Source of the DNA: a virus
Virus record (IMG/VR): IMGVR_UViG_3300032342_000012
Coordinates: 1 to 52,508 of that record
Length of the DNA stretch: 52,508 nucleotides
Direction: 5' to 3' (one strand)
Shown: positions 1 to 52,508 of the stretch, piece by piece
How positions within the stretch are numbered: position 1 is the stretch's first letter
How the letters are laid out: every line of letters begins with the position of its first letter
Made by a program: the position numbers and the translations under genes
The notes under the pieces: generated by a model
Seen by the model: only the letters and a program-made list of their open reading frames with translations
Database searches by the model: none
Told to the model about the DNA's origin: nothing

Positions 1-2
1 AT

Positions 3-674
3 GATGAAGAACTTGATGTTGTTCCTCCAAGCGAACAAAGAGCATCGAGACAAAGAGCAGCATATATTCAGGCATTTGGTCCAAACTTTCAATTCGAACA
101 AATGCCACCACGTGAGCAGATTAGTATAACACCTGAACGTCCAGTCGGAGAAATTCCAACAGACTGTATGGACATATATGCACATGTTGGAATATTTCCC
201 GGAACGTTCCAGATATCACCTCACTTTAAACTTTCCCAGCTAACAACAAACACAGTTGTTAGTAACTATCTATTACAAGCACAAGGTGGATTATCGGAGG
301 CTGATATAGTTTGTAACCTAAGAAAATTATGCACTAACGTTCTTGAGGTTCTTCTCAATCGTTACGGTAATATTCAGATAAATTCTGGTTTTCGTCATGT
401 GGGTAATGGTGCATCAAATAGCCAACACTTCAAAGGACAAGCGGCTGATATTACGTTCACAGATATTACAACAGCAGACCAATTCAACCAACGTGCACAA
501 GAAGTGAAACAAATGGGAATATATGACCAGTTTATTTTTGAACAAAATAGACCAACAAAAGCATCTACATGGTTTCATCTATCTTATACAGAACCCAAAC
601 GTGTTGCCGTTCTAACTAAGAAGGCTTTTTCAAATACATATTTCCCTGGCCTTTATGCCTTAGTATTCTCATGA
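3..674 (+). CDS. M15-type zinc peptidase (VanY/Peptidase_M15_3-like), 5' end outside window
   Basis: The reading frame is open from base 3 with no stop, and the first ATG (102) has no ribosome binding site, so the gene starts upstream of the window. In-window residues about 128-152 show the M15 pattern: SGFRH, then H142 and D149 in the stretch SQHFKGQAADI, and a later WFH (H192). These are the expected zinc ligands. The family cleaves peptide cross-links in peptidoglycan, so the protein may be an endolysin or a virion-borne wall peptidase. It overlaps the next gene by 4 bases (ATGA), which suggests coupled translation. The Pro-rich, acidic stretch before the domain hints at a longer, possibly structural, N-terminal part that cannot be seen. 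Domain call is fairly sure; biological role is not. Confidence 0.75.
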   Translation, partial: DEELDVVPPSEQRASRQRAAYIQAFGPNFQFEQMPPREQISITPERPVGEIPTDCMDIYAHVGIFPGTFQISPHFKLSQLTTNTVVSNYLLQAQGGLSEADIVCNLRKLCTNVLEVLLNRYGNIQINSGFRHVGNGASNSQHFKGQAADITFTDITTADQFNQRAQEVKQMGIYDQFIFEQNRPTKASTWFHLSYTEPKRVAVLTKKAFSNTYFPGLYALVFS

Positions 675-1324
675 GCGGTTCACCAAATTACACATATCGT
701 CCTGTATTCACTGCTAGCAACGTCCCCTGTGCGTTGTTAGTTGTGAATGAGACAAAATCGAGGCTAATTGCTGGTGGGATGTTTTTTAGAAGTCGTGAGA
801 CTGGTGAAATAACAAACCACATCTATCTAACAGGACGTATTGAACTCGTTGGGGCACAATCACTGTATGTTCTCTCAATAGTCAAACGTAATCCAACAAA
901 TAACGATGTTCTTGCACGAGAAACCTTCACTGAGAGGTACATAGCTGGAACTCCACCAACACCGAATCCAATGCCACCTCCAGCAACCCTTCCTGGAATC
1001 CCATCACCAACGATTGATTTGTTGCGAAATAAGGTCAATGCATCAAGTCAACTTATAGAAATTCCAAAACCGAACAACGATATTATCTTTCAAGGACAAG
1101 AAGAGGGAATTACATTAGACCCATTTGGTCCAAATATACGTATGCGTGGAGCTACTGGTGCTCCAGTACCCCCAAGTTCAACGTTCATAGGTATTCGAAC
1201 GGGACCTGAGCGAACATTATCATTCATTAGCCTACGAGATATTGGTCACGCGTTCGTAGAGGTTAATCAGACAATTGAATGGAATGGAACGTTTTGGCAA
1301 AATTATCAAAGGTACAGTAATTGA
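671..1324 (+). CDS. Unknown protein, possibly virion-associated (217 aa)
   Basis: I do not recognise this protein. It starts inside the stop of the M15 peptidase gene (ATGA overlap), so the two are probably co-translated. Residues about 97-115 are a proline-rich linker (TPPTPNPMPPPATLP) that separates an N-terminal beta-rich part from a C-terminal part ending in aromatic residues (WNGTFWQNYQRYSN). No signal peptide, membrane segment or catalytic motif is visible. The linker and beta-rich composition resemble phage structural or adsorption proteins, but that is only an impression. Real gene status is supported by tight packing and frame length. Confidence 0.7.
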   Translation: MSGSPNYTYRPVFTASNVPCALLVVNETKSRLIAGGMFFRSRETGEITNHIYLTGRIELVGAQSLYVLSIVKRNPTNNDVLARETFTERYIAGTPPTPNPMPPPATLPGIPSPTIDLLRNKVNASSQLIEIPKPNNDIIFQGQEEGITLDPFGPNIRMRGATGAPVPPSSTFIGIRTGPERTLSFISLRDIGHAFVEVNQTIEWNGTFWQNYQRYSN

Positions 1325-1379
1325 AAGGTATCTCGTTTTTTTAACCTAGTAAATAATCTCATGTTTAAGGAGATCTAAC

Positions 1380-1760
1380 ATGGCTGAACAAACAACTTCT
1401 GCTGAAGCAAAACAGCAAAAACTAGCGGCACGTAAACCACTTCAGGTCCGTCCAGGTAGCTTCCCACATATCTATTGGGTTGAATTTAGTGGAACACTTG
1501 TCGAATGTGCTATAATGAAGCGTTTCGATAATGGTGACTTACTGTACTTCCCAGTAACAGCACTTGATAATATCGATAAACAACGTCTTCTCAAAATTGT
1601 TGGTAACAGGAACGCACAACTTTATGAGTTGTGGGATCTTATGAGCCAAACAACTCTTGGAAATGGCATGAATGCTCTTTCTTACTTCCAACAGTTGACG
1701 AAAAGAATTAGTGCATTTGGTAGTGATATGCCAGTTTCCCAAGGACGTATGGGTCTTTAG
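1380..1760 (+). CDS. Unknown small protein (126 aa)
   Basis: The start is clear: a strong Shine-Dalgarno AAGGAGAT (about 1367-1374) lies six bases before the ATG. The first 20 residues are rich in Ala, Lys and Gln (AEQTTSAEAKQQKLAARK) and are likely flexible. The rest looks like a compact fold containing FPHIYWVEFSGTLVECAIMKRF. It is the last gene of the short plus-strand group and is followed by an inverted repeat that probably ends transcription. No function can be assigned; no signal peptide or membrane segment is seen. Confidence 0.75.
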   Translation: MAEQTTSAEAKQQKLAARKPLQVRPGSFPHIYWVEFSGTLVECAIMKRFDNGDLLYFPVTALDNIDKQRLLKIVGNRNAQLYELWDLMSQTTLGNGMNALSYFQQLTKRISAFGSDMPVSQGRMGL

Positions 1761-1779
1761 TCGTAGAATTTTCCCAGAT

Positions 1780-1822
1780 AACACAACTATCATACAATAA
1801 AACTTTGCTTGATAGTTGTGTT
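1780..1822. terminator. Inverted repeat between convergent genes, likely bidirectional terminator
   Basis: AACACAACTATCA (1780-1792) and TGATAGTTGTGTT (1810-1822) are perfect 13-base complements around a 17-base loop. It lies between the plus-strand gene ending at 1760 and the minus-strand gene ending at 1851. There is no long T-run, so it may be a weak intrinsic terminator or an mRNA 3'-end protector. Confidence 0.6.
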
Positions 1823-1850
1823 AGCAAACTATTGTGAGATCTACTTCGTC

Positions 1851-2093
1851 TTAACTGGCTGAAGAGTTGACCCTTGCATCGTTGTAGAACTTGAAGATAA
1901 TTCCTGTTACAGCACCTTGAAACAACATCAGAGAACCATTAACAGCACCAACAATTAGTGCAATATCTGTACCTGTTCGTTGAGAAGATAAAGCCCACAT
2001 CAGTGTTTCGATGACAGCCCATGTCATTAGACCAAGCATCCATACTACTGCAAGCCTACGAAATAGGAAGTGTTTTTCAAATAAATTAAGCAT
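1851..2093 (-). CDS. Small two-helix membrane protein, possible holin
   Basis: The 80-residue protein has two clear hydrophobic segments: about residues 14-34 (AVVWMLGLMTWAVIETLMWAL) and 44-68 (IALIVGAVNGSLMLFQGAVTG then FKFY). The N-terminus is charged and the tail is short and polar. Size and topology fit small phage holins, which form the inner-membrane hole at lysis. A cell-wall peptidase gene lies nearby on the other strand, which agrees with a lysis role. The start codon overlaps the stop of the 366-aa virion gene upstream by one base (TAATG). No family motif proves holin function; it could be another small inner-membrane protein. Confidence 0.55.
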   Translation of the reverse strand: MLNLFEKHFLFRRLAVVWMLGLMTWAVIETLMWALSSQRTGTDIALIVGAVNGSLMLFQGAVTGIIFKFYNDARVNSSAS

Positions 2094-3193
2094 TACGTGC
2101 TCCGTGCTACCGAAATTGTCAAAGTGTAAACAATTGTTAGTGTTCTATTTGCTGATTTAAGAACAGGAGAGAAGATTAGGTGTGTTAATAGTCTCTCTGC
2201 TTCAAGTGTAGGAGTTGTTGGAGAGTTTTGTACTCCAGCATCTTCACCTGGTATAGCAGACTGGATTCCACCAAACGCATTTAGAGCAACGAAAAGGTCG
2301 AATGTAAGACCTGATGAGAGAGCAATAGAACTCGTTGCACCTGTTGTGTTGCTTGTAAATCTTAAGAAACCGAATGTGTTGATTGTACTAACAGGTGCAC
2401 CATTAATACTTGCGCCGGCACCGACAAGTGTCGACCCAGCAATAAGAGTAATCACATCGCCGTATGTAATTGCACCAAGTGGACCAGTACCAGCTGCTGG
2501 TGTTGTAATAGAAACCGACTGTGGAGCACCACCATCAACAACAATATTAAAATCATATAATGTTGAAGGTAGAAGACCGCTATCATCCTGGGCATCACGA
2601 ACGCCGACGTTGACGTCTTGATACCCTGATTTTGCAGTTTGGGAAGCCCCAGCTGTCCATAGCGCAATTTCATCGAATGTGAATGTTGATTCTGTGTTCT
2701 CTGTTGGAGGATTCTGGTCGCTAATGAACTCGCTAAGTGGTTCATTTGGATTGAGAACACACTCAATGCGAACTTGTGATGTCAATCCAAGTTCGGTACT
2801 TCTAACACCAGGTCCTGAAACGTGTGGGACGGATGGTGGATCATCATCAGGAACAGCTCCTGGACCTTCTCCAATATTAACGTCCTGATCGTCAACGATT
2901 TCCCAGTATGTCATATTGTATAGTTGGGATTTCCAAGTTTCTGGATCAGGAGTAATACCATCGTGTGGTGGATTGTATGTAATCTGGAATGCTGCATCAA
3001 CAACGGTTCCACCATTACCAAATGCGATTTTGTAGATGTAGAAGTTACTCTCATGTGCTAGTGCACGAGCAATAACTCGGGCCATGTTCTGCGGGTGCAC
3101 CGCATTGTGTTTATCGACAAGGACGTTATTGAGGTCGTCTTTAATAAGAACGTGTCCGTCAACGTACAGTGGTAATAATTGTTTAAATGCCAT
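2093..3193 (-). CDS. Virion structural protein with a gp6-type repeat unit (366 aa)
   Basis: The N-terminus (MAFKQLLPLYVDGHVLIKDD, then VDKHNAVHPQNMARVIARALA) has the style of T4-like phage structural proteins; I infer a tail, baseplate or fibre role from this and from its place at the end of the baseplate block. Residues about 205-320 contain one unit of the domain that is repeated in the gp6 protein: a Y-D-F-N-I-V-V-D-G-G strand, then FTSNTTGATSSIALSSG. An acidic Pro/Gly linker (GEGPGAVPDDDPPSVP) precedes it. The start has the ribosome site CTGGAGAAACCT and a TATAAATC element 19 bases upstream of the start codon. The exact structural position is unknown. Confidence 0.65.
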   Translation of the reverse strand: MAFKQLLPLYVDGHVLIKDDLNNVLVDKHNAVHPQNMARVIARALAHESNFYIYKIAFGNGGTVVDAAFQITYNPPHDGITPDPETWKSQLYNMTYWEIVDDQDVNIGEGPGAVPDDDPPSVPHVSGPGVRSTELGLTSQVRIECVLNPNEPLSEFISDQNPPTENTESTFTFDEIALWTAGASQTAKSGYQDVNVGVRDAQDDSGLLPSTLYDFNIVVDGGAPQSVSITTPAAGTGPLGAITYGDVITLIAGSTLVGAGASINGAPVSTINTFGFLRFTSNTTGATSSIALSSGLTFDLFVALNAFGGIQSAIPGEDAGVQNSPTTPTLEAERLLTHLIFSPVLKSANRTLTIVYTLTISVARST

Positions 3194-3211
3194 AGGTTTC
3201 TCCAGTTGCTT

Positions 3212-3219
3212 GATTTATA
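3212..3219 (-). promoter_or_regulatory. Candidate T4-type late promoter (TATAAATC)
   Basis: On the minus strand this reads TATAAATC, one mismatch from the T4 late consensus TATAAATA, in an AT-rich run. It lies 19 bases upstream of the 366-aa virion gene start at 3193, between that gene and the 83-aa gene. Confidence 0.45.
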
Positions 3220-3228
3220 TATGATCGA

Positions 3229-3480
3229 TTATCGTTGAAACATTCTGCGAACACTTGTCGTCAGTTGTTTAATTGTGTTGTTAAATGCAACAGGCTCAAC
3301 GAGGAGTTTTCCTAGGTCAAACCTATCAATAAATGATTGGTCAACATCATTGAAAACAAATATACCTTTGTTGTCATCACCCTTCTTAATTGTTTCTAGG
3401 TCATACCCTTCAAGTTTTAGACATGATGCTAGATTGATGTCTGACGTTTCGTATGTTACTAGGTTGTCGTCTTGTTTCAT
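3229..3480 (-). CDS. DUF5659-like small protein (83 aa)
   Basis: The order YETSDINLASCLKLEGYDL, then FVFNDVDQSFIDRFDLG, then VEPVAFNNTIKQL fits what I remember of the DUF5659 family: a small protein that starts with a Y-x-T-S-D-x-x-L-A motif and ends with a phage-type F-x-x-x-I-K-x-L helix. The family occurs in phages and mobile elements and has no known function. A TATAAATA late promoter lies about 19 bases upstream of the start, so it is probably expressed late with the structural genes. There is no catalytic motif. Confidence 0.65.
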   Translation of the reverse strand: MKQDDNLVTYETSDINLASCLKLEGYDLETIKKGDDNKGIFVFNDVDQSFIDRFDLGKLLVEPVAFNNTIKQLTTSVRRMFQR

Positions 3481-3498
3481 TTGAGTATCCTTTTGTTA

Positions 3499-3506
3499 TA
3501 TTTATA
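3499..3506 (-). promoter_or_regulatory. T4-type late promoter (TATAAATA)
   Basis: The minus strand reads TATAAATA, an exact match to the T4 late promoter. It lies 19 bases upstream of the 83-aa gene start, in the 28-base gap after the 614-aa gene. Confidence 0.65.
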
Positions 3507-3508
3507 GT

Positions 3509-5353
3509 TTATGCAGGGGGCCCGTGTCTAAATACTATTTGTGGTAACGTCTCATCCCACCCACCAACATCCCAGAAATTATAGTCCCAAGAGTCAATAA
3601 AACCGCCAGCATCAAGATTGTGTGATGGTACAATTGTTACTGTCTCTGTTAATGTTGTTAATGTGTCATACCCATATACATCCCATGGTGCAACTGCACT
3701 AAATGAGTACTCAAGAGAACCATCAAACACAGCACTTGGAATTGCTTCAATAACTGTTATCTCAGTCTCAAGAGTCATGCCGTTATAGACAATAGCAGAA
3801 ATATGATAGACACCATCGTTACCAGTTGACTCGGAAACAACTATAACGTTTCCAAGAGTTAGGTCTCCTGATATGTCCCCATTAACAAAGAATCGTTGTG
3901 TTCCTTGATTGCCGCCAATAATCGGAACTACGTCGTCACCACCCCACGGAACATCAATAGTTGCATATGGGTTTGGTACATGGATGAAATCAAAGAATGA
4001 AATTTCCGTACCAAGTTCAAATACTAGGTACTCTCCGATAAAAGCTTGTGTCGTTGTGGATGATGCTGTCTTGCATAGTTGTGGAAGATCCCAGTTTGAA
4101 AATTCTGTTACTTCAACACCACCATCAACGGGATCTGTAAGTGGTGTCATTTCATCAAACGTACCAAATACTCTTGTTACGTTGTTGATTCCATCAAATG
4201 TAACAGATGTAATTGTCCACCTACCGTCATTACCAGTTGACCCTTGAACATCGAAGAATGTCGATGCACCAAATATTACAGTCTCGTTCCCTGTGACAGT
4301 AAATCTATCTGTTACTACGGTGAGTGCAACAATTGGAAACTGAAGGAATGGATTAAATGATGGGATCATTACACCATCGGGTGTTGGATCTGTTACATGT
4401 TCTACCTGTACAATAAAGTAATTCGTTCGTAGCGTTCCATTGTTGGGATCAAGATTGGGATCGACAAGAATGTTCGTTGGATCACTAACTGTAATTACTG
4501 TATCGGGACCAGAGAGTGCAACCGTTATGACAACCCATGATAGAGATGCTTGTCCTGTTAGTAGTGTGTAGATAAAGTCACTACCTATATTAAAGTATGG
4601 TGAGTTAAAGTACGCTGTTTGATTGCCAGCGATAGTCAGTTCCTTTGTTACTGTATTAACGGCTGTAACAGTAAATGTTGGATTTGTCGATGTGAGAATT
4701 TGCCACGTTTGTCCATTGTATGGATTGACAGAATCTGTTACCGTAAAACTATTGCCTACACCATAATGAGCTTCAAGGTCACCAGCAATTGTAAATTCCA
4801 ATGTGATTGGATCGACATAGATAATCGGTAGTGTTTCGTGTAGTGGACTATCAAATGTTGCATGTATTTCTGTAATATCGATAATATCGACTGGTGGTGT
4901 AGGTTCGCCAGTGATATGTTGTGCTGAAACAACTTTCCAGTTTCCATTATTTTTTGGTGCTCCATGTATTGACATTATTGAGTCTACAGGAAACTCAGCC
5001 ACATGGTTACCGATAATGTAAAACCGATCAAAGAATGGGTTAATGTATACTATTGGATACGCTTGAGAGAATCCATCACCTGTTATGTAACCCGTTATTG
5101 TTGTATCATTAATTAATGATGGAACGGGACTTCCTTCACCCCAAGGAAGTGTACCATATCCTATATTACATGAAAACTGATCATGAGCATCATATACAAA
5201 CGTGCCAGCAATTTCGAAACTCTCTGCAATTGTGACGTCAACGAGATCGTTACCAAGAAAGTCAATCAGAATTTCGGCAATCTTTGAATGATATGGCTTA
5301 ATATCGAGGATGTAGTTTATTAGCCCAAGAATTGGGTCTTTAGATGTTGCCAT
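3509..5353 (-). CDS. Baseplate/tail structural protein with repeated GNDG modules (614 aa)
   Basis: The N-terminal 60 residues (ILGLINYILDIKPYHSKIAEIL) form a small helical part. Most of the rest is a chain of about five related beta modules with the pattern F-x-V-x-G-N-x-T-A-x-F, then STGNDG and a short strand. Clear copies include residues with FTVTGNETVIFG...STGNDGRWTI (around bases 4210-4310) and FFVNGDISGDL...STGNDGVYHI (around 3790-3900). The same module occurs in the 2900-aa and gp6 proteins. By gene order it sits where T4 has gp8, but I see no gp8 similarity. The gene starts 3 bases after the giant gene's stop with GGACG as ribosome site, so both are one transcription unit. No enzyme motif is seen. 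Confidence 0.65.
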   Translation of the reverse strand: MATSKDPILGLINYILDIKPYHSKIAEILIDFLGNDLVDVTIAESFEIAGTFVYDAHDQFSCNIGYGTLPWGEGSPVPSLINDTTITGYITGDGFSQAYPIVYINPFFDRFYIIGNHVAEFPVDSIMSIHGAPKNNGNWKVVSAQHITGEPTPPVDIIDITEIHATFDSPLHETLPIIYVDPITLEFTIAGDLEAHYGVGNSFTVTDSVNPYNGQTWQILTSTNPTFTVTAVNTVTKELTIAGNQTAYFNSPYFNIGSDFIYTLLTGQASLSWVVITVALSGPDTVITVSDPTNILVDPNLDPNNGTLRTNYFIVQVEHVTDPTPDGVMIPSFNPFLQFPIVALTVVTDRFTVTGNETVIFGASTFFDVQGSTGNDGRWTITSVTFDGINNVTRVFGTFDEMTPLTDPVDGGVEVTEFSNWDLPQLCKTASSTTTQAFIGEYLVFELGTEISFFDFIHVPNPYATIDVPWGGDDVVPIIGGNQGTQRFFVNGDISGDLTLGNVIVVSESTGNDGVYHISAIVYNGMTLETEITVIEAIPSAVFDGSLEYSFSAVAPWDVYGYDTLTTLTETVTIVPSHNLDAGGFIDSWDYNFWDVGGWDETLPQIVFRHGPPA

Positions 5354-5355
5354 GT

Positions 5356-8300
5356 TTAATCGTCCAAAGCGTTCTGTGGTGTTTCAAACAATCTAATTCC
5401 GTAAAGTGATAGATATGAAGTTTTGAAGATTCCACTATAGTCTGTTCTCAGTGTCATTGCATCCATAAGGACCGAGAAGAAAATGCGATTCGTTGTATCA
5501 GTTGGGAATGTTGTGTACACAGCATTCATTGCCTCGATAATATTCTCAGGTGTATCAAATGAGTATGTTCCAAAAAACACCTCCCTATCAACAGGGAACA
5601 CATTATACTTTTCATCCTCAATCTCTTTTATGACCGTATTTACAGCAAGATTAGGATCTACAAAAGCTTGCTCATCTCCTAGACCCCAACGTGTTCGAGT
5701 ATTGTATGTTTCATCGTACAATTGACGTTCAATTGATGGAACAGGAACGAGTGGATCGTTGAGCTTGTATCCGATAAGAGATTCTGTAATTTTGTCCCAC
5801 AAATCACGTCCGATTAGGAATGGTTGTTTTGCTCTAATCATTTGCCATTCTTCGTGCTTGTTTTTCTTACTGATTGAGTTCTCAAGCGTTTGACGCAACG
5901 AAAGGTCTTTTGTAAACTGAATTTTATAACGATCGTCTTCGTTAATCATTCCAGCAACACCGTTAATGATTACCTGTGAGTAGTAACCAGGAAGCGTATC
6001 AAGATAACTATCAGTGTAGTTTAGAGTGTTTGAAAATGGTGGAACACCAGTGTTGTAAATAAAGTTCTGTTGGAACATATATGGCTGTGGTGGTGTTTTC
6101 AGCTGTATAGCAACTTGATTAATTGGTATTGTGTTACCTTCTGGAAGGGTTGTCTTGTTGCGAACCCAGAAGAAATACGTTACAGAGGTAGTATTTCCTT
6201 GATTGTCGACTGTTGTGACGGTACTGTAAGGATAGTCCTTTGTATACTGCACAGAAGTAGATGTATTTAGTTCCTGTTCACCAAGTTGTGCATCTGTAAA
6301 TTCAGGTAGTGGATTAATAATACGAACAATATCGTTTCCATCAAGTGGTGTTGTGATGTTAACCACCTTTGTTATATCATCTGGCAATGGCGTAAGATTA
6401 ATCACTGCTTCAACTGTTGCTTGTTCAACAAAGAATCCATTAACGTAAACGTCAACAACATTGCCATCAACAACATCAAGGTCCGTAATTGTTAGTGTTT
6501 GTGTAACACCATAAAGTTCCATAACATATTCTTGGTATGGAGCACTATCAAGCTGTACCCATGGTCCCCACACGTTTGTTTCTTGATTCAAATAACGAAC
6601 GTACAAACGTGAGAATGCTTCACCAGTACGTTTTTCTTCTGATAATAATGTTGTATCGTTTTCATCACCACTAACAGCACTTGCCCATTGTGTTGGAGGA
6701 ACGTTCGACTGTGTCCATTCATAAAGGTCAATCGTACTCCAATCAGCAAGTCTGCCCCAATGGAATGATCTTTCGTTCAAGGTGAAGATGTTGTGATCCC
6801 AATATGGTACATAATCAAGATTTGATGTATCCCACCAAGTTGTACCAACTTGTAGACTATTCCACAGATAAGGTGGATTGTATGTAGGATGTTGCTGGTC
6901 GAGATTGTTTGTATACAATGCTGGATTTGTATCACTTGAAAGATCGACATTGACATAAGCATTTGCATAATGGTATCCGCGACCTGGATCCCAGACAGAA
7001 ATTTTCGCCAGTGTTGTTTGGGATTTGTAGTCAATCAATTTTATTGGATTGATTGCATTCTTGTACACATTGATTAGATAGATTGTGTAGTTTGTTAGTC
7101 CATTCCATTGTAGATTAGTTAAAAGAACCTTAATAAGTTTTGAGTTCCTCATTTCATAGTGGATGTCTTCGACAAGAATACCAGTCCTCTTTTGTACAGA
7201 GAATACCCCAACTAATGGTACAAGTAATTGAATTGTGTTTGGGCTTAGTTCGAGATAATCAATACCAGTCTTTAGTAACGTGTTGTCATTTCGTACTTCA
7301 ATATTGTTAGCACCTGGAATGTATGTAAATGGGATTGTCCAAATTGCTGATGGTGCTGTTTCTTCGTAGTAATCAGTACCATTGGTAAATGTAAACCTAA
7401 TTCCATCAGCGGGATTATCAAGCTGGATATATCTGAAGCTATTTGCCATAATAGGAAGTGGACGGACAATTCTTTCTGTCACCTTTGCGTCAAAGTATAG
7501 ATTACCATTGACACTAGTTTCGAGAATTGCCTTCCTTTGTTCTGGTTGTTTATACCATCTGTCTTTATCTGTTAGTTTAACATCTATGAATGACGCTTCA
7601 ACGGGATCGGCAGTGCTTGTGAAATGAAGTCTCATTTCATTTTTACGAACGTCGCCTGTGAATACTTTCAGTTCTGGATAGATCTTCTCTCTCGAGTCGC
7701 CATATTCTGCGATCTTATAAGCCCAAAATTCATCAACAAAAGCATCAACGAAAAGTCTAGAGTTAACGAAAGCCTTAACCGCTGTTACGGTTCCTTTATT
7801 TTGAATTAGTCCCTTCCAGAATAAGAACTTTGACTTCTCGGTTACAGATGATAGTTCGTCCAGATAATCAGGATCTTCATAACCAACTGTGTCGCGGGCG
7901 AACCCAACAAAGTTTGCTGTTTCATTAACAACATATGTATCATAGTACTTTTGCATATTATCGACACCAACTTCAATGTTCTCTATGAATTGGTTATCAA
8001 GTAGGAAGTATCCACCAATATTTGGTCGACGTGTATCACCTGGCGATCGGTAGAATGTTAATGTGAACTTCGCTGTATTTAGACCCAAGAATGGATCATA
8101 GATGAGATTTTCTTCTGTTGTGTAATCATTAAACAGAATAATGTGTTCGTATGTGTCAATGAATAATCTTGCACCACCCATGTAGTCAGCAGATCCTACT
8201 GCAACTCCAACACGCTCGTCCCTTGTCAGTACAGCATCTTCTCCATCTCTTCCTTCATAATTGCTACCAACAGGTTGTGGTGAATAAATGTGTGTTAGTT

Positions 8301-11300
8301 TATCTTCTCTAAGTGCAAATATTGAAGTTGGTGCAATAGGATTACTAATCTGGGTATAAACAGATGGAGTTGTTCTTATGTCACTGAATGGTCCACTAAT
8401 AATATTAGATACAATGCCATATGGAGGACGGAACCACAAATTGTTTTTGAATGGGTTAACGTCATATGAAGGTGTTGTTGGAGCTCCGAACGCTTGATCC
8501 AGGATTGCAACGGTTGCCTCTCCTAGACCTGTATAGATTGCATTTAACAATCCTTCTATTTGTACCTGCCAACTTTGTGGACGGTTGCTTGAAATATCAA
8601 CTTCAGTAATTGATGAATCACTGAACACAAATCCAAGATCCTGTTCAAAGGCAATATACCCATAAATGATATCAAGTAGGGTTTGTATTCCTGTGACGAG
8701 AAATGGTGGAATTACGTGTATTATAGTTCTCGTATCGACGTGATATTCTTTCCATACCTGTGTTGTGAATCCACCGACTGCGACAAATGATTTCTTTATA
8801 TCCGAAACGAAAATTGTACCAGAACCGACTGTTGTAATGTCAATGTATATTCCGAGGTTTGCATTAACCTGTGATGTTGCAAGTTTAAATGAACTATCTG
8901 TTACTTTGATCAGATAGTACGGCGTTGTTGATAAAATCGGAGCGGGGAAAGATTCTGTTGATTCTATGAATATCGCCTTTCCTGTAAACCATGTTAGATT
9001 TTTATCAGTTAGGTCAATATCAGACCATGGTAGTATACCAACATGCGTGAACGTATCGGTTGTTTGATCGACAGATACAGAGTACTTTTTAACACCGTAA
9101 TAGTCTATCGATCTGTTTAGTGGTGACGGTGTTGTTACACGGAATGTCCAGTCAGTACCATCAAGACGTGGAATCCTTGAATTGTGTCTAATGTTGTACG
9201 TTGTGAAACTATCTGTTGTAACTTGAAAACTTTCAACATTAAAGTTTTCGACACCTGGCGACTTTTTCAAAATGATCTGGTAGTCGTTTTTCGTAATATC
9301 AAAGAACTTGTTTGTTATGTCTAGAGACTTAACATCAACCATTGCATCGGTTAGGTATGTCAATTGTGGATGCCATTGTGTCCATAGTGGTTTAAAATCG
9401 GACGTATTAACATCATAGTTGCCATAACGAATGAAGTTAATATACCATTGGTTAATACCATCTGAAAAATATGTTGTATTATCAGGTAATAGGTCTCCAT
9501 GAAATATTGTATCGAGATGTGAGAATACCTTTGATGTACGCATATCAATCTGAAGTCCTGCAACAATCGTAAAGTCTGTTCCCCATGTATAGTGGAGAAA
9601 TCGTACTGGCTGCATTCTGTATGCTGTTCCTAACAAATCAGCATAAAATTGTGTCGAGTCTTGCCACTGTTGTTCTGTTGGTCCAACATCACCAAATTCG
9701 TATATGTCGTCTATCTCGTTAATATTGAGATAGGTGATGCTTCGCACCAACGCTTGTTGGGTTAATGTTGGGTCATTACTGTAGAACGGTGGAATCAGAT
9801 CATCAGGTGCATATCCATCAATTGTTGTAGCATAGATATTGACACTAAAGTGTGTGTACATTTCCACTTCACCAATACCACCAGTACTAACGGTTACTCC
9901 ATCAGGTAATAGTTCACCAACAGGAATGATTCCAAGGTTAAGATTTGACCACATTAATGGGTTCCATCGACGAGTGTTTGTAATGTCTTTGTACAACAAA
10001 TCCCACCATGTTGGTTTACCAGTATATCTTTGAATCTTCCATGGTTCAAGATGTGGATATGGTGTTCCAAATAGTGTTAGATTAATTTGTTCCCATCTTG
10101 CTCCCCAAGGCTTGTCGAGATTTGTCTGTGCAGTTGGATAGACGACAAACAATGTGTTTGCAGCTCTGTAGTTCCACGTAAATGCATCACTATTGTTAAA
10201 GTCTGTTGCAAATGGATCAAGTGCGTTTAGACGAACATATACATAGTATGCTTCTTTCATGTACTGTTGGAATGTTGTCTGATCAGCAAGATCAGTAAAC
10301 ATTTGTGTCTGAAAGTCAAACTTTAAAGTTGTTGTATCTGGTGCAATTTGATACAAACGTCTTTCGGCCTCAAGGATGATATTATTAAGAATGTCCTCAA
10401 GGTTTATCACACGCCAGGCTGCATCAACATCTCCAACAGTGCCTGTTACAGGTGACCATCCAAGAATGATGTTTAGAGGATCTCTAAACATCAACAAATT
10501 CGTTGCAGTATTAAACCAATATGTTCCTTCAGGATATGACAATGCAGGAACGCCTATACCAACAGAAACAGCAATGAATCTGTATAATACCTTTGTTACT
10601 GAATTTTGCCAATATAAACCAGGTGAAACAGCTGTGTATGGTGGAATCGTTGGTGTTGATGTACCACCAGTTATGTTGAGGATATTGACAATCAGTTGAC
10701 GTTCGACAAAATCATCAATTGTGTAAGTATCATAGTGACCATCGTGATGTAGGATCTTATTTAGACCGATCTCTGGATCAACAAGCCATGCTGGTTCTGT
10801 TTTAAACGTAAGATTAAGAATTGGAGATGTTGCTATCCATCCCTTAATTCCTTCGTTTGTTGTTGCATTGTATGCTGTTGTATCGCCAAATACGATGTCG
10901 TTTTGTTTGTTCTGTTCAAATGTGTCGATAGTAGCATTGGATACTTGTGTCTCAAGATCAATAAGAAACTCATCTTGGGTTGTTGTCAGATACGATGTGA
11001 GATTCTGTAGATAGATTTCACTGAGTGTTGTTAGATTGTTATCATATTGTGTTGCAGCAAACGTGAATATGCCTTGAGGCGTAGTTGTTGTACTATACGC
11101 AGAAGACAGAAATGTGTCGTAACTATCATTATATTCGCGTATCGTTCCACCAACACCGTAGTTATATGTCGAAAGTAGTCGCTGTGGAGCTTCAACAGGG
11201 AAATTAAACGGATCGGGAGCAACTTGTAAGTCCATAATCGACTTAAAGTGTGTAAACAGTTGTGTAAACCTAATCTGCTGTCTATTTTCGTGGTCGGCAT

Positions 11301-14058
11301 TGTAGAATAGTTGATTTGGAACTTCCCAAGCACCCTTTCCTGCAGGAACTAATGCTGTTTGTGTTTGATTATTCCAGTCTGTAAACGTATCACCATCTTC
11401 TAGTCTGTATTGATTGATGTAACGAGGGACATATTGTTCATTATCTGTTCCCTTTCTCCAAATGGTTTGTAGTCCTTCAAGATTATCTACCTCAATCGAA
11501 TCACCATCCTTGAAACAGTACATACCTCCATCTTCTGTTAATAGAAGCTGTTCAAACAAATAGTCGCGACCACCATCAAATGTGACGATTCTCTTACCAA
11601 TTGTAGTGTTAATGCCAAGATTTTGGTCTTCGACGTATCTAAAGATTTCGTTTGCTAGGTACGCTGTTGTACCATCGATGTTGAACAAGTCAAACAGTGG
11701 GTATTGATTTGTATACTGCTTAATTTGTTCAACCTGTCTATATTTTGCAAGGTTTTTATATTCAGGTATAAATGGGACATCTGTTGTTGTTCTGACAGGA
11801 ATACCATTGTGATCAATCCCATCGTACCCAATATCAAGATCAGCAGCAACACCAAGTTCCACACGAACAACAGTTGATACAACCGATGAAGGGTCTAAGA
11901 ATGCAATTGCGTTTGCATACAACGTTGTTGATATTGCTGGTGTGAATATAAATCCATCCCAGTTTCCTTCAACGTAGTTACCATACTGACGAATATCATC
12001 AACATACACTCTGATTGCATTCGTGTTTGCAAGGTAATGTGTTACTCCAAAGTCAAACACTGGTGTTAGTATTGATACAATAAACTCATGTGTATCTGTT
12101 GTTGTAGCTGGGACCTGATGATTTACAGGAACAGGATCTTCAATCTCTTGTAGTACCCATTGGTTTACGAATCCAAAATATGAGTCACCTTTACTCGATG
12201 TTACAAATGGCGCAACATAATCTGTGTGAATAAATGTACCATCAACAGGTAGGAAAGGTAGTGTCTCGATCGTTTGAATTTCAGTACGGTTGAATATAAT
12301 ATTGTAAAGGAATCCATTAACTGTATAAAGACCATCATTGCCTGATGATCCTTCAATTGTGATTTTGTCGCCGATTGTAAGATCAAGTGTTCTGTCGTCT
12401 GTAATATAGATTTCTGTTATTGTTCCACCAATAATTGGAGCGACAATGCCACTAATCGTTAGTGGTGGATTTGTTGTTTGTACAACAGTATTAATCCCAT
12501 TGAAGAAAGAACCAACAGTGTTCCAGTGAGTGACGTTGAAGAACTCATTTTCAATTGAGAACTCAAATCCTGGAACAAATAGTGCAGTCTTATTACCAGG
12601 AACGATAATCGTTCCAGCACCGATATCAACGAAGAGGATTTGGTATCTTTCTGTCATTTCTGACAGGGTAGGTTGTGTATCTGATTGTTCCCAATCTGAT
12701 ATAACATTGGCTCTATATAGCCAAATTTGATTTAGGTATACCCACTCATTTAATTGAAGTCTTGGGTGGTACTCAATTATTGGTGCTGCAGCTGGCGTTG
12801 CGTGGTTAATATCTGGAACGTCCTTACGATGATACCATTTGTTTGCTGCCGACCACGGATCGGTTTGTGCTTGACAACCAGTTATAAAGTCCCAGGGGTA
12901 TAATCCAGTTGCAGGAGGAGTGATGTAGTCAATCCAGTCGGTTAGAGCAGTTGACCAGATTTTCATTTCAAGAGTTTCGAGATTGAACCAGAAGAATGTA
13001 TCTTGTGGGAAACTTGCGCCGCGTGGTCCTGGTGGAGGGGTTGCTGTTGTCCAGCCACCACCTGGTATTGCCGCTCCATTGACGTTTAGTGTTCCATCAA
13101 CAATTAACGATCCATCACCAGTAGCAAGTGCAGGAATTGTCTCATTGACAACAACATCTGTATTGGGACCATTGTTGGTTGCAGAAACAATTGTATACGT
13201 TCCGTCTCCACTACCGCTATTTCCTTGAACAACAAACGCCTCTCCGATGACAAATTCGCTTGCATGATTTCCTGAAACAGTCCATGTACCTCCGACACCA
13301 ACTATTACGCCATTAATTGTGTATGTGTTAGAAATTGGAGGACCAACATTTCCAACATCGAACCACCAATTTTCAGGATTGTCATCCCACTGTCCAATAT
13401 CCCACCCAAGTGAACCTCCGTTACATGTACAATCTCTTTGTGCTTCAATCGATGACAGTGTGGCAAGAATTTGGGCTTCTTCAATTGGTGTTATTAGTGG
13501 ATCTGCTAGACGTTCAGTTGCGTAAGCATAGTATTCATTGTACTGTGCTTCGTAGACACGACATAAGTTCTTGATTGTGATATAATCTGGTGGTATACTT
13601 CCAGTTGGATCATACCAATAGTAGTTGCGGAAGTTGACAAGTTTGTCGGCATCAATAGGTGGAACCCAGTTAAACTGTAGTGCATTGCCCCACTTTGGTG
13701 AACGATCAATGTCTACACCAGTATTTTCTAGCTCGTTCTCAACGTCTTCCCACGACATTGCATGGTCAATAGTTGCAACTTTTGAATATAAAATAGGTTG
13801 AAGCTGCCACGCCTGACGAATTACAGTAGGCTCTTCAATTCGTGTGTCATGATAGATGTAGTCACCATTAGTGTCTACCTCGAGAAAACTTGTGTTTCTC
13901 TTACCAACGGAGCCATATGCAAATTCCATCTCATTTTTTGTGAGATACCTATTGAACGTGTTATGGGAAAGATGCTTATTGATTAGCGTCTTGAACACAT
14001 CCGGAAGGAGTTTGAATATGTTCGTATGTGGTTTTGTGTAGTCTGAATTATCTGCCAT
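5356..14058 (-). CDS. Giant virion protein, probable baseplate wedge component at the gp7 position (2900 aa)
   Basis: This single uninterrupted frame covers 8.7 kb. It follows gp5, gp25 and gp6, in the slot held by gp7 in T4 (about 1030 aa), so I infer a baseplate wedge role by synteny only. The N-terminus (NIFKLLPDVFKTLINKHLSH) is followed by Trp/Tyr/Asn-rich beta segments throughout, for example FNWVPPIDADKLVNFRNYYW. Residues about 240-330 hold a GNDG-type module (GTWTVSGNHASEF...GNSGSGDGTYTI), and about 470-610 hold two more. The rest shows no clear tandem repeat. No intein, protease or lysozyme motif was noticed. A TATAAATA promoter lies 29 bases before the start codon and GAGGAG serves as ribosome site. 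The length is nearly three times that of T4 gp7. Confidence 0.65.
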   Translation of the reverse strand: MADNSDYTKPHTNIFKLLPDVFKTLINKHLSHNTFNRYLTKNEMEFAYGSVGKRNTSFLEVDTNGDYIYHDTRIEEPTVIRQAWQLQPILYSKVATIDHAMSWEDVENELENTGVDIDRSPKWGNALQFNWVPPIDADKLVNFRNYYWYDPTGSIPPDYITIKNLCRVYEAQYNEYYAYATERLADPLITPIEEAQILATLSSIEAQRDCTCNGGSLGWDIGQWDDNPENWWFDVGNVGPPISNTYTINGVIVGVGGTWTVSGNHASEFVIGEAFVVQGNSGSGDGTYTIVSATNNGPNTDVVVNETIPALATGDGSLIVDGTLNVNGAAIPGGGWTTATPPPGPRGASFPQDTFFWFNLETLEMKIWSTALTDWIDYITPPATGLYPWDFITGCQAQTDPWSAANKWYHRKDVPDINHATPAAAPIIEYHPRLQLNEWVYLNQIWLYRANVISDWEQSDTQPTLSEMTERYQILFVDIGAGTIIVPGNKTALFVPGFEFSIENEFFNVTHWNTVGSFFNGINTVVQTTNPPLTISGIVAPIIGGTITEIYITDDRTLDLTIGDKITIEGSSGNDGLYTVNGFLYNIIFNRTEIQTIETLPFLPVDGTFIHTDYVAPFVTSSKGDSYFGFVNQWVLQEIEDPVPVNHQVPATTTDTHEFIVSILTPVFDFGVTHYLANTNAIRVYVDDIRQYGNYVEGNWDGFIFTPAISTTLYANAIAFLDPSSVVSTVVRVELGVAADLDIGYDGIDHNGIPVRTTTDVPFIPEYKNLAKYRQVEQIKQYTNQYPLFDLFNIDGTTAYLANEIFRYVEDQNLGINTTIGKRIVTFDGGRDYLFEQLLLTEDGGMYCFKDGDSIEVDNLEGLQTIWRKGTDNEQYVPRYINQYRLEDGDTFTDWNNQTQTALVPAGKGAWEVPNQLFYNADHENRQQIRFTQLFTHFKSIMDLQVAPDPFNFPVEAPQRLLSTYNYGVGGTIREYNDSYDTFLSSAYSTTTTPQGIFTFAATQYDNNLTTLSEIYLQNLTSYLTTTQDEFLIDLETQVSNATIDTFEQNKQNDIVFGDTTAYNATTNEGIKGWIATSPILNLTFKTEPAWLVDPEIGLNKILHHDGHYDTYTIDDFVERQLIVNILNITGGTSTPTIPPYTAVSPGLYWQNSVTKVLYRFIAVSVGIGVPALSYPEGTYWFNTATNLLMFRDPLNIILGWSPVTGTVGDVDAAWRVINLEDILNNIILEAERRLYQIAPDTTTLKFDFQTQMFTDLADQTTFQQYMKEAYYVYVRLNALDPFATDFNNSDAFTWNYRAANTLFVVYPTAQTNLDKPWGARWEQINLTLFGTPYPHLEPWKIQRYTGKPTWWDLLYKDITNTRRWNPLMWSNLNLGIIPVGELLPDGVTVSTGGIGEVEMYTHFSVNIYATTIDGYAPDDLIPPFYSNDPTLTQQALVRSITYLNINEIDDIYEFGDVGPTEQQWQDSTQFYADLLGTAYRMQPVRFLHYTWGTDFTIVAGLQIDMRTSKVFSHLDTIFHGDLLPDNTTYFSDGINQWYINFIRYGNYDVNTSDFKPLWTQWHPQLTYLTDAMVDVKSLDITNKFFDITKNDYQIILKKSPGVENFNVESFQVTTDSFTTYNIRHNSRIPRLDGTDWTFRVTTPSPLNRSIDYYGVKKYSVSVDQTTDTFTHVGILPWSDIDLTDKNLTWFTGKAIFIESTESFPAPILSTTPYYLIKVTDSSFKLATSQVNANLGIYIDITTVGSGTIFVSDIKKSFVAVGGFTTQVWKEYHVDTRTIIHVIPPFLVTGIQTLLDIIYGYIAFEQDLGFVFSDSSITEVDISSNRPQSWQVQIEGLLNAIYTGLGEATVAILDQAFGAPTTPSYDVNPFKNNLWFRPPYGIVSNIISGPFSDIRTTPSVYTQISNPIAPTSIFALREDKLTHIYSPQPVGSNYEGRDGEDAVLTRDERVGVAVGSADYMGGARLFIDTYEHIILFNDYTTEENLIYDPFLGLNTAKFTLTFYRSPGDTRRPNIGGYFLLDNQFIENIEVGVDNMQKYYDTYVVNETANFVGFARDTVGYEDPDYLDELSSVTEKSKFLFWKGLIQNKGTVTAVKAFVNSRLFVDAFVDEFWAYKIAEYGDSREKIYPELKVFTGDVRKNEMRLHFTSTADPVEASFIDVKLTDKDRWYKQPEQRKAILETSVNGNLYFDAKVTERIVRPLPIMANSFRYIQLDNPADGIRFTFTNGTDYYEETAPSAIWTIPFTYIPGANNIEVRNDNTLLKTGIDYLELSPNTIQLLVPLVGVFSVQKRTGILVEDIHYEMRNSKLIKVLLTNLQWNGLTNYTIYLINVYKNAINPIKLIDYKSQTTLAKISVWDPGRGYHYANAYVNVDLSSDTNPALYTNNLDQQHPTYNPPYLWNSLQVGTTWWDTSNLDYVPYWDHNIFTLNERSFHWGRLADWSTIDLYEWTQSNVPPTQWASAVSGDENDTTLLSEEKRTGEAFSRLYVRYLNQETNVWGPWVQLDSAPYQEYVMELYGVTQTLTITDLDVVDGNVVDVYVNGFFVEQATVEAVINLTPLPDDITKVVNITTPLDGNDIVRIINPLPEFTDAQLGEQELNTSTSVQYTKDYPYSTVTTVDNQGNTTSVTYFFWVRNKTTLPEGNTIPINQVAIQLKTPPQPYMFQQNFIYNTGVPPFSNTLNYTDSYLDTLPGYYSQVIINGVAGMINEDDRYKIQFTKDLSLRQTLENSISKKNKHEEWQMIRAKQPFLIGRDLWDKITESLIGYKLNDPLVPVPSIERQLYDETYNTRTRWGLGDEQAFVDPNLAVNTVIKEIEDEKYNVFPVDREVFFGTYSFDTPENIIEAMNAVYTTFPTDTTNRIFFSVLMDAMTLRTDYSGIFKTSYLSLYGIRLFETPQNALDD

Positions 14059-14086
14059 AGATTCTATGGACTCCTCTTGTTGAAGT

Positions 14087-14094
14087 TATTTATA
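14087..14094 (-). promoter_or_regulatory. T4-type late promoter (TATAAATA)
   Basis: The minus strand reads TATAAATA in the 88-base gap between gp6 and the 2900-aa gene, 29 bases upstream of that gene's ATG. A short hairpin (ACCAA 14106-14110 / TTGGT 14116-14120) lies just before it and might end gp6 transcription, but it is weak. Confidence 0.65.
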
Positions 14095-14146
14095 AACTGC
14101 ATGTTACCAAGAAAATTGGTTGATAACAAACGGTTAATCAAGAGGG

Positions 14147-17100
14147 TTACGCTTGTCTGATTGTTACACGATCTAGTGCTTGAACTATTTGAATAATACT
14201 CACAGGTATATGTGGTAGGAAAATTTCATTATCTTCAGCAGGTACCTGGAACAAATCTCCAAACGTGTTTGATGGATATGTTGGTACAAGAACAACAGAA
14301 TCAATCTCTGACGGCAGTGCTGTATGAATTGCCGCTGCAAGTTCTGTAAAGAAGAATGTTTCACCAAACTCCCACTGGCTTATATCAAAATAATTGTTTA
14401 CAGTTGTCTGTATCGTTGCTTTGATCTGATTGTCTGTCAATGATGAGAACTGTGAACGAATCACCTTAAATGTTGCTTGTAACTGTTGATCAGCATAAGG
14501 ACCAAACAAATATTTAAATTGTCCTGATTGAAGGACGACAGTGTCTGATAGCATCCTATTATCAAGTAGGTATGCATACGAACTTCTAAGATCATATGGT
14601 GTTGGAGCAGCTGGTTTAATAACGATTTCTCCTGCAAGCCAATCTTTGATATTGAGGTAGTAGTCTCTCTGAATGATGAACATATCGATAATGTTTGTTG
14701 CTGCAGGATCGATAAGGTTCTTCAATCTTGTGTGATGTCTCCACATAAAGTTTAGTCCACTACGACCAAGTTGTCTTGAGTAGTTCGATCCAGTGTTTGT
14801 GTTTGTGCTTGATGTGTCGTTAATGAATGCCTGGATGTTATCGTCTGTGGGCTCAATTGGTACGGGTTGTACATTTGGATCGTCTTGATAAAAATACACA
14901 TAGTCATTAACTATAATAGTCAACTCGTCACTGTCCTGTAGATCAGTTATTTCAACAGTATCGTACATTTGGTTGAGTACATGTGAAACGTTGAAATGAA
15001 TTCCACTAACGAATAGAAGTGTACCGTTACCTATAATTGTTACATCCCCTCTTCCTTCAATGTAAACTAATGGGATAGGAACTATTAGTGGTGTCGCTAG
15101 CGTTACTGATGAGCCGCTACCAATTTGTGTAACGTCATTTGCCAAAATATGACCGAGATAGTTAACATCCCAGTTTACTGGAGCACCGAACGTTACGGTA
15201 AGTGTTGATGTATCGGAAGCGAGTAGTGTCTCAAATTTTAGATTGCCACCAACGATTGTGATATTAACCTGTGGAAATACGGGAAGATCAGCAATAACTG
15301 TATTAATAAATTGTGTCCACGTTAACCCTTGACTCATACGGAACACACTTGGTAATGATGCTGACCTTTCAATAATACCATCCACGATAGCACTAACAAC
15401 GGTACCCGTTATGGTGATTGTTGTGTTACCAAGTCCAAACACAGATGATGCAACAGTGTACGTACCATCATTTCCTGTCGATCCTGTAACATCAAACGTT
15501 GAACCGGGTGTAAATGCTGACGTGCGATCGTTGGGGACAACGAACGTTCCCCCTAAACCAGTCGTGACGGCAGTTATCACGTAAGTATCTTCTATAACAA
15601 CGGACATATTAACTTCAAAATCATCACCTTCGATGTCGCCACTATAGATAACATTTGGTACTGTTAAAAGAGCGGCCGCGATTGCTGTGATGATACTATC
15701 AATTGTGTCTATGTTGATAACATTAACCTTTGATCGATCGCCAGTTGTTAAACTCTTTAGCTGAATGTTTCCACCAACAAGTTCTGCTTTTGCTATATCA
15801 CCAAATCCTTGGTTGATTACATCAACCAAGGATCCATATGTTTGAATCTGGTCACCAGTGAACGTAATCTGTCTCGTTATAGCTGCACGACGGTAGTTAA
15901 TTTGTCCATCTGCTACTGCGCTAGGAATTAGTTCAAATGTAATGATTTCTGTACCAATTGCGTTTGTTCCTACTACTGGTGTACCAAAACTATTAAAAGT
16001 AGCAAGTAAACTGAACAACGAGTTTAGTCCGGGAACAGCAGTCAGAATTGCATCAAAATCTGTTAAGTCTGGATCGGCAAATAATGTACCTGGTGTTATA
16101 AGAACTGTTGATGATTGTCCTATCGACGCTGATGTTACTCTTATATTACCTGCTATAAGCAAAGCTGTAGCAGCACCAGCTAAGTCAGTATTAAGTTCTG
16201 CTAATAGTTGTGTATATGTTTGAGCATTTGTTGCATCAACAGAAATTGGATAGTTTGTACCGTCAATATTGATTGTAGCCGTATATGTTGTATCTGTACC
16301 TGGAACGGCAGCATTGAATGTATTAGCACCACCTGCTGCAACTGCAATAGCAGCAAAAATGTCACCACCAGTTGAACCAAACGTGCCTGCAGCTACAAGA
16401 ATTGACGACGTTGTACCCAGTGTAGTACTGGTAAAAACAAACTCGCCACCAACAAATGTTACAGTTGCAGCTGGTGTTACTTCTGCATCCATAAGAGCAG
16501 CGATTGTATTGTAATCTTCTACGCCTGTAAGTACAATTGATTCTTGTTGAAGTGGTCCACCATCGATTGTAATATCAAAGTCGTATGTGTCTGCAGGAAT
16601 TGCAGGAACAACCGTACCTAGTGGTAAACCAAAAACAGATACTTCTTGATACCCTGCTGTTGCAATAAGTCCTGTAGAATCTAAAAGAGTTTTGGCAACC
16701 GTAAAGTCGACTTCCTGATATCCAGATGTTCCTGCATCAACGATAGATACTGTTGATGAAGTCCCAACGCTGTTGCTTGATATTTGAATGTTTCCATTAA
16801 CAATTGAAGCGGTTCCAAATGCTCCAATCTGTGAGTTAAGACTGTCAAGTAGTCCACCATATATCTGAGCAATTCCACCAGCAACGGAGACAGGAATTAT
16901 ATTAACTGTATCAATCGTTATTGTTGCATAATATGGTGTTGTTATCGTATCAGTACCAGGTATTGTAATCCAAGATCCAGGTGCATTAACACTTGCAAGT
17001 GGAGCAACGAATAACGTACCAGCACTAACAGCAACATTTGATGTCGCACCAAATGTATCACTGGTTATTACAATATTGCCATTCAGTTGTTGTACTGTAG

Positions 17101-20100
17101 CAAAACCACCAAGTTGACTACTCAACTGCGACAATAGTGTTGAAAATGTTGTAGCTGTTGAACCAATGATCGATATTGGAATTATAACTGCACCATCTAC
17201 AGTTACTGTAGCAACGTACGTTGTAGTTGGTACAAGAGCGGTTGGATCGCTGCCTGTCTTAGCAACAGAGAATGTTATTGTTTGTGATCCTTGCGTTGCA
17301 CCAACGTCATTCGTAAGTCCTGTAATATCAGAAGATACACGACTTCCGCCAACGTTAACAATTTGTGTTCCAGATGTTCCTTGAACAAATCTGAACGAAT
17401 CAATTGTATACACTCCATTATTATCTACGACAAGGGAGCCATCAGCAGTTGCACCAATAGGGATAGTTTCGTTGACAACGATATTTGTGTTTGGTCCCAC
17501 ATCTGTTGCTGATGCAATTGTGTAGGTACCATTGCCTGTGCCAGTATTACCTGTTACAGTAAACGGATGACCTATAAAATTCGACAGCAGGAGTGCGGAA
17601 TTTCCAGAAATTGTCCACGTACCACCAGCACCAGTAATAACAGCAACGATTGTATATATTGTTCCCGTTGATCCTGTAACACTAAACAATCGATACTTTG
17701 ATATGTAAGGCGTAATGTCATTATCAACGTAGAACCGCTGTAGTGGTTGGTTTAAGCTATTAATTGGTGAGTTATCTTCGGTTGAACTTAGATCAACCTC
17801 AAGTAGTAGTCTGTATGCTACTTGATTATTAGCAACATCTGTTGGAGTATCTGGTAGTTTATTACTACCGACATTCCACAAACTAGTTCCGTTAGTTGGA
17901 GCTAATAGACCTGTTGTCCCATCATAAGATGCTGTATTGCCAAAATTGACAACATAGAATGCTGACAGAGAAGTACTGTCTGTGATGTCAATTGATGGAT
18001 TGAGAAGTTCTGACAGTCTAATGTTATCTGGTAAACCGTCACGGTTACTATCTGTTGGAACAACATCGAGTCTGTGAATATCTGGTAGTCCGCTATTTAG
18101 ATACTCATCATGACCAAGAACAACAAGATCAATATTGTCAACAAGTGTTCTTGCACGATCGTTGTCTGAATTTGCGTTAAGAACGGTTACAACATCATTA
18201 GATGGCGTTTGCGAATCAAAGTCTACAACGTCTCCATCTTGTGCAAACCAGAATCTCGTTGTCTGACTATCAGCAGTTAGAGTAGATGTGCTATATGAAA
18301 TGCTCCATGGTGTTACAGTTGGATTAGCATTGACGATCTTGATAAAGTATGGTTGGTCTGGATGAAGGACAAGCCATACATTAGTATAGTCATCCTGATT
18401 GTAAGCAATCCACGTATCAGTAGCCGTATCGTGCACCAAGTAGACAGGAAATCCAACACTTGGTAGAGGAATTGGATGTGTCGGTGTAACGTCACCAAGG
18501 GCATATGGGATCTCGTTTCGTTCTGCTGTTGTGAATAATCGACGACCAGGATTTGTATCACCCCTTAAAACCCTTGCCATATAGAAATTAGGATTAGAAA
18601 GAATTGGTTCAAGATAATTGTCTAGAATTGCCGTTCCAAGAACTTCAGCTCCAACATCAGGAAGAACAAATTCATTTGTTCCATAATATAATGCAAGGTC
18701 GTTTCCAAACAATTTAACATTGTCGTATGCTTCACTTGGATCGGTGAAATTCATCCATTTAGATTCACCAGCAAATGTTCTGTTGATTGCCTGGAGTTTG
18801 AGAATCGTTGGATCTTGAAGCATGAACGTATTATAGTCACGTCCATTAACCATACGATCTTGTGTATAGTATACAGCGCGAGCTGTTCTACGAATGTGTT
18901 CAATATCTTCTGATGGCGATGCGTTCTGAATGGTAGAAATTAGTGAGAACTTGAACGATAGTGTTTGATTGTTCCCTGCAACGTCTTGATATGTTAACGA
19001 ACCATTTGTTCCTTGAATTGAACTTTGTGGAACAATAACGTCATTGTTTGCTGAGATGCGGAACCAAATATCAAACGTTCCCGATGGGACATTTGCGAAT
19101 TCGCCATCACCAAAGATCAATCGAACGTCATCATTCTCAAGGGTTTCAACTTCATACTTGTTTCTTGCTGTATTTGTGTTAAAGATAATGTTTTGTGAAT
19201 TTGCCGTATCAACTTGAACCCAAGCACCAGAACGACCTGTGGAAGAAGAACCATCATCTACAATGCTTCCTGTTATTGTATTAATATTGTTCAGCCAAAT
19301 ATCTGTTTCGTTAATGTTCTGAGAATTGATTTGGAATGTTTGGTTTGGTGTTACACCATCAAACGTTTCTGTCAGTTTTTGCAAAGATCCTTGTTTTGTA
19401 ACAAACATGAAACCAGTACTATTGGAACCATCACCGAGACCATCAGATGCATACAGTAGTGTCATTGCTGAACTATTCTCTGGACGTCTTTCATATGGTC
19501 CATCACTATTAAGTGCTGCAGGAACAAGTTCGAATGTATATGTCTGATCTGACACACTAACACTATAACGAATTATACCATTTGGAAGCGATTGGTTGTC
19601 AAATGTATACAGCTCGAATAGAATATCTTGTACCTGAACACGCTCGCTTGGTGTTACAGTACCGAAATCATTCTGTAGTGCACGATTGAGAACAAGAATG
19701 AATTGTTCTTTCCAGTCTGGATTTGTTGGATCGTTCCAAACAATGTTTTTATTAGTTAGGTTAACACCTTTCGAGTCCGTAAGTCTTTCAGATGTTCTAA
19801 TAGACGTAATCTTTACGAGACCACGAGCGGGAATGTTTCTTGCTGCTGTGTACGAAATGAACTTTGCAAGTCGTAGGACACTTTGCTTTCTTTGTGCTAC
19901 TGGAAGAAAGTTTTCACGAGCGTTAAGATCCTGTCTATATGCAACAAGTTCACCAACATATGCAAATGTTTCAACGATTGCAATCAGCTCACTTGACTCA
20001 ATGAAATCATTGAACGATTCAGGGAAATATGTTCTAATGTAGTCAATCAAACTTTGTTTGATTGTGTTGTAGTCGTATGATGTGAAATTAATGTTCTGAA

Positions 20101-20164
20101 ATGCATCATATACCTGACGCCACGTTTCAGCACTAGACACTGTTGGAATTAATCTTCCGGCCAT
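14147..20164 (-). CDS. gp6: Baseplate wedge subunit gp6, greatly enlarged by internal repeats (2005 aa)
   Basis: Both ends match the T4/cyanophage gp6 family: the N-terminus has SLIDYIRTYFPESFNDFIES, ELIAIVETFAYVGELVAYR and RNIPARGLVKITS; the C-terminus has GLNFMWRHHTRLKNLIDP, IIDMFIIQRDYY and QWEFGETFFFTELAAAIH. gp6 joins neighbouring baseplate wedges into a ring. T4 gp6 is about 660 aa, so roughly 1000 residues are extra and lie in the middle. They comprise GNDG-type modules (around bases 17400-17690 and 15360-15600) and about five units of a second domain of roughly 100 aa (around 15640-17330) with T-Y-x-x-x-V-T-V-D-G strands and G-N-I-x-I-T-S-x-x-x-G-x-S-S-x-V. It starts 3 bases after gp25 with AAGGAT as ribosome site. 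Confidence 0.9.
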   Translation of the reverse strand: MAGRLIPTVSSAETWRQVYDAFQNINFTSYDYNTIKQSLIDYIRTYFPESFNDFIESSELIAIVETFAYVGELVAYRQDLNARENFLPVAQRKQSVLRLAKFISYTAARNIPARGLVKITSIRTSERLTDSKGVNLTNKNIVWNDPTNPDWKEQFILVLNRALQNDFGTVTPSERVQVQDILFELYTFDNQSLPNGIIRYSVSVSDQTYTFELVPAALNSDGPYERRPENSSAMTLLYASDGLGDGSNSTGFMFVTKQGSLQKLTETFDGVTPNQTFQINSQNINETDIWLNNINTITGSIVDDGSSSTGRSGAWVQVDTANSQNIIFNTNTARNKYEVETLENDDVRLIFGDGEFANVPSGTFDIWFRISANNDVIVPQSSIQGTNGSLTYQDVAGNNQTLSFKFSLISTIQNASPSEDIEHIRRTARAVYYTQDRMVNGRDYNTFMLQDPTILKLQAINRTFAGESKWMNFTDPSEAYDNVKLFGNDLALYYGTNEFVLPDVGAEVLGTAILDNYLEPILSNPNFYMARVLRGDTNPGRRLFTTAERNEIPYALGDVTPTHPIPLPSVGFPVYLVHDTATDTWIAYNQDDYTNVWLVLHPDQPYFIKIVNANPTVTPWSISYSTSTLTADSQTTRFWFAQDGDVVDFDSQTPSNDVVTVLNANSDNDRARTLVDNIDLVVLGHDEYLNSGLPDIHRLDVVPTDSNRDGLPDNIRLSELLNPSIDITDSTSLSAFYVVNFGNTASYDGTTGLLAPTNGTSLWNVGSNKLPDTPTDVANNQVAYRLLLEVDLSSTEDNSPINSLNQPLQRFYVDNDITPYISKYRLFSVTGSTGTIYTIVAVITGAGGTWTISGNSALLLSNFIGHPFTVTGNTGTGNGTYTIASATDVGPNTNIVVNETIPIGATADGSLVVDNNGVYTIDSFRFVQGTSGTQIVNVGGSRVSSDITGLTNDVGATQGSQTITFSVAKTGSDPTALVPTTTYVATVTVDGAVIIPISIIGSTATTFSTLLSQLSSQLGGFATVQQLNGNIVITSDTFGATSNVAVSAGTLFVAPLASVNAPGSWITIPGTDTITTPYYATITIDTVNIIPVSVAGGIAQIYGGLLDSLNSQIGAFGTASIVNGNIQISSNSVGTSSTVSIVDAGTSGYQEVDFTVAKTLLDSTGLIATAGYQEVSVFGLPLGTVVPAIPADTYDFDITIDGGPLQQESIVLTGVEDYNTIAALMDAEVTPAATVTFVGGEFVFTSTTLGTTSSILVAAGTFGSTGGDIFAAIAVAAGGANTFNAAVPGTDTTYTATINIDGTNYPISVDATNAQTYTQLLAELNTDLAGAATALLIAGNIRVTSASIGQSSTVLITPGTLFADPDLTDFDAILTAVPGLNSLFSLLATFNSFGTPVVGTNAIGTEIITFELIPSAVADGQINYRRAAITRQITFTGDQIQTYGSLVDVINQGFGDIAKAELVGGNIQLKSLTTGDRSKVNVINIDTIDSIITAIAAALLTVPNVIYSGDIEGDDFEVNMSVVIEDTYVITAVTTGLGGTFVVPNDRTSAFTPGSTFDVTGSTGNDGTYTVASSVFGLGNTTITITGTVVSAIVDGIIERSASLPSVFRMSQGLTWTQFINTVIADLPVFPQVNITIVGGNLKFETLLASDTSTLTVTFGAPVNWDVNYLGHILANDVTQIGSGSSVTLATPLIVPIPLVYIEGRGDVTIIGNGTLLFVSGIHFNVSHVLNQMYDTVEITDLQDSDELTIIVNDYVYFYQDDPNVQPVPIEPTDDNIQAFINDTSSTNTNTGSNYSRQLGRSGLNFMWRHHTRLKNLIDPAATNIIDMFIIQRDYYLNIKDWLAGEIVIKPAAPTPYDLRSSYAYLLDNRMLSDTVVLQSGQFKYLFGPYADQQLQATFKVIRSQFSSLTDNQIKATIQTTVNNYFDISQWEFGETFFFTELAAAIHTALPSEIDSVVLVPTYPSNTFGDLFQVPAEDNEIFLPHIPVSIIQIVQALDRVTIRQA

Positions 20165-20166
20165 GT

Positions 20167-20556
20167 TTATCCTTGTTCAAACACGATGTTAAGAGAGAAG
20201 TCATCTATGATATTTAGTTCAATGTAACGTAAACGAGCATCCGTTGTTATCGCGTAATTGTCATAGTCTGGTGTGACACTAAATTCAATCACTTCAACCC
20301 TCGGATCGAATTCAAGCACAGATAACACCTCATCGTGAACGAGTTGTATTGTTTCATCATCGAGAGGATCAAATATAAGATCAGGAATGATTGTACCAAA
20401 AGATGGCATCATTACCCTTTCTCCTTTCCTTGTAAAAATATGGTTTACTAGGTCTCGTTTGACGATTTCTACGTTTGTAACAACAAATTTCCTTGTCGAC
20501 AAGAAGTCCTTTGTCGAAAATCCAACATAGATTGGCTTAATTAGTTCTAGTGCCAT
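20167..20556 (-). CDS. gp25: Baseplate wedge protein gp25 (GPW/gp25 family)
   Basis: The 129 residues fit the gp25/GPW family in length and pattern: an N-terminal strand, then FTRKGERVMMPSFGTIIPDLIFDPLDD, which is the family's E-R...P-x-F-G...D/E-P core, then acidic helices and strands to the C-terminus. gp25 starts wedge assembly and ties the sheath's first ring to the baseplate; the fold is lysozyme-like but is not expected to be enzymatic. It lies between gp5 and gp6. The gene follows gp5 by 29 bases and carries a GATAAATA element upstream. Confidence 0.92.
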   Translation of the reverse strand: MALELIKPIYVGFSTKDFLSTRKFVVTNVEIVKRDLVNHIFTRKGERVMMPSFGTIIPDLIFDPLDDETIQLVHDEVLSVLEFDPRVEVIEFSVTPDYDNYAITTDARLRYIELNIIDDFSLNIVFEQG

Positions 20557-20582
20557 AATAGTACTCTTAGTAGCATGATAAC

Positions 20583-20590
20583 TATTTATC
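20583..20590 (-). promoter_or_regulatory. Candidate late promoter (GATAAATA) upstream of gp25
   Basis: The minus strand reads GATAAATA, one base from the T4 late consensus, 26 bases upstream of the gp25 start. It overlaps the stop codon of gp5 (TAA at 20586-20588), so its sequence is partly fixed by coding. Confidence 0.45.
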
Positions 20591-22001
20591 TATGCCAGTA
20601 TTTCCCACGAACCTTGTCATCTTGGTCAATATTAGGATCGTTGTAGTTGTATTTTGGTGAGTGTGTAAAGTCACTTGCTGTAGGCGATCGACCCCACGGT
20701 TCATGTGATGGAACACGATTGGTCCAAAATGCTGGCTGTTCGGCCGGTGATGCAGCCGGCGCCGCATTGGGACCATTAAGGTGAATTTGTGCACCTGTTT
20801 CAACGATATTACCACTTGCAAAAAGATTCATCTGGCCGTCAGATGTTAGGTGTAGAGTTGATCCAGTTTTGACGTGTATTGCACCTTTTGCTTCTGTAAA
20901 GTTGCTACCATTACAAAATGTTCGAATGTTTCCAGCACTACGAATGTGGATATCATTGTTCGTTTGTATACGTAGTTCGCCTTGAGAAACCATGTGAATT
21001 CCTTCCTTAGCGAACATCCGTATCGTCTTACCAGACGTAAAGTTCATTTCGTTTGTTGAATGAACTGATAGTCTCTTACAGAAGACATCGACGTTTCCAT
21101 CCTGATCAATTTGAACCCAGTTCTCACCTTCAGCGGTGTTAATATAGATTCGTTCGTTTGTGTCGTCTAGGATAATTTGATGTCCAGCAGATGTGCGAAA
21201 TCTCATTCTACAGTTTTCGACCCGATCGTCCATAGAGATAGAATGAAACCCTGGTGTTGTCCACCCATGAGTTAAGGAATCATAGTTTTGACCAGTTACT
21301 TCAGATGGTGTATTTGGATCAATTCTACTTTTTGCATAACCACTCTTTGAATTGATTACGTTACCGTCATCTTCTGTAAACGGAAAGTTATAATCATCAG
21401 GAGATTTTGCAACAACTCCAGGATTAATCTGAAGAATAATCTGATCATTGCCACCAACGCTATGATCAGCACCACGCGTTCTCCATTCGTAGTTTCCTTG
21501 ACGACCACCAAATGCTTTTGACTGATTTTCGTATAATGGTTGGATTGGTTGTTCTTCGCCAGAAAGAGGTCCTTCGGGTTGTCCTTTGTTTGATACGGCT
21601 TGTGATGACGTGTCATAGAGGTAACGACCGTGAGGCATTGTATGGACGGCTGTTTCTGTTGGAAGACATCCAAGCCAAATTCTTTGCATTGGATCAGCAT
21701 TGATGCAAGCAACAAGTACGGAGGAACCAATTTTTGGAATGCTCCAGAACCCATATGCAACGGATCCTAGAGTCGGTTTTTCGTCCGAAGAACCACGAGA
21801 CGCGGTATCAGAACGAACTGTTCCTGCTACCGGCGAAACATATTGACACCAAGGAAGGTCTTCTGTCTTATGATATTGTCGATCGCCGAAAGCTGGAACA
21901 CGAGCTCTTACCCTACCCATTTCGAGAGGATCGTTTGTATCGATAACAACACCAATAGTGATCGTGTGATAGATTAAGTCAATCTTACTTGCTAAGTTCA
22001 T
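20586..22001 (-). CDS. gp5: Central spike/baseplate hub protein gp5 without lysozyme domain (471 aa)
   Basis: Residues about 1-130 form the gp5-type OB-fold: ITIGVVIDTNDPLEMGRVRARVPAFG and PKIGSSVLVACINADPMQRIW. The middle part leads to FRTSAGHQIILDDTNERIYI, and residues about 300-410 form a row of 8-residue beta-helix repeats (EMNFTSGKTIRMFAKEG, ELRIQTNNDIHIRSAG), the membrane-piercing needle of T4 gp5. The lysozyme domain that T4 gp5 carries between these parts is absent: I see no E...D...T lysozyme motif, and the length fits a version without it. Cyanophage gp5 proteins are similar in this respect. The ribosome site is GAGAGG. It overlaps the upstream oxygenase-like gene by 4 bases. Confidence 0.88.
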   Translation of the reverse strand: MNLASKIDLIYHTITIGVVIDTNDPLEMGRVRARVPAFGDRQYHKTEDLPWCQYVSPVAGTVRSDTASRGSSDEKPTLGSVAYGFWSIPKIGSSVLVACINADPMQRIWLGCLPTETAVHTMPHGRYLYDTSSQAVSNKGQPEGPLSGEEQPIQPLYENQSKAFGGRQGNYEWRTRGADHSVGGNDQIILQINPGVVAKSPDDYNFPFTEDDGNVINSKSGYAKSRIDPNTPSEVTGQNYDSLTHGWTTPGFHSISMDDRVENCRMRFRTSAGHQIILDDTNERIYINTAEGENWVQIDQDGNVDVFCKRLSVHSTNEMNFTSGKTIRMFAKEGIHMVSQGELRIQTNNDIHIRSAGNIRTFCNGSNFTEAKGAIHVKTGSTLHLTSDGQMNLFASGNIVETGAQIHLNGPNAAPAASPAEQPAFWTNRVPSHEPWGRSPTASDFTHSPKYNYNDPNIDQDDKVRGKYWHR

Positions 22002-22654
22002 GTAACCTCTCTAAACCACGTCCTGTAATCACCTGTAAATAGTCCAGGATTGTGCAGATATGGCATTTCGGTTGTCATCTGAAGACGTACCTGAAATAGG
22101 TCACCAGCAAGTATTTGCGTTGTCACATTGATAAAATGGGGAAGACTTGGGTAGATAATTAGTGTTCCTCGTTGAGGATTAAATCCAAAACCATATTGTG
22201 GGAACTCAAGTTTACCGCCAAACACTTCAAAATCTCCATCAAATGGAACTTGACTTTGATAGTCACAAAGGAATAGGACCATAGTGAAATCTCTATCTTT
22301 TGTTTTTACCCATTTCTTTCTAAGGTATGAAGAATTTTCACATACAAAGTTACTATTGTTACACCCTTCGGGGTACCACTCAATTTGTAGGTCATTTATT
22401 GAACGGTACTTGACGTTAAAGTGGTTTTCAATTTTAGGAACGATCTCGGTTTTGATTCGTTCGCAAATAAGGTCTTCAACAGCGTCATGCATTTTTTTCA
22501 TCATGATCGGCTTTCCGTCCTTATCTACGTTAGGATCGAATGTGTCATCGTACGTTAGTGCAATAATATGTTCACACAATAATGGTGAGATGAAATCCTG
22601 TACGATAAAAAATGGCGACTTGGGTGGTAATGGTGGTAACGGACTACCTTGCAT
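21998..22654 (-). CDS. 2OG-Fe(II) oxygenase-like protein, metal motif incomplete (218 aa)
   Basis: The protein has the layout of phage prolyl-4-hydroxylase-like 2OG-Fe(II) oxygenases: an N-terminal helical part with a conserved-looking F-I-V-Q-D-F-I-S-P start, IEWYPEGCN, FTMVLFLCDYQ, GGKLEFPQYGFGFNPQRGTLIIYPS and a final H173-F-I-N-V-T followed by GDLFQVRLQ. The second histidine and the Arg that binds 2-oxoglutarate are present. The first metal pair H-x-D, expected soon after WYPEG, is not there; the region reads SNFVCENSSY. The protein may therefore be a non-catalytic relative. It overlaps gp5 by ATGA and has a perfect AGGAGG ribosome site, so it is made with the baseplate proteins. Substrate is unknown. 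Confidence 0.7.
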   Translation of the reverse strand: MQGSPLPPLPPKSPFFIVQDFISPLLCEHIIALTYDDTFDPNVDKDGKPIMMKKMHDAVEDLICERIKTEIVPKIENHFNVKYRSINDLQIEWYPEGCNNSNFVCENSSYLRKKWVKTKDRDFTMVLFLCDYQSQVPFDGDFEVFGGKLEFPQYGFGFNPQRGTLIIYPSLPHFINVTTQILAGDLFQVRLQMTTEMPYLHNPGLFTGDYRTWFREVT

Positions 22655-22701
22655 CTTATATGTCCTCCTATTATAGAGGTATATATCACAGGGTTATCTG
22701 T

Positions 22702-23736
22702 TTACTTTTCCATCAATTTAAGGAGAAGGCGGACAACTTCTTCATTTGTGGTTTTAGGCTCTTCATATTCAATGGGTGTGAATTCAATCAATATATTGTT
22801 GAGTGATTGCCAGTCGAATGATTCCATTTTTGGATCAATGAGGAATTTTCCCTTCTTAAGAAGGTTCATTCCAATTAACAATGGATCTTCCATGTTTGAC
22901 CGATCGTTGAGATTGAACATAATATCCTCATGCAATTCGTCCTTGATTTTAACGTTGAACGTTATGACAGGTCGTTGGTTAACTCCACCATCAGCTGATG
23001 CTATTGCCTGATAGTCAACAACGGGAACTGTATAACGACGGTCGTTAAAAATGAATGATACGAGGTCAGCGTTTTCTGTTGATAGCGGATCTGGTCGAAT
23101 ACGTAGTTCTTCTGCATGGAGAGAACAGTATGTAGCACCTGTATCAACCTTCCCAACAATTGGCATGTTTTGGTTGAATCCGATTATAGTGACTTCAATT
23201 GTTGAGCCAATTGTACGTGCATCGTAATCGGTCTTAACCTTATTAACACGATCAGATTCTTTTTCGGTTTGTTGATTAAGTGGCTGTTCCTCATCTTGTT
23301 GTCCAAAGGGATTTGATGGATCGAAATTCATCGATGGAGTACCGTGTTGACCACTAGCATCGATGACACCATTTACAGACGTTTCTTTTCCTGTAGGTAC
23401 TCTCTGTGTTGGTTGTATCTGAGGACTATTGGGTGTACCATGAAGACTGTTACTATATGCCATAGATTGTGGCAAAGTAATAATTCCACTAGGTGCAATT
23501 TGTCCTTTCTTATTAAGGCCCCAGACAAATACGAGACTGTGGTCGGTTGGTGTCCTTTCGTCAGGACTATAAACGATAGTTGGTTTGAATTTATCGTTGT
23601 ACATCGATCGAACATTGTTTGTTCGATCGGCAAAGAAGTTGTATGTTATCTCACCAATTGATAGACGGTCAGGAAATGAAGAAACCTTACCTGAGAGGAA
23701 TGTTCGTTCTAGTGTTTTGACGTCATCAAATTTCAT
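22702..23736 (-). CDS. Retropepsin-like aspartic protease (RimB/PF05618-like) with long N-terminal region
   Basis: Residues 190-300 match the family once called ATP-dependent zinc proteases, now seen as retropepsin-like: PIVGKVDTGATYCSLHA with D198-T-G, then RPVITFNVKIKD and FNLNDRSNMEDPLLIGMNLL. The single D-T-G implies a dimer for activity. Residues 1-90 are a separate domain, and about 95-165 are a Gln/Pro/Ser-rich linker, both absent from short family members. It lies among virion genes behind a late promoter, so it may process or be part of the particle; this is inference. The start has AGGAC as ribosome site. Confidence 0.75.
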   Translation of the reverse strand: MKFDDVKTLERTFLSGKVSSFPDRLSIGEITYNFFADRTNNVRSMYNDKFKPTIVYSPDERTPTDHSLVFVWGLNKKGQIAPSGIITLPQSMAYSNSLHGTPNSPQIQPTQRVPTGKETSVNGVIDASGQHGTPSMNFDPSNPFGQQDEEQPLNQQTEKESDRVNKVKTDYDARTIGSTIEVTIIGFNQNMPIVGKVDTGATYCSLHAEELRIRPDPLSTENADLVSFIFNDRRYTVPVVDYQAIASADGGVNQRPVITFNVKIKDELHEDIMFNLNDRSNMEDPLLIGMNLLKKGKFLIDPKMESFDWQSLNNILIEFTPIEYEEPKTTNEEVVRLLLKLMEK

Positions 23737-23757
23737 ATCGAATGTCCTGTTTATTGT

Positions 23758-23765
23758 TATTTATA
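23758..23765 (-). promoter_or_regulatory. T4-type late promoter (TATAAATA)
   Basis: The minus strand reads TATAAATA, 22 bases upstream of the retropepsin-like gene start at 23736. It overlaps the last codons of the preceding nuclease gene. Confidence 0.6.
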
Positions 23766-24417
23766 CGAACTTTTGATAGAACTCTTTGATCCGTAATGTC
23801 AAAGGAACAATATATGGCTGAATTGACTTCTTAAACACCAACGGTAGTCCCTTTTCGACTGTAATCAGAGTGACAATTTGTGGTATTTCAATCTGGGTAC
23901 GTTCTGCAAATGCAAGACAGTAGAATGTTTCCTGTAAGTAATAGTCTTCAACCATCCAAGTGTGCTTCATGTTTGTTGATGATTTAAAATCAATGATTGA
24001 TGGGACACCAGCAAAATCAGCAATACAATCGACTCGCCCAGCCACTTGAAGAACGTCACTATATAGAGACTTTTCTTGGAGGTAGATATTATCAATCTTG
24101 TCGATGTATATCTTCAATTGATTGAATAGTTTGACAGTTGAATTGTCGTGGTCCCTTGTTGGATTTTCTTCGTTGTTAAGATACCGTTCAGCAACTTCGT
24201 GAACAGCTGTACCGCGCTTAGCAGCACGTTCCATCTCTTTGTCGGCCTTTTGATGACCAAGAGAGTTCCTCCATTCAACAAGGTACGGTTTTTCTTTTGC
24301 ACCAAGAACGGTTGTTATTGAAGGATAGTACTGACCATCAGGGGTTAGATACCACCTTTGTTTATTTGTCATTGTTGCCGGTAGGTTTGGAACACTAACG
24401 GGCTTGTGTGTAAACAT
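23761..24417 (-). CDS. PD-(D/E)XK nuclease, RecB/Cas4-like (218 aa)
   Basis: The nuclease core is readable: H73 in GTAVHEVAERYL, GRVDCIADF with D130, IIDFKSS with D143 and K145, then a helix with Q162 (YYLQETFYCLAFA). This H...D...DxK...Q order is that of the RecB/Cas4 group of PD-(D/E)XK nucleases. T4-like phages of marine hosts carry similar stand-alone exonucleases, probably for recombination or DNA degradation. The gene start overlaps the stop of the coiled-coil gene upstream (TAATG). A second possible start is Met16 (MTNKQRWYL). No iron-sulfur cysteine cluster is seen, unlike Cas4. Confidence 0.8.
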   Translation of the reverse strand: MFTHKPVSVPNLPATMTNKQRWYLTPDGQYYPSITTVLGAKEKPYLVEWRNSLGHQKADKEMERAAKRGTAVHEVAERYLNNEENPTRDHDNSTVKLFNQLKIYIDKIDNIYLQEKSLYSDVLQVAGRVDCIADFAGVPSIIDFKSSTNMKHTWMVEDYYLQETFYCLAFAERTQIEIPQIVTLITVEKGLPLVFKKSIQPYIVPLTLRIKEFYQKFV

Positions 24418-24752
24418 TATGGGAAAGATGCTTTTCCTGGAGCTTGTTGTCCTTGAAAGCCTGTTTGAGCTGTCTGAGCTGGTTGTGTACCTGGTTTTTG
24501 ATTTGCTGCTTTGTCATTCTTGGCTTGCTCTGCATTGACTCTCTTTTGTTCAGCAGCTTGTTTCTGCGTTAGTGACATAACAGTACGTTGTAACTGAACG
24601 TTTTTGTCATCGTATTTCTTTGTATCACGAGCCTTTTGTGCAAGAGTAATAGCCTGTTGATTTTTTATCTGTGCAAGTTGTGTATCCAATTGACCAAGTT
24701 GATCTTGCTCCATCAGATCGAGATATTGTTTGAATGTTAGTTTATTGAACAT
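24417..24752 (-). CDS. Unknown coiled-coil protein with a capsid-targeting-like N-terminus (111 aa)
   Basis: Residues about 20-85 are rich in Gln, Lys and Ala with heptad-like spacing (LGQLDTQLAQIKNQQAITLA), so a coiled coil is likely; the C-terminus is a Gln/Pro/Gly-rich tail. The start, LTFKQYLDLMEQ, resembles the short capsid targeting sequence of T4 internal head proteins (which begin K-T-Y-Q-E-F-I). A prohead core or internal protein is thus possible but unproven. It is coupled by TAATG overlaps to the genes on both sides. I do not recognise a family. Confidence 0.6.
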   Translation of the reverse strand: MFNKLTFKQYLDLMEQDQLGQLDTQLAQIKNQQAITLAQKARDTKKYDDKNVQLQRTVMSLTQKQAAEQKRVNAEQAKNDKAANQKPGTQPAQTAQTGFQGQQAPGKASFP

Positions 24753-26050
24753 TACCTATCCCAATTGTTTTCAACGCGACGTCTTTTGTCTTCTTCGTGC
24801 CATTCACTTTCTTGTTTGGCATAATCGAATGTCCCATTTGTTACACCTTGTGGAAGACGTTGGTTATGCTCACTGACAGTATCATTCAGCCAATCTTGAA
24901 GTTCTTCATAAGTCCTAACCATTGTAACAAAATCATCTTCTGAGTTCCTAAAAGCGCCGTTATTACGAATTGGATATACAATAATTATCTCACCTGGATT
25001 TGTATCAACCCAAACTGTATAATGTGGATTCGACCAAAGACCTATTCCGCCATTTTCTTCCCAACCATCGCCATCAAGTTGTCGATCAACACCACTATAC
25101 TGGCGATATCCTTCACCAAACATTCCCTGAACCATTCCATCTTCTGTTTCACGTGCTTGATCGTGACGGTACTTAGCCAACATTGTAAGTTTTCTTGCTT
25201 CTTTCTGGTCTTCCTTCTTCTGACGGTAGTACGCTTCAGCATCGAGAACTTCTTGTTCGGAACGAACTTTCTGTGTAGCAATCTGTGCGGTGTATTCAGC
25301 TTCTTTTGCGCGCGCCTCAGCAGCCTTAGCATCAGCTTCAGCCTTACGTGCTTCTGCATCGGACTTGAGCATGTCAATCACTTTATTAAGTGCAGACTTA
25401 ACACCTTCATCGGGACTTGGAGCCATTGCTCCCTCATCGCCAGGTGGAACTTCGTCCATGCCCTCTAAATCTGGTAGCTCTCCTTCATCACCACCCTCAA
25501 CATCTCCCTCACCCCCAGCTGGAAGTTCCTCTTCTTGATCTTCAGCAATATTTGGCCATTCAGTGTGAACAATGTCAAACCGGTTGTGAAGGTTAAACAG
25601 AAGTTCTGCAATCTCCGCAGAAGTGTTAACTGCGTCCTCTAATTGTGATGACACAGCTTGTTGAAAGTCATTAGCTTGTTCTGGACGAACGTAGACTTTT
25701 ACGATATTGCCCTGGTCATCTTGAAGACCGAAAGCAATTGTATTTTGTTGAAAGTCCATTTTCTTCTCAGCAGCCCGCATCTTTCCCTCTACATCAGCAG
25801 GAGAGAACATATTTTGTGCGTATTCGTTAAGAAGACCTGTAAGGAAACTTTGACGAAGCGATAGTTTGTTAAGAACGTCGTTTGCCTCGTTTTTGTATTT
25901 GATTACAGGAATACCAGCAACTTTCTGGCGACGACGGATTCCAGTGGACCCCTTGAGAAGACGAGAAGGAACAGCAGCGACAGCACCACCACCTACAGCA
26001 CCACCAGCACCACCAGCAGCACTCTCTTTAATTTTGTTTCGTTGTGTCAT
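24752..26050 (-). CDS. Unknown protein with acidic linker and long coiled coil, possibly virion or head-core (432 aa)
   Basis: The N-terminus is Gly/Ala-rich (AAGGAGGAVGGGAVAAVPSR), then basic. Residues about 55-165 look globular. Residues about 170-215 form an acidic Glu/Gly/Pro linker (EEELPAGGEGDVEGGDEGEL). Residues about 225-300 are a charged, Ala/Glu/Lys-rich helix typical of a coiled coil. Residues about 320-400 form a small domain with GLWSNPHYTVWVDTN and FVTMVRTYEELQDWLND. The ribosome site is TGAGG and an AATAAATA element lies 24 bases upstream. The arrangement would suit a scaffold or internal virion protein, but I recognise no family. Confidence 0.6.
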   Translation of the reverse strand: MTQRNKIKESAAGGAGGAVGGGAVAAVPSRLLKGSTGIRRRQKVAGIPVIKYKNEANDVLNKLSLRQSFLTGLLNEYAQNMFSPADVEGKMRAAEKKMDFQQNTIAFGLQDDQGNIVKVYVRPEQANDFQQAVSSQLEDAVNTSAEIAELLFNLHNRFDIVHTEWPNIAEDQEEELPAGGEGDVEGGDEGELPDLEGMDEVPPGDEGAMAPSPDEGVKSALNKVIDMLKSDAEARKAEADAKAAEARAKEAEYTAQIATQKVRSEQEVLDAEAYYRQKKEDQKEARKLTMLAKYRHDQARETEDGMVQGMFGEGYRQYSGVDRQLDGDGWEENGGIGLWSNPHYTVWVDTNPGEIIIVYPIRNNGAFRNSEDDFVTMVRTYEELQDWLNDTVSEHNQRLPQGVTNGTFDYAKQESEWHEEDKRRRVENNWDR

Positions 26051-26073
26051 AACAAACCTCAGTGTGTTTAGAG

Positions 26074-26081
26074 TATTTATT
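26074..26081 (-). promoter_or_regulatory. Candidate late promoter (AATAAATA)
   Basis: The minus strand reads AATAAATA, one base from the late consensus, 24 bases upstream of the 432-aa gene and inside the 57-base gap to the next gene. It would be the first late element of the structural block. Confidence 0.45.
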
Positions 26082-26107
26082 GTGACACAACGATTTATTG
26101 CACAAGA

Positions 26108-26578
26108 TTATTCTTTGTCCCAAGGCCAGGAAATTGACTCATCATCTTCGTCTTCGTCATCTTCGCCATCAGACCAATCTTCATCAGAATCTTCATCAGA
26201 ATCTTCATCAGAATCTTCATCATCTTCATCATCCATGAAAATGATGTCATCGACTTCCCAGATTCCGTAAATATTGAATGTTTTCCATTGAACTTCGATC
26301 GATTCGTTAAAGGTATGATCAACGAAATCTTCGAATGTGAACATTGAAGACATATGGTCCTTAACGTACTGAGCATACTCAGTAACATAATGTTCCATTT
26401 CTGCAACAGCGACTTCGTCATAGTCGTCACCAGAGACATCAATAGCTCTGATATATTCTTTAGGAATAGCAACAGGAACGATAAATCGTTCTACGATATC
26501 GCAATTCTTTTTTTCGTACTCAATCGCTACTGCGTGTCCTACCTCAAGTTTGACTTCATCGTCCTCATAATTAGCCAT
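26108..26578 (-). CDS. Unknown acidic protein with Asp/Glu repeat tail (156 aa)
   Basis: Residues 1-115 look globular (VAIEYEKKNCDIVERFIVPV, FTFEDFVDHTFNESIEVQW). Residues 117-150 are almost only Asp, Glu and Ser, with three DEDS units encoded by a 12-base tandem repeat, and the protein ends in WPWDKE. Such tails can mimic DNA or bind basic proteins; here that is speculation. It overlaps the 88-aa gene by 8 bases and has AAGGAAG as ribosome site, so it belongs to the helicase operon. No family recognised. Confidence 0.65.
   Translation of the reverse strand: MANYEDDEVKLEVGHAVAIEYEKKNCDIVERFIVPVAIPKEYIRAIDVSGDDYDEVAVAEMEHYVTEYAQYVKDHMSSMFTFEDFVDHTFNESIEVQWKTFNIYGIWEVDDIIFMDDEDDEDSDEDSDEDSDEDWSDGEDDEDEDDESISWPWDKE
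26177..26221. repeat. 12-base tandem repeat in the acidic tail gene
   Basis: The unit ATCTTCATCAGA occurs three times in a row (26177-26212), followed by a partial fourth unit. Translated on the minus strand it gives Ser-Asp-Glu-Asp units. The copies are identical at DNA level, which points to recent slippage. Confidence 0.85.
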
Positions 26579-26837
26579 TTGCAGCTTCCTTTTCAGTTGT
26601 TTGTGTTGCTGCGGTCTTTACGACCTCAGCAACGTGTTGACGAACAGCATTAATAATTGACTGTGCGAGTGTCTGCATTGCTGCGTCTGCAATGACGTGC
26701 TCATCTTGAGCATTTTGCTTTCGTTGAGTTGTTTCTTCGTACAGTTCAACTAGTTTTTTAACATTATCTGGAAGATTGACAATATCATGTTCAACATTAT
26801 CGACTCCAATTTTTGTTATTGGTTCTACCTTTTTCAT
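26571..26837 (-). CDS. Small helical protein, DUF6447-like (88 aa)
   Basis: The opening, ITKIGVDNVEHDIVNLPDNVKKLVELYEE, resembles a small family common in T4-like phages of marine bacteria, in which a short beta hairpin (V-D-x-x-E-x-D) is followed by L-S-D-x-x-K-x-L and a helix. The rest is Ala/Gln/Thr-rich and helical. Function is unknown. The gene overlaps the helicase gene by 4 bases (ATGA) and has AAGGAGAAG as ribosome site, so it is translated together with the helicase. Confidence 0.6.
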   Translation of the reverse strand: MKKVEPITKIGVDNVEHDIVNLPDNVKKLVELYEETTQRKQNAQDEHVIADAAMQTLAQSIINAVRQHVAEVVKTAATQTTEKEAANG

Positions 26838-28165
26838 TTCTTCTCCTTATCTCCAAACATATCAAGTAGTTGTATTTGCTTTGTTGGAGTATTATCAGTT
26901 TTATTTACTTTTGGGTCTTTGTTTGATGGATTGGGTTTCGTGTTAAGTTTTAATCCTTGAGAACCGTCATTGCGGTTCTCAATTCGTAACGTTCTCAACC
27001 ACGTCAAATAGACAACCCTACCCGTTCCTTCACTGTTTCTTGTCTTACCAAACTGTAATGCTATTTCACCAGCTGCTCTCATTGATTCTGTTCTAAGAAT
27101 TGTCACAAGAACGTCTGTTGTGTTAATCTTACTAATACCACCAGCAATGTGACTGTGATCATGTGTCGTTGCCTTAACAGATTCTCTATTTAACTGTGAA
27201 GCTGTAATTCCAATCATATCATAGTCAACAAGAATCTCACGAAGTTCTTCTGATGAGTGTTTGTCCTTTGTAAAAAAATCACCAGCATTGACGTGTTCGT
27301 CTGGCGACATTAGGTCAAGATAGTCGACAATTAAAACATCAGGAATATAACCACGTTTAAGTTCAAACTCTTTAAGAAACGACCTAATATGTGATGGTTT
27401 TGTTGACGAAGGCATCTTCTCGATGACCAGCCGAAGAGAATCCTTCATCTGTCGTATCTTTTCCATTGCCTCCGTCATTCTTGTCATCATTTGGAATGAC
27501 GGTATTCCTGTTGCTATCGAGGTTGTCCTCTTATAAACCACGGGTACACCAAGTTCAAGAGTGATGTAAAGAACCTTCAATCCTTGTTCAGCATATCGAA
27601 CAGCAAGGTTTGTTAGAACAACAGATTTTCCAGCACCGGAATTACCTGCAACAATTAGAAGTTCTTGTCTGTTTAGACCTCCTTCAAGGATCTCATCAAA
27701 CTCTGTCCAAAGAGTTGGATATGGTTTGTACGATTCAAACGTCTTGGTTAGATAGCTTGCGTCTTCTGTAAAGTCGACACCAGCATTTCTATGTAAAGAT
27801 ACAAGTAACGCATCTGAAATTAGTGAACGGATCTTACCATAATCGCCCTTTTCTAGGTACGCTGGAGAAGCGAAGATTGCTTCTTCGATTGCACAATCAC
27901 GACAGAACGTTTCAATCTCTGTAGCACAATAATCAATTTGGTCACGAGTTAATATGTGCTTTGTTAACTTGACATCCGTTTCGGCAAAAATCTGTTCAAG
28001 TGATGGAACTGTACTGTAATCTTTATAGTACTTTTCTATAAACTTGACAATGTTGCGAAATTCAGGATTGAAGTATTGAGGTCTAACAATACCAAGACAT
28101 AGTGCATAAACATCTGGTGATGATATTAGATACTCTATAAGTAGTTTTTGCTTTTCTGACTGCAT
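26834..28165 (-). CDS. gp41: Replicative DNA helicase, T4 gp41/DnaB family (443 aa)
   Basis: This is a RecA-fold helicase that would unwind DNA ahead of the phage fork and work with primase. Walker A is GNSGAGKS at residues 174-181 and Walker B is LIVDYLDL at 278-285; the following region has ITASQLNRE and the Arg-finger neighbourhood GKTRNSEGTGRV. The N-terminal helical domain (about 1-140) begins LLIEYLISSPDVYALCLGIV, as in DnaB-type proteins. Length is close to T4 gp41 (475 aa). A good sigma70-like promoter lies just upstream (28188-28216), so the gene is probably early. The gp61-like primase partner is encoded far away at 42712-43734. Confidence 0.92.
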   Translation of the reverse strand: MQSEKQKLLIEYLISSPDVYALCLGIVRPQYFNPEFRNIVKFIEKYYKDYSTVPSLEQIFAETDVKLTKHILTRDQIDYCATEIETFCRDCAIEEAIFASPAYLEKGDYGKIRSLISDALLVSLHRNAGVDFTEDASYLTKTFESYKPYPTLWTEFDEILEGGLNRQELLIVAGNSGAGKSVVLTNLAVRYAEQGLKVLYITLELGVPVVYKRTTSIATGIPSFQMMTRMTEAMEKIRQMKDSLRLVIEKMPSSTKPSHIRSFLKEFELKRGYIPDVLIVDYLDLMSPDEHVNAGDFFTKDKHSSEELREILVDYDMIGITASQLNRESVKATTHDHSHIAGGISKINTTDVLVTILRTESMRAAGEIALQFGKTRNSEGTGRVVYLTWLRTLRIENRNDGSQGLKLNTKPNPSNKDPKVNKTDNTPTKQIQLLDMFGDKEKK

Positions 28166-28187
28166 ATTACTCCTACCGTAATTAGAT

Positions 28188-28216
28188 ATTATACGATAGA
28201 ATCTTTTGGGTTACAA
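28188..28216 (-). promoter_or_regulatory. Sigma70-type promoter for the helicase operon
   Basis: On the minus strand, TTGTAA (28211-28216) and TATAAT (28188-28193) are separated by exactly 17 bases. The -10 box is a perfect match. It lies 23 bases upstream of the helicase start codon and overlaps the stop of the preceding gene. Confidence 0.65.
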
Positions 28217-29173
28217 CGTACCAAATCTGATTGGTGGGTAAATTTGCTTGATTAGTTCTGGTTGAACGAATAATTCAGCATCTTCTTGATATGTCAATAT
28301 CGCTGTTTGTGCAGTTGTGATTGTTGACATGGGCACAATATGGATAAAATCCTTATCTATTGTTGCATATGGAAACTTTCCAAGCAGGATATTAACCTGT
28401 TCAAGTGGATATGGAATAGGTCCAGGTAAGAATGCTCCAGTAAAATAGAACGGGGCATATTGTGCAATACTAAGAGAGTTAATAATTGACTCTATATTTG
28501 CTGTTCTAACTCGATATGATCTTCCGTTAATTAGAACTATTTCCGTATCGCCCCATGGTGATGCAAGTGACGATAGTGTTGAAAATGGGACATTAGTCGA
28601 TACAAGCGGAGAAGCATCGATGGGTGATAGGAACTGCATTGTTATGGTAACGTTTGCAAGTAGTTCTCGTGTTGCAATTGTTAGTTGACCTGTCGTTGAG
28701 ATTTGTTGTGCAACGACAGGTGATGCTACTGGAACGATTGCCGATCGTGGAGGTGCTGTAGATCTGGCAACACATTGTGCTAATCCTTCTTCAGAATCAT
28801 TGAATGTAAGTTCAACAGAATTTGGATCAATATACACAATCGATAATGGTTCAATTTCAATAAGATCGTCACCAACAAACTTATAAGCATACACAGCTGG
28901 GTTTACCCCAAGATTGTGTCGAATACTCCATGTGGTTGCGGGCCGTCCTTGTTCGTGAGTGAACAGAAGCTTTCTTGGACTCCAATCTTGTAAGCCAACT
29001 GCAAGTGGTGTTGGCTTTCCTGTCTGATATCCAAGCTTCCGTCCTGTCTTAATCAATGTCCCCTTACAACTTTGCGTAATGATACAATGAGTGAACACCT
29101 CGAACCCTGTTTTGTTTTCAGTTAGTTCAAGAGTCCGCTTGCATGTATCACACGTAAAGACTATAACGGCCAT
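28211..29173 (-). CDS. Probable virion protein with N-terminal zinc ribbon (320 aa)
   Basis: Residues 8-36 hold cysteines in a C-x2-C ... C pattern (FTCDTCKRTLEL, then HCIITQSCKGTL) that suggests a small zinc ribbon. Residues about 80-130 have WSIRHNLGVNPAVYAYKFVG and a following VYIDPNSVELTFND, a pattern found in phage tail and fibre proteins that bind the next subunit. The remainder is beta-rich without catalytic motif. It starts one base after the stop of the 103-aa gene and has no strong ribosome site, so it depends on coupled translation. Its position apart from the baseplate block is unusual. Confidence 0.6.
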   Translation of the reverse strand: MAVIVFTCDTCKRTLELTENKTGFEVFTHCIITQSCKGTLIKTGRKLGYQTGKPTPLAVGLQDWSPRKLLFTHEQGRPATTWSIRHNLGVNPAVYAYKFVGDDLIEIEPLSIVYIDPNSVELTFNDSEEGLAQCVARSTAPPRSAIVPVASPVVAQQISTTGQLTIATRELLANVTITMQFLSPIDASPLVSTNVPFSTLSSLASPWGDTEIVLINGRSYRVRTANIESIINSLSIAQYAPFYFTGAFLPGPIPYPLEQVNILLGKFPYATIDKDFIHIVPMSTITTAQTAILTYQEDAELFVQPELIKQIYPPIRFGTL

Positions 29174-29174
29174 G

Positions 29175-29486
29175 TTAACTCATTATGATTGATTTAGCAG
29201 AACCCGATGGGGGAAGTTGTAATCCTGAAACGTTCTCAAGATACATCATCTCTAGGTCCTTTGCGATTGATTGTGGTTCACAGGCTACAGCGTGTCTGTA
29301 AATATTATTCTTTCCTTCCATGTTGCTGACAATATATGGCATAAATCCAACTCCAAGCTTGTTTGGTCCTGCTGCTTGTGTGATAATTAGACGAACGCTC
29401 TCAAGAACCCATACGTCATTAATGACTGCATTAACTTTACCAATTATTTCCTCGCCACTGATCATTTTGAATGATTTGATCTCCAT
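29175..29486 (-). CDS. Sm-like small phage protein (103 aa)
   Basis: The sequence MEIKSFKMISGEEIIGKVNA, then VWVLESVRLIITQAAGPNKLGVGFMPYIV, has the strand order of Sm/Hfq-like folds and matches a small conserved family in T4-like phages of marine bacteria. I infer a fold, not a function; RNA binding is possible. The ribosome site AAGGAGAACATA is strong. It overlaps the 192-aa gene by one base and is followed at once by the zinc-ribbon gene. Confidence 0.55.
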   Translation of the reverse strand: MEIKSFKMISGEEIIGKVNAVINDVWVLESVRLIITQAAGPNKLGVGFMPYIVSNMEGKNNIYRHAVACEPQSIAKDLEMMYLENVSGLQLPPSGSAKSIIMS

Positions 29487-30064
29487 TATGTTCTCCTTAT
29501 GGTGTTGTATAGTTTATAGTACTCAGGATATGTGTCCTGTCGTATTGCGTAAAATTTGTTAATTCCAAATATTAGTATCTCAGCACCACTCTGTATCCCT
29601 TCGTCAAGTGCTGTCGAGATATATGTATATGACACAAGCTCAGACAATAATTTCTGTATTGACACATCGTCAGTTTGTTCAATTAGGTGTTGAAATGTAT
29701 GACGATATTCTTGTGACGTACTCGTTACTGTTTCATTGTAAAGATATTTGTACCCATTCGTTGGGAACACGTAGTAGGATGCTTGATCACATTGTGAAAC
29801 GTATGATCCATTTGCAATAATTGCTCGTTGATAAATGTTTGAAATTCCATGTTGGTTAATAAAGGCACGATTGAATGATTCTATAAACGCATCGTTCTTA
29901 TTGCGGTGTCGTACTTTAACTTCGCGAAATATGGAACTATCAAAGGGAAGTCCTTTGAACAAAGGAAGCCCCTTTGACTCACAGATAAACTGTTGGCAAC
30001 ATTGTTGGACTGTAGAAAGAAACTTTGAAGTCTCTTGTTGTTCTAAAAGTTCAGTAAACCGCAT
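29486..30064 (-). CDS. Possible ADP-ribosyltransferase-like protein with capsid-targeting-like start (192 aa)
   Basis: The layout recalls a phage family related to ADP-ribosyltransferases: GLPLFKGLPF (where others have L-Y-R-G), VRHRNKNDAF, FNRAFINQHGI followed by RAIIANGS, then YYVFPTNGYKYLYN, and near the end ALDEGIQSGAEILIFG. The expected Arg of the first motif is Lys here, and I cannot point to a certain catalytic Glu. The first residues, MRFTELLEQQ, resemble the capsid targeting sequence of T4 internal proteins such as Alt, which is an injected ADP-ribosyltransferase. No ribosome site precedes the ATG, and a CATAAATA element ends only five bases before it. The function call is tentative. 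Confidence 0.45.
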   Translation of the reverse strand: MRFTELLEQQETSKFLSTVQQCCQQFICESKGLPLFKGLPFDSSIFREVKVRHRNKNDAFIESFNRAFINQHGISNIYQRAIIANGSYVSQCDQASYYVFPTNGYKYLYNETVTSTSQEYRHTFQHLIEQTDDVSIQKLLSELVSYTYISTALDEGIQSGAEILIFGINKFYAIRQDTYPEYYKLYNTIRRT

Positions 30065-30069
30065 CGATA

Positions 30070-30077
30070 TATTTATG
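30070..30077 (-). promoter_or_regulatory. CATAAATA element at the start of the 192-aa gene
   Basis: The minus strand reads CATAAATA followed by TATCG and the ATG. If it is a late promoter, transcription would begin at or next to the start codon, giving a leaderless message. It could be chance in AT-rich DNA. Confidence 0.35.
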
Positions 30078-30121
30078 TTATTGCGGACTAATCGTGGTGT
30101 TCTCCGTTTTGGGCTAACGTA

Positions 30122-30409
30122 TTAAGTTTCTTGCACCTTTACATTACGAGAGAGCTTTTCGATCGTCTCGTTAGCTTCTGCAACAAGTTTTGGAACAATA
30201 TATAACGGACTACGTTGTATATCATCAATCAGGTAACAGAAGTCAACCTGAAGTTGATACAATGCAGTCTTTGTTACAGTAAGATCCTTATGAACGGTTC
30301 GTGCTGCACGACCCATTCCTTGCGTTGCCTTCGCAAACGCATGGTTCAAGAATGTAACGATTTGTGGAATATCCAGTTCCTGCTTTTCCTGCTTTTGCCT
30401 TTCAGCCAT
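30122..30409 (-). CDS. Unknown small helical protein (95 aa)
   Basis: I chose the ATG at 30409 (MAERQKQEKQELDIPQIV), which has GAGGAT as ribosome site; an earlier in-frame ATG at 30460 overlaps the upstream gene and lacks one. The protein is mostly helical, with a charged start and a middle part FLNHAFAKATQGMGRAARTV. It has no membrane segment or enzyme motif. Family not recognised. Confidence 0.65.
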   Translation of the reverse strand: MAERQKQEKQELDIPQIVTFLNHAFAKATQGMGRAARTVHKDLTVTKTALYQLQVDFCYLIDDIQRSPLYIVPKLVAEANETIEKLSRNVKVQET

Positions 30410-30444
30410 TTTATCCTCTTTACAGAGTAGTTGAACAAAGTGCT

Positions 30445-30627
30445 TTATTTGGTAAAGCACGCTTCTACAGTTGACGGGTCTAACGTCTCCTCTAGATCAT
30501 CGAGGATATCATAGATGTCCTCGTAGATTACTGGTTCGTTAACAAACTTGTCGGCATGTTTCTCGAGAAATCGAAACAGTTGGATTTCTGTGTAGGCAAC
30601 AATAGCATGTTTTTGATCATCGGTCAT
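30445..30627 (-). CDS. Unknown small acidic protein (60 aa)
   Basis: A good ribosome site (AAAAAGGAC) lies ahead of the ATG. The product is acidic and helical (YEDIYDILDDLEETLD). It is the third of four small genes in a row between the RNA ligase and the 192-aa gene; such early-type small genes in phages often act on host proteins, but nothing here shows it. Family not recognised. Confidence 0.65.
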   Translation of the reverse strand: MTDDQKHAIVAYTEIQLFRFLEKHADKFVNEPVIYEDIYDILDDLEETLDPSTVEACFTK

Positions 30628-30656
30628 TTATTGTCCTTTTTATTAGACTTATATTA

Positions 30657-30923
30657 CTACTTGAAGATCACGTGTGTAACCTTATCATATACCATCTTAG
30701 GTATAGATGAGTACACAAGCTGGACAAATGTCACCCATTTTGTTTGTTTATCGTCATAGTTCTTTAGAGCAAGTTCAATTGTTTCGCGTTGTGGCTCAAG
30801 AATCGAGACGATCTCTTCATACTGTTTCTTAGATACAGAAGGTGTTGTAAGGAGAACGAATTCTTCCAGATGCTCAACTTTCTTTGTCTCGGGTGTTTCT
30901 GTCATTAGTGGTTCAATTTTCAT
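30657..30923 (-). CDS. Unknown small protein (88 aa)
   Basis: The start at 30923 (MKIEPLMTETPETKK) has AAGGGAT as ribosome site and begins just after the preceding gene's stop; the longer in-frame form overlaps that gene by 59 bases and is unlikely. The product is helical (SKKQYEEIVSILEPQRETIELAL) and ends with a hydrophobic stretch VTFVQLVYSSIPKMVYDKV that is too polar for a membrane helix. Function unknown. Confidence 0.65.
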   Translation of the reverse strand: MKIEPLMTETPETKKVEHLEEFVLLTTPSVSKKQYEEIVSILEPQRETIELALKNYDDKQTKWVTFVQLVYSSIPKMVYDKVTHVIFK

Positions 30924-30924
30924 G

Positions 30925-31215
30925 TTATCCCTTGACGCGTTTTTCAACATAATCAGCAATCTCTTCGAACGTACTACCACCATCGTTTAGTTCTGCTAGA
31001 AACTCCTGCCTTCTGGAATCAAGACCACATTTAGCGAGCTGTTTTGTCGAAAGTAGATCTCCACCTTTACTTTCTGATGCGTCACTTGGATCCATAATCT
31101 CTCTTAACACACCGAGACAGCAGTATCCTTGGAAGTTTTTAAGTTCGCCTGTTGTTTGTTCATATTGTCCTGACCGTAGTGCCTTAATCCATTTTTTCTT
31201 CCACGATGTAATCAT
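30925..31215 (-). CDS. Conserved-type phage protein of unknown function (96 aa)
   Basis: The pattern W-x-x-A-L-R-S-G-x-Y-x-Q-T-x-G-x-L, then GYCCLGVLREIMDP and a final LAELNDGGSTFEEIADYVE is one I recognise from small conserved proteins in many phages; no function is known. Two adjacent cysteines (CCLG) are typical of it. It overlaps the RNA ligase gene by 4 bases (ATGA), so the two are translated together. Confidence 0.75.
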   Translation of the reverse strand: MITSWKKKWIKALRSGQYEQTTGELKNFQGYCCLGVLREIMDPSDASESKGGDLLSTKQLAKCGLDSRRQEFLAELNDGGSTFEEIADYVEKRVKG

Positions 31216-32186
31216 TGTTCGAACTCCTCGTTCATTTTGTTAAAGTACCATTCTCTTGTTCGAGTATTAACAACCTTGACAACGTCTTTCCATTCAAACC
31301 CGTTGCCTTCAATTGTATCTGTCTCTTCCTTGAGAATATCGTTGGCAACCCACTTCATGAATTTACCCATGTTCTGTGGGATGTGTGGTGACTGATCTTC
31401 ATTAACCAGCCAATTTAGTCCCTGTCGAAGTCGACCCTCAGGGAGGATTACATCAACGCAGGCATTAATGTTGTTAACCTTTTCGATGTCAACACTTGCA
31501 ACTTTTGTGACTTTCGTCACACTATGTTTCTGACCTTTCGTCTTAAACCACAAGTGTGTATTTTCTGGTCGTTCAGCACAAATCCAAACGATTCCCTCAC
31601 CAATACCAGTGAATCCAAAGTGTTTTGTCCACGGACATTCTTGTTCAACGTCCAGAGTTAACTTTTCCAAAGTTGGCGATGCTTGTTCTGGATTCTTGAA
31701 GTCTATATCAATTGTAAATGGTTGCACTTCATAAATGTTGTAGATTGATGCACTATGATTGTGAACGTTTGTTTGAATTGGTGCATAAACACCATCGATA
31801 ACATATGCAAACAATACCCATTGCTTTGGTAAATTTGATAATCCAACCCCTTTCTGTATATTTCCACCAATCCATTCACCATACAATGTAATATCGTTCT
31901 CTTTGGTTCCAAGTAGGTCAAATAGCCCATGTAGAATCGATTCTGGTATTTGGAAAATAAATCTTGCAAATCCGTGATTGTCATTGTCAATATCAAGGAT
32001 TCGTTCCCTTGACTGAGGCTGAATTTTGTCGTGAAAACGACGAAGACCAGCATTGGTCCCATGTAGTTTTGGTGATCCAATGAACGTGAGTGTAGGAATT
32101 AAATGCGGTGATGAGATACGATTGAAGTCGTCACGAACACATTTAACAACTGTTCTATATTGCTCGATACTTGGGAACTTGTTCAT
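31212..32186 (-). CDS. rnl2: RNA ligase, T4 Rnl2 family (324 aa)
   Basis: The nucleotidyltransferase motifs are in order: motif I KLHGTN at 40-45 with adenylated Lys40, motif III LYGEWIGG at 101-108, motif IV GEGIVW at 196-201, motif V WFKTKGQKH at 213-221. A C-terminal helical domain follows (about 240-324). Rnl2 enzymes seal nicks in RNA by an ATP-dependent reaction; T4 uses RNA ligases to repair tRNA cut by host defences. Length matches T4 Rnl2 (334 aa). It is the first gene of a leftward operon and has its own sigma70-type promoter, so it is probably early. The ribosome site is poor (GATAATAGTAAA). Confidence 0.88.
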   Translation of the reverse strand: MNKFPSIEQYRTVVKCVRDDFNRISSPHLIPTLTFIGSPKLHGTNAGLRRFHDKIQPQSRERILDIDNDNHGFARFIFQIPESILHGLFDLLGTKENDITLYGEWIGGNIQKGVGLSNLPKQWVLFAYVIDGVYAPIQTNVHNHSASIYNIYEVQPFTIDIDFKNPEQASPTLEKLTLDVEQECPWTKHFGFTGIGEGIVWICAERPENTHLWFKTKGQKHSVTKVTKVASVDIEKVNNINACVDVILPEGRLRQGLNWLVNEDQSPHIPQNMGKFMKWVANDILKEETDTIEGNGFEWKDVVKVVNTRTREWYFNKMNEEFEQ

Positions 32187-32252
32187 TTTACTATTATCTC
32201 TTGTTGGACTTAGTTTGCATTGTTAAGACTCGTAATCTTTTCATCATCTTCT

Positions 32253-32281
32253 ATTATACGTTGGTCTTATAAAAATTTCAA
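32253..32281 (-). promoter_or_regulatory. Sigma70-type promoter, leftward arm of a divergent pair
   Basis: On the minus strand, TTGAAA (32276-32281) and a perfect TATAAT (32253-32258) are 17 bases apart. It faces the RNA ligase gene, whose start is 67 bases further on. Confidence 0.75.
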
Positions 32282-32283
32282 CG

Positions 32284-32312
32284 TTGACTACCCTTCAGAA
32301 GAAAAGTATAAT
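32284..32312 (+). promoter_or_regulatory. Sigma70-type promoter, rightward arm of a divergent pair
   Basis: TTGACT (32284-32289) and a perfect TATAAT (32307-32312) are 17 bases apart. It faces the dCMP deaminase and RNR genes. Its -35 box is only two bases from the -35 box of the leftward promoter, so the two polymerases should exclude each other. Confidence 0.8.
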
Positions 32313-32369
32313 AATCAAAGAGTAAGAAAACTAAAAAACCAAAAACGACCAGGAATAAATATCTCAACT

Positions 32370-32786
32370 ATGAAATACAGACAGAAAAAAGTCCACATGA
32401 AAGTGGCATACGAATATTCAAAACTTTCGTACTGTGAAGATAAAAAGGTTGGCTGCGTGATTGTAAAGAATGACAACATTATCAGTATCGGCTATAATGG
32501 TACTTCTCCTGGAGAACCTAATTGCTGTGAAGATAAACATGGAAACACTCTTCCTGACGTTATTCACGCTGAAGAAAATGCCATTATAAAACTAGCAAAG
32601 ACTACTGGTGGAGCCCTTGACGCTTCATTATTCACAACATATGCTCCTTGCTTGGCGTGCTCACGTCTAATTGCAAATTCAGGAATTACCTCTGTTTACT
32701 ATTTCGAGTATAACTCAAAACATCCAGAAGGCAGCGAATACCTTGAAAAACGAGGTCTCTGGGTTGAACAAATTCTAATCGACTAA
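32370..32786 (+). CDS. cd: Deoxycytidylate (dCMP) deaminase (138 aa)
   Basis: The zinc site is clear: HAEEN at 66-70 (H66, catalytic E68) and PCLAC at 93-97 (C94, C97). A further cluster NCCEDKHGN and the GYNGTSPGEPN loop are typical of dCMP deaminases, which turn dCMP into dUMP for thymidylate synthase. I chose the ATG at 32370 because the conserved part starts there and because the longer in-frame version would begin upstream of the promoter boxes. It is the first gene of a rightward operon with RNR, and fits with ThyA and DHFR elsewhere in the window. Confidence 0.9.
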   Translation: MKYRQKKVHMKVAYEYSKLSYCEDKKVGCVIVKNDNIISIGYNGTSPGEPNCCEDKHGNTLPDVIHAEENAIIKLAKTTGGALDASLFTTYAPCLACSRLIANSGITSVYYFEYNSKHPEGSEYLEKRGLWVEQILID

Positions 32787-32806
32787 CAATAACAAAAGGA
32801 ATTAGT

Positions 32807-35461
32807 ATGGTCATGGCTGACAACGGGGATTCTTTGACTTCTAACGTGTACGAATCCAAAGACAGGCAAGTAACAGTATTTAAAGATCCATTTTCACAGG
32901 AAGTTTGGTCATCAACGTATCGTGATCATAATGATATAACAGTTGATGATACGACGTATCGAGTAGCGAAAGCAGCAGCAAGTATGGAAACCACTCAAGA
33001 ACTTCAGGAAGAGTGGACAGAAAAGTTCTATGATATGCTGTCCGAATTCAAGTGTACCGCTGGTGGACGAATTTATGCTAATGCCGGTACGGAATGGAAG
33101 GGGACCACGTTAATGAACTGTTATGTTGGCCCTCGTGTCTCAGAAGATCCTGATTCTCTCGATGGTATTCTAACACATCTTCGTCATCAAGCACAAACTT
33201 TAAAGTCAGAAGGTGGATGGGGTGAAAACTTTAGCTATATTCGTCCAAGAGGTTCTTTTATTCATGGCATTGGCGTTGAGACGCCAGGTGCTGTGAAATA
33301 TATGGAACTATTCGATAAGTCATCAGATGTAATAACATCCGGCTCAGGAAGAAAGAGTGCGAATAAGAAAGCTAAAGGAAAAATCCGCAAAGGTGCAATG
33401 ATGGGTGTTCTTGATGTGTGGCACCCAGATGTGGTTGAGTTTATCACAGCAAAACAACAACCTGGTCGTCTAACAAAGTTTAACCTTTCTGTAAATTGTA
33501 CAGACGAGTTTATGGATCGTGTTTCGAACATCCAAAAACTACAAGCATTTGCAGATCGAAACGTTCCTGGATATAATCAATACGGAAAACAAGAAGTTGA
33601 AGAGAAGATTGCTGAACTAGATGAATGGGATCTTATTTTTCCCGATACGAACCATCCAGCTCATAAAACAGATTGGGATGGTAATATCAAGAAATGGACA
33701 GATCAAGGACATCCTATTGTCGTTCATAATACAGTGTCTGTAATGTGGTTGTGGAATCTCATTATGGAAAGTACATACAATAGAGCTGAACCAGGTGTGT
33801 TATTTCTCGATCGTGCAAACCACTTTCTTCCTCTTTCTTATGCTGAGACAGTATCCGCGACCAACCCTTGTGGCGAACAGGTCCTAGCTCCTGCAGGGGT
33901 GTGTAACCTCGCGTCGATCAACCTTACCCAATTCGTTAACGCAGATCTTATGGATTTTGATTATGCCAAGATTGCAAAATATACAACATATCTAGTTCGC
34001 TTTCTTGATAACATTAATGATCTCACTGATGCTCCACTACCTCAGTATGAACATTCGATTCGTAATAAAAGACGAATTGGTGTTGGTATTCTTGGTTGGG
34101 GATCTGCATTATACATGTTGAAGACAAGATTCGCAAGCTCCAAAGCAAATGAATTTCGCGATCGTGCTATGGAAACAATTGCTAGAACGGCATATATGAC
34201 ATCAATAGATCTAGCGCAAGAAAAAGGAATGTTCTCATATTGTGATCCAATAAAACATTCACAAGGTCGATTCATAAAGAGTCTTAGTCTTCCAGATGAA
34301 TACCTTGATAAACTTCTTAAGTATGGAATACGAAATAGCTCACTTTTGTCAATCCAACCAACAGGAAACACGTCAATTTTTGCCAACGTTGTCTCAGGTG
34401 GATTGGAACCAGTGTTTCTCCATGAATATGTTCGCACTGTAATTGTTGGAGACATGCCTGCCGAAATTGCACCTCAGACACCTCGTTGGTTTGAGGGGGC
34501 ATGGCATGAAACGGAAATGTTCAAATTCACAACTGAAGGTGATGAAGAAATTCTCCGTGGTGTTGCTGATAATGGTACAGTTTACAAAATCGACAAGAAT
34601 CGTGGTCTGACAAAAGAGGTTCTTTGTGAAGATTATGGTGTTCGTTTTATGAAGCATTGTGGTCAATGGGATCCAAATGCTGATTGGGCTGCAACAGCAA
34701 TGAGTATGACCGTCAATGATCATGTTAATGACTTAATTGGTTTCGCTCGTTGGGTTGATAGTTCAATATCAAAGACGACAAACGTTCCCTATGACTATCC
34801 ATTCGAACAATTTCAGAACATCTATATTGAGGCATATAAGTCTGGATACGTTAAGGGCGTAACAACATATCGTGCTGGTACAATGACAAATGTTCTTGCT
34901 GCAAAAGATGAAAAGGAAGCAACAAATGATGATGAAGAGATCATCCTACAGGATGTTAAAATGGGAGACTCGTCTGAAGCTTCAATGAAAGTTATGCGTG
35001 TTGAGGGCAAGAAATGGTACCTTACTGTTGTGTGGAATGAGACACGAACGCGTCCGTTTGCACTATTCATTCACACAAATCATCCGGAAAAGTCTACTAC
35101 AACAAACGATGCTGTCGAAAGACTTCTTGAACTTGCTGAAAGAAAGGGAATACCACAACGACATATTGAGACTGTTTACGAAAAGATAGAAATTGACAAC
35201 AATACAACGAAGATCACAAGAATGATTAGTTTGTGTCTTCGTCACGGTGTACTAATTAAGAATATTGTTGCAACACTCGATAAGGTTGAGAATGTATATG
35301 CTGGCTCGTTTTTGTTCCAGGTAACAAAATACCTAGCGACGTTCATTAGAGATGGGGAGAAAGTCGAAGGTGAGTTGTGTTTAGAGTGTGGTAGTGACAA
35401 AGTGATTTACACCGAAGGGTGCAAAAAATGTTTAAATTGTTCTAGTTCAAAGTGTGGTTAA
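32807..35461 (+). CDS. nrdJ: Class II (adenosylcobalamin-dependent) ribonucleotide reductase (884 aa)
   Basis: The protein shows the single-chain class II layout: a redox Cys in TTLMNCYVGPR (C105), the finger-loop N-x-C-x-E in NPCGEQ (N353, C355, E357), the partner Cys in GVCNLASINL (C366), and LLSIQPTGNTSIFANVVSGGLEPVF. After the catalytic core come a TSCPD-like region (RPFALFIHTNHPEKSTT, about 755-780) and a C-terminal Cys cluster (CLECGSDKVIYTEGCKKCLNC) that regenerates the active site. No separate radical subunit gene is in the window, as expected for this class. It would supply deoxynucleotides and needs vitamin B12 from the host. AAAGGAA precedes the ATG; a second ATG lies two codons on. 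Confidence 0.92.
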   Translation: MVMADNGDSLTSNVYESKDRQVTVFKDPFSQEVWSSTYRDHNDITVDDTTYRVAKAAASMETTQELQEEWTEKFYDMLSEFKCTAGGRIYANAGTEWKGTTLMNCYVGPRVSEDPDSLDGILTHLRHQAQTLKSEGGWGENFSYIRPRGSFIHGIGVETPGAVKYMELFDKSSDVITSGSGRKSANKKAKGKIRKGAMMGVLDVWHPDVVEFITAKQQPGRLTKFNLSVNCTDEFMDRVSNIQKLQAFADRNVPGYNQYGKQEVEEKIAELDEWDLIFPDTNHPAHKTDWDGNIKKWTDQGHPIVVHNTVSVMWLWNLIMESTYNRAEPGVLFLDRANHFLPLSYAETVSATNPCGEQVLAPAGVCNLASINLTQFVNADLMDFDYAKIAKYTTYLVRFLDNINDLTDAPLPQYEHSIRNKRRIGVGILGWGSALYMLKTRFASSKANEFRDRAMETIARTAYMTSIDLAQEKGMFSYCDPIKHSQGRFIKSLSLPDEYLDKLLKYGIRNSSLLSIQPTGNTSIFANVVSGGLEPVFLHEYVRTVIVGDMPAEIAPQTPRWFEGAWHETEMFKFTTEGDEEILRGVADNGTVYKIDKNRGLTKEVLCEDYGVRFMKHCGQWDPNADWAATAMSMTVNDHVNDLIGFARWVDSSISKTTNVPYDYPFEQFQNIYIEAYKSGYVKGVTTYRAGTMTNVLAAKDEKEATNDDEEIILQDVKMGDSSEASMKVMRVEGKKWYLTVVWNETRTRPFALFIHTNHPEKSTTTNDAVERLLELAERKGIPQRHIETVYEKIEIDNNTTKITRMISLCLRHGVLIKNIVATLDKVENVYAGSFLFQVTKYLATFIRDGEKVEGELCLECGSDKVIYTEGCKKCLNCSSSKCG

Positions 35462-35472
35462 ATTCAGAATAT

Positions 35473-35480
35473 TATAAATA
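35473..35480 (+). promoter_or_regulatory. T4-type late promoter (TATAAATA), plus strand
   Basis: TATAAATA, an exact late consensus, lies 17 bases upstream of the secreted-protein gene at 35498 and just after the RNR stop. It separates this gene in timing from the RNR operon. Confidence 0.65.
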
Positions 35481-35497
35481 TTCCAAATGGGGGCTAT

Positions 35498-35920
35498 ATG
35501 AAAAAATTACTGATTGGTTTGTGTTTAATGATCGCGAGTTCAGTAGGATTGACTGCAACATGGGAGTATCTAGGAGTCGTTGGACCCATACAGGTGTATA
35601 TCGACCGTGATAGTGTGACTATGCAAAACGACGGAACGTATCTTGCAGCAAAGATGGTTTTTGATAGACCACAAATAGTTAGTGGTTACTATGACACATC
35701 TCAAGATCGTGTTATTCCCTTTCCACCAAATACAGCAGTTGCTTATGTTATCTCACGTGTGTTTATTGCGTGCAACGAGAAGGGGTTCTACATAAACGAC
35801 GAGACGCTTTATGGTGTTGACGGGAGAGAGATCTTCACCTACGTACCATCTAGATCAATCTTAACGGAAATTGCACCAAAGGCACCATCGGGGATGGTTT
35901 TTAACGTGGCGTGTGATTAA
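35498..35920 (+). CDS. Secreted small protein, adhesin E-like (140 aa)
   Basis: The N-terminus MKKLLIGLCLMIASSVGLTA is a classic signal peptide, with likely cleavage after LTA. The mature part (TWEYLGVVGPIQVYIDRDSV, YLAAKMVFDRP) resembles bacterial periplasmic or surface proteins of the Adhesin_E type, in which a Trp strand and Y-I-D-R-D-S motif open a beta fold; two later cysteines (FIACNEKG, FNVACD) may pair. Phages rarely make secreted proteins apart from lysis and superinfection-exclusion factors, so such a role is possible. A late promoter precedes it, with GGGGG as a weak ribosome site. Confidence 0.7.
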   Translation: MKKLLIGLCLMIASSVGLTATWEYLGVVGPIQVYIDRDSVTMQNDGTYLAAKMVFDRPQIVSGYYDTSQDRVIPFPPNTAVAYVISRVFIACNEKGFYINDETLYGVDGREIFTYVPSRSILTEIAPKAPSGMVFNVACD

Positions 35921-35930
35921 ACTTTAAATA

Positions 35931-36191
35931 TTAGTCTGGTCGAATAAAAAATGAACAATCACAATATTTGCATCCTACTGGATACATGCGATCATATGCA
36001 TCAAAGTGCCTATAATAAGGATGTCCGCAAATACAAATGATACTGTCCCCATATTTGGGATTATAACTTAACCCTTCATAGGTCCTTCTGATAATTGACC
36101 GTATATAAGGTGGATTACCATCTTCGACAACATCTTCAATTGTCTGAAATGTTTCACGTTCATATTCAGGATATCTTCTAGTAGTCGTCAT
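35931..36191 (-). CDS. Small zinc-ribbon protein (86 aa)
   Basis: The C-terminal half has CICGHPYYRHFDAYDRMYPVG followed by CKYCDCSFF: C-x-C-x-H, a His, then C-x2-C-x-C, a plausible zinc site. I chose ATG 36191 (MTTTRRYPEYERE) with AAGGACG upstream; the longer form would overlap the preceding gene by 65 bases. Proteins with a C-x-C-G-H start and a C-x2-C end recur in phages, function unknown. It is convergent with the secreted-protein gene; there is no clear terminator between them. Confidence 0.65.
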   Translation of the reverse strand: MTTTRRYPEYERETFQTIEDVVEDGNPPYIRSIIRRTYEGLSYNPKYGDSIICICGHPYYRHFDAYDRMYPVGCKYCDCSFFIRPD

Positions 36192-36435
36192 CGTCAAATC
36201 GTCCTTTTGTGTACGAGTCATCATATTCGAGGTCCTGTTCATCCTCGTTGACTGTTACTTGAGCCCATTCATAAACGGAACTAAAGATCCGATCGGACAA
36301 TTCATCATAAATTGTCCCATCTTCTTGTTGTTCAATTCCAAAAACAACAATCCATTCCTCAACCTCTGTTTCGCTAACTTGTCTAACAAGTTCACTAATT
36401 CTGTAACTTGTTGTGCTGTGATGATGCTTACTCAT
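36178..36435 (-). CDS. Unknown small protein with acidic tail (85 aa)
   Basis: The start is MSKHHHSTTSYRISELVRQV; the three His in a row are notable but are not a known motif. The rest is acidic, ending SYTKGRFDDDDY. It overlaps the zinc-ribbon gene by 14 bases and follows the 78-aa gene by one base. Family not recognised; gene status rests on tight packing. Confidence 0.6.
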   Translation of the reverse strand: MSKHHHSTTSYRISELVRQVSETEVEEWIVVFGIEQQEDGTIYDELSDRIFSSVYEWAQVTVNEDEQDLEYDDSYTKGRFDDDDY

Positions 36436-36436
36436 T

Positions 36437-36673
36437 TTACTTTTTATTTAACTCCTGTGTTAATATTGTTCTAATAGATTCAGCAATCTCAATGCTGATA
36501 TCCGATGTAGGATTATTGGACATCATCATAAGATCATGAACCGCTTCTACATCGTATGAGACCTTAATGTTCAATTCTTGTAATGGTATAAGCAATTGAG
36601 GATGAATTGAAATTGTTCCCAATGTAACCGATACTTCGTGAATAAGTCTGTCTAGAATATCATCTTTTGTCAT
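36437..36673 (-). CDS. Unknown small helical protein (78 aa)
   Basis: This is an acidic, mostly helical product (TKDDILDRLIHEVSVTL, ISIEIAESIRTILTQEL). It overlaps the preceding 59-aa gene by 4 bases (ATGA) and so is translated with it, downstream of gp52. No motif recognised. Confidence 0.6.
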   Translation of the reverse strand: MTKDDILDRLIHEVSVTLGTISIHPQLLIPLQELNIKVSYDVEAVHDLMMMSNNPTSDISIEIAESIRTILTQELNKK

Positions 36674-36849
36674 AGTAGTGGTAACTTTGTAGTTTCTGAA
36701 CCTAGTTTAACAATCAGATAATCTTTGTAGAGTTTGTCGAAAATATCAGCTGCATCAGCTAACTGTTCATATGGATTCAGTACTATTTCATTATCAGGTT
36801 CTAGATCGTCATAATACCCATCGAGCCAGTGTTTGATTTTTTGTATCAT
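36670..36849 (-). CDS. Unknown small acidic protein (59 aa)
   Basis: I chose the ATG at 36849, which has GGAGAC as ribosome site inside the end of gp52; the earlier in-frame ATG overlaps gp52 by eleven bases. The product is acidic and helical (LDGYYDDLEPDNEIVLNPYE, DAADIFDKLYKDYLI). Family not recognised. Confidence 0.6.
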   Translation of the reverse strand: MIQKIKHWLDGYYDDLEPDNEIVLNPYEQLADAADIFDKLYKDYLIVKLGSETTKLPLL

Positions 36850-36850
36850 A

Positions 36851-38170
36851 TTAGTCTCCATATTTTTTAAGGACTTCCTTGAGTTCTTTAATGTAGATCT
36901 TTCGTCTCTTGTCAGGATTGTTTAATAGATCAGCGTATTCAGCCTGACGTTTTTGTGCTTCGACAAGTTGCTGTTGCGTCTTTGCTTTTTCTTCCTGTGT
37001 AAATCTGTATATAGGGAGTTGGGCGATATAATCAAGATTGACAATGTTATGTTCACGTAAAAATGCAACAAGTTCATTCTTGTTCTTAATTATGCTTGCA
37101 ACCTGTGCAACACCACTATCTATTGCTGTGATAATATCAACATACCTTTGGATCTCTTCGGCAACAAGATCGTACAATCTTTGATAGCGTGTGTGGTACC
37201 ACTGAAGTCTCCAGTCACAAAATTTTTGAACGACTTCTGGAAACGATGTTAGCATGATTGCTTTATGGTCGAAATCAAGAACGTTCATGATTTCCGTTTC
37301 GGCATTGTATAGACCAAGAATACCAATAATCTGTATGTGTTGTTTTGCTGTTAGGAATCCTTTCGAGAATGTGATAACAATGTCTATCTTGTCCTTTGAT
37401 TGATCCTCGTAATCAACAATACCAAACGCTTCTTTAAGGTTTAGTAGCTTTTCGTCAAACCTACTATGTGTCAACCCATAAGGAAGTTTCGTTACACGAA
37501 GCTGATTGTGTGAGAGAATAGTGTACTCACCCTCAAAAGTCCAACGAACGTTTGTTTCCTCTTCGCGTTTAATAGCACGGTTTTTTGTTGGTGTGAACTC
37601 TGGATATACGTCGTCAACAAACGGTGATCCTTCTAGATACGCAATTTGTGATGTGACGATGTCGGATAGTTTTCTTGGTAGAATGTCACACTTAAACCCA
37701 ACAGCAATACCAGATGTTGGATTAAGAAGAACAACCGGAATTAGTGGAAGAAAGTGTTTTGGTTCTTCAAGAGTGTCATCATAGTTTGCAACCATTGGAA
37801 CAATCTCAACGTCAACAAACACAACATCCTTCGTGAACGATGATAGTTTGACACTTGTGTAACGAGCTGCCCCAAACGAACCTGGTTCTAAGAGAGTGCC
37901 GAATGCTCCAATTCCATCAAGAATAGGTATATTGTTTACATATGGACCGGCAAGAGTGTTGACAGCATCTTCTGGACTCGCATGTGGGTGTATTGGCATT
38001 GTTGCACCCGCCAGGGTTGCGCTCTTTACCTTCTGACCATCACGAGCGGTCCACAGCACCCTTCTGTGACTAGGTTTAAACCCATCACAGATAGAAGGGA
38101 TTGCTCGACTTGTTAGAACATACAAAGAAAACTCACGACGTTCGTCGTTAATATACTGGGAAGACGTCAT
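36851..38170 (-). CDS. gp52: DNA topoisomerase II medium subunit, T4 gp52 family (439 aa)
   Basis: This is the DNA cleavage subunit. The catalytic tyrosine is Y104 in FGAARYTSVKLSSF, preceded by GFKPSHRRVLWTARDG, PIHPHASPEDAVNTLAGPYV and LDGIGAFGTLLEPGSFG, the GyrA/ParC-type core. A coiled-coil arm follows (QWYHTRYQRLYDLVAEEIQR to about 360), then a helical end. Length matches T4 gp52 (442 aa). Together with the gp39-type subunit at 40851-42743 it would form a type II topoisomerase for replication. AGAG serves as ribosome site. Five unrelated genes lie between the two subunits. Confidence 0.93.
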   Translation of the reverse strand: MTSSQYINDERREFSLYVLTSRAIPSICDGFKPSHRRVLWTARDGQKVKSATLAGATMPIHPHASPEDAVNTLAGPYVNNIPILDGIGAFGTLLEPGSFGAARYTSVKLSSFTKDVVFVDVEIVPMVANYDDTLEEPKHFLPLIPVVLLNPTSGIAVGFKCDILPRKLSDIVTSQIAYLEGSPFVDDVYPEFTPTKNRAIKREEETNVRWTFEGEYTILSHNQLRVTKLPYGLTHSRFDEKLLNLKEAFGIVDYEDQSKDKIDIVITFSKGFLTAKQHIQIIGILGLYNAETEIMNVLDFDHKAIMLTSFPEVVQKFCDWRLQWYHTRYQRLYDLVAEEIQRYVDIITAIDSGVAQVASIIKNKNELVAFLREHNIVNLDYIAQLPIYRFTQEEKAKTQQQLVEAQKRQAEYADLLNNPDKRRKIYIKELKEVLKKYGD

Positions 38171-38222
38171 TTATAGCTCTTTAACCTTCCGTATGGGTCT
38201 TGTAAGAGTAGGAACTTTGGTT

Positions 38223-38522
38223 TTATTGGCTTGTCCATACAGATCTCTCTATTAATTCCTCAATGGGATCATTTTCAGTGTTAAACCGACAGTCATGTTC
38301 TCGTAAAACGTACAACCTTTCGCCAATCGTATCAGCTACGATTTGTAATTTGGCTCCATCACGAGTTAGATCTAGGTCTCCAAACCAAACTTTGCCTTGA
38401 CTTTTTGTGATAATATTTGCATTCCATACACAAACGTGACTTTTGGGTCCACTTTTACTTGCAGAGATCATTCGTCCAATGTGGAGGTTTTGTTCTTTTA
38501 GTAGTTCAGTTACATTGCTCAT
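38223..38522 (-). CDS. Unknown protein with GRMISASKSG motif (99 aa)
   Basis: I chose ATG 38522 (MSNVTELLKEQNLHIGRMIS), which has a weak GGAAAA site; the earlier in-frame start overlaps the repeat gene by 44 bases. The sequence GRMISASKSGPKSHVCVWNA, then GKVWFGDLDLTRD and LYVLREHDCRF is one I recognise as a small conserved phage family with no known function. It overlaps the end of the repeat gene by 17 bases. Confidence 0.65.
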   Translation of the reverse strand: MSNVTELLKEQNLHIGRMISASKSGPKSHVCVWNANIITKSQGKVWFGDLDLTRDGAKLQIVADTIGERLYVLREHDCRFNTENDPIEELIERSVWTSQ

Positions 38523-39273
38523 AATGTTTTCCGCAAAATTGTGCCTCAAGTAAATTAAAAAAAGCAGTTGCAGTTGCCTCTTCGTATATTTTCAAAGCAG
38601 ATGCTATTGTCTCTTTGTATATTTTCAAAGCAGATGCTATTGTCTCTTTGTATATTTTCAAAGCAGTTGCAGTTGCCTCATTGTATATTTTCAAAGCAGG
38701 TGCAGTTGCTTCATTGTACATTTTCAAAGCAGGTGCAGTTGCCTCCTTGTATATTTTCAAAGCAGTTGTAATTGCCTCATTGTATATTTTCAAAGCAGGT
38801 GCTATTGCCTCATTGTATATTTTCAAAGCAGGTGCCTTATTGTATATTTCCAAAGCAGGTGCCTCATTGTATATTTTCAAAGCAGTTGTAATTGCCTCAT
38901 TGTATATTTTCAAAGCAGATGTTCTTGCCTCATTGTATATTTTCAAAGCAGGTGCAGTTGCCTCTTCGTATATTTTCAAAGCAGGTGCCTCGTCGTGTAT
39001 TTTCAAAGCAGGTGCTATTGCCTCATTGTATATTTTCAAAGCAGGTGCAGTTGCCTCCTTGTATATTGTTTTATACTTCGCAACTGCCTCTTCGTATATT
39101 TTCAAAGTAGCTGAATCTAAAAACCTTTTCATCCAGTGAACTTGCAATCCTGCGGCTAATGCTAAATCCCAATTGGTCTTATTAAATTTAGCACCGGCAG
39201 GAAAGGTTTTATTAAATAGGTCGATTTGATCCTGGCAAGCATCTTTAAGGTGTTCAGAGGAGGTAATTAACAT
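38506..39273 (-). CDS. Tandem-repeat protein, APALKIYxEA units (255 aa)
   Basis: Residues 1-55 are unique (DQIDLFNKTFPAGAKFNKT, ALAAGLQVHWMKRFLDSA). Residues about 56-240 consist of some fifteen or more copies of a short helical unit, A-P-A-L-K-I-Y-N-E-A-x, usually 13 residues, sometimes 9. The pattern suggests one long Ala/Tyr/Lys/Glu helix or a coiled rod. The C-terminus is short and unique (FFNLLEAQFCGKHYEQCN). Proteins with this A-x-A-x-x-x-Y-x-x-A style repeat occur in other phages; their role is unknown. Because the repeat has no stop on the other strand, a long plus-strand frame is also open but is not a gene. Confidence 0.75.
   Translation of the reverse strand: MLITSSEHLKDACQDQIDLFNKTFPAGAKFNKTNWDLALAAGLQVHWMKRFLDSATLKIYEEAVAKYKTIYKEATAPALKIYNEAIAPALKIHDEAPALKIYEEATAPALKIYNEARTSALKIYNEAITTALKIYNEAPALEIYNKAPALKIYNEAIAPALKIYNEAITTALKIYKEATAPALKMYNEATAPALKIYNEATATALKIYKETIASALKIYKETIASALKIYEEATATAFFNLLEAQFCGKHYEQCN
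38575..39110. repeat. Tandem DNA repeat array (39-base and 27-base units)
   Basis: On the plus strand the core GTATATTTTCAAAGCAG recurs about eighteen times, separated by variable short pieces such as TGCAGTTGCCTCATT or TGCCTCATT. The steps are mostly 39 bases, with some of 27, so the reading frame is kept. Copies are nearly identical, which points to recent expansion by slippage or recombination. Confidence 0.9.
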
Positions 39274-39285
39274 TTGTTTTCACCA

Positions 39286-40083
39286 TTACGATTCGGAACG
39301 TTTTCTTTGTTCCCCATAAATGTAAACTAGTTCGGCAATACTTTCTGGTTTTAATCCTTTTGTCTTTGCCACAAAATCTTGTACGAATGTATCAAGATCG
39401 TTATCAAATTCAAGTATGGGTGGTTCTTGAACTACCATTGTCATGTTGTGCTTTTTAATTAGATCAACAAGACTAATCGGAGTGTAATTAAGTTGTTCCA
39501 CACTCACATTGACAACACGATCGAGACCGGTATTAATAGTGTGTGTATGTCCGTGAATGCTGTAGAACCCATCAGGCAAATATGCACGACAAGGATAGTG
39601 CATAAGAATCCAGTTATTAAATAAGTAGATGCTGTGGATCTCATCGAATTCCATGTTCTTTAGTTTGCCCTTACGATCAAGATCGTGGTTACCAAAGACA
39701 AGAATCTTATATCCATTCAGTCTACCTAGCACCTCATTTGTCTTTTCTGTTCCCGTAAACGATACGTCACCAAGCCAAAATATGACATCATCTACACCAA
39801 CAACACTGTTGTAGTTAGCAATCATCTTTTCGGTCATCTCGGTAACATCTGCAAATGGACGATTGCTGTACTTGATGATGTTGTTATGATAAAAGTGTTG
39901 ATCAGACCAAAACCAAATCTTTGATGGTTCTGTATACTCTATAACACGCTTATCCGTCTTGTAGATTGGTGTATGATTATACCAAACTTTTGCATCTGAT
40001 GAACGAATTTGTGGGCGACCGCTGGGATCGTTTGCAGAGAAATTTCTCTGTTGTATTTCTTGTAAGTCAATATCAATGTACAT
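39286..40083 (-). CDS. Calcineurin-like metallophosphoesterase (265 aa)
   Basis: The metal-binding motifs are in order: DQH at 61-63 (SDQHFYHNNIIKYSNRPF), GD at 105-106 (LGDVS), GNHD at 131-134, H162 in LMHYP, and HGHTH at 177-181. The short form with FxHxNIIxYxNRPF is a phage type that may act on a phosphodiester or phosphomonoester; the substrate is not known. About 55 residues lie ahead of the core and 80 behind it. I chose ATG 40083 (MYIDIDLQEIQQR), 11 bases after the SET gene's stop with AAGAAG upstream; the longer form overlaps that gene. Confidence 0.88.
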   Translation of the reverse strand: MYIDIDLQEIQQRNFSANDPSGRPQIRSSDAKVWYNHTPIYKTDKRVIEYTEPSKIWFWSDQHFYHNNIIKYSNRPFADVTEMTEKMIANYNSVVGVDDVIFWLGDVSFTGTEKTNEVLGRLNGYKILVFGNHDLDRKGKLKNMEFDEIHSIYLFNNWILMHYPCRAYLPDGFYSIHGHTHTINTGLDRVVNVSVEQLNYTPISLVDLIKKHNMTMVVQEPPILEFDNDLDTFVQDFVAKTKGLKPESIAELVYIYGEQRKRSES

Positions 40084-40093
40084 ATTTTTCTTC

Positions 40094-40447
40094 TTATATT
40101 TCTCTTGTTTCAAATGATTTGTCCCACTCACGATAATCTTCTGTAAGTTCTTCACCGTATGCAATGTTTGTTAATACAATACCATTCTTTATGTTTGGTG
40201 TTACACTATGGTTTATGAATCTGTCATTATCAAGTGGGAGATGCCAACAATCATCTTCTACGTTATAGTAAGCGTGATGGCGCAAAAACTTTTGGATCCT
40301 TAGATCTAACGTATCCAACGTATCTGATCGATAAATTGACTCAAACCCAGGGACCCAAACAGTTTCACCTTCTTTAATTGGTTCATCAGCAAATACACCA
40401 ATTCCATGAATTGTACTAACACCTAGAAATGTTTTTTTGACTAACAT
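40094..40447 (-). CDS. SET-domain protein, putative lysine methyltransferase (117 aa)
   Basis: A minimal SET domain can be read: GIGVFADEPIKEGETVW at 15-31, RFINHSVTPN at 76-85 (the N-H-S motif that binds S-adenosylmethionine) and GEELTEDYREW at 98-108 with the active-site Tyr105. The usual post-SET cysteines are missing. SET proteins methylate lysines of proteins; small stand-alone versions occur in a few phages and bacteria, and the target here is unknown. It overlaps the 137-aa gene by 7 bases, so the two are likely made together. Confidence 0.78.
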   Translation of the reverse strand: MLVKKTFLGVSTIHGIGVFADEPIKEGETVWVPGFESIYRSDTLDTLDLRIQKFLRHHAYYNVEDDCWHLPLDNDRFINHSVTPNIKNGIVLTNIAYGEELTEDYREWDKSFETREI

Positions 40448-40854
40448 TTTTCGATGACTTTCGTTTTTGGTTTATGGCCGTACTTAAGAAGATTGTTAAA
40501 TGTCTTTGTTAGACTGTTGAGAACCCAATCGGTATCTGGTTCCCAGAACGAATGCCCATCAAGCCAAAAAGGCCAGTACCAATACTTAACACAAAATTGA
40601 AATCTGATGCCTAGATCGTCCAAACGTTTAATTAGTCTATATTTAACCCCATTGTCACCAGTACCTTCAAGTAAAATTCTACTATTATCACTGTGGAGTT
40701 TTTTTAGTCTTGTAGCCTCACACATATCTTTAACGAACTTTCGTGCTTCCTTTTCTGTCGAAACGAAGCCAATACGAGTAAACTGTCCTTTACCTATAAA
40801 GTAACTTTTCCTTTGGATTGCTTCATTGTTACTTTCTTCTGCATAATATGTCAT
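40441..40854 (-). CDS. Unknown protein (137 aa)
   Basis: The gene starts in an ATGA overlap with the stop of the topoisomerase large subunit, so it is translated after it. The product has a basic middle (VKDMCEATRLKKLHSDNSR) and an aromatic C-terminal half (FQFCVKYWYWPFWLDGHSFW). The Trp/Tyr cluster is too interrupted for a membrane helix. Family not recognised. Confidence 0.7.
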   Translation of the reverse strand: MTYYAEESNNEAIQRKSYFIGKGQFTRIGFVSTEKEARKFVKDMCEATRLKKLHSDNSRILLEGTGDNGVKYRLIKRLDDLGIRFQFCVKYWYWPFWLDGHSFWEPDTDWVLNSLTKTFNNLLKYGHKPKTKVIEKC

Positions 40855-42743
40855 TGATTATTCTCCATTAACCATAGTTTTCGTGCATCAGCACTTGGTC
40901 CAAATAATAATTCCAATACTCCTTCTATTTTACTATCATCCAAAATAGAGATCAACGTATCAGAATTCTGGTCGTTGAGAATGATTTCCCAATCAACCCT
41001 CTGCATCGAACCGAGTCCCTTTAAATATTCAATAGACCAATTCTTATACTTTTCCTTTTGTTGTTCGTATTTTGTTCTTGATGCAAAGTGAATTCGTTGT
41101 TTGTTTTTTGATGCAACAACATTTGGAGCAAGAAGTCTATGAACAAATGCAGGCTTCTTTGGATCGAACAACTCGGGCCAGAAACAATAGAATAAACAAA
41201 CAAGAGTCGTGAATATATCAGCACCATCATAATCTGCGTCAGTTGCAATAATGACCTTTCCAAATCTCAACTGTTCACGAATTGCTGGTTGTCCTGGTGT
41301 AAGTCCGATTGATGCGAGTAGATCTGTAAGTTTGCCCATCTTTAAAACTTGAGCTACTGTTGACCCATAGACGTTGTTAATTTTCCCACCAAGTGGGAAT
41401 GAAGCATCAGTATTTGGATTTCGTACCTCAACAAGAGAACTAGATGCTGATAAACCTTCTGTAACAAATAGTCTACATTGTGATCTTGGAATTCCTCTTC
41501 CAACTGCATCAAGAAGACCAATGGCCTTCTTCCTCATTTGTTTCTTGTGTTTGTTTATTGCTTCGCTGTTTTTATTAGTGTGATGACGAACTGCTGCTTC
41601 TTGAATTACAGCATCAATCCATGGTTTGAACTTCTTTGCAAAGTCCTTCCACTTGGTGTCAATCATCTCATCAAAATCCTTACGAAGTGTTGGACCTGTG
41701 AGTCTTGTCTTTGCTTGTGAGTCATATTGCGGATTTGAGATCTTTAGGATGCCAAACACTAAGAGACCTTTTCGAATGTCGTTCTTATTAACCTCACAAC
41801 CAAGCTTCTTTGCTTGAGGTTGAATTGCTGTTAGTGCTTTATCGCAGAACGCATTAACGAATTGTGTGTTACAGATACCACCGTCAAATAGATACGAACT
41901 ATTAACCCAAGTGAACACTCGTTCATCTAGAGACTCATGAGCTACTGGGACAACATACCACTCTATGCCTTTTGTTTCAAATTTGTAATAGTTTCCAAGA
42001 TCCAGAGATGAGATGATGTCATCAAATCCTCTTCTAAACCTATATTCCTGTCCAGCATTGTAGCATACTGTAACAGTTGGATTATTGAACGCAATCTCTT
42101 TTGCCCTAGCATCGAGCATCGATTCGGGTAATGTAATATCTTTGAAAACTGTTGGATCAAGAACAAATTCTACTTTTGTTCCTGTTGAATTGTCTGGATT
42201 TGATTTCGTGACTGGTTTGCTGACACTTTCGCCACCATTTGAAAACACTTGATGATACTGTTGACCGTCTCTTTTGATATCAACCTTAAACTCAAGGCTA
42301 CAAAAATTAGTACATGCTGCTCCAACTCCATTCATTCCAATAACACCAGCCTCTCGATCATTTGAGAAGTTTCTACCAGACCGAAGATGACCAAAAACAA
42401 TCTCTGGTGTTGGTACTCCTGTTTCATGTTTTCCTATTGGAACACCACGACCAGTGTCGGATATCATATAGAACCCATTTTGAGGATTTGCAAAGATTTC
42501 CAGTCTTTTTATTGGATTTATAGTCTGTGCAAACTCGTCTATTGAGTTGTCGATAATCTCACCAATAGCCTTATAAACTGCAGGAATGAAACGAACGCGT
42601 TCAGTTTTGAACCCTTCGTTTGTGAATCTTGGGACGAGATAGTCTGTTGGTTCAGTACTACCGAGATAAACCGCTGTCCTTAGACGAACGTGTTCTCGGT
42701 CTGATAATGCCTTAATGTCCTTTTCTGTGTACGCTTTTTCCAT
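40851..42743 (-). CDS. gp39: DNA topoisomerase II large subunit, T4 gp39(+gp60) type (630 aa)
   Basis: The ATPase (GHKL) motifs are EIIDNS at 62-67, DTGRG at 96-100 and GMNGVGA at 136-142. The TOPRIM part has VTEG at 427-430 (RSQCRLFVTEGLSASSS) and DADYDG at 502-507. In T4 the ATPase and the TOPRIM end are split into gp39 and gp60; here they are one chain. It pairs with gp52 to relax DNA during replication. I chose ATG 42743, which has AAGGGAAAC upstream; a GTG eight codons earlier lacks a ribosome site. It overlaps the primase gene by 32 bases. Confidence 0.93.
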   Translation of the reverse strand: MEKAYTEKDIKALSDREHVRLRTAVYLGSTEPTDYLVPRFTNEGFKTERVRFIPAVYKAIGEIIDNSIDEFAQTINPIKRLEIFANPQNGFYMISDTGRGVPIGKHETGVPTPEIVFGHLRSGRNFSNDREAGVIGMNGVGAACTNFCSLEFKVDIKRDGQQYHQVFSNGGESVSKPVTKSNPDNSTGTKVEFVLDPTVFKDITLPESMLDARAKEIAFNNPTVTVCYNAGQEYRFRRGFDDIISSLDLGNYYKFETKGIEWYVVPVAHESLDERVFTWVNSSYLFDGGICNTQFVNAFCDKALTAIQPQAKKLGCEVNKNDIRKGLLVFGILKISNPQYDSQAKTRLTGPTLRKDFDEMIDTKWKDFAKKFKPWIDAVIQEAAVRHHTNKNSEAINKHKKQMRKKAIGLLDAVGRGIPRSQCRLFVTEGLSASSSLVEVRNPNTDASFPLGGKINNVYGSTVAQVLKMGKLTDLLASIGLTPGQPAIREQLRFGKVIIATDADYDGADIFTTLVCLFYCFWPELFDPKKPAFVHRLLAPNVVASKNKQRIHFASRTKYEQQKEKYKNWSIEYLKGLGSMQRVDWEIILNDQNSDTLISILDDSKIEGVLELLFGPSADARKLWLMENNQ

Positions 42744-43734
42744 TGTTGTTTCCCTTACTTTTTTCACAGTACAATTCTATAGCAATACGTGCCTCAAACC
42801 CAGTCATGGTTCTCTCGACAATTGATTGCAAAACATATATTGTTCCATACTTCGCAATTGCGTCACTTATATCCTTGCAACCACCAACGTCAGCGATTGA
42901 TACAGACCATCCATTATCGAGTCCTTGATAGGCCATCTTATGACCATCACCACGACGATCAGGAATAACCACCTTTGGACGTTTTGATCTTGCTAAGACC
43001 TGTATCTGTTCTTTTGTGAGAACATTACTAAGTGTCGCAATTCCTCTGATGTGAAACGCATCAAAGAACCCTTCCACTATATAGAGTGGTTCGTCGGTGT
43101 TGCGTTCAATCTCATCGTAACCATAGAAGATCTTTTGTCTTCCGACAACATCTGTGTTCTTGTACTTGATTCTTTTTGGATCACCAGTTAGATCTCGACC
43201 CTGATAGAAGATCAGTCTTTGGTGATGATAAAATGGAATTATTAATCTATCGAGCCATCCCTTACAACCATCAGATTGATCATTATGTGCAACATAGAAA
43301 GGATAGTCTGATAATTTAATCTGCCGTCGGTCTAGTTCGTCGATAATTCTTCGATCATCTGTGTGGTCAAGTGGAACGAAGAAAGATGGTAGAGGTATCT
43401 CTTTTGGTACAAGGAGATTCTCTGTTTTTGTTTTTGGTTTCTTTGGTTGTTGTTTATTCTTATGAGCCTCAAAAACAATTCGATTATAGTCCTGTTCTGG
43501 AACACTAAACGCATTGAGGACAGCCTTCATCTTATCTGATAATCCCTGACCATCAAATACAGCCCGAGTATTACAGTTAAAGCAGTTATATGCTACACTG
43601 TTGTGATCAAATAAAAATCCACCTCTTCGTTTATGTTCATGGTCGTTACATACTAAACAACGAACAGTATGCCACCCTGATGGTGTTGGATTTCCTAAAA
43701 CGACATGTTCTCTAATAATGTCTTCAAGAGTCAT
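42712..43734 (-). CDS. gp61: DNA primase, T4 gp61/DnaG-like (340 aa)
   Basis: The N-terminal zinc ribbon has C26-x2-C29 (RCLVCND) and C51-x2-C54 (NCFNCN). The TOPRIM core follows: YIVEGFFDAFHI with E221 and D225, then VVIPDRRGDG. A linker of Lys/Pro/Gln (KNKQQPKKPKTKTE, about 92-105) separates them. Primases of this kind make RNA primers for lagging-strand synthesis together with the gp41 helicase. I chose the ATG at 43734, which overlaps the kinase stop as ATGA; the TTG three codons earlier is less likely. Length matches T4 gp61 (342 aa). Confidence 0.88.
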   Translation of the reverse strand: MTLEDIIREHVVLGNPTPSGWHTVRCLVCNDHEHKRRGGFLFDHNSVAYNCFNCNTRAVFDGQGLSDKMKAVLNAFSVPEQDYNRIVFEAHKNKQQPKKPKTKTENLLVPKEIPLPSFFVPLDHTDDRRIIDELDRRQIKLSDYPFYVAHNDQSDGCKGWLDRLIIPFYHHQRLIFYQGRDLTGDPKRIKYKNTDVVGRQKIFYGYDEIERNTDEPLYIVEGFFDAFHIRGIATLSNVLTKEQIQVLARSKRPKVVIPDRRGDGHKMAYQGLDNGWSVSIADVGGCKDISDAIAKYGTIYVLQSIVERTMTGFEARIAIELYCEKSKGNNNGKSVHRKGH

Positions 43735-44366
43735 CGTCGACAATCAAACCACTCGAAGAATTGTTGACGGTTACTTTCGGTGGGATTAATATATGAAAAT
43801 CCACATTTCGGATGCAATGACTCTTCAATTGAAAGAATTGGATCTGAGATAATTGTGAGAACTGTTTTGCAGGCACCAACATTACCATCAATGACGAAGA
43901 ATGGTTGTTCGAGATTGAAGAATAGTTCTAGGTTCTTCCGATCAATTTCTTTTGCTTCTTCTTCGTTTTCGACACGTCCCTTTTGGGTATATTGTTTTAC
44001 ACGACGGATGAAAATGTTAATGTTTGTGTATGAGTTAAACACTTCGTTTATGAAAGGTAGAAAAGAAGGAAAGTAATCGTGTGGTGCATAAAGATGTGCG
44101 AACAATAGTGGACTATCCGTGATACAATATTTGACACCATATTGGACAAGACGTCTCAGACGATGGTGTTGTTTTGCAGAGATATAGTCCTGCTCTGTAA
44201 ACATATGTGTTCGCTTTTGATACACTAGGTCTTTAGCAAACTCAGTGACAAGTTCAACATCATATAGTTTCATTTTCATTAGATGAAAGGTACCCGCTGC
44301 GGTTGTAGATTTACCGCTACCAGGACCTCCATAGAGATTGATGACAGTGAGGTCTTTATTGTCCAT
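43731..44366 (-). CDS. P-loop ATPase/kinase of the AAA_28 (NadR-kinase-like) type (211 aa)
   Basis: The Walker A motif is GGPGSGKST at 13-21. Further features are ELVTEFAKDLVYQKR, a D-S-P-L motif (CITDSPLLFAH) typical of small-molecule kinases, and a lid region rich in Arg/Lys (FIRRVKQYTQKGRVENEEEA). The closest group I can name is the AAA_28/NadR kinase-like family, whose phage members are of uncertain substrate, perhaps nucleosides or NAD precursors. The gene is coupled to primase (ATGA) and is the first gene after a sigma70-type promoter. Confidence 0.75.
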   Translation of the reverse strand: MDNKDLTVINLYGGPGSGKSTTAAGTFHLMKMKLYDVELVTEFAKDLVYQKRTHMFTEQDYISAKQHHRLRRLVQYGVKYCITDSPLLFAHLYAPHDYFPSFLPFINEVFNSYTNINIFIRRVKQYTQKGRVENEEEAKEIDRKNLELFFNLEQPFFVIDGNVGACKTVLTIISDPILSIEESLHPKCGFSYINPTESNRQQFFEWFDCRR

Positions 44367-44398
44367 ATTTCCCTCCGTGTTATTGTTAATGTAAGCAT

Positions 44399-44427
44399 AT
44401 CTTACACGAAGTAAATAGGGAAATCAA
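44399..44427 (-). promoter_or_regulatory. Sigma70-type promoter (TTGATT - 17 - TAAGAT)
   Basis: On the minus strand TTGATT (44422-44427) and TAAGAT (44399-44404) are 17 bases apart, in the 65-base gap between the ClpP-like gene and the kinase gene. It would drive kinase, primase and topoisomerase. The same -10 box occurs at 51535-51540. Confidence 0.6.
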
Positions 44428-44431
44428 CGAG

Positions 44432-45091
44432 TTACTTAATCTTTCCTGTCTTCTTTGCTGCCTTTGCCTTCTCTTCCTGAACTTCTGGATTCGAGAACAT
44501 CTTTTTTAGACGCTTACGAACTTCATCAGAATCCATCCAAATATCCGTGCCACGAAGGACCGCATCTACTTCCTCCTGTGCAAGGAACGGCATTGCAATC
44601 TTCTTCATCAACTTTGCGAACCATTTATTCGTTGCATCAAGTTCAGCCTGTTGTTCATGTCCCTTTCCAACTACACCACCAGTATAGTGATGAAACATCA
44701 TTAGGCAGTTTTCGTGAACTTGTAGTTCGTCACCAGAAAGAAAGATTAAAGTACCAAGAGAATAGGCTTTCGCTTCAAGAATCGTTACGACGTGAGCGTT
44801 TGTGGCTCTCATTGCGTTTATGATGTGCATTCCTGTATCGAGCCGTCCACCTGAGGTATTGAGGTGAATATACACTACATCGTTTTCTGTTGCTGTTAGA
44901 ATTTTTGAGATCATTTCGACGTAGTCGCTAGGATCTCCAATCTCATCCATAACGAAGAAATGGTACTGCTTTAATATTGTTGACCTTTCTAATGTTTTAT
45001 AGGCTGTAGTAGAGTGTTCTTCTTCTTCTTTTCTTTTGTTCTTGGTTGATTTTGCGTTATAGGACACTACTGTTTGTTTTTGTTCGTCCAT
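44432..45091 (-). CDS. clpP: ClpP-like serine protease (219 aa)
   Basis: The fold and triad of ClpP can be read: HLNTSGGRLDTGMHIINAM at 76-94 (oxyanion region), Ser111 in EAKAYSLGTLIFLSG, His134 in MMFHHYTGG, 23 residues later, and likely Asp183 in RGTDIWMDSDE. The N-terminal 40 residues are a charged extension (KSTKNKRKEEEEHSTTAYK) that bacterial ClpP lacks. ClpP forms a barrel that degrades proteins unfolded by ClpX or ClpA. Some phages use ClpP-like proteins as head-maturation proteases, but here the gene lies directly downstream of the tmRNA, not among head genes. AAGGACG is the ribosome site. No ClpX-like unfoldase gene is in the window. Confidence 0.85.
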   Translation of the reverse strand: MDEQKQTVVSYNAKSTKNKRKEEEEHSTTAYKTLERSTILKQYHFFVMDEIGDPSDYVEMISKILTATENDVVYIHLNTSGGRLDTGMHIINAMRATNAHVVTILEAKAYSLGTLIFLSGDELQVHENCLMMFHHYTGGVVGKGHEQQAELDATNKWFAKLMKKIAMPFLAQEEVDAVLRGTDIWMDSDEVRKRLKKMFSNPEVQEEKAKAAKKTGKIK

Positions 45092-45119
45092 TATACGTCC
45101 TTTTATTATTATTGAAGAA

Positions 45120-45398
45120 CTGTGCAGCGGAATTGGGTAACAAGGCTCCGCTGCAAACCCCGTTGAGGCTTAGGCCGCTAGGCCAAGTTCCTCAAAATAG
45201 AATGCGTCATTTGCATTTACTCGTTTTATGCTGTTTACGACAGTCATCTCTCGGGTTGCGTAATAGCCTATTTACCGTCAATCGATACCATTGCAGGCCC
45301 ATCAGAAACACTCTCACAGAAAGAGCTGTTGGTGGACCTGTCCGGAGTCGAACCGGAGTCTTGCTCGGCCTTACTACTACAACGTTTACAACCATTCT
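45120..45398 (-). ncRNA. ssrA: Circularly permuted two-piece tmRNA
   Basis: Reading the minus strand, the acceptor piece comes first (about 45398-45330): the T-arm TCCGG-TTCGACT-CCGGA, then CAGGTCC-A and an encoded CCA at 45330. After a 29-base spacer the coding piece begins at 45300 with GGGCCTG, which pairs with CAGGTCC as a 7-bp acceptor stem (one G-U), followed by a D-loop-like GGTATCGATTGACGG. GGCT(A)TTAC (45260-45268) pairs with GTAAGGCC (45367-45374) as helix P2 between the two pieces. The tag frame is at 45170-45214. Its stop codon lies in a GAGG/CCTC hairpin, then an H-type pseudoknot follows: GGGT/ACCC (45157-45160, 45135-45138) and GCAGCGGA/TCCGCTGC (45147-45154, 45124-45131). Both mature 5' and 3' outer ends are estimates. 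It rescues stalled ribosomes and tags the unfinished protein. Confidence 0.95.
45170..45214 (-). other. tmRNA tag reading frame, ANDAFYFEELGLAA
   Basis: Minus-strand codons from the resume codon GCA (45214-45212) to TAA (45172-45170) read ANDAFYFEELGLAA. It begins AND, as in many proteobacterial tags, and ends in LAA, the signal read by ClpX. The 14-residue length is usual. Confidence 0.93.
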
Positions 45399-45408
45399 TA
45401 ATGTATTT

Positions 45409-45438
45409 ATTTTACTTCAAACTTTTACAGAAAGTCAA
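45409..45438 (-). promoter_or_regulatory. Sigma70-type promoter of the tmRNA
   Basis: On the minus strand TTGACT (45433-45438) and TAAAAT (45409-45414) are 18 bases apart, placing the start near 45402, just ahead of the acceptor piece. An AATAAATA late-like element overlaps the -10 box (45405-45412), so late expression is also possible. Confidence 0.65.
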
Positions 45439-45499
45439 CAACTAAAAGGTTACTAGTAATAGTCACGTAACGCTCAGGTTACATAAACACAAACAAATT

Positions 45500-45515
45500 G
45501 GGCACTTTGGTGCCC
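45500..45515 (-). terminator. Terminator hairpin after DHFR
   Basis: GGGCAC-TTTG-GTGCCC is a perfect 6-bp GC-rich hairpin directly after the DHFR stop; on the minus strand it is followed by AATTTGTTTGTGTTT. It separates the DHFR transcript from the tmRNA promoter. Confidence 0.7.
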
Positions 45516-45516
45516 T

Positions 45517-46083
45517 TTACTTCCTCACATAATGTACGAAGTACAACTCGTCAGTTTCTTTACCATCCTTAATCGCGAAGTGCCGTGTAAGAATTTGGGT
45601 TGGGAAGATCTTATCGCAATTAAAATAGTGTTTTACTATAGTTAAATAGACGTTTTTAACTCTCGAAAAACTTTCAATAAACAGCTTTTGGCCCCCGAGA
45701 ATGAACACAGTCTTTCCCTGTACTTGTTCATCTTGTAGAACCTTAATTAGTTCGTCTTTCTTTATTGCTCCAATTGGTTCAAATTCTGGATTTCTCGATA
45801 GGACATAACTTGTCCTGTTTGAAAGAAGTGGTTCATTACTAGTAATGGCCATCACAGGACTATTTTCAACCGTTCTGGTCCTCTGGTGCTTCATTACTAG
45901 TATTTCTTCATATGTGTGCCTACCCATAACAACAACGTGACCTTTCGTGAGCTGTTGGAACTGTTTCAGGTCTTCTTTGGCATAAGGTTCCCCCTTCCAA
46001 GGAATTTGGTAGTCCTTAGCAAACCCTCCTGCAAGATCGACTGCAACTATAATTGATACATCATCGTTTGTTAAGTTATTCAT
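45517..46083 (-). CDS. folA: Dihydrofolate reductase (188 aa)
   Basis: The DHFR pattern is clear: SIIVAVDLAGGFAKDYQIPW (the substrate and Trp region), LKQFQQLTKGHVVVMGRHTYEEI (the M-G-R-x-T-x-E/W motif that holds NADPH), SPVMAITSNE, TVFILGGQKLFIESF (the I-G-G-x-x-I/L-F motif) and VYLTIVKHYFNCDKIFP. The enzyme restores tetrahydrofolate used up by ThyA, which is also in the window. I chose ATG 46083; the TTG one codon earlier is an alternative. It overlaps a 27-codon frame by 8 bases and ends at a hairpin terminator. Confidence 0.9.
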   Translation of the reverse strand: MNNLTNDDVSIIVAVDLAGGFAKDYQIPWKGEPYAKEDLKQFQQLTKGHVVVMGRHTYEEILVMKHQRTRTVENSPVMAITSNEPLLSNRTSYVLSRNPEFEPIGAIKKDELIKVLQDEQVQGKTVFILGGQKLFIESFSRVKNVYLTIVKHYFNCDKIFPTQILTRHFAIKDGKETDELYFVHYVRK

Positions 46084-46159
46084 CAATAAGTTCTTTTTCT
46101 AGTTGTTGTATTAGTTCTTCCGTTAACCCCTCTGGTATAGTTTCTATTTCAAGTTTCAT
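46076..46159 (-). CDS. Possible 27-aa peptide gene between Acb1-like and DHFR genes
   Basis: The frame begins at ATG 46159, inside the last codons of the 2H-phosphoesterase gene, and ends inside the DHFR start (stop TAA within ATGAATAA). It exactly fills the gap, overlapping both sides. The product is acidic and helical (MKLEIETIPEGLTEELIQQL). There is no Shine-Dalgarno, so it would depend on re-initiation. It may serve only to couple translation of DHFR. Confidence 0.4.
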   Translation of the reverse strand: MKLEIETIPEGLTEELIQQLEKELIDE

Positions 46160-46649
46160 TATTGACCCAGTTAATTTTTAAGTCATTGTGATATTCACAA
46201 TCAAACACAAGTTCAAAGTCGATTATCTGTAATTGAGACGAATTGAGCTCACCAACATCATACGACAAAGTTACATGTGGAATGTATATGTCGTGTTCAT
46301 TAGTCGCCCTGTGCTCACTGAGCAGGAATTGATGGCGAGCAACAATTTTAGGACTTTGGAGTCTAACGACTAGACAATTGGTCTGAGGACCAGTTTGGTT
46401 TGTGGTAGAGGTTTTCCATATAGTGAATCGTTCGGGTATACATAGGTATGGCTCCTCTAATTGACCTGCTGGTACATAATCGGGAAGATATTTCCGACTG
46501 CATAGCAGTGTTACGTGAAAGGTTTCCTGTTTGGTGGGATTAGGAATTTCATTCTTAATACACCACTGTACAAGTTGTCGTGCTGTGTCCTTTGCTGCCC
46601 GTAGTCCTACAAACGTTCCTTTTTCTTGTTTTGGATCTTTTTGCTCCAT
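46149..46649 (-). CDS. acb1: 2H phosphoesterase, T4 57B/Acb1-like anti-CBASS candidate (166 aa)
   Basis: The two H-x-T motifs of 2H phosphoesterases are H45-V-T47 (TFHVTLLCSRKYLPDYVP) and H125-V-T127 (YIPHVTLSYDVGE). The linking sequence, with a LLCSRKYLP loop after the first motif and a S-Y-D after the second, and the length (T4 57B is about 150 aa) resemble Acb1. In T4 this enzyme cuts the cyclic nucleotides made by CBASS defence. RNA ligase/cyclic phosphodiesterase relatives share the fold, so activity on cyclic nucleotides is an inference. GAGGAAA lies upstream of the ATG at some distance. Confidence 0.75.
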   Translation of the reverse strand: MEQKDPKQEKGTFVGLRAAKDTARQLVQWCIKNEIPNPTKQETFHVTLLCSRKYLPDYVPAGQLEEPYLCIPERFTIWKTSTTNQTGPQTNCLVVRLQSPKIVARHQFLLSEHRATNEHDIYIPHVTLSYDVGELNSSQLQIIDFELVFDCEYHNDLKINWVNNET

Positions 46650-46668
46650 TATTGTTGTTTCGTTTTCC

Positions 46669-47013
46669 TCATATTAGTTCTACTGCATCTATGTTATATG
46701 CAATATCTTTTGAGTACATACGACGAAACTGATTGGCATCAACTTTAAGTTCGAGAGTTTCTACGAAGGCAGATTCGTCGTTATTCTTCTTTGTGACGAA
46801 CTCTTCGTAAATGGCCGGAGTTGGAAATGGATTTTTTTTAATCCATTGGATTCGGAACTCATGGAGTAATTCCATTAATCGATTGTGTTCCTCATTTGCT
46901 TCCTCAAGTTCTACAATCCTTTGTTCTAATTTTTCTGGGTCTGTTGATGCAAGTATGGGAACCTCACGATAATCGTCAAAGTCACCAGAACATTCCATTA
47001 GTAGGTAGATCAT
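46669..47013 (-). CDS. Unknown small protein, DUF7336-like start (114 aa)
   Basis: The start MIYLLMECSGDFDDYREVPI, a strand followed by D-D-Y-x-E and then an acidic helix (EQRIVELEEANEEHNRLMEL), resembles small phage proteins whose N-terminus reads Y-L-L-x-G-x-Y-D-D-Y-x-E. The helix probably forms a coiled coil. Function unknown. It begins 2 bases after the DNA ligase stop, with GGAGAAT as ribosome site formed by the ligase's last codons, so it is coupled to ligase. Confidence 0.65.
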   Translation of the reverse strand: MIYLLMECSGDFDDYREVPILASTDPEKLEQRIVELEEANEEHNRLMELLHEFRIQWIKKNPFPTPAIYEEFVTKKNNDESAFVETLELKVDANQFRRMYSKDIAYNIDAVELI

Positions 47014-47015
47014 TG

Positions 47016-48989
47016 TTATTCTCCAATTTGTTGGCGCAGATCATCAACGCCAACTACAGTGATTCCTTTTGCTCGTGCTTTGTCGAGCTTGCCGCTTCTC
47101 TCGTTTGGGTTCTTCGCAACAACACATGTTGTTTTGCTTGTGACACCATCGCCAACAACACCACCGAGGCTTTCGATTGCAGCCTGAAGATCTTTATCAC
47201 GGAACCCAGTGAACACATATACTTGTCCAGTTAGCGGACCACCAACACCACCAACTTTGTATTCTGACAGGGTAACAAACCCATTAATCTCTTCTAGGAA
47301 TAGTTTATATTGAGGATATCCATCAACAATTTTTTCGGCTGTTGCTTCTTCAAACCCATCAATGCGAACAATTCTATACTCATCGCAGAAGATTGTTTCA
47401 TCCCCTTGTACTGTTTCCCACAATTTCAACAATTTTCGTGTTCCAACTCCACGTCCGAACAATCCCGTGGCTGCCATTAGCACTGTTGGTTGAATGTGAT
47501 TCAATTTAGCACGAATACTAGTATAGATCTTTTTACCGTTCTCACCAACGATATTCGTAAGTTGTCTCTCACTTGCCTTAATAATTGATACAGGACCTTT
47601 AACTCCAGCATCGAACAGTTTACGAATGTTTCCTTCTTTGAGGCCGTCAACACCAATCGTTGTGAAGAAACTTAGTGTTTTCTGGACGGCAATCTCGGGA
47701 TGGTCCGATACAAGATATGCATCAACCATTGTATCTGTCCATTCCCATTCCCCGAGTTTCCAGAACTCTTTGTTCAGCCAATCGGGATAATCGTCCACTG
47801 GCATTGGCGCGACAACATCTGTAATGAAAGGAATCACATCACCAGATCTTGTGATCTTTATTCGTGCTCCAGGACCGATCTCATTGTCTCGAATAAATCC
47901 AGCATTGAATCCAGTTGCTCGAGAGATTGTCACACCGACAAGATCGACAGGATCCATGACAACTGTTGGTTTTAGGTAACCAGTCTTTGACACATTCCAC
48001 TCAACTGCACGTACGGTTGTGATAGCAAGGTTTGACTCATCAGCAACTTTGTACTTCCGAGCATACTCAGGATCAAGTGTATCGGCTGTTTGTTTCAAAT
48101 TCTCTCGTCCACGATTGAGATCAATTACAATCCCATCAAGTTCATACGGGCTAGTATTTTTGAGGATCTCAAGGTTTTTTGTTAGAACCTCATCAGTTAG
48201 ACTTTCGCCTTCAGCCTTGAAGTGATTAGGAATCTTAAACCCGTTGCTTATCAAGATATTGAGTTGTTCATCTTTAGGCATAGTTGGACTATCAATTAGA
48301 TCGTAGGCAACTATGTCAAGAAATGGAAGAGCTGGACTACTGTCTGATGCGTTCATCAAACCAGATACCATATTCCTCGGATTTTTATACTCTCTTTTTG
48401 CAGCCTTACACGCTGAATCGAACATACTCTTCTTAACAATCACCTCGCCTCGAACAGCACGAATTTTTCCTGGATTGACTGACTTAGGAAAGTCGATATA
48501 CTTCATGTGTCGAGTGTTATCAGCACCCTCTGTACCGGATCTACCTTTGGAAAATGCTGCTGTAAACTGACCACTTTCATTGTAGATTAGGAGAATGCTG
48601 TTACCATCAAGCTTTTCAGTGATGATAAACTCTTCATTGACTAGATCGTGTTTGGAGACCCAATATTGTGCCTCACCTTCATAGATTTGAATTAATCCAC
48701 CCATTGCATATGGGAGATCAACCTTACCACCACGTGTCTCACTTCCAATGATTGAGACGTCTTGTTTTATTGCGGTGAGATATCGCTCAAGAGCATCAAA
48801 CTCTTCATCGATAATCAGTGATTCTTGTTCGCTGTTATAGTAAATCTCTTTGGCGACAAGATATAAATTCTTTAGTTCATCTTCAGTACAGTCAGTAAAT
48901 GATGTTACTTTAAGTATGAACAATTCTCGTGCTAGTTTACCAGCTTCATCGGTACTGTTTATCATCTTTTTCTCGTCTAGATGCAACAT
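47016..48989 (-). CDS. ligA: NAD-dependent DNA ligase (657 aa), zinc finger apparently missing
   Basis: Domain order follows LigA: a short Ia part (IIDEEFDALERYL at 59-71), adenylation motif EKLDGN with Lys126, VRGEVIVKKS, NPRNMVSGLMN, ELDGIVIDLN, the OB fold (VDLVGVTISRATGFNAGFI and ARIKITRSGDVIPFI), helix-hairpin-helix repeats (about 450-570) and a BRCT domain at 584-657 (GQVYVFTGFRDKDLQAAIES). Between the OB fold and the HhH part, where LigA usually has a Cys4 zinc finger, the sequence is PDWLNKEFWKLGEWEWTDTM with no cysteines. It seals nicks in phage DNA; T4 itself uses an ATP ligase. A strong sigma70-type promoter precedes it. Confidence 0.92.
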   Translation of the reverse strand: MLHLDEKKMINSTDEAGKLARELFILKVTSFTDCTEDELKNLYLVAKEIYYNSEQESLIIDEEFDALERYLTAIKQDVSIIGSETRGGKVDLPYAMGGLIQIYEGEAQYWVSKHDLVNEEFIITEKLDGNSILLIYNESGQFTAAFSKGRSGTEGADNTRHMKYIDFPKSVNPGKIRAVRGEVIVKKSMFDSACKAAKREYKNPRNMVSGLMNASDSSPALPFLDIVAYDLIDSPTMPKDEQLNILISNGFKIPNHFKAEGESLTDEVLTKNLEILKNTSPYELDGIVIDLNRGRENLKQTADTLDPEYARKYKVADESNLAITTVRAVEWNVSKTGYLKPTVVMDPVDLVGVTISRATGFNAGFIRDNEIGPGARIKITRSGDVIPFITDVVAPMPVDDYPDWLNKEFWKLGEWEWTDTMVDAYLVSDHPEIAVQKTLSFFTTIGVDGLKEGNIRKLFDAGVKGPVSIIKASERQLTNIVGENGKKIYTSIRAKLNHIQPTVLMAATGLFGRGVGTRKLLKLWETVQGDETIFCDEYRIVRIDGFEEATAEKIVDGYPQYKLFLEEINGFVTLSEYKVGGVGGPLTGQVYVFTGFRDKDLQAAIESLGGVVGDGVTSKTTCVVAKNPNERSGKLDKARAKGITVVGVDDLRQQIGE

Positions 48990-49027
48990 GATATTCTCTT
49001 TTAAATTAAATCTCCACTTGAAAGAGT

Positions 49028-49056
49028 ATTATACATCAATTCTTAACAAACGTCAA
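49028..49056 (-). promoter_or_regulatory. Strong sigma70-type promoter for the ligase operon
   Basis: On the minus strand TTGACG (49051-49056) and a perfect TATAAT (49028-49033) are 17 bases apart, 39 bases before the ligA start. It lies in the gap after the 118-aa gene. Confidence 0.8.
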
Positions 49057-49061
49057 CAGTT

Positions 49062-49418
49062 TTAGCGGATCAACCAAGATTCAGAGTCGTTGTCAATCTT
49101 GTTCCAACCATCAAAGACAAGTTTTAACGTAATTTCTTTATCATCACGGTCGACCTTCTGCAACCAACATCCAATCAGACTGTCCACATGTAACGTTCGT
49201 TTAATTGTAACATCGAACTTACACGTTGCATTCCACAGGCTTTGATTATAATCATTGTATACGTCTTCGATATATTGTTCAAATAGTTTGTACGTCTCTT
49301 CGTCACATAACGAAACGGTAATAACAACTGAACTGTAAGATATAGATGAAACATAACCACCAAAGGCAATAGTAGTTTTGGTACGTCCAAAGTCTTTAAA
49401 CTCGATTAGATCAGTCAT
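49062..49418 (-). CDS. Unknown protein (118 aa)
   Basis: The product alternates short strands and acidic helices (TTIAFGGYVSSISYSSVVIT, LFEQYIEDVYNDYNQSLW, ITLKLVFDGWNKIDNDSES). There is no membrane segment or enzyme motif. It starts 2 bases after the stop of the 193-aa gene without a Shine-Dalgarno, so translation is likely coupled. Family not recognised. Confidence 0.65.
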   Translation of the reverse strand: MTDLIEFKDFGRTKTTIAFGGYVSSISYSSVVITVSLCDEETYKLFEQYIEDVYNDYNQSLWNATCKFDVTIKRTLHVDSLIGCWLQKVDRDDKEITLKLVFDGWNKIDNDSESWLIR

Positions 49419-49420
49419 TG

Positions 49421-50002
49421 TTATGAACCGGTAGAAAACCCAATTGAGGTAATACCATCTCTTACCTGTAGTTCTACGAACGATTCGAGGAAAACGTGAT
49501 GGAAATCACCAGTGTGTTTGATAGCCTTATCAAATTCCTTCCATGCATCAAGGTAAGTTGGATTTTCATAAGTGTTACTGGAGAATGCTTCTGTACCACA
49601 CATGTCGTAAACAAAACGAACTTTCTTACCAAATCTCTCTGTACCAATTAACACAGATGTGATATTAGAAACAGACCAAATTGCTTTAGTAATGCCATGC
49701 TCTTTCCCGAGCTTGTGCAAAGCAATATATTCATCTGCATCTTTTTTTACTTCCTCATCATAATATTCGTTTGATTTTGTTTGTTCTACAGAATTTAGTT
49801 CTAGTTTGGTATCCCTACAGACTACAGCCGTAAGATCAATTGAATATTGTGGAAGTGTCATCTGAAATGCATCTTCAACCATGCGTCGTATTGTATCATC
49901 GTTGTTATGAATCCATTCATAATTATAATTGACTGGATCGAAGTTATTCATTTCTGGTCCTTCAATTTCCATATGAATCTCGACAAAATATTTGCGTTTC
50001 AT
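49421..50002 (-). CDS. Unknown acidic protein (193 aa)
   Basis: I chose ATG 50002 (MKRKYFVEIHMEIEGPEMNN) because GAGGAG lies six bases ahead; the longer frame up to 50125 overlaps the 81-aa gene and has a Ser/Gln-rich, non-coding-like start. The protein begins with a beta strand, then acidic helices (KSNEYYDEEVKKDADEYIAL) and a mixed C-terminal half. No motif recognised. Confidence 0.7.
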   Translation of the reverse strand: MKRKYFVEIHMEIEGPEMNNFDPVNYNYEWIHNNDDTIRRMVEDAFQMTLPQYSIDLTAVVCRDTKLELNSVEQTKSNEYYDEEVKKDADEYIALHKLGKEHGITKAIWSVSNITSVLIGTERFGKKVRFVYDMCGTEAFSSNTYENPTYLDAWKEFDKAIKHTGDFHHVFLESFVELQVRDGITSIGFSTGS

Positions 50003-50012
50003 GTTTGACTCC

Positions 50013-50258
50013 TCAGTTATTTGATTGGTCAGCATCAATGACCGCTTTGACTGCACGCCGTATCTGCTCGACTGTGAAGTGCTTTGGTTCGATTGATGAT
50101 TCGTACACCACAAAGCTATCCTCAACGCCCCACCTAAGAATAGCCTTTCTAGCAGAGACTTTCTTTACTCGTCGACGTAGCGCCTTTCGAAGGCGATGCC
50201 TAGCTGGTCTTCCACTATTACCACTACCTAGCCACATTTTTCTATCGAAGTACTTCAC
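50013..50258 (-). CDS. Unknown small basic protein, GTG start (81 aa)
   Basis: AGGAG lies 8 bases before a GTG at 50258 and only 2 before a TTG at 50264, so GTG is the better start. The N-terminal half is very basic (RHRLRKALRRRVKKVSARKA), which suggests nucleic acid binding; the C-terminal half is a helix (FTVEQIRRAVKAVIDADQ). It lies between ThyA and the 193-aa gene in one operon. Family not recognised. Confidence 0.65.
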   Translation of the reverse strand: MKYFDRKMWLGSGNSGRPARHRLRKALRRRVKKVSARKAILRWGVEDSFVVYESSIEPKHFTVEQIRRAVKAVIDADQSNN

Positions 50259-50282
50259 TGTCAATTCTCCTATACACCTTGT

Positions 50283-51107
50283 TTATACTGCTACGTCCAA
50301 TTTGATTGCTGGATGTGACAAATAATTTTCAACAACAAAGTCTTCATACTTAAAATCGTCAATGTCTATCACGCTACGGTTGAATTTGAAGTGTGGTGAT
50401 GGATTTGGTATTCTTGTAATCTGTTCTTTAAGTTGCTCAATATGGTTCTCATAGATGTGGACATCACCACCATTCCAGGTTAGTTCACCAGGTAGCAAAC
50501 CTGTTACATGAGCAACCATTCTCAGGAGGAAACTATACTGAACAATGTTAAATGGCACACCAAGCCCAACGTCACATGATCGTTGGTTGACTAGAAGTGA
50601 TAGTTTTCCATTACCAACCCAAAATTGAAACGAGTAATGACATGGTGGTAGTTTTTGTTGTGGTAGTAACTCGGGGTGCCATGCTGTGACTAATAATCTT
50701 CGGTCATTTGGATTATTTTTCAATCGTTCAATTATTGTACCTAGCTGATCAATAGGACCATTTTTAGATGGCCACTTGCGCCACAACACACCATATACTG
50801 GACCAAGATCGCCCGTTTCGGGGTCGGCCCATTCTTGCCAAATTGTTGTTCCTGTTTTTCTGAGATCCCACTCATTCCCACTACCAGAAATCATCCACAA
50901 AAGTTCGTGAATGATACTTTTTGTGTGGACCTTTTTAGTTGTTAGTAAAGGAATTGTTCCATCACTAAGATCGAATTTCATTTGGTATCCAAATACACTA
51001 TACGCACCGACTCCGGTACGATTTGGTTTTAGAATGCCGTTAGCGATAATGTGACTAACGAGATAACGATACTGATCGTCGTGATAATTGTAAGTGACTT
51101 TATCCAT
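50283..51107 (-). CDS. thyA: Thymidylate synthase ThyA (274 aa)
   Basis: The catalytic cysteine is C156 in LPPCHYSFQF. Other ThyA motifs are NRTGVGAYSVFG at 29-40, LLTTKKVHTKSIIHELLW at 54-71, GPVYGVLWRKW at 102-112, QRSCDVGLGVPFNI at 175-188 and GDVHIYENH at 214-222. It methylates dUMP with methylene-tetrahydrofolate, producing dihydrofolate that the phage DHFR recycles; dUMP comes from the phage dCMP deaminase. The start has AAGGAAC as ribosome site. Its first 79 bases overlap the 3' end of the membrane-anchored protein gene in another frame. Confidence 0.95.
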   Translation of the reverse strand: MDKVTYNYHDDQYRYLVSHIIANGILKPNRTGVGAYSVFGYQMKFDLSDGTIPLLTTKKVHTKSIIHELLWMISGSGNEWDLRKTGTTIWQEWADPETGDLGPVYGVLWRKWPSKNGPIDQLGTIIERLKNNPNDRRLLVTAWHPELLPQQKLPPCHYSFQFWVGNGKLSLLVNQRSCDVGLGVPFNIVQYSFLLRMVAHVTGLLPGELTWNGGDVHIYENHIEQLKEQITRIPNPSPHFKFNRSVIDIDDFKYEDFVVENYLSHPAIKLDVAV

Positions 51108-51502
51108 TTGTGATGTTCCTTTATGTTTTGATTTAGTCTATTGATATTTTCGGTTGTATAGTTTGACCAGCTTTCAATATACGCTGTCTGAGCTAATACG
51201 TCTCTATCGACATACACAGAAAGATCGCGCAACAATTCAATTAGGTCGTAATACTTTCCATCCTCAGCACGGAATGAGACACCTTTTGATGGACTAACTG
51301 TTCCAGGAGTTCCGACTTTGACTGCAAGTTCTCCAATATATGGAACAAATGCTCGTTGCATTACTTCTTTCTTAAACTTTCCACCAGTTGGATCTCGTTC
51401 CCATTCATCAACCGGAACCGGCTCAAGTCGTTCACCGCTTTGTTCCATCATATGAGCAATGGATTTTAATGTGGATTCAGGTAATTGTTGTTCTTCTGCC
51501 AT
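51029..51502 (-). CDS. Tail-anchored membrane protein of unknown function (157 aa)
   Basis: I chose ATG 51502 (MAEEQQLPESTLKSIAHMME), which has AAAGGGA upstream. The soluble part (about 1-130) contains VPYIGELAVKVGTPG and ISYD-free helices ending in YTTENINRLNQNIKEHHKW. The last 22 residues (SLTIITTISIVISLVTLSLT) are a clear transmembrane helix, so the protein would be anchored in the inner membrane by its C-terminus with the body in the cytoplasm. Its last 79 bases, which encode that helix, also encode the start of ThyA. Family not recognised. Confidence 0.7.
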   Translation of the reverse strand: MAEEQQLPESTLKSIAHMMEQSGERLEPVPVDEWERDPTGGKFKKEVMQRAFVPYIGELAVKVGTPGTVSPSKGVSFRAEDGKYYDLIELLRDLSVYVDRDVLAQTAYIESWSNYTTENINRLNQNIKEHHKWIKSLTIITTISIVISLVTLSLTAF

Positions 51503-51534
51503 AGTTATTCCCTTTAAACAGATCAATCTTATAG

Positions 51535-51563
51535 ATCTTACTACATATTAAAAAGGTTATCAA
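51535..51563 (-). promoter_or_regulatory. Sigma70-type promoter (TTGATA - 17 - TAAGAT)
   Basis: On the minus strand TTGATA (51558-51563) and TAAGAT (51535-51540) are 17 bases apart. It would drive the membrane protein, thyA and the genes after it. Box spacing and -10 sequence equal those at 44399-44427. Confidence 0.6.
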
Positions 51564-51575
51564 CGTGGACTTTAA

Positions 51576-51758
51576 TTAAAGGACTTCGAAAAGATCCGAC
51601 TCACTAACCCATTTCAAAGGGGTTGATGCGTGAACTGGTTTGATTTCAATGAGTGTTTTGATTACTTCTTTTCCAGAAGCTGAATGTGATGTCTTTTGAG
51701 CAATACGGCCTGTCTTAACGACCTCCACATTTTCATATATATAACTCTTTTCCAACAT
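51576..51758 (-). CDS. Unknown small protein (60 aa)
   Basis: I chose ATG 51758 (MLEKSYIYENVEVVKTGRIA) because GAGG lies five bases upstream; an ATG four codons earlier has no such site. The product looks like a small beta fold with VEVVKTGRIAQK, VIKTLIEIKPV and a final LKWVSESDLFEVL, a pattern seen in short phage proteins that match the style of KTG-R-x-A-x-K folds. Function unknown. Confidence 0.6.
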   Translation of the reverse strand: MLEKSYIYENVEVVKTGRIAQKTSHSASGKEVIKTLIEIKPVHASTPLKWVSESDLFEVL

Positions 51759-51769
51759 TGTTGACCTCA

Positions 51770-51777
51770 TAAATACA
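51770..51777 (+). promoter_or_regulatory. Candidate late promoter (CATAAATA), plus strand
   Basis: CATAAATA, one base from the late consensus, lies 17 bases before the ATG of the endonuclease gene. Spacing equals that at 35473-35480 relative to its gene. Confidence 0.4.
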
Positions 51778-51793
51778 TGTGTTAGGAGACAAT

Positions 51794-52508
51794 ATGACTA
51801 CTAGAAAAACAACCGAGCAGTTTATAATAGAATCTCGTACAATACATGGAAATATTTATGAATACAACCACGTGAAATACGTAACAGCACACAAAAAGGT
51901 TAAAATCAATTGTCCTATTCATGGTATATTCGAACAAATGCCAAATTGTCATCTTCATTATAAACAAGGATGTCCTAAATGTGGTGTTAAAAAGTCGCAC
52001 TCCAAGACAACATTAACAAAGGACAAGTTCATTGTTAGAGCGTGTAATATACATGGCAACAAGTATGATTATAGTCAGATAGTTTATATTGATTACAATA
52101 CACCTATTGAGATAATCTGTGATTGTCATGGATCGTTTCTTCAAACACCCAGCGTTCACCTTCGAGGCTCGGGTTGTTCTGTGTGTGGTTATGCTTCTAA
52201 TAAGATAGGGACGGACGAGTTTATAAGAAGAGCAACACAAATTCATGGCACTAAGTACAATTATGATTTAGTTGAATTCGAACGAATTGACAGAAAAATT
52301 AAGATAGTCTGTCCAAATCATGGATTATTTTTACAACAACCACAATCACACTTGATAACAAAAGGTTGTCCACAATGTTCTAATGAAAAGAAAAGCGGTG
52401 GATTCTCCAATCAATATTTTGTGTTGTACCCCGAAGATAAGACACTAGATGCAATTGTCTACGTTGTTGAGTTATTATGTGACAATGAAAAATTTCTCAA
52501 GGTTGGTA
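51794..52508 (+). CDS. Zinc-repeat protein with C-terminal GIY-YIG nuclease start, cut by window end
   Basis: The frame runs from ATG 51794 (ribosome site AGGAGA) to the window edge without a stop, 238 codons. It has three repeats of about 65 residues, each with F-x-x-x-x-x-x-I-H-G-x-x-Y-x-Y, a C-x2-H (C40/H43, C109/H112, C173/H176), an F-x-Q-x-P-x-x-H-L and a C-x2-C (C60/C63, C128/C131, C192/C195), a zinc-finger repeat found in phage endonuclease-like proteins. The last visible part, AIVYVVELLCDNEKFLKVG, matches the first strand of GIY-YIG nucleases of the MUG113/T5orf172 type (Y-V-Y...K-I-G). A free-standing homing endonuclease is likely. It lies on the strand opposite to its neighbours, which fits an inserted gene. 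Confidence 0.75.
   Translation, partial: MTTRKTTEQFIIESRTIHGNIYEYNHVKYVTAHKKVKINCPIHGIFEQMPNCHLHYKQGCPKCGVKKSHSKTTLTKDKFIVRACNIHGNKYDYSQIVYIDYNTPIEIICDCHGSFLQTPSVHLRGSGCSVCGYASNKIGTDEFIRRATQIHGTKYNYDLVEFERIDRKIKIVCPNHGLFLQQPQSHLITKGCPQCSNEKKSGGFSNQYFVLYPEDKTLDAIVYVVELLCDNEKFLKVG

Follow-up and report, generated by a model that had tools for sequence, protein, structure and literature searches.

Phage-encoded two-piece tmRNAs have been described from Melnitz and other marine phages, and in the 2022 report (PMC9004378) the two-piece form accounts for 53 of 133 unique phage tmRNAs in 18,146 genomes, 50 of the 53 coming from marine or aquatic samples. That report, the nearest in subject to the present locus, leaves the reason for tmRNA carriage by phages at speculation. 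A tmRNA database of 2025 includes 79 sequences from bacteriophages, counting every form (PMC11915505), and huge phages with both tmRNA and SmpB were reported in 2020 (PMC7162821). The locus studied here lies in a 52.5-kb virus contig of 52,508 nucleotides, referred to below as the window, and like Melnitz it encodes a two-piece tmRNA. The Melnitz tmRNA is of alpha type and lies directly upstream of a transcription coactivator, and a glutamine riboswitch and an early promoter are reported for it (PMC9004378), while the window tmRNA is of beta type, adjoins a clpP gene and is preceded by a late-type box. The Menderavirus phages, T4-like Stenotrophomonas phages deposited in GenBank, also carry tmRNAs that score as permuted and beta-type. 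In Marzo (MZ326868; 119 and 94.6 bits) the gene is annotated only as tmRNA; like the window it is a permuted beta-type tmRNA of a T4-type phage, but it sits inside a tRNA cluster in a genome where no ClpP was found.

The minus strand of the window contains one complete circularly permuted tmRNA at approximately 45113–45393, as located by ARAGORN and two Rfam models (Table 1). ARAGORN called a tmRNA* at 45079–45423 (minus strand) with the tag ANDAFYFEELGLAA, which was the sole tRNA or tmRNA gene of the whole window. The full RF04321 (tmRNA_permuted) model was matched at 45393–45170 (minus strand) with 128.8 bits and an E value of 5.8e-25, and the full RF01850 (beta_tmRNA) model at 45443–45113 (minus strand) with 112.2 bits and an E value of 2.1e-33, against curated cut-offs of 47 and 84 bits respectively. 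The first-pass annotation had proposed a permuted gene from the bases alone and had named ARAGORN and covariance models as the check; both models scored over their cut-offs, and the order it described, in which the T-arm and CCA come ahead of the 5′ acceptor strand, was given alike by ARAGORN, RF04321, RF01850 and direct reading. The structural elements it listed were also recovered. The acceptor stem across the two pieces is paired at seven of seven positions, the third being G:U, and the P2 helix is divided between the acceptor and coding pieces. The coordinates of the 29-base spacer were exact on direct reading, ARAGORN returned the same tag and frame, including the TAA, and both helices of the final pseudoknot are present by complementarity.

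Table 1. Features of the tmRNA locus and associated signals in the window.
Feature	Position	Strand	Basis
Acceptor piece: P2 5′ part, T-arm, CAGGTCC, A73, encoded CCA	45330–45393	-	RF04321 and RF01850 alignments, sequence, pairing
3′ acceptor strand CAGGTCC	45340–45334	-	Direct sequence reading
Discriminator A (A73)	45333	-	Direct sequence reading
Encoded CCA	45332–45330	-	Direct sequence reading
Intervening spacer, 29 nt, between CCA and 5′ acceptor strand	45301–45329	-	Rfam alignments and sequence
Coding piece: 5′ acceptor strand, D-analogue, P2 3′ part, tag frame, final pseudoknot	45118–45300 (3′ end approximate)	-	RF01850 match to 45113, ARAGORN
5′ acceptor strand GGGCCTG	45300–45294	-	Direct sequence reading
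Tag frame ANDAFYFEELGLAA and TAA; resume codon GCA	45170–45214	-	ARAGORN coding part 210–254 of gene, sequence
Terminal pseudoknot, whole	45124–45160	-	Direct complementarity; conserved GCCUUGUUACC matched in RF01850
Pseudoknot stem GCAGCGG / CCGCTGC	45154–45148 / 45130–45124	-	Direct complementarity
Pseudoknot pairing GGGT / ACCC	45160–45157 / 45138–45135	-	Direct complementarity
clpP, 219 aa, Clp-type serine protease	44432–45091	-	PF00574 E 1.2e-13, phrog_1827 E 1.7e-57, triad alignment
Dihydrofolate reductase (DHFR), upstream neighbour of tmRNA	45517–46086	-	phrog_316 E 3e-28
AATAAATA, one mismatch from TATAAATA, 11 nt ahead of tmRNA	45404–45411	-	Motif comparison
Terminator-like hairpin after DHFR gene, before tmRNA	45500–45515	-	Hairpin scan; such hairpins no more numerous than in shuffled sequence
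Exact TATAAATA boxes	3499–3506, 14087–14094, 23758–23765	-	Sequence scan
Exact TATAAATA box	35473–35480	+	Sequence scan

A G:U at the third acceptor pair (G3:U) is an alanine identity signal, and the alanine identity set of the window tmRNA is complete, consisting of the G3:U pair, A73 and CCA. The tag frame is likewise complete, running from a resume alanine to an LAA end followed by a stop, and its 14 residues compare with 10 in two bacterial copies (ANDERFALAA and ANDENFALAA). Proteins that carry a tag ending in LAA are directed to Clp proteases. The window tmRNA resembles the RF04321 and RF01850 families in gene order, tRNA-like domain, tag and final pseudoknot. The main difference is the 3′-terminal 9-bp hairpin of the RF01850 model, which is deleted in the alignment, while the remaining model is matched and the score stays over the cut-off. 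As a supporting detail only, the precursor folded better than 197 of 200 shuffled sequences (z -2.6).

Comparison with related phage loci revealed that this architecture is conserved. The seven acceptor positions were fully paired between the two pieces in 112 of the 115 permuted phage tmRNAs and the third pair was kept as G:U in 113, counting the best offset for each locus and including near-identical copies. When 83 distinct sequences were read at a fixed offset, some lacked full pairing, and pairs 4–6 switched among CG, GC, TA and AT; such compensatory changes between the two pieces argue for working molecules. The spacers of these 83 relatives were 9–111 nucleotides long, mostly 25–34. Most phage relatives have tags ending in AA; some have unusually long predicted tags of about 22–33 residues (L005, L006, L036, L056, L067 and others), and odd short tags such as ADAELVAA are common to others. 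A search of 50 related phage records gave no SmpB, so host SmpB is assumed. The window tmRNA itself was not placed in the tree calculated from 90 tmRNAs.

The suggestion in the first-pass annotation that a two-piece tmRNA in a T4-type phage would be rare or undescribed does not hold, being contradicted by the 2022 count (PMC9004378), by the Menderavirus copies and by at least 120 stretches matched in a pattern scan of IMG/VR. ARAGORN reported 115 permuted tmRNAs among 141 sequences; counted in the 115 are the window, copies of it and the loci selected through ClpP. Of 50 larger related records, 47 passed the RF04321 cut-off; these whole-record searches covered the 50 larger loci, with most short contigs left out. 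Permuted tmRNAs were also found in Xanthomonas phage Rb1 (L144, 4004–4309) and Alcaligenes phage QDWS595 (L145, 3973–4226), in both cases absent from the features listed for the stretch. The published counts, the Menderavirus copies and the IMG/VR matches together place the window tmRNA within a known kind. Two-piece tmRNAs are therefore common in environmental phages, T4-type included, so the form of a phage tmRNA need not follow that of its host.

The genes around the tmRNA are phage genes of T4 type, in agreement with the earlier assignment to such a phage. The window encodes both topoisomerase II subunits, a DnaB/gp41-type helicase, a gp5-like hub/tail-lysozyme protein and a gp25-like baseplate wedge protein, together with ribonucleotide reductase, thymidylate synthase, DHFR and NAD ligase, and it contains TATAAATA late boxes. 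Neither the tmRNA DNA (distant blastn) nor its 12.5-kb flank (megablast) gave a match in the phage collection. Each of the four exact T4-late boxes (TATAAATA) lies 17–28 nucleotides before a same-strand gene start, a placement that covers 3.1% of window positions. Permuted versions of the 8-mer occupied this placement at 15 of 138 occurrences, so AT-rich gaps account for part of the box placement but not all of it. The count of the AATAAATA motif in the window was by itself not above chance, and the case for a late promoter at the tmRNA therefore draws on the position of this motif and on the exact boxes elsewhere.

The clpP gene that adjoins the tmRNA, which does not appear in the first-pass annotation, starts approximately 25 nucleotides past the last helix of the tmRNA, downstream on the same strand. 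Its ribosome-binding site, AAAGGA, lies inside this gap, and the short distance together with the separate ribosome-binding site makes a shared transcript likely. The catalytic triad S111-H134-D183 is intact and is invariant across the aligned phage and bacterial relatives. The phrog_1827 phage family and the second chromosomal ClpP of Neisseriales are likewise of the Clp family with a Ser-His-Asp triad.

Among cellular proteins, the closest relatives found for the window ClpP (44–51% identity) come from Neisseriales and related betaproteobacterial genomes. In the three stretches that were read, these ClpP-like genes lie among ordinary chromosomal genes. Unlike the window clpP they have no adjacent tmRNA, none being found beside the gene in 13 stretches from Neisseriales and related genomes (L153–L165), and all nine Neisseriales-type genomes searched have a one-piece tmRNA. 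Among 80 genomes sampled from Neisseriales, only 2 had the permuted form. If the host belongs to this group, the phage would bring a form of the tmRNA gene that its host lacks.

Judged from gene positions, the tmRNA-clpP neighbourhood recurs in other, distantly related phages. Of the 15 phage clusters that contain both genes, 7 have them no more than 1 kb apart, where uniform placement would give 0.5; the test treats the clusters as independent, which they are not strictly, and 5 of the 15 came from searching with the window ClpP itself. The order is reversed in two of the seven, with clpP ahead of the tmRNA. With PhoH as a control, the gap to the tmRNA was 1 kb or less in 2 of 16 clusters (0.7 expected), and the direct contrast between ClpP and PhoH reached only P 0.054. 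Thymidylate synthase gave 0 of 6, too few clusters for a linkage control. Searching IMG/VR with the window ClpP returned further loci, again with a permuted tmRNA close by, and in the tmRNA tree the members with the two genes adjacent are scattered over separate branches. In a further group, with ANDY-type tags, clpP is found 0.9–2.2 kb downstream of the tmRNA on the same strand. In the cultured phages with a permuted tmRNA that were examined, ClpP is absent or, in two phages with both, far from the tmRNA. No description of a phage tmRNA beside ClpP was found in the accessible portions of the open-access literature.

The locus is a complete permuted tmRNA gene of beta type, carried by a T4-type phage, and probably a working one. 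Given the gene, parts, neighbourhood and conservation observed, established tmRNA biology suggests how it would most likely act. A transcript probably shared with clpP would begin late in infection, and host tRNA-processing enzymes would cut it at the 3′ CCA and at the 5′ acceptor strand, with loss of the 29-nucleotide spacer leaving two base-paired pieces. Host AlaRS would charge the tmRNA through G3:U, and host SmpB would deliver it to ribosomes stalled on broken mRNA. Addition of ANDAFYFEELGLAA would then mark the product for Clp proteases through its LAA end, and the phage ClpP from the next gene may add to or replace the proteolytic half. That a standard one-piece tmRNA or a tRNA was misread as permuted is a general risk of such computation and can be practically dismissed here, as both Rfam models are matched at full length, the T-arm and CCA are encoded ahead of the 5′ acceptor strand, and ARAGORN and Rfam report only the permuted form over these bases, with no higher-scoring standard form. 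It is also improbable that the gene is a passenger or decoy, a tmRNA taken from a host that would compete with host trans-translation or inhibit it instead of adding tags. PMC11915505 reports such a precedent in phage DS6A, whose tmRNA lacks a tag. The window tmRNA by comparison has a full tag frame with stop, a resume codon, a pseudoknot and charging signals, and both the compensatory changes in the acceptor stem across phages and the T4-type gene set count against this origin. In its favour, integration commonly takes place at tmRNA genes, which gives phages a way to acquire copies.

A working tmRNA could also have nothing to do with the adjacent ClpP, which would then be a capsid-maturation or general phage protease sharing the late operon by chance, and the probability of this falls a little short of even. 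Several PHROG head-maturation protease families also match the window ClpP, and in some phages the tmRNA lies fairly near PhoH as well, so part of the ClpP signal is regional. The best PHROG match, however, is the 'ATP-dependent protease' family, whose E value of 1.7e-57 is much stronger than the 5.9e-26 of the top head-maturation family; the close cellular relatives are the chromosomal ClpP-like genes of Neisseriales, and the scattered branches on which adjacency is seen also argue against this reading. A more far-reaching reading is a tag-and-degrade module, in which a two-piece tmRNA and the phage's own ClpP would occupy one late operon, recur across distant phages and pass rescue products to a phage-controlled protease during infection. 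This proposal is tentative and rather unlikely. If the neighbourhood is a real unit, it would offer a concrete test of why phages carry tmRNA, and it merits a proper census.

Other genes of the window include an Acb1 anti-CBASS protein at 46149–46649 on the minus strand (PF23474, E 7.6e-24), a counter-defence gene near the tmRNA that immediately precedes the DHFR gene. An RNA ligase, a T4-type RNA repair gene, is encoded at 31212–32186 on the minus strand (phrog_548, E 1.1e-50). Two giant frames on the same strand span 14147–20164 (2005 residues) and 5356–14058 (2900 residues), the longer of which matched a virion structural protein family.
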